Part shown: positions 1 through 9,530 of the stretch, piece after piece | How positions within the stretch are numbered: the first letter of the stretch is position 1 | How the letters are laid out: each line of letters begins with the position of its first letter | Source: a bacterium | GTDB lineage: Bacteria; JAJVIF01; JAGGVT01 | DNA: 9,530 nt | Direction: 5' to 3' | Assembly: GCA_021157815.1 (NCBI GenBank) | Contig: JAGGVT010000017.1 | Location: 1 to 9,530, forward strand | Program-made: the position numbers and the translations under genes | The notes under the pieces: generated by a model | Seen by the model: only the letters and a program-made list of their open reading frames with translations | Database searches by the model: none | Told to the model about the DNA's origin: nothing

Positions 1-2
1 AC

Positions 3-230
3 TGCATAACCCCGCTTGTTGACGCGTCTGAGACAATCTACTTCATGGATTATTCCGGTGTGATTCACGCGTTCAACACAACAACGAAAACAGATACATG
101 GTCGTATGCTACGGGCCGTCCACTCTACGGCGTCCCTGTTTATCGCTATCCCGCGGCTGGCGCTCTTGGCCCTGACGGTTTGTTGGTATTCATGGGCAAC
201 GCGGGAGTCTGGGCGTTCAAGGATGTTTGA
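3..230 (+). CDS. PQQ-like beta-propeller repeat protein, C-terminal fragment
   Basis: This is an open frame entering from the left edge and ending with TGA at 228-230, so only the last 75 residues are visible. The stretch 'ETIYFMDYSGVIHAFNTTTKTDTWSY' has the spacing of a PQQ/YWTD-like propeller blade (hydrophobic-Y-x-x-x-x-G-x-hydrophobic-x-A-hydrophobic-x, then a T-G-like turn and W-x-Y). It is followed by a closing segment ending 'GNAGVWAFKDV', which looks like the last strand of another blade. Such proteins are often exported binding or scaffold proteins, but no signal peptide can be judged because the N-terminus is missing. An ATG at 45 is internal to the blade and is unlikely to be the real start. 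It shows no functional link to the hydrogenase genes, and two terminator-like hairpins separate it from them. The blade call is moderately sure and the substrate unknown. Confidence 0.7.
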   Translation, partial: CITPLVDASETIYFMDYSGVIHAFNTTTKTDTWSYATGRPLYGVPVYRYPAAGALGPDGLLVFMGNAGVWAFKDV

Positions 231-257
231 TAATTACTGCTGGAATATTTTAATTTT

Positions 258-291
258 GTAACCCGGTGTCCCTTCACCGGGGATTTCTTTT
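258..291 (+). terminator. Intrinsic-terminator-like hairpin, copy 1 of palindromic repeat
   Basis: A 7-bp GC-rich stem, CCCGGTG (262-268) with CACCGGG (275-281), closes a TCCCTT loop and is followed by GATTTCTTTTT. It lies 31 bases after the stop of the PQQ-like gene and in the right orientation to terminate it. The same palindrome recurs elsewhere in the window without a T-run, so terminator function is inferred from this copy's T-rich tail. Confidence 0.6.
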
Positions 292-303
292 TGGCAGAAT
301 TTT

Positions 304-337
304 GTAACCCGGTGTCCCTTCACCGGGGTTTCTTTTT
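304..337 (+). terminator. Intrinsic-terminator-like hairpin, copy 2 of palindromic repeat
   Basis: This is an exact second copy of the palindrome (stem 308-314 with 321-327), followed directly by GTTTCTTTTT, the better T-run of the two. It repeats copy 1 with a 46-bp period that includes the flanking AATTTTGTAA and TTTCTTTTT, so the pair arose by a short tandem duplication. Together they would insulate the flavoprotein-hydE unit from the upstream gene. Confidence 0.6.
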
Positions 338-417
338 AATAGAATCCTCAATATATCCTATTTATACTAGCAAATATACTATATACCATAATGCATAGAT
401 GAACATGGGAAATTGTG

Positions 418-446
418 TTTACTGATTCGCTGGTTTATGTTAGAAT
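418..446 (+). promoter_or_regulatory. Candidate sigma70-type promoter for flavoprotein-hydE
   Basis: TTTACT (418-423) and TAGAAT (441-446) are 17 bases apart, and TGT just before the -10 gives an extended -10. Matches to consensus are 4/6 and 5/6. The -10 lies about 45 bases upstream of the ATG at 492. The surrounding 340-490 stretch is AT-rich and has no other gene. This is a motif match only; no start site is known. Confidence 0.4.
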
Positions 447-491
447 TTCATCCAATATTTATCGATAACATTTGATGTTGAGGGACTGCAA

Positions 492-1061
492 ATGAAAATA
501 TTGTCCATTCCAGGAAGCCCGAATAAATCGGGCAATACAGCCACCGTGCTCGGATGGCTGGAGGATGAACTTAAATCGATGGGGCATAACACTGAGCGTG
601 CCAACATTATCGATTATCAAATCAACGGCTGCCTTGGATGTTTCAAGTGCTCGGAAACTACAGGCAAACCCGGATGTATTCAGAACGATGATGGCAATAT
701 GATTCTTGAAAAAATGATTTCCGCTGACGCGATTGTTATCTCATCTCCATTGTATATCTGGAGTTTTTCAGCGCAGATAAAAGCGTTGCTTGACAGAACG
801 GTATCTCTTATCAGCGGTTATATGTCACCTGAGCACAAATCACTTATCGAAAACAAAAGAGCTGCTTTACTGGTTACATGCGCAGGGCCTGTTGAGAACA
901 ACGCTGATACTATTCAAACAGAGTTCAAGCGATGGGCTAATCTTACCAAAACCAATATCGAAAAAAGAATCACAATTGTACCTTTCTGTTCAACGCCTGA
1001 AAATCTCAGCGATGCTGCCCGTGAGCAGATACGTTACCTTGCGGATAATCTGGTAAACTAG
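492..1061 (+). CDS. NAD(P)H-dependent FMN reductase / iron-sulfur flavoprotein-like protein
   Basis: A 189-residue flavodoxin-fold protein of the NADPH-dependent FMN reductase family. The N-terminus 'MKILSIPGSPNKSGNT' is the family's first strand plus the FMN-phosphate loop. 'SSPLYIWSFSAQIKALLDR' (about residues 84-102) is the conserved second flavin-contacting loop and helix. Between them, residues 47-62 carry a compact cysteine cluster, C-x2-C-x2-C-x8-C, close to that of iron-sulfur flavoproteins (Isf), which bind a [4Fe-4S] cluster beside FMN. Whether this one binds a cluster cannot be decided from sequence. The start is supported by GAGGG seven bases upstream of ATG. The stop lies 5 bases before hydE, so the two are almost certainly cotranscribed. 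A role in supplying electrons to, or working beside, the hydrogenase maturation path is inferred from context only. No signal peptide is seen, so it is probably cytoplasmic. Confidence 0.85.
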   Translation: MKILSIPGSPNKSGNTATVLGWLEDELKSMGHNTERANIIDYQINGCLGCFKCSETTGKPGCIQNDDGNMILEKMISADAIVISSPLYIWSFSAQIKALLDRTVSLISGYMSPEHKSLIENKRAALLVTCAGPVENNADTIQTEFKRWANLTKTNIEKRITIVPFCSTPENLSDAAREQIRYLADNLVN

Positions 1062-1066
1062 TATGC

Positions 1067-2056
1067 ATGGATAAAGACCGGATAATCCATCTGCTCGTAA
1101 ACGAAGAAACCGATTCGCTTTTTCAAAAAGCGGATGACGTTCGCCGTAAACACTGCGGCGATGAAATTCACCTTAGAGGAATCATTGAGTATTCCAACCA
1201 CTGCCGATGCCTGTGCGCATATTGCGGCCTTTTTGCGGACAACCACGATCTTCCCAGGTACAGGATGAACCAGGAACAGATTCTTGAAACCGCTCTTAAA
1301 GCATTTAATCAAGGCGTAAGGACAATCGTTCTGCAGGGTGGCGAGGACACGCATTTCAACGCTGATCTATTATGCGAAATTATTCAGGATGTTAAATCAA
1401 TCGGTGATGTCGCTGTAACACTAAGCAGCGGCGAGTTTCCGCGCGATGATTACCAAAAGATGCGCGATGCCGGAGCTGACCGATATCTACTAAAAATCGA
1501 AACAACAAATCCTGAAATATATAAAAGGCTTCATCCGGGATTGAGTCAGGAAAATCGGATACGATGCCTTCACGATTTGAAGGAACTCGGATTCCAAACC
1601 GGCAGCGGCGCGTTAATAGGGCTTCCCGGCCAGACAATCGAGGACATTGCTGATGACATTCTGTTCTGCGCAAATCTCAATTTAGACATGGTTACTTTCA
1701 GCCCTTTCATTCCGCATCCAGGAACACCGCTTGCAAAAGAGAGTGGGGGAGATTGGCTGTTCAGCCACAAGGTGCTCGCGGTGTCGCGCCTGGCGATGCC
1801 GGATGCCCATATTCCATGCAGCACAGCGCTTGCGTCAATCACCCCGGATGATTATAAAACATCTCTGAAGTCAGGAGCGAATGTGGTAATGGCGGATTTA
1901 ACCCCGCCTGAATTCGTTGAGTATTACGATATCTATCCCGGCAAAGCGCCAACAGGGGATAAAAAGGAACGCGATGCTGTTCAGCGTTTGAAAAATATCA
2001 TTGCTGAATTGGGACGTCCTCTTGCCGTCAATCGTGGCGATTCGTTAATACAGTAA
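1067..2056 (+). CDS. hydE: [FeFe]-hydrogenase H-cluster maturase HydE (radical SAM)
   Basis: HydE is a radical-SAM enzyme that acts on the HydG-derived Fe(CO)2CN complex during assembly of the diiron subcluster of the H-cluster. The 329 residues match the family's usual length of about 350. The SAM-cluster motif C-x3-C-x2-C is at Cys46, Cys50 and Cys53 (sequence SNHCRCLCAYCGL), and an extra Cys48 lies inside it. Family landmarks follow: 'RYRMNQEQILE' (64-74), 'TIVLQGGED' (86-94), 'VTLSSGEFP' (117-125), 'LLKIETTNPEIYKRLHP' (141-157) and the C-terminal 'LTPPEFVEYYDIYPGKAPTG'. BioB is excluded because these are HydE-type signatures. ATG 1067 is the only usable start, since an in-frame stop lies just upstream. 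No clear ribosome-binding site is visible, so translation is probably coupled to the flavoprotein gene 5 bases upstream. It is encoded on the opposite strand from hydG and hydF and converges with hydF. Confidence 0.95.
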   Translation: MDKDRIIHLLVNEETDSLFQKADDVRRKHCGDEIHLRGIIEYSNHCRCLCAYCGLFADNHDLPRYRMNQEQILETALKAFNQGVRTIVLQGGEDTHFNADLLCEIIQDVKSIGDVAVTLSSGEFPRDDYQKMRDAGADRYLLKIETTNPEIYKRLHPGLSQENRIRCLHDLKELGFQTGSGALIGLPGQTIEDIADDILFCANLNLDMVTFSPFIPHPGTPLAKESGGDWLFSHKVLAVSRLAMPDAHIPCSTALASITPDDYKTSLKSGANVVMADLTPPEFVEYYDIYPGKAPTGDKKERDAVQRLKNIIAELGRPLAVNRGDSLIQ

Positions 2057-2058
2057 TC

Positions 2059-2098
2059 GTAACCCGGTGTCCCTTCACCGCGGTGTCTCTTCACCGGG
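2059..2098. repeat. Palindromic repeat, copy 3 with internal duplication
   Basis: It begins two bases after the hydE stop. It matches copies 1 and 2 but holds two consecutive small hairpins, CGGTG/CACCG at 2065-2080 and again at 2081-2096. Both are enclosed by the original outer arms CCCGGTG (2063-2069) and CACCGGG (2092-2098). The second inner unit has CTCTT where the first has CCCTT. No T-run follows, so it is at best a weak terminator for hydE. Confidence 0.6.
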
Positions 2099-2149
2099 AT
2101 CTTTGGGAAAGGCTCCCCAAGATACAATTCGGTTATTTTGAATACTGAA

Positions 2150-2366
2150 CCATGCTAAAGAGCCTGTCAGAAAAGGCGCTAATCTGATTTAAAAGATCGG
2201 GTGCCGCCCATACATCTGTCTCGGCTTTATGGGTGACATGTTGCGAAGTTACGCATTTCACCCACAAATCACAAAAAGACGTGATGTGTGGGCGGCACCC
2301 GAGAGTTATCAGATACATGCTATGCTTAAAGATTAACATGCTTTCCCGACAGGCTCTTAAGCATGG
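2150..2366. mobile_element. MITE-like element with terminal inverted repeats and nested stems
   Basis: The ends are 26-bp inverted repeats (2150-2175 against 2341-2366) matching at 23 of 26 positions, with the core AAGAGCCTGTC on both sides. Inside, further arms nest symmetrically: ATCTGAT (2182-2188) with ATCAGAT (2308-2314); a 19-bp arm at 2198-2216 against 2283-2301 with 18/19 pairing; TGGGTGA (2230-2236) with TCACCCA (2258-2264); and TGCG (2242-2245) with CGCA (2252-2255). The whole 217 bp can fold into one long cruciform or RNA. No transposase or convincing target-site duplication is visible. It resembles a non-autonomous miniature element, but a structured RNA or degenerate palindromic repeat is possible. 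Confidence 0.55.
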
Positions 2367-2382
2367 TGTTATTCCAATCTTT

Positions 2383-2556
2383 TCAACCTACTAACCTGCT
2401 AACTTGCTAACCTGCTAACCTGCTAACTTGCTAACTTGCTAACCTGTTAACTTGCTAACCTGCTAACTTGCTAACCTGCTAACTTACTAACCTGCTAACT
2501 TACTAACTTACTAACCTACTAACCTGCTAACCTGCTAACTTGCTAACTTTCTAACC
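2383..2556. repeat. 8-bp tandem repeat array, unit CTAACYTR
   Basis: Twenty complete 8-bp units run from 2391 to 2550, preceded by a degenerate unit (2383-2390) and ending with a partial CTAACC at 2551-2556. Nearly all variation is C/T at position 6 and G/A at position 8 (CTAACCTG, CTAACTTG, CTAACTTA), with one TTAACTTG and one CTAACTTT. The last partial unit supplies the hydF stop codon (CTA on plus, TAG on minus) and its preceding Gly codon. The array is therefore just outside the coding region and does not phase-shift hydF. Confidence 0.9.
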
Positions 2557-3768
2557 ATCATCATCCGCAATCATATCTGGAAACGGCGACAGCATCCTGT
2601 CAAAAACGCCGAGGGAAAACGCGATTGTCAAACCGTAATTGGAAATCGGTACTCCGGCATCTTTCACTTTCAACAAACGTGAGATAACCTCTCTGCGATT
2701 TAACATGCACGAACCGCACATGATAACCAGTTGAAATTCTGAAAGGTCATCCGGGAAATCATGTCCGGCGTAATGAGTAAACTCAAGATCGCCGCCAACA
2801 AATTTTCCCAGCCATTTCGGGATTTTCTCACGGCCGATATCATCAGCAATAGGGTGATGCGTACACGCCTCGGCGACTAACACTTTATCACCGGGTTTCA
2901 GATTATTTATAGCGTAAGTGCCTCGGACAAATGTTTCAAAATCACCTTTCCAACGAGCATACAGAACAGAGAATCCGGTAACCGGAATGTCAGTGGGAAC
3001 ATCCGCCGCGACCTGCAGAATCGCCTGCGAATCAGTTATCACGATTTTGGGATTGATTTTAAGCATGTCCAAAGTTCCCGGCAGTTCATTTTCCTTGACA
3101 ATAATCGCGCGGGCGTCGTAATCCAGAATCTCCCTAATCACCTGTGCCTGCGGTAGTATCAATCGCCCTTTCGGAGCTTCAAGGTCAATTGGAATTACGA
3201 GAACGACAGTATCGCCGGGTTCGACAATGCCTGACAGGATACTTGTCGGATTCATGAAATCATCAGGAGCGAGTTTGACAATTGCGCCACGTAGTTCAGC
3301 CATTCCGACATCCTCAAGCGCGTTGGTTTTAACAACCGAACTTGCCAGCTCTTCAGCAAGTTTTATTGAGCCGCTGTCAGGTTTCTTTAAATCGATTTTA
3401 CTGAAAACAATCACGGATGGTATTTCGAGTTTTTTCAATTCCTGAAGAATTTCTTTTTCATAATCGCCGATGCCGTCATCTGTGATTACAAGCGCGATTT
3501 CGGTTCTATCCATCGCCTTCAGAGTTTTGCGGATTCGCTTTTCGCCAAGTTCACCGACATCATCCAAGCCAGCAGTGTCGAGAAAAATAACAGGTCCGAT
3601 TGGCTTTAACTCCATCGCTTTTTTAACAATGTCAGTTGTAGTGCCGGGGATTTCGGAAACAATCGCGATTTCCTGTCCGGTCAGCGCGTTCAGCAGAGAT
3701 GATTTGCCGACATTGCGGCGTCCGAACAATCCGATGTGAAGCCGTACTCCTCTGGGTGTGCCCTTCAT
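2551..3768 (-). CDS. hydF: [FeFe]-hydrogenase maturation GTPase HydF
   Basis: HydF is the scaffold on which the diiron subcluster precursor is completed and from which it is handed to apo-HydA; GTP hydrolysis regulates its partner exchange. The 405 residues have the full family architecture. The N-terminal Era/TrmE-like G domain has the P-loop GRRNVGKS (16-23), switch I PGTTTD (41-46), DTAG (64-67) and SKID (123-126, in place of NKxD). A middle dimerisation region follows, and then the C-terminal Fe-S domain with C302-T-H304 and C351-G-S-C354. The family motif is CxH-x(44-53)-HCxxC; here the residue before the CxxC is Met350, not His. ATG 3768 is chosen because 'MKGTPRGVRLHIGLFGRRN' aligns with the usual HydF N-terminus; its ribosome site is weak (GGGG, 5 bases upstream). 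It lies 75 bases downstream of hydG on the same strand, and its 3' end abuts the 8-bp repeat. Confidence 0.95.
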   Translation of the reverse strand: MKGTPRGVRLHIGLFGRRNVGKSSLLNALTGQEIAIVSEIPGTTTDIVKKAMELKPIGPVIFLDTAGLDDVGELGEKRIRKTLKAMDRTEIALVITDDGIGDYEKEILQELKKLEIPSVIVFSKIDLKKPDSGSIKLAEELASSVVKTNALEDVGMAELRGAIVKLAPDDFMNPTSILSGIVEPGDTVVLVIPIDLEAPKGRLILPQAQVIREILDYDARAIIVKENELPGTLDMLKINPKIVITDSQAILQVAADVPTDIPVTGFSVLYARWKGDFETFVRGTYAINNLKPGDKVLVAEACTHHPIADDIGREKIPKWLGKFVGGDLEFTHYAGHDFPDDLSEFQLVIMCGSCMLNRREVISRLLKVKDAGVPISNYGLTIAFSLGVFDRMLSPFPDMIADDDG

Positions 3769-3808
3769 AGTGACCCCATAAATCCTGCATTATTCGTTAT
3801 GATAATAC

Positions 3809-3834
3809 GTAACACGGCATCCCTTTGCCGGGGG
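3809..3834. repeat. Palindromic repeat, copy 4 (hydG-hydF gap)
   Basis: Lies in the 75-bp gap between hydG and hydF. The sequence GTAACACGGCATCCCTTTGCCGGGGG is related to copies 1-3, but the stem has changed on both sides: CGGCA (3815-3819) pairs with TGCCG (3826-3830), where copies 1-2 have CGGTG with CACCG. The paired change keeps the hairpin. No T-run follows on the minus strand, so hydF can still be read from hydG. Confidence 0.5.
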
Positions 3835-3843
3835 CTTGGTGAC

Positions 3844-5244
3844 TTAACAAAAAACATCACGTTTTCCTGATCGTACCTTCTCCAATTGCTTTATTGAAAA
3901 TTCCCTCAATGTATCATCCATTTGGTCAATTGTGCTGGTGATTAGTTTCTCGCCGATATCGCGTGTTTCATCAGAGCCATAATCAATAAGATACTCAAGA
4001 AATGTAGCAAGCGCGTTTGGTTCACAATGTTTCTTGATTTCACCCGGTTTTGCCAAATCCATGAAATCCATACCTGTGCGGCCCAATCTGTAACACGCCG
4101 TGCAGAACGATGGGATAAATCCCAACGATGCTGCATCCTGAATGACCTCATCAAGCGTGCGATGATCGCCCAGTTGAAATTGGCTTGAGACGCCCTCGAA
4201 AGGATTGTCGGAATATCCGCCCGGATTAGTCCTGCTGCCTGCCGAAATTTGCGAAATTCCCAGAGCGAAAGATTCCCTGCGGATACGCGGCGTTTCACGT
4301 GTCGTGATTATCATTCCCGTATACGGCACCGCGAGCCTGAAAATCGCGATTAGTTTCGAAAAATCATCATCGGATACTTCATGCGGAGGATTTGTGGTTA
4401 TCTCACATCCAAGCGCGGGTTCGAGTCGGGGAATGCTTATCGTATGCGGTCCAACTCCGAATTTATCCTCAAGATGATTGATATGCTGCATCATTCCAAG
4501 AACCTCAAACCGCCAGTCGTAAAGCCCGAATAAAACGCCGATTCCGACATCATCAATTCCCGCTTCCATAGCGCGATCCATTGCTGTGATTCTGAAATCG
4601 TAATCACGTTTCTTGCCACGCGGATGAACCTCGGCGTATGTCTCCCGATGATATGTCTCCTGAAATATCTGATAAGTTCCAATTTGCGCGGCTTTAAGTT
4701 CCCTGAATTCATCAACATTAAGCGGCGCGACATTTACATTAATCCTGCGAATCTCACCGTTATCGACTTTCGTTTTATAAATCGTTTCAATCGATTTCAG
4801 GACATAGGAGATTCCCTCATCCGGGTATGCCTCACCGGTAACCAGAAGAACTCTCTTGTGCCCCTGCCTGACAAGCGCCTTAACCTCGTTCGCGATTTCA
4901 TCCTGCGACAGCGTGCGACGGACAATATCGCGATTGCTGGCACGAAAAGCGCAGTATATGCAATCGTTGCGGCAGAAATTCGAAATATAAAGCGGAACGA
5001 AAAGAACCAGCCTTTTGCCGTAGATTGTTTCTTTTACATAGCGTGCAGTTTCGAATAGATTCTTCAGCAGCGATGGTTCCTCAATCGCGGTAAGGTACGC
5101 GACATCCTCAAGATTCAAGCCTTTCAGTTCACGGGCTTTATCAAGGATGCCAATAATCCTGTCGGAATCATTCGCTGTACATGTTTCAAGAAGCGAGTTT
5201 ATTTTCGCTTCATCTATCGGAACTGAATTAGTTTGTTTATTCAT
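3844..5244 (-). CDS. hydG: [FeFe]-hydrogenase maturase HydG (tyrosine lyase, radical SAM)
   Basis: HydG cleaves tyrosine to p-cresol and dehydroglycine and converts the latter to CO and cyanide, releasing an Fe(CO)2CN-cysteine synthon for the H-cluster. The 466 residues match the family's length. The SAM [4Fe-4S] motif C-x3-C-x2-C is at Cys91, Cys95 and Cys98 (FCRNDCIYCAFRASN). The C-terminal auxiliary-cluster motif C-x2-C-x22-C is at Cys381, Cys384 and Cys407, in the HydG-type context CTACYRLGRTG..FM. This motif separates it from the thiamine enzyme ThiH. 'ETYHRETYAEVHPRGKKRDYDFRI' (196-219) and 'GVGPHTISIPRLEPA' (263-277) are further family blocks. The start at ATG 5244 has a good ribosome site, GGGAAGGA, five bases upstream. 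It is followed by hydF on the same strand and preceded by a 277-bp gap after hydA, so it may share the hydCBA transcript or have its own promoter; none was clear. Confidence 0.97.
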   Translation of the reverse strand: MNKQTNSVPIDEAKINSLLETCTANDSDRIIGILDKARELKGLNLEDVAYLTAIEEPSLLKNLFETARYVKETIYGKRLVLFVPLYISNFCRNDCIYCAFRASNRDIVRRTLSQDEIANEVKALVRQGHKRVLLVTGEAYPDEGISYVLKSIETIYKTKVDNGEIRRINVNVAPLNVDEFRELKAAQIGTYQIFQETYHRETYAEVHPRGKKRDYDFRITAMDRAMEAGIDDVGIGVLFGLYDWRFEVLGMMQHINHLEDKFGVGPHTISIPRLEPALGCEITTNPPHEVSDDDFSKLIAIFRLAVPYTGMIITTRETPRIRRESFALGISQISAGSRTNPGGYSDNPFEGVSSQFQLGDHRTLDEVIQDAASLGFIPSFCTACYRLGRTGMDFMDLAKPGEIKKHCEPNALATFLEYLIDYGSDETRDIGEKLITSTIDQMDDTLREFSIKQLEKVRSGKRDVFC

Positions 5245-5283
5245 GATTGTCCTTCCCTTTTACTAACAGAATCTCGAACGACA

Positions 5284-5368
5284 TAACCGAGCCTCGAACG
5301 TTAGTGAGAGGTATTAGAGTCTGAATCAGCATCAATATTACCCCTCACTAACGTTCGGGGCTCGGTTA
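5284..5368. repeat. Long imperfect inverted repeat between hydA and hydG
   Basis: Arms 5284-5316 and 5336-5368 are 33 bp each, pairing at 30 of 33 positions around a 19-nt loop. Two of the three mismatches are A against C on the plus strand, which become G-U pairs in RNA read from the minus strand, the direction of hydA to hydG. The arm sequence includes TAACCGAGCCTCGAACGTTA. A short direct copy of CTCGAACG also lies just outside the arm at 5273-5280. No T-run follows on either strand, so it is not a standard terminator. It could be a processing or stability hairpin, or a dispersed palindromic element. Confidence 0.7.
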
Positions 5369-5371
5369 GCT

Positions 5372-5396
5372 GTAGCCCGGCAATCCATTTGCCGGC
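5372..5396. repeat. Palindromic repeat, copy 5
   Basis: GTAGCCCGGCAATCCATTTGCCGG lies four bases from the long inverted repeat. The stem CCGGCAA (5377-5383) with TTGCCGG (5389-5395) closes a TCCAT loop. It shares the GTArCCCGG start and the CCGG end with copies 1-4, but the inner stem bases differ with compensation. It is the most diverged family member and the assignment rests on layout as well as identity. Confidence 0.45.
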
Positions 5397-5441
5397 GTAT
5401 TCGCCATCAATAATAACAGTACATCATGCTAATTAAAGAAG

Positions 5442-5486
5442 GGAGATGCGTTCTCAGATGAAAACCGATAGACATCTCCTGTCTAT
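5442..5486 (-). terminator. Possible weak terminator or alternative hairpins after hydA
   Basis: Two mutually exclusive stems lie 36-80 bases past the hydA stop. ATAGACA (5468-5474) pairs with TGTCTAT (5480-5486). Alternatively GGAGATG (5442-5448) pairs with CATCTCC (5473-5479). On the minus strand the second stem is followed by CTTCTTTAATT, a poor U-rich tail. It may reduce transcription between hydCBA and hydGF, but the call is weak. Confidence 0.3.
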
Positions 5487-5521
5487 TTAATCAAACGTTT
5501 CTTCAACCGAATAAAAAGATC

Positions 5522-7363
5522 CTAAACCAGGCACTTGCCGCGCTCAGTATAATGAGTATGCAGCAGTTTATGGCTTTTGTGTCCGCATGGGCCATCAGTA
5601 AGGAAATCGCTGTAAATCATCGCGATTGCCGGATTCTCATGCGATTTTCTTGTTTCATAAGCGCTATCCTCAGAATAAATCGCTTTTTTTCGCGCCTCGC
5701 GAATTTCCGGTGATGTTGGAATCGGCTGGCCGCCGCCTCCAAGGCATCCGCCCGGACACGCCATGAACTCGATGAAATGACATTCACTGAACTTGCCGCC
5801 AGCTTTGATATCCTCCATTACCTTTTTCGCGTTGGCTGTTCCATGAGCGACTCCCACCTTCAGTGTCGCGCCTTTCAGCCAGTCCCAATTGGGAATAAGG
5901 TTTTTAAGAAGGTCGGGAACCGGGCCAACTTCAGGAATGTGTATCTCAGCGTACTTGACACCCTCGAATCCACGAACTGGAATGATATCCGCGTGCTCAT
6001 AGAAATCCTCAACCTTCTTGCCGGTAACGAGCTCGATTACAGCGCGAAGCGCTGATTCCATTACACCGCCGGTTACCCCGAATATAACTCCGGAACCTGT
6101 AGCGGTGCCGAATGGATCATCGAAATCAGATTTTGGGCAATTAGGAAGATCAATTCCAGCCTCTTTAATCATCTTGCCAAGTTCGCGAGTTGTGAGCGCA
6201 TAATCAAGATCCTGATAACCGCTGGCGCACATTTCCGGCCGTTGAGACTCGAATTTCTTTGCCGTGCATGGCATAAGCGAAATACTGACAATGTCTTTCG
6301 CATCAATGTCTTTTTGCTCAGCGTAGAATGTTTTAATCAAAGCACCGAACATCTGCTGCGGACTCTTGCAGCTGGAAACGTTTGCCAGATATTCAGGATA
6401 GAAATGCTCGATATATTTAACCCATCCCGGTGAACAGCTTGTAAATTGCGGAAGCGCGACCTCTTCACCCGCCACCAGCGCCTTATAAAGCCTGGTGATA
6501 AGCTCTGTGCCTTCCTCGATAATTGTAAGGTCGGCTGAGAAGTTCGTATCGAAAACCTTATCGAATCCCGCCATTTTGATAGCGGTGTTCATTTCGAATG
6601 TAACAGGAGTTCCGGGTTCCAGATCGAAATATTCACCCATGCCGGCTCGTGGTGATGGCGCTGTCTGAATGACAACGTGCTTTTTAGGATCATCAATCGC
6701 AGCCCAGATTTCATCCGTCTGGTCTTTCTCAGTCAAAGCGCCGGTCGGGCATCTGTTGACACACTGTCCGCAGTTGATGCAGACAACGTCATTAAGCGGA
6801 CTCTCCATGAAAGTTGCAATCTCAGTCCATTCACTTCTGCCAATCACATTAAGCGCGCCTACTCCCTGCATTTCCATACATGTCCTGACACATCTGCGAC
6901 AAAGGATGCACTTGTTCATGTCACGGACAATAGCCGAACTAGATGTATCCATCTCGAATATTGGTTCTTCAGGATGACCGAATCGGAATTCATCCACGCC
7001 GTACTCGGCAGCAAGGTCCTGAAGTTCGCAGTTGCCGTTACGGTTGCATGCATAACATTCGCCGTAGTGTTTGGTCATGAGAAGGTCAAGAATATGACGT
7101 CTTGCTCTTCTGACTTTTGGCGATGTTGATTTCACAGTCATTGGACGTGTAATGGGATAGGCACACGCTGCTTGAAGGACTCTTTCACCCTCGACTTCAA
7201 CCACGCACATCCTGCAGTTTCCAGCGACACAGAGATCATCATGAGCGCAGAGGGTCGGGATATGAATGTTAAGCATTTTCGCGGATTCAAGAATCGTTGT
7301 TCCTGATTTCACCTCGATTTCCTGAGCGTCAATGGTAAGTTTTATTATGTTTTTATCTGCCAT
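5522..7363 (-). CDS. hydA: NAD-linked [FeFe] hydrogenase catalytic subunit HydA
   Basis: The catalytic subunit, reducing protons to H2 (or the reverse) at the H-cluster in the cytoplasm. From ATG 7363 it has 613 residues. A plant-type [2Fe-2S] domain uses Cys39, 50, 53 and 67. The His-Cys [4Fe-4S] site is His99, Cys103, 106 and 112. Two ferredoxin-like clusters use Cys152/155/158/162 and Cys195/198/201/205. The H-cluster domain has L1 TSCSPGW (308-314), L2 MPCTAKKFE (364-372) and L3 EFMACPGGCLGGGGQP (532-547). The small-subunit-like tail 'HKLLHTHYTERGKCLV' closes the protein, and no extra C-terminal [2Fe-2S] domain follows. L1 has Ser where the standard TSCCPxW has its second Cys. An in-frame GTG at 7372 would add three residues. 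ATG 7363 is preferred because GGGTGA sits five bases upstream of it, whereas the GTG lies inside that site. HydB ends 15 bases upstream, so they are cotranscribed. Confidence 0.95.
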   Translation of the reverse strand: MADKNIIKLTIDAQEIEVKSGTTILESAKMLNIHIPTLCAHDDLCVAGNCRMCVVEVEGERVLQAACAYPITRPMTVKSTSPKVRRARRHILDLLMTKHYGECYACNRNGNCELQDLAAEYGVDEFRFGHPEEPIFEMDTSSSAIVRDMNKCILCRRCVRTCMEMQGVGALNVIGRSEWTEIATFMESPLNDVVCINCGQCVNRCPTGALTEKDQTDEIWAAIDDPKKHVVIQTAPSPRAGMGEYFDLEPGTPVTFEMNTAIKMAGFDKVFDTNFSADLTIIEEGTELITRLYKALVAGEEVALPQFTSCSPGWVKYIEHFYPEYLANVSSCKSPQQMFGALIKTFYAEQKDIDAKDIVSISLMPCTAKKFESQRPEMCASGYQDLDYALTTRELGKMIKEAGIDLPNCPKSDFDDPFGTATGSGVIFGVTGGVMESALRAVIELVTGKKVEDFYEHADIIPVRGFEGVKYAEIHIPEVGPVPDLLKNLIPNWDWLKGATLKVGVAHGTANAKKVMEDIKAGGKFSECHFIEFMACPGGCLGGGGQPIPTSPEIREARKKAIYSEDSAYETRKSHENPAIAMIYSDFLTDGPCGHKSHKLLHTHYTERGKCLV

Positions 7364-7378
7364 AATTTTCACCCTTCC

Positions 7379-8587
7379 CTATACGGATATGGGCTCTCTG
7401 CCCATGATCTCGTCCTTGAAATGTTTAACGATTGACAGGAATGCACGTGCGCTGGTCTGTCCAAGCCCGCATTTTGACGCCACTTTCATTGTTTCTCCCA
7501 ATGAAACCAGCTCATTGAGATACTTCATGGAGCATTTGCCCTCTTCGAGAAGTTCAACGCCATCAAGCAGCACTACATTGCCCTCGCGGCACGGTGTGCA
7601 TTGTCCGCAGGATTCCTCAACGAAAAACTCGAGGAAATTCTTCGCGACATGAAGCATGTCTCGATCCTGTCCGAAAACAATTATCGAACCGCCGGTGGCA
7701 ATATCCTCAAACGCGATTTTCCTGCCGATGTCTTTTGCCGGTACACAAATTCCTGACGCGCCGCCAATCTGAATGGCTTTGACTTTACATGGGGTACCTT
7801 TCTCACATTCACATCCAGCCATGTGGAGAATGTCGCTGATTTTTGTTCCGAACTCAATTTCATAAACGCCTGGATTTGCGATATCGCCCGAGATACTCAG
7901 AAGTTTGAATCCTGCTGATTGCTCGGTGCCGGCGCTTTTAAACCATTTCGCGCCTTTGCTCATGACAGCAGCTGCCCAGCAAAGTGTTTCAACATTATTT
8001 ACGATTGTTGCCTTGTGCTTGAAACCGTCCTCAACTGGGAACGGTGGACGGTTTCTCGGCTCGCCACGCTGTCCCTCAAGCGATTCAATCAACGCCGATT
8101 CCTCACCGCAGATATACGCGCCAGCGCCCATCTGGATTCTAATATCAAAATCGAATCCCTTGCCGAGAATGTTTTCTCCGAGAAGATTTTCCTCTCGACG
8201 TTTCGCAAGGACATCCTCAAGGTGGGCGAGTAGGTAGGTGTATTCAGCGCGGAGATAGAGAATTCCGCTTTTCGCGCCGATTGCGAATCCGCCGATTGTC
8301 ATTCCCTCGAAAACCAAATCAGCGAAATCGGATAGCAGAAGTCTGTCTTTAAACGTGCCGGGCTCGCCTTCGTCGGCGTTGCAGATTACAAATTTTTCAT
8401 CTGATTCCGCCTCAGCTGCCAGTTTCCATTTGAAGCCAGCCGGAAAACCAGCGCCGCCTCGACCCTTTAACGCGGAGTCGCTTATCGTGCCGATAACATC
8501 AGCTGGTTTAGTTCCGATTGCAGCTTTGAGTCCGGCGTCTTTATCGAGTGTACTAAAAGTAAGGTCGTTCGTTTTTGTTTCAATCAT
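7379..8587 (-). CDS. hydB: NADH-binding FMN/Fe-S subunit HydB (NuoF-like), short form
   Basis: The diaphorase subunit: it binds NAD(H) and FMN and passes electrons between NADH and the Fe-S chain to HydA. It has 402 residues from ATG 8587. The FMN-binding glycine-rich GRGGAGFP is at 42-49, 'CNADEGEPGTFKDR' at 69-82, and the NADH/FMN block 'GAGAYICGEESALIESLEGQRGEPR' at 154-178. An SLBB-type segment (about 228-260, 'LLSISGDIANPGVYEI') follows, and a C-terminal [4Fe-4S] site at Cys327, 330, 333 and 373 (ESCGQCTPCREG). It lacks both the N-terminal thioredoxin-like [2Fe-2S] domain and the C-terminal 2[4Fe-4S] ferredoxin domain of long (about 600 aa) bifurcating HydB proteins. The frame stays open upstream to an ATG at 8641, but that lies inside hydC. 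The real start has AGGAGG ten bases upstream, within the last hydC codons. Complex I NuoF is unlikely because the neighbours are hydC and hydA. Confidence 0.94.
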   Translation of the reverse strand: MIETKTNDLTFSTLDKDAGLKAAIGTKPADVIGTISDSALKGRGGAGFPAGFKWKLAAEAESDEKFVICNADEGEPGTFKDRLLLSDFADLVFEGMTIGGFAIGAKSGILYLRAEYTYLLAHLEDVLAKRREENLLGENILGKGFDFDIRIQMGAGAYICGEESALIESLEGQRGEPRNRPPFPVEDGFKHKATIVNNVETLCWAAAVMSKGAKWFKSAGTEQSAGFKLLSISGDIANPGVYEIEFGTKISDILHMAGCECEKGTPCKVKAIQIGGASGICVPAKDIGRKIAFEDIATGGSIIVFGQDRDMLHVAKNFLEFFVEESCGQCTPCREGNVVLLDGVELLEEGKCSMKYLNELVSLGETMKVASKCGLGQTSARAFLSIVKHFKDEIMGREPISV

Positions 8588-8589
8588 GA

Positions 8590-9105
8590 TTATTGAACCT
8601 CCTTTGCAGTTGTTTCGCAGCAGCAACAGGCTTTTCTGCAATCCGCGATTATCTCACTAACTTTTTCCGCGGTGACCTTGGTGTAAATGCAGTCGTTTAC
8701 CATCATTGCGGGCCCCTGGTCGCACATTCCAAGGCAGCTTGTGTAAAGCAGTGTGAACATGCCGTCATCGGATGTTTCCCCGAATGTGATTCCAAGATCA
8801 TTCTCCAATTGCCTCGCGATCTGGTCTTTGCCGAGCATGTCGCAGGAGATAGTTTCGCACAGGCGAAATATATATTTCCCCTGCGGTTCCTCGCTGAGAA
8901 AGCTGTAAAACGTAACAACGCTGTAAACCTCGATGGGATGAATGCCAAGAAGGTTCGCGATTTCCTGCATGGCAACACTTGAGATGTAATAATACTTCTT
9001 CTGAATCGCCCTCAGGATGGGGATGAGAGAGCCGTGATCCTTGCCGTATTCTTCCGCAAGTGACCGAATTTCTTCTCTCATTTTTTCCTGTTCGGTCAGT
9101 AACAT
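8590..9105 (-). CDS. hydC: [2Fe-2S] subunit HydC (NuoE-like)
   Basis: The small thioredoxin-fold [2Fe-2S] subunit that partners HydB in the diaphorase module, and the first gene of the operon. In 171 residues it has the NuoE helical N-terminus (about 1-75, with 'YYYISSVAMQEIANLLGIHPIEVYSVVTFYSFL'). The four cluster cysteines are Cys83 and Cys88 (LCETISCDML) and Cys124 and Cys128 (SCLGMCDQGP), i.e. C-x4-C and C-x3-C as in NuoE. The length is normal for the family, but the C-terminus ends with a run of four cysteines at 160-163 (KACCCCETTAKEVQ), which I do not associate with NuoE proteins. ATG 9105 has GGAG about ten bases upstream. The stop is only two bases before the hydB start, and the hydB ribosome site lies in its final codons, so the two are tightly coupled. 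Confidence 0.93.
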   Translation of the reverse strand: MLLTEQEKMREEIRSLAEEYGKDHGSLIPILRAIQKKYYYISSVAMQEIANLLGIHPIEVYSVVTFYSFLSEEPQGKYIFRLCETISCDMLGKDQIARQLENDLGITFGETSDDGMFTLLYTSCLGMCDQGPAMMVNDCIYTKVTAEKVSEIIADCRKACCCCETTAKEVQ

Positions 9106-9262
9106 AAATCTAATTCTCCTTATAGCGTAAGCGGATTAGCTGCATAAAAGGTAATGTCATTTGGTTCCTTTCTATGTAATGAATACTAGTAAAATTAACC
9201 CATAAAAAGATTAGTGAAAACATTCATTCTGAAGCAAGTGAAAAAAATCACTATCAATTATT

Positions 9263-9291
9263 ATTAAAAAGTATTTCAGAATGAAATACAA
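9263..9291 (-). promoter_or_regulatory. Weak promoter candidate for hydCBA
   Basis: On the minus strand TTGTAT (9291-9286) and TTTAAT (9268-9263) are 17 bases apart. The -10 matches 5/6, but the -35 only 3/6. It lies 19 bases downstream of the Rex-like operator and would give a leader of roughly 150 bases before hydC. The AT-rich background makes chance matches likely, and no better pair was found. Confidence 0.25.
9271..9289. promoter_or_regulatory. 19-bp dyad in the hydC leader, possible operator
   Basis: GTATTTCA (9271-9278) and TGAAATAC (9282-9289) form a perfect 8-bp inverted repeat around GAA. Part of it, TTCAGAATGAA (9275-9285), is also the exact inverse of TTCATTCTGAA at 9223-9233. 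The dyad sits in the spacer of the promoter candidate. I do not recognise a regulator for it. Confidence 0.35.
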
Positions 9292-9309
9292 GACCTTGGA
9301 GGCGTTATT

Positions 9310-9327
9310 TTGTGAAAATTTTCACAA
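9310..9327. promoter_or_regulatory. Rex-type redox operator upstream of hydCBA
   Basis: TTGTGAAAATTTTCACAA is a perfect 18-bp palindrome and matches the Rex consensus TTGTGAA-N4-TTCACAA at every specified position. Rex is a repressor that leaves DNA when NADH/NAD+ rises. The site lies 205 bases upstream of the hydC start, in the gene-free region ahead of an NADH-linked hydrogenase operon, a known kind of Rex target in fermentative bacteria. Two poorer matches (10 of 14 fixed positions) occur at 9212-9229 and 9236-9253, nearer to hydC. The rex gene is not in this window. Confidence 0.8.
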
Positions 9328-9530
9328 GTGTTGGTTGTAACTAATAAATGCTTCTTTTTATTCGATTTTGAGTATTAATGAGTACTTAAAAAGACTGTTT
9401 ACGGTGGAAGGTGATCTTTTTCTTTACGATTACTAACAGCATTCCCACCCTCGTGATTTCGACATCTTTAGTCCCGGGAGATTTGGCACCCTTGCCGGAA
9501 AGTTGGGTGCGTCAGCACCCCTGTTTTCCA
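9328..9530. other. Gene-free stretch at right edge
   Basis: Together with 9106-9309 this makes about 425 bases without a supportable gene on either strand. The part up to 9400 is AT-rich. The last 45 bases are GC-richer and structured: GCACCC (9486-9491) can pair with GGGTGC (9505-9510), which can instead pair with GCACCC (9515-9520) around a GTCA loop. The second hairpin is followed by CTGTTTTCC, which could serve as a weak plus-strand terminator. The window ends here, so no gene can be assigned to it. Confidence 0.45.

Follow-up and report, generated by a model that had tools for sequence, protein, structure and literature searches.

The hydrogenase genes and the palindrome upstream of hydC

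The window, by which we mean the whole 9,530-nucleotide stretch of DNA analysed, carries [FeFe] hydrogenase genes on its minus strand in the order hydC, hydB, hydA, hydG and hydF, behind a perfect 9+9 bp palindrome, TTGTGAAAATTTTCACAA, at positions 9310-9327. The identities previously given to these five genes were correct. The first gene behind the palindrome is hydC (8590-9105, 171 aa), which encodes a NuoE-like [2Fe-2S] subunit, followed by hydB (7379-8587), which encodes the NuoF-like NADH/FMN subunit; the list of open reading frames starts hydB at a TTG at 8641, but the ATG at 8587 (MIETKTNDL...) looks the likelier start. The hydA gene (5522-7372) encodes a 616 aa catalytic subunit that also contains a small-subunit domain, while hydG (3844-5244) and hydF (2551-3768) encode an H-cluster radical SAM maturase (TIGR03955) and the H-cluster maturation GTPase (TIGR03918), respectively. 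Since neither a terminator-like site nor a further box was found in the 277 bp gap between hydA and hydG, a single hydCBAGF transcript is plausible. The gene for another radical SAM maturase of the H-cluster, hydE (1067-2056, TIGR03956), lies on the plus strand, convergent with these genes and not behind the palindrome. Directly before hydE, and likewise on the strand opposite hydG and hydF, is a gene for an NADPH-dependent FMN reductase-like protein (492-1061).

The enzyme had been described as NADH-linked, and this is supported by both HydA and HydB. HydA scored 797 bits against the NCBIfam model NF040763 (group A6, NADH-dependent), which has a cut-off of 765 bits, and the NADH site of HydB carries NADEGEPGTFKD (GTFKD), the published non-bifurcating pattern. 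Criteria for the non-bifurcating, ferredoxin-independent type of HydB have been given (PMC7311640, PMC9304861), namely T or S followed by K, S or A at the positions corresponding to T. maritima 232 and 234, and no extra Fe-S domains (PMC7311640); we equated the HydB positions to T. maritima 232 and 234 by eye and not through an alignment. Using Pfam, we found only the Complex1_51K, SLBB and NADH_4Fe-4S domains in HydB, with a single B1-type Fe-S domain and no additional ferredoxin-type Fe-S domains. The GTFKD signature suggests that the electron partner is probably NADH alone, and that the hydrogenase is probably non-bifurcating, NADH-dependent and ferredoxin-independent. By the same HydB criteria it is of one type with Syntrophomonas wolfei Hyd1ABC and Syntrophus aciditrophicus HydAB (PMC5626996, PMC7311640), in reports that concern the enzyme itself. 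If the enzyme is non-bifurcating, its direction would be set by NADH/NAD+ and H2 pressure alone, so that a sensor of NADH/NAD+ would be a direct fit for its control.

The claim that the palindrome fits the Rex box at all fixed positions was borne out. TTGTGAAAATTTTCACAA matches 14 of the 14 fixed positions of TTGTGAAN4TTCACAA and, in a pattern scan, was the only exact copy of this consensus in the 3,217,173-base genome; about 0.02-0.05 exact matches would be expected in 3.2 Mb, varying with the G+C used, and the reversed control pattern had none in the whole genome. The palindrome lies in a 425-bp upstream region of 35% G+C and is separated from hydC by a leader of 205 bp, a greater distance than that between box and gene at the other targets described below. 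The upstream region was searched for sigma-70-like promoters, and none was found near TTGTGAAAATTTTCACAA.

Rex and its predicted sites within the genome

The first-pass annotation had read the palindrome as a Rex operator, and looked to the rest of the genome for a rex gene and for the same box before other redox genes; both are present. One rex gene was found (L002:1468-2121), on a contig other than that of the hyd genes. Its 217 aa product has the domains PF06971 and PF02629 (winged-helix plus Rossmann NAD(H) domain), scored 237 bits against the subfamily model NF003995 (cut-off 126), lies above the cut-off of several Rex models, has Rex structures as all of its best PDB matches, and keeps the GxGxxG motif and the RKDL..GEFG.RG.GY.V region. 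TTGTGATAAAATTAACAA, which has two mismatches to the box, is found 142 bp upstream of rex itself. Further intergenic boxes with no more than two mismatches stand before hbd (3-hydroxybutyryl-CoA dehydrogenase, at -136), etfB (-98), two thiolase genes (an acetyl-CoA acetyltransferase and a thiolase-domain protein, at -76 and -85), rnfC (-61), an isocitrate/homoisocitrate-type dehydrogenase (-98), and a small gene that has glutamate dehydrogenase behind it (-101). A few of the remaining boxes lie before genes without an obvious redox role, such as those for a STAS-domain protein and a relative of HNH-type nucleases. The small gene that sits between its one-mismatch Rex box and glutamate dehydrogenase (L098:2527-2871; G000 contig C66) encodes a 114-aa cysteine-containing protein with no known NCBIfam family.

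Sites with two or fewer mismatches numbered 45 genome-wide versus 15 for the reversed control, these counts being drawn from pattern scans. Thirteen of the 15 control sites fell inside coding frames, and the other two were intergenic and faced a gene, overlapping or adjoining the hydC and hbd promoters. Sites of the kind listed above accounted for 11 of the 45 box sites and for 0 of 13 independent control sites, a difference that is coherent in function but borderline (p = 0.055), with target names assigned unblinded and by eye from sequence and NCBIfam matches. Three members of the same class also carry rex (42-45% identity), and together their genomes contained 13 sites with at most one mismatch versus one for the control. 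In our reading of the sequences, made by eye, these boxes precede, among others, thiolase-hbd, PFOR (in two genomes), a fumarate reductase/succinate dehydrogenase-like pair, the nuo operon, etfB and genes for a malic enzyme and an acyl-CoA dehydrogenase; such a set of predicted targets is typical of Rex regulons.

The palindrome also fits TTGTGAN6TCACAA perfectly, which is the overlapping motif reported for Desulfovibrio HcpR (PMC545781, PMC1274295), and it might be read as a site for a regulator of the CRP/FNR family (TGTGA-N6-TCACA), for example an HcpR-like protein, that would make the hydrogenase respond to nitrosative stress or to electron-acceptor signals and not to NADH. A single gene in the genome does exceed the CRP/FNR family cut-off, and its divergent orientation from hcp points to an HcpR-like regulator. 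However, the recognition helix of this sole CRP/FNR protein reads IPETLSR, with Pro at the position of CRP R180, and Pro or Ser there goes with TTGACN4GTCAA and not with TGTGA (PMC1274295); neither the regulator family nor the specificity residues of Desulfovibrio HcpR match this protein. The intergenic region between this gene and hcp contains TTGACTTAAGTCAA and has no GTGA-N6-TCAC, and in the other GTGA sites of the genome, which precede rex and NAD-linked genes, A7/T12 is retained in 13 of the 16 half-sites. No second CRP/FNR gene over the cut-off, and no helix of the Arg180 type, was found in the genome, which is 91% complete; a second regulator of the CRP type could thus be missing from the assembly. 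On the Pro-type helix and the TTGACTTAAGTCAA site beside the regulator's own gene we rejected CRP/HcpR as the regulator and consider such control very unlikely. As an observation in its own right, the perfect TTGACTTAAGTCAA palindrome between the HcpR-like gene and the divergent hcp (L018:2160-2306; G000 contig C150) probably serves HcpR autoregulation.

Homologous hyd operons in other phyla

A scan of named genomes identified close homologues of HydA (68-75% identity) at 80 loci in the Planctomycetota, Hydrogenedentota, Neomarinimicrobiota, Latescibacterota, Acidobacteriota, Actinomycetota and others. Conservation of the palindrome upstream of hydC in relatives had been put forward as a check on the Rex reading, and it held for a minority of them. 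A box with two or fewer mismatches was present within 1 kb upstream of hydC in 12 of the 65 testable loci, which came from many phyla (the boxed ones from several, with four exact boxes), while the reversed control was present within the same 1 kb in 0 of 65 (Fisher p = 0.0003). No recognisable box was found within 1 kb before hydC in the other 53, and the box is therefore recurrent rather than universal. The first scan, over 400 bp before hydC, had returned just two boxed loci, and the distance was widened to 1 kb, for box and reversed control alike, after the data had been seen. The shorter scan was misleading because a response-regulator gene lies just before hydC in most relatives, which puts the start of their operon farther upstream than in the window. 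This gene, which encodes a CheY-like protein of about 125 aa (MAKILIVDDDPD...), directly precedes hydC in most of the homologous operons (L116-L195) and is absent from the window's own hyd operon. In the relatives, the box precedes either the response-regulator gene or hydC directly. A footprint search with HydC alone found nothing.

The positions of these boxes bear on whether the palindrome in the window, as a Rex site, might chiefly serve not hydCBA but some divergent gene that lies out of view past the right-hand end of the contig at 9530. Such an arrangement would suit the end of the contig just 203 bp beyond the box on that side, the long leader to hydC and the lack of a recognised hydC promoter. 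Against it, no plus-strand gene of at least 60 aa starts within 9328-9530, and the box lies on the hyd side of homologous operons in other lineages, examples being L118 with a leader of 268 bp and L117 with one of 87 bp. In L118 (on the same contig as G037/AUK292) the box directly follows TTGACA-N17-TATTGT, at the expected start of transcription, where a repressor would block transcription. We regard a mainly divergent role as very unlikely.

Recurrence at homologous operons likewise argues against the palindrome having arisen by chance in A+T-rich intergenic DNA and regulating nothing. The low G+C content of the upstream region and the fact that most homologous hyd operons have no box would be in keeping with chance, but an exact match would seldom be expected anywhere in a genome of this size, this one is placed before an NADH enzyme, and the box family is shared with other redox genes. 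We consider a chance origin very unlikely.

Predicted control by Rex and the hydC leader

The presence of rex, the boxes at genes of NAD and electron transfer, and the recurrence of the box before homologous hyd operons together support the original proposal of a Rex operator. We estimate a probability of roughly 90% that positions 9310-9327 are an operator for the NADH/NAD+-sensing repressor Rex, controlling hydCBA and probably hydGF. From what is known of Rex, we infer its binding to TTGTGAAAATTTTCACAA, the repression that follows and the direction of the response to NADH. At low NADH/NAD+, NAD+-bound Rex would sit on the palindrome and block minus-strand transcription of hydCBA and probably of hydGF, and as NADH rises, NADH-bound Rex would leave the DNA. 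The released operon would then supply a non-bifurcating, NADH-dependent [FeFe] hydrogenase that re-oxidises NADH, with formation of H2. Its own gene would also come under the control of this Rex, as would pathways that produce or consume NADH (hbd, etf, thiolase, rnf and gdh). In this way, a single redox switch would govern both an NADH-only hydrogenase and the beta-oxidation/Rnf electron pathway in an anaerobic lineage that is poorly known, which may be of use in predicting when such organisms release H2.

Rex control of [FeFe] hydrogenase is already known, with experimental support in Caldicellulosiruptor bescii and by prediction in Caldithrix abyssi. In C. bescii the consensus is the same, TTGTGAAN4TTCACAA, and binding of Rex to Fe-Fe hydrogenase genes has gel-shift support; its regulon (hyd operon, hydG and rex) has sites, as here, at the structural genes of the Fe-Fe hydrogenase and at rex (PMC6391272). 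The Rex sites of C. bescii include one at a maturase gene (PMC6391272); in the window one box would serve hydCBA and probably hydGF; C. bescii is also a Firmicute, whereas the present genome belongs to a little-sampled class and its HydB has the non-bifurcating signature. In C. abyssi, which like the present organism lies outside the Firmicutes, a Rex site is predicted before an NAD-dependent Fe-Fe hydrogenase, with two mismatches there (PMC5317091). The hyd cluster of C. abyssi opens with rex and encodes an enzyme similar to the bifurcating one of Moorella, in contrast to the present genome, where rex is on another contig. The locus is thus very probably a well-supported instance of a familiar kind of control in a little-studied bacterial lineage, and the homologous operons suggest that the link between Rex and hydrogenase, which has been documented for Firmicutes and predicted for Caldithrix, is found again in further phyla. 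It is possible, though less likely than not, that Rex control is a recurrent and perhaps co-inherited feature of a non-bifurcating, NADH-only [FeFe] hydrogenase operon that moves between phyla, with the box, in some cases as a pair spaced by about 65-75 bp, upstream in Planctomycetota, Hydrogenedentota, Latescibacterota, Neomarinimicrobiota and Acidobacteriota as well as in the present lineage. If true, the amount of an enzyme driven solely by NADH would be set by NADH/NAD+ itself.

Two weaker boxes on the hydC side of the palindrome, at 9212-9229 and 9236-9253, had been suggested to form a multi-site array with it. Both have four mismatches by plain count, and we scored them with a matrix built from eight other sites in the same genome, using shuffles of the 425-bp upstream region for comparison. 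The box at 9236-9253, AAGTGAAAAAAATCACTA, scored 15.2 bits, close to the 16.4 bits of the rnfC site, and 0.25% of shuffles contained an equal, while that at 9212-9229 scored 6.3 bits, was equalled in 14% of shuffles, and was rejected as being at chance level. The array would therefore be at most a pair, in which AAGTGAAAAAAATCACTA may tentatively be taken as a second, weaker Rex operator, its centre 74 bp from that of TTGTGAAAATTTTCACAA. Box pairs also exist in L116 and L126, spaced 65 and 71 bp. For positions 9104-9309 the fold had z = -1.9 and there was no Rfam match, and we do not claim a leader RNA element; no plasmid matches to the upstream region were found. Between TTGTGAAAATTTTCACAA and hydC there is, in addition, an exact inverted repeat of 11 bp, TTCATTCTGAA / TTCAGAATGAA, itself near-palindromic, whose copies at 9223-9233 and 9275-9285 lie 52 bp apart and could be sites for a second regulator or a leader hairpin.
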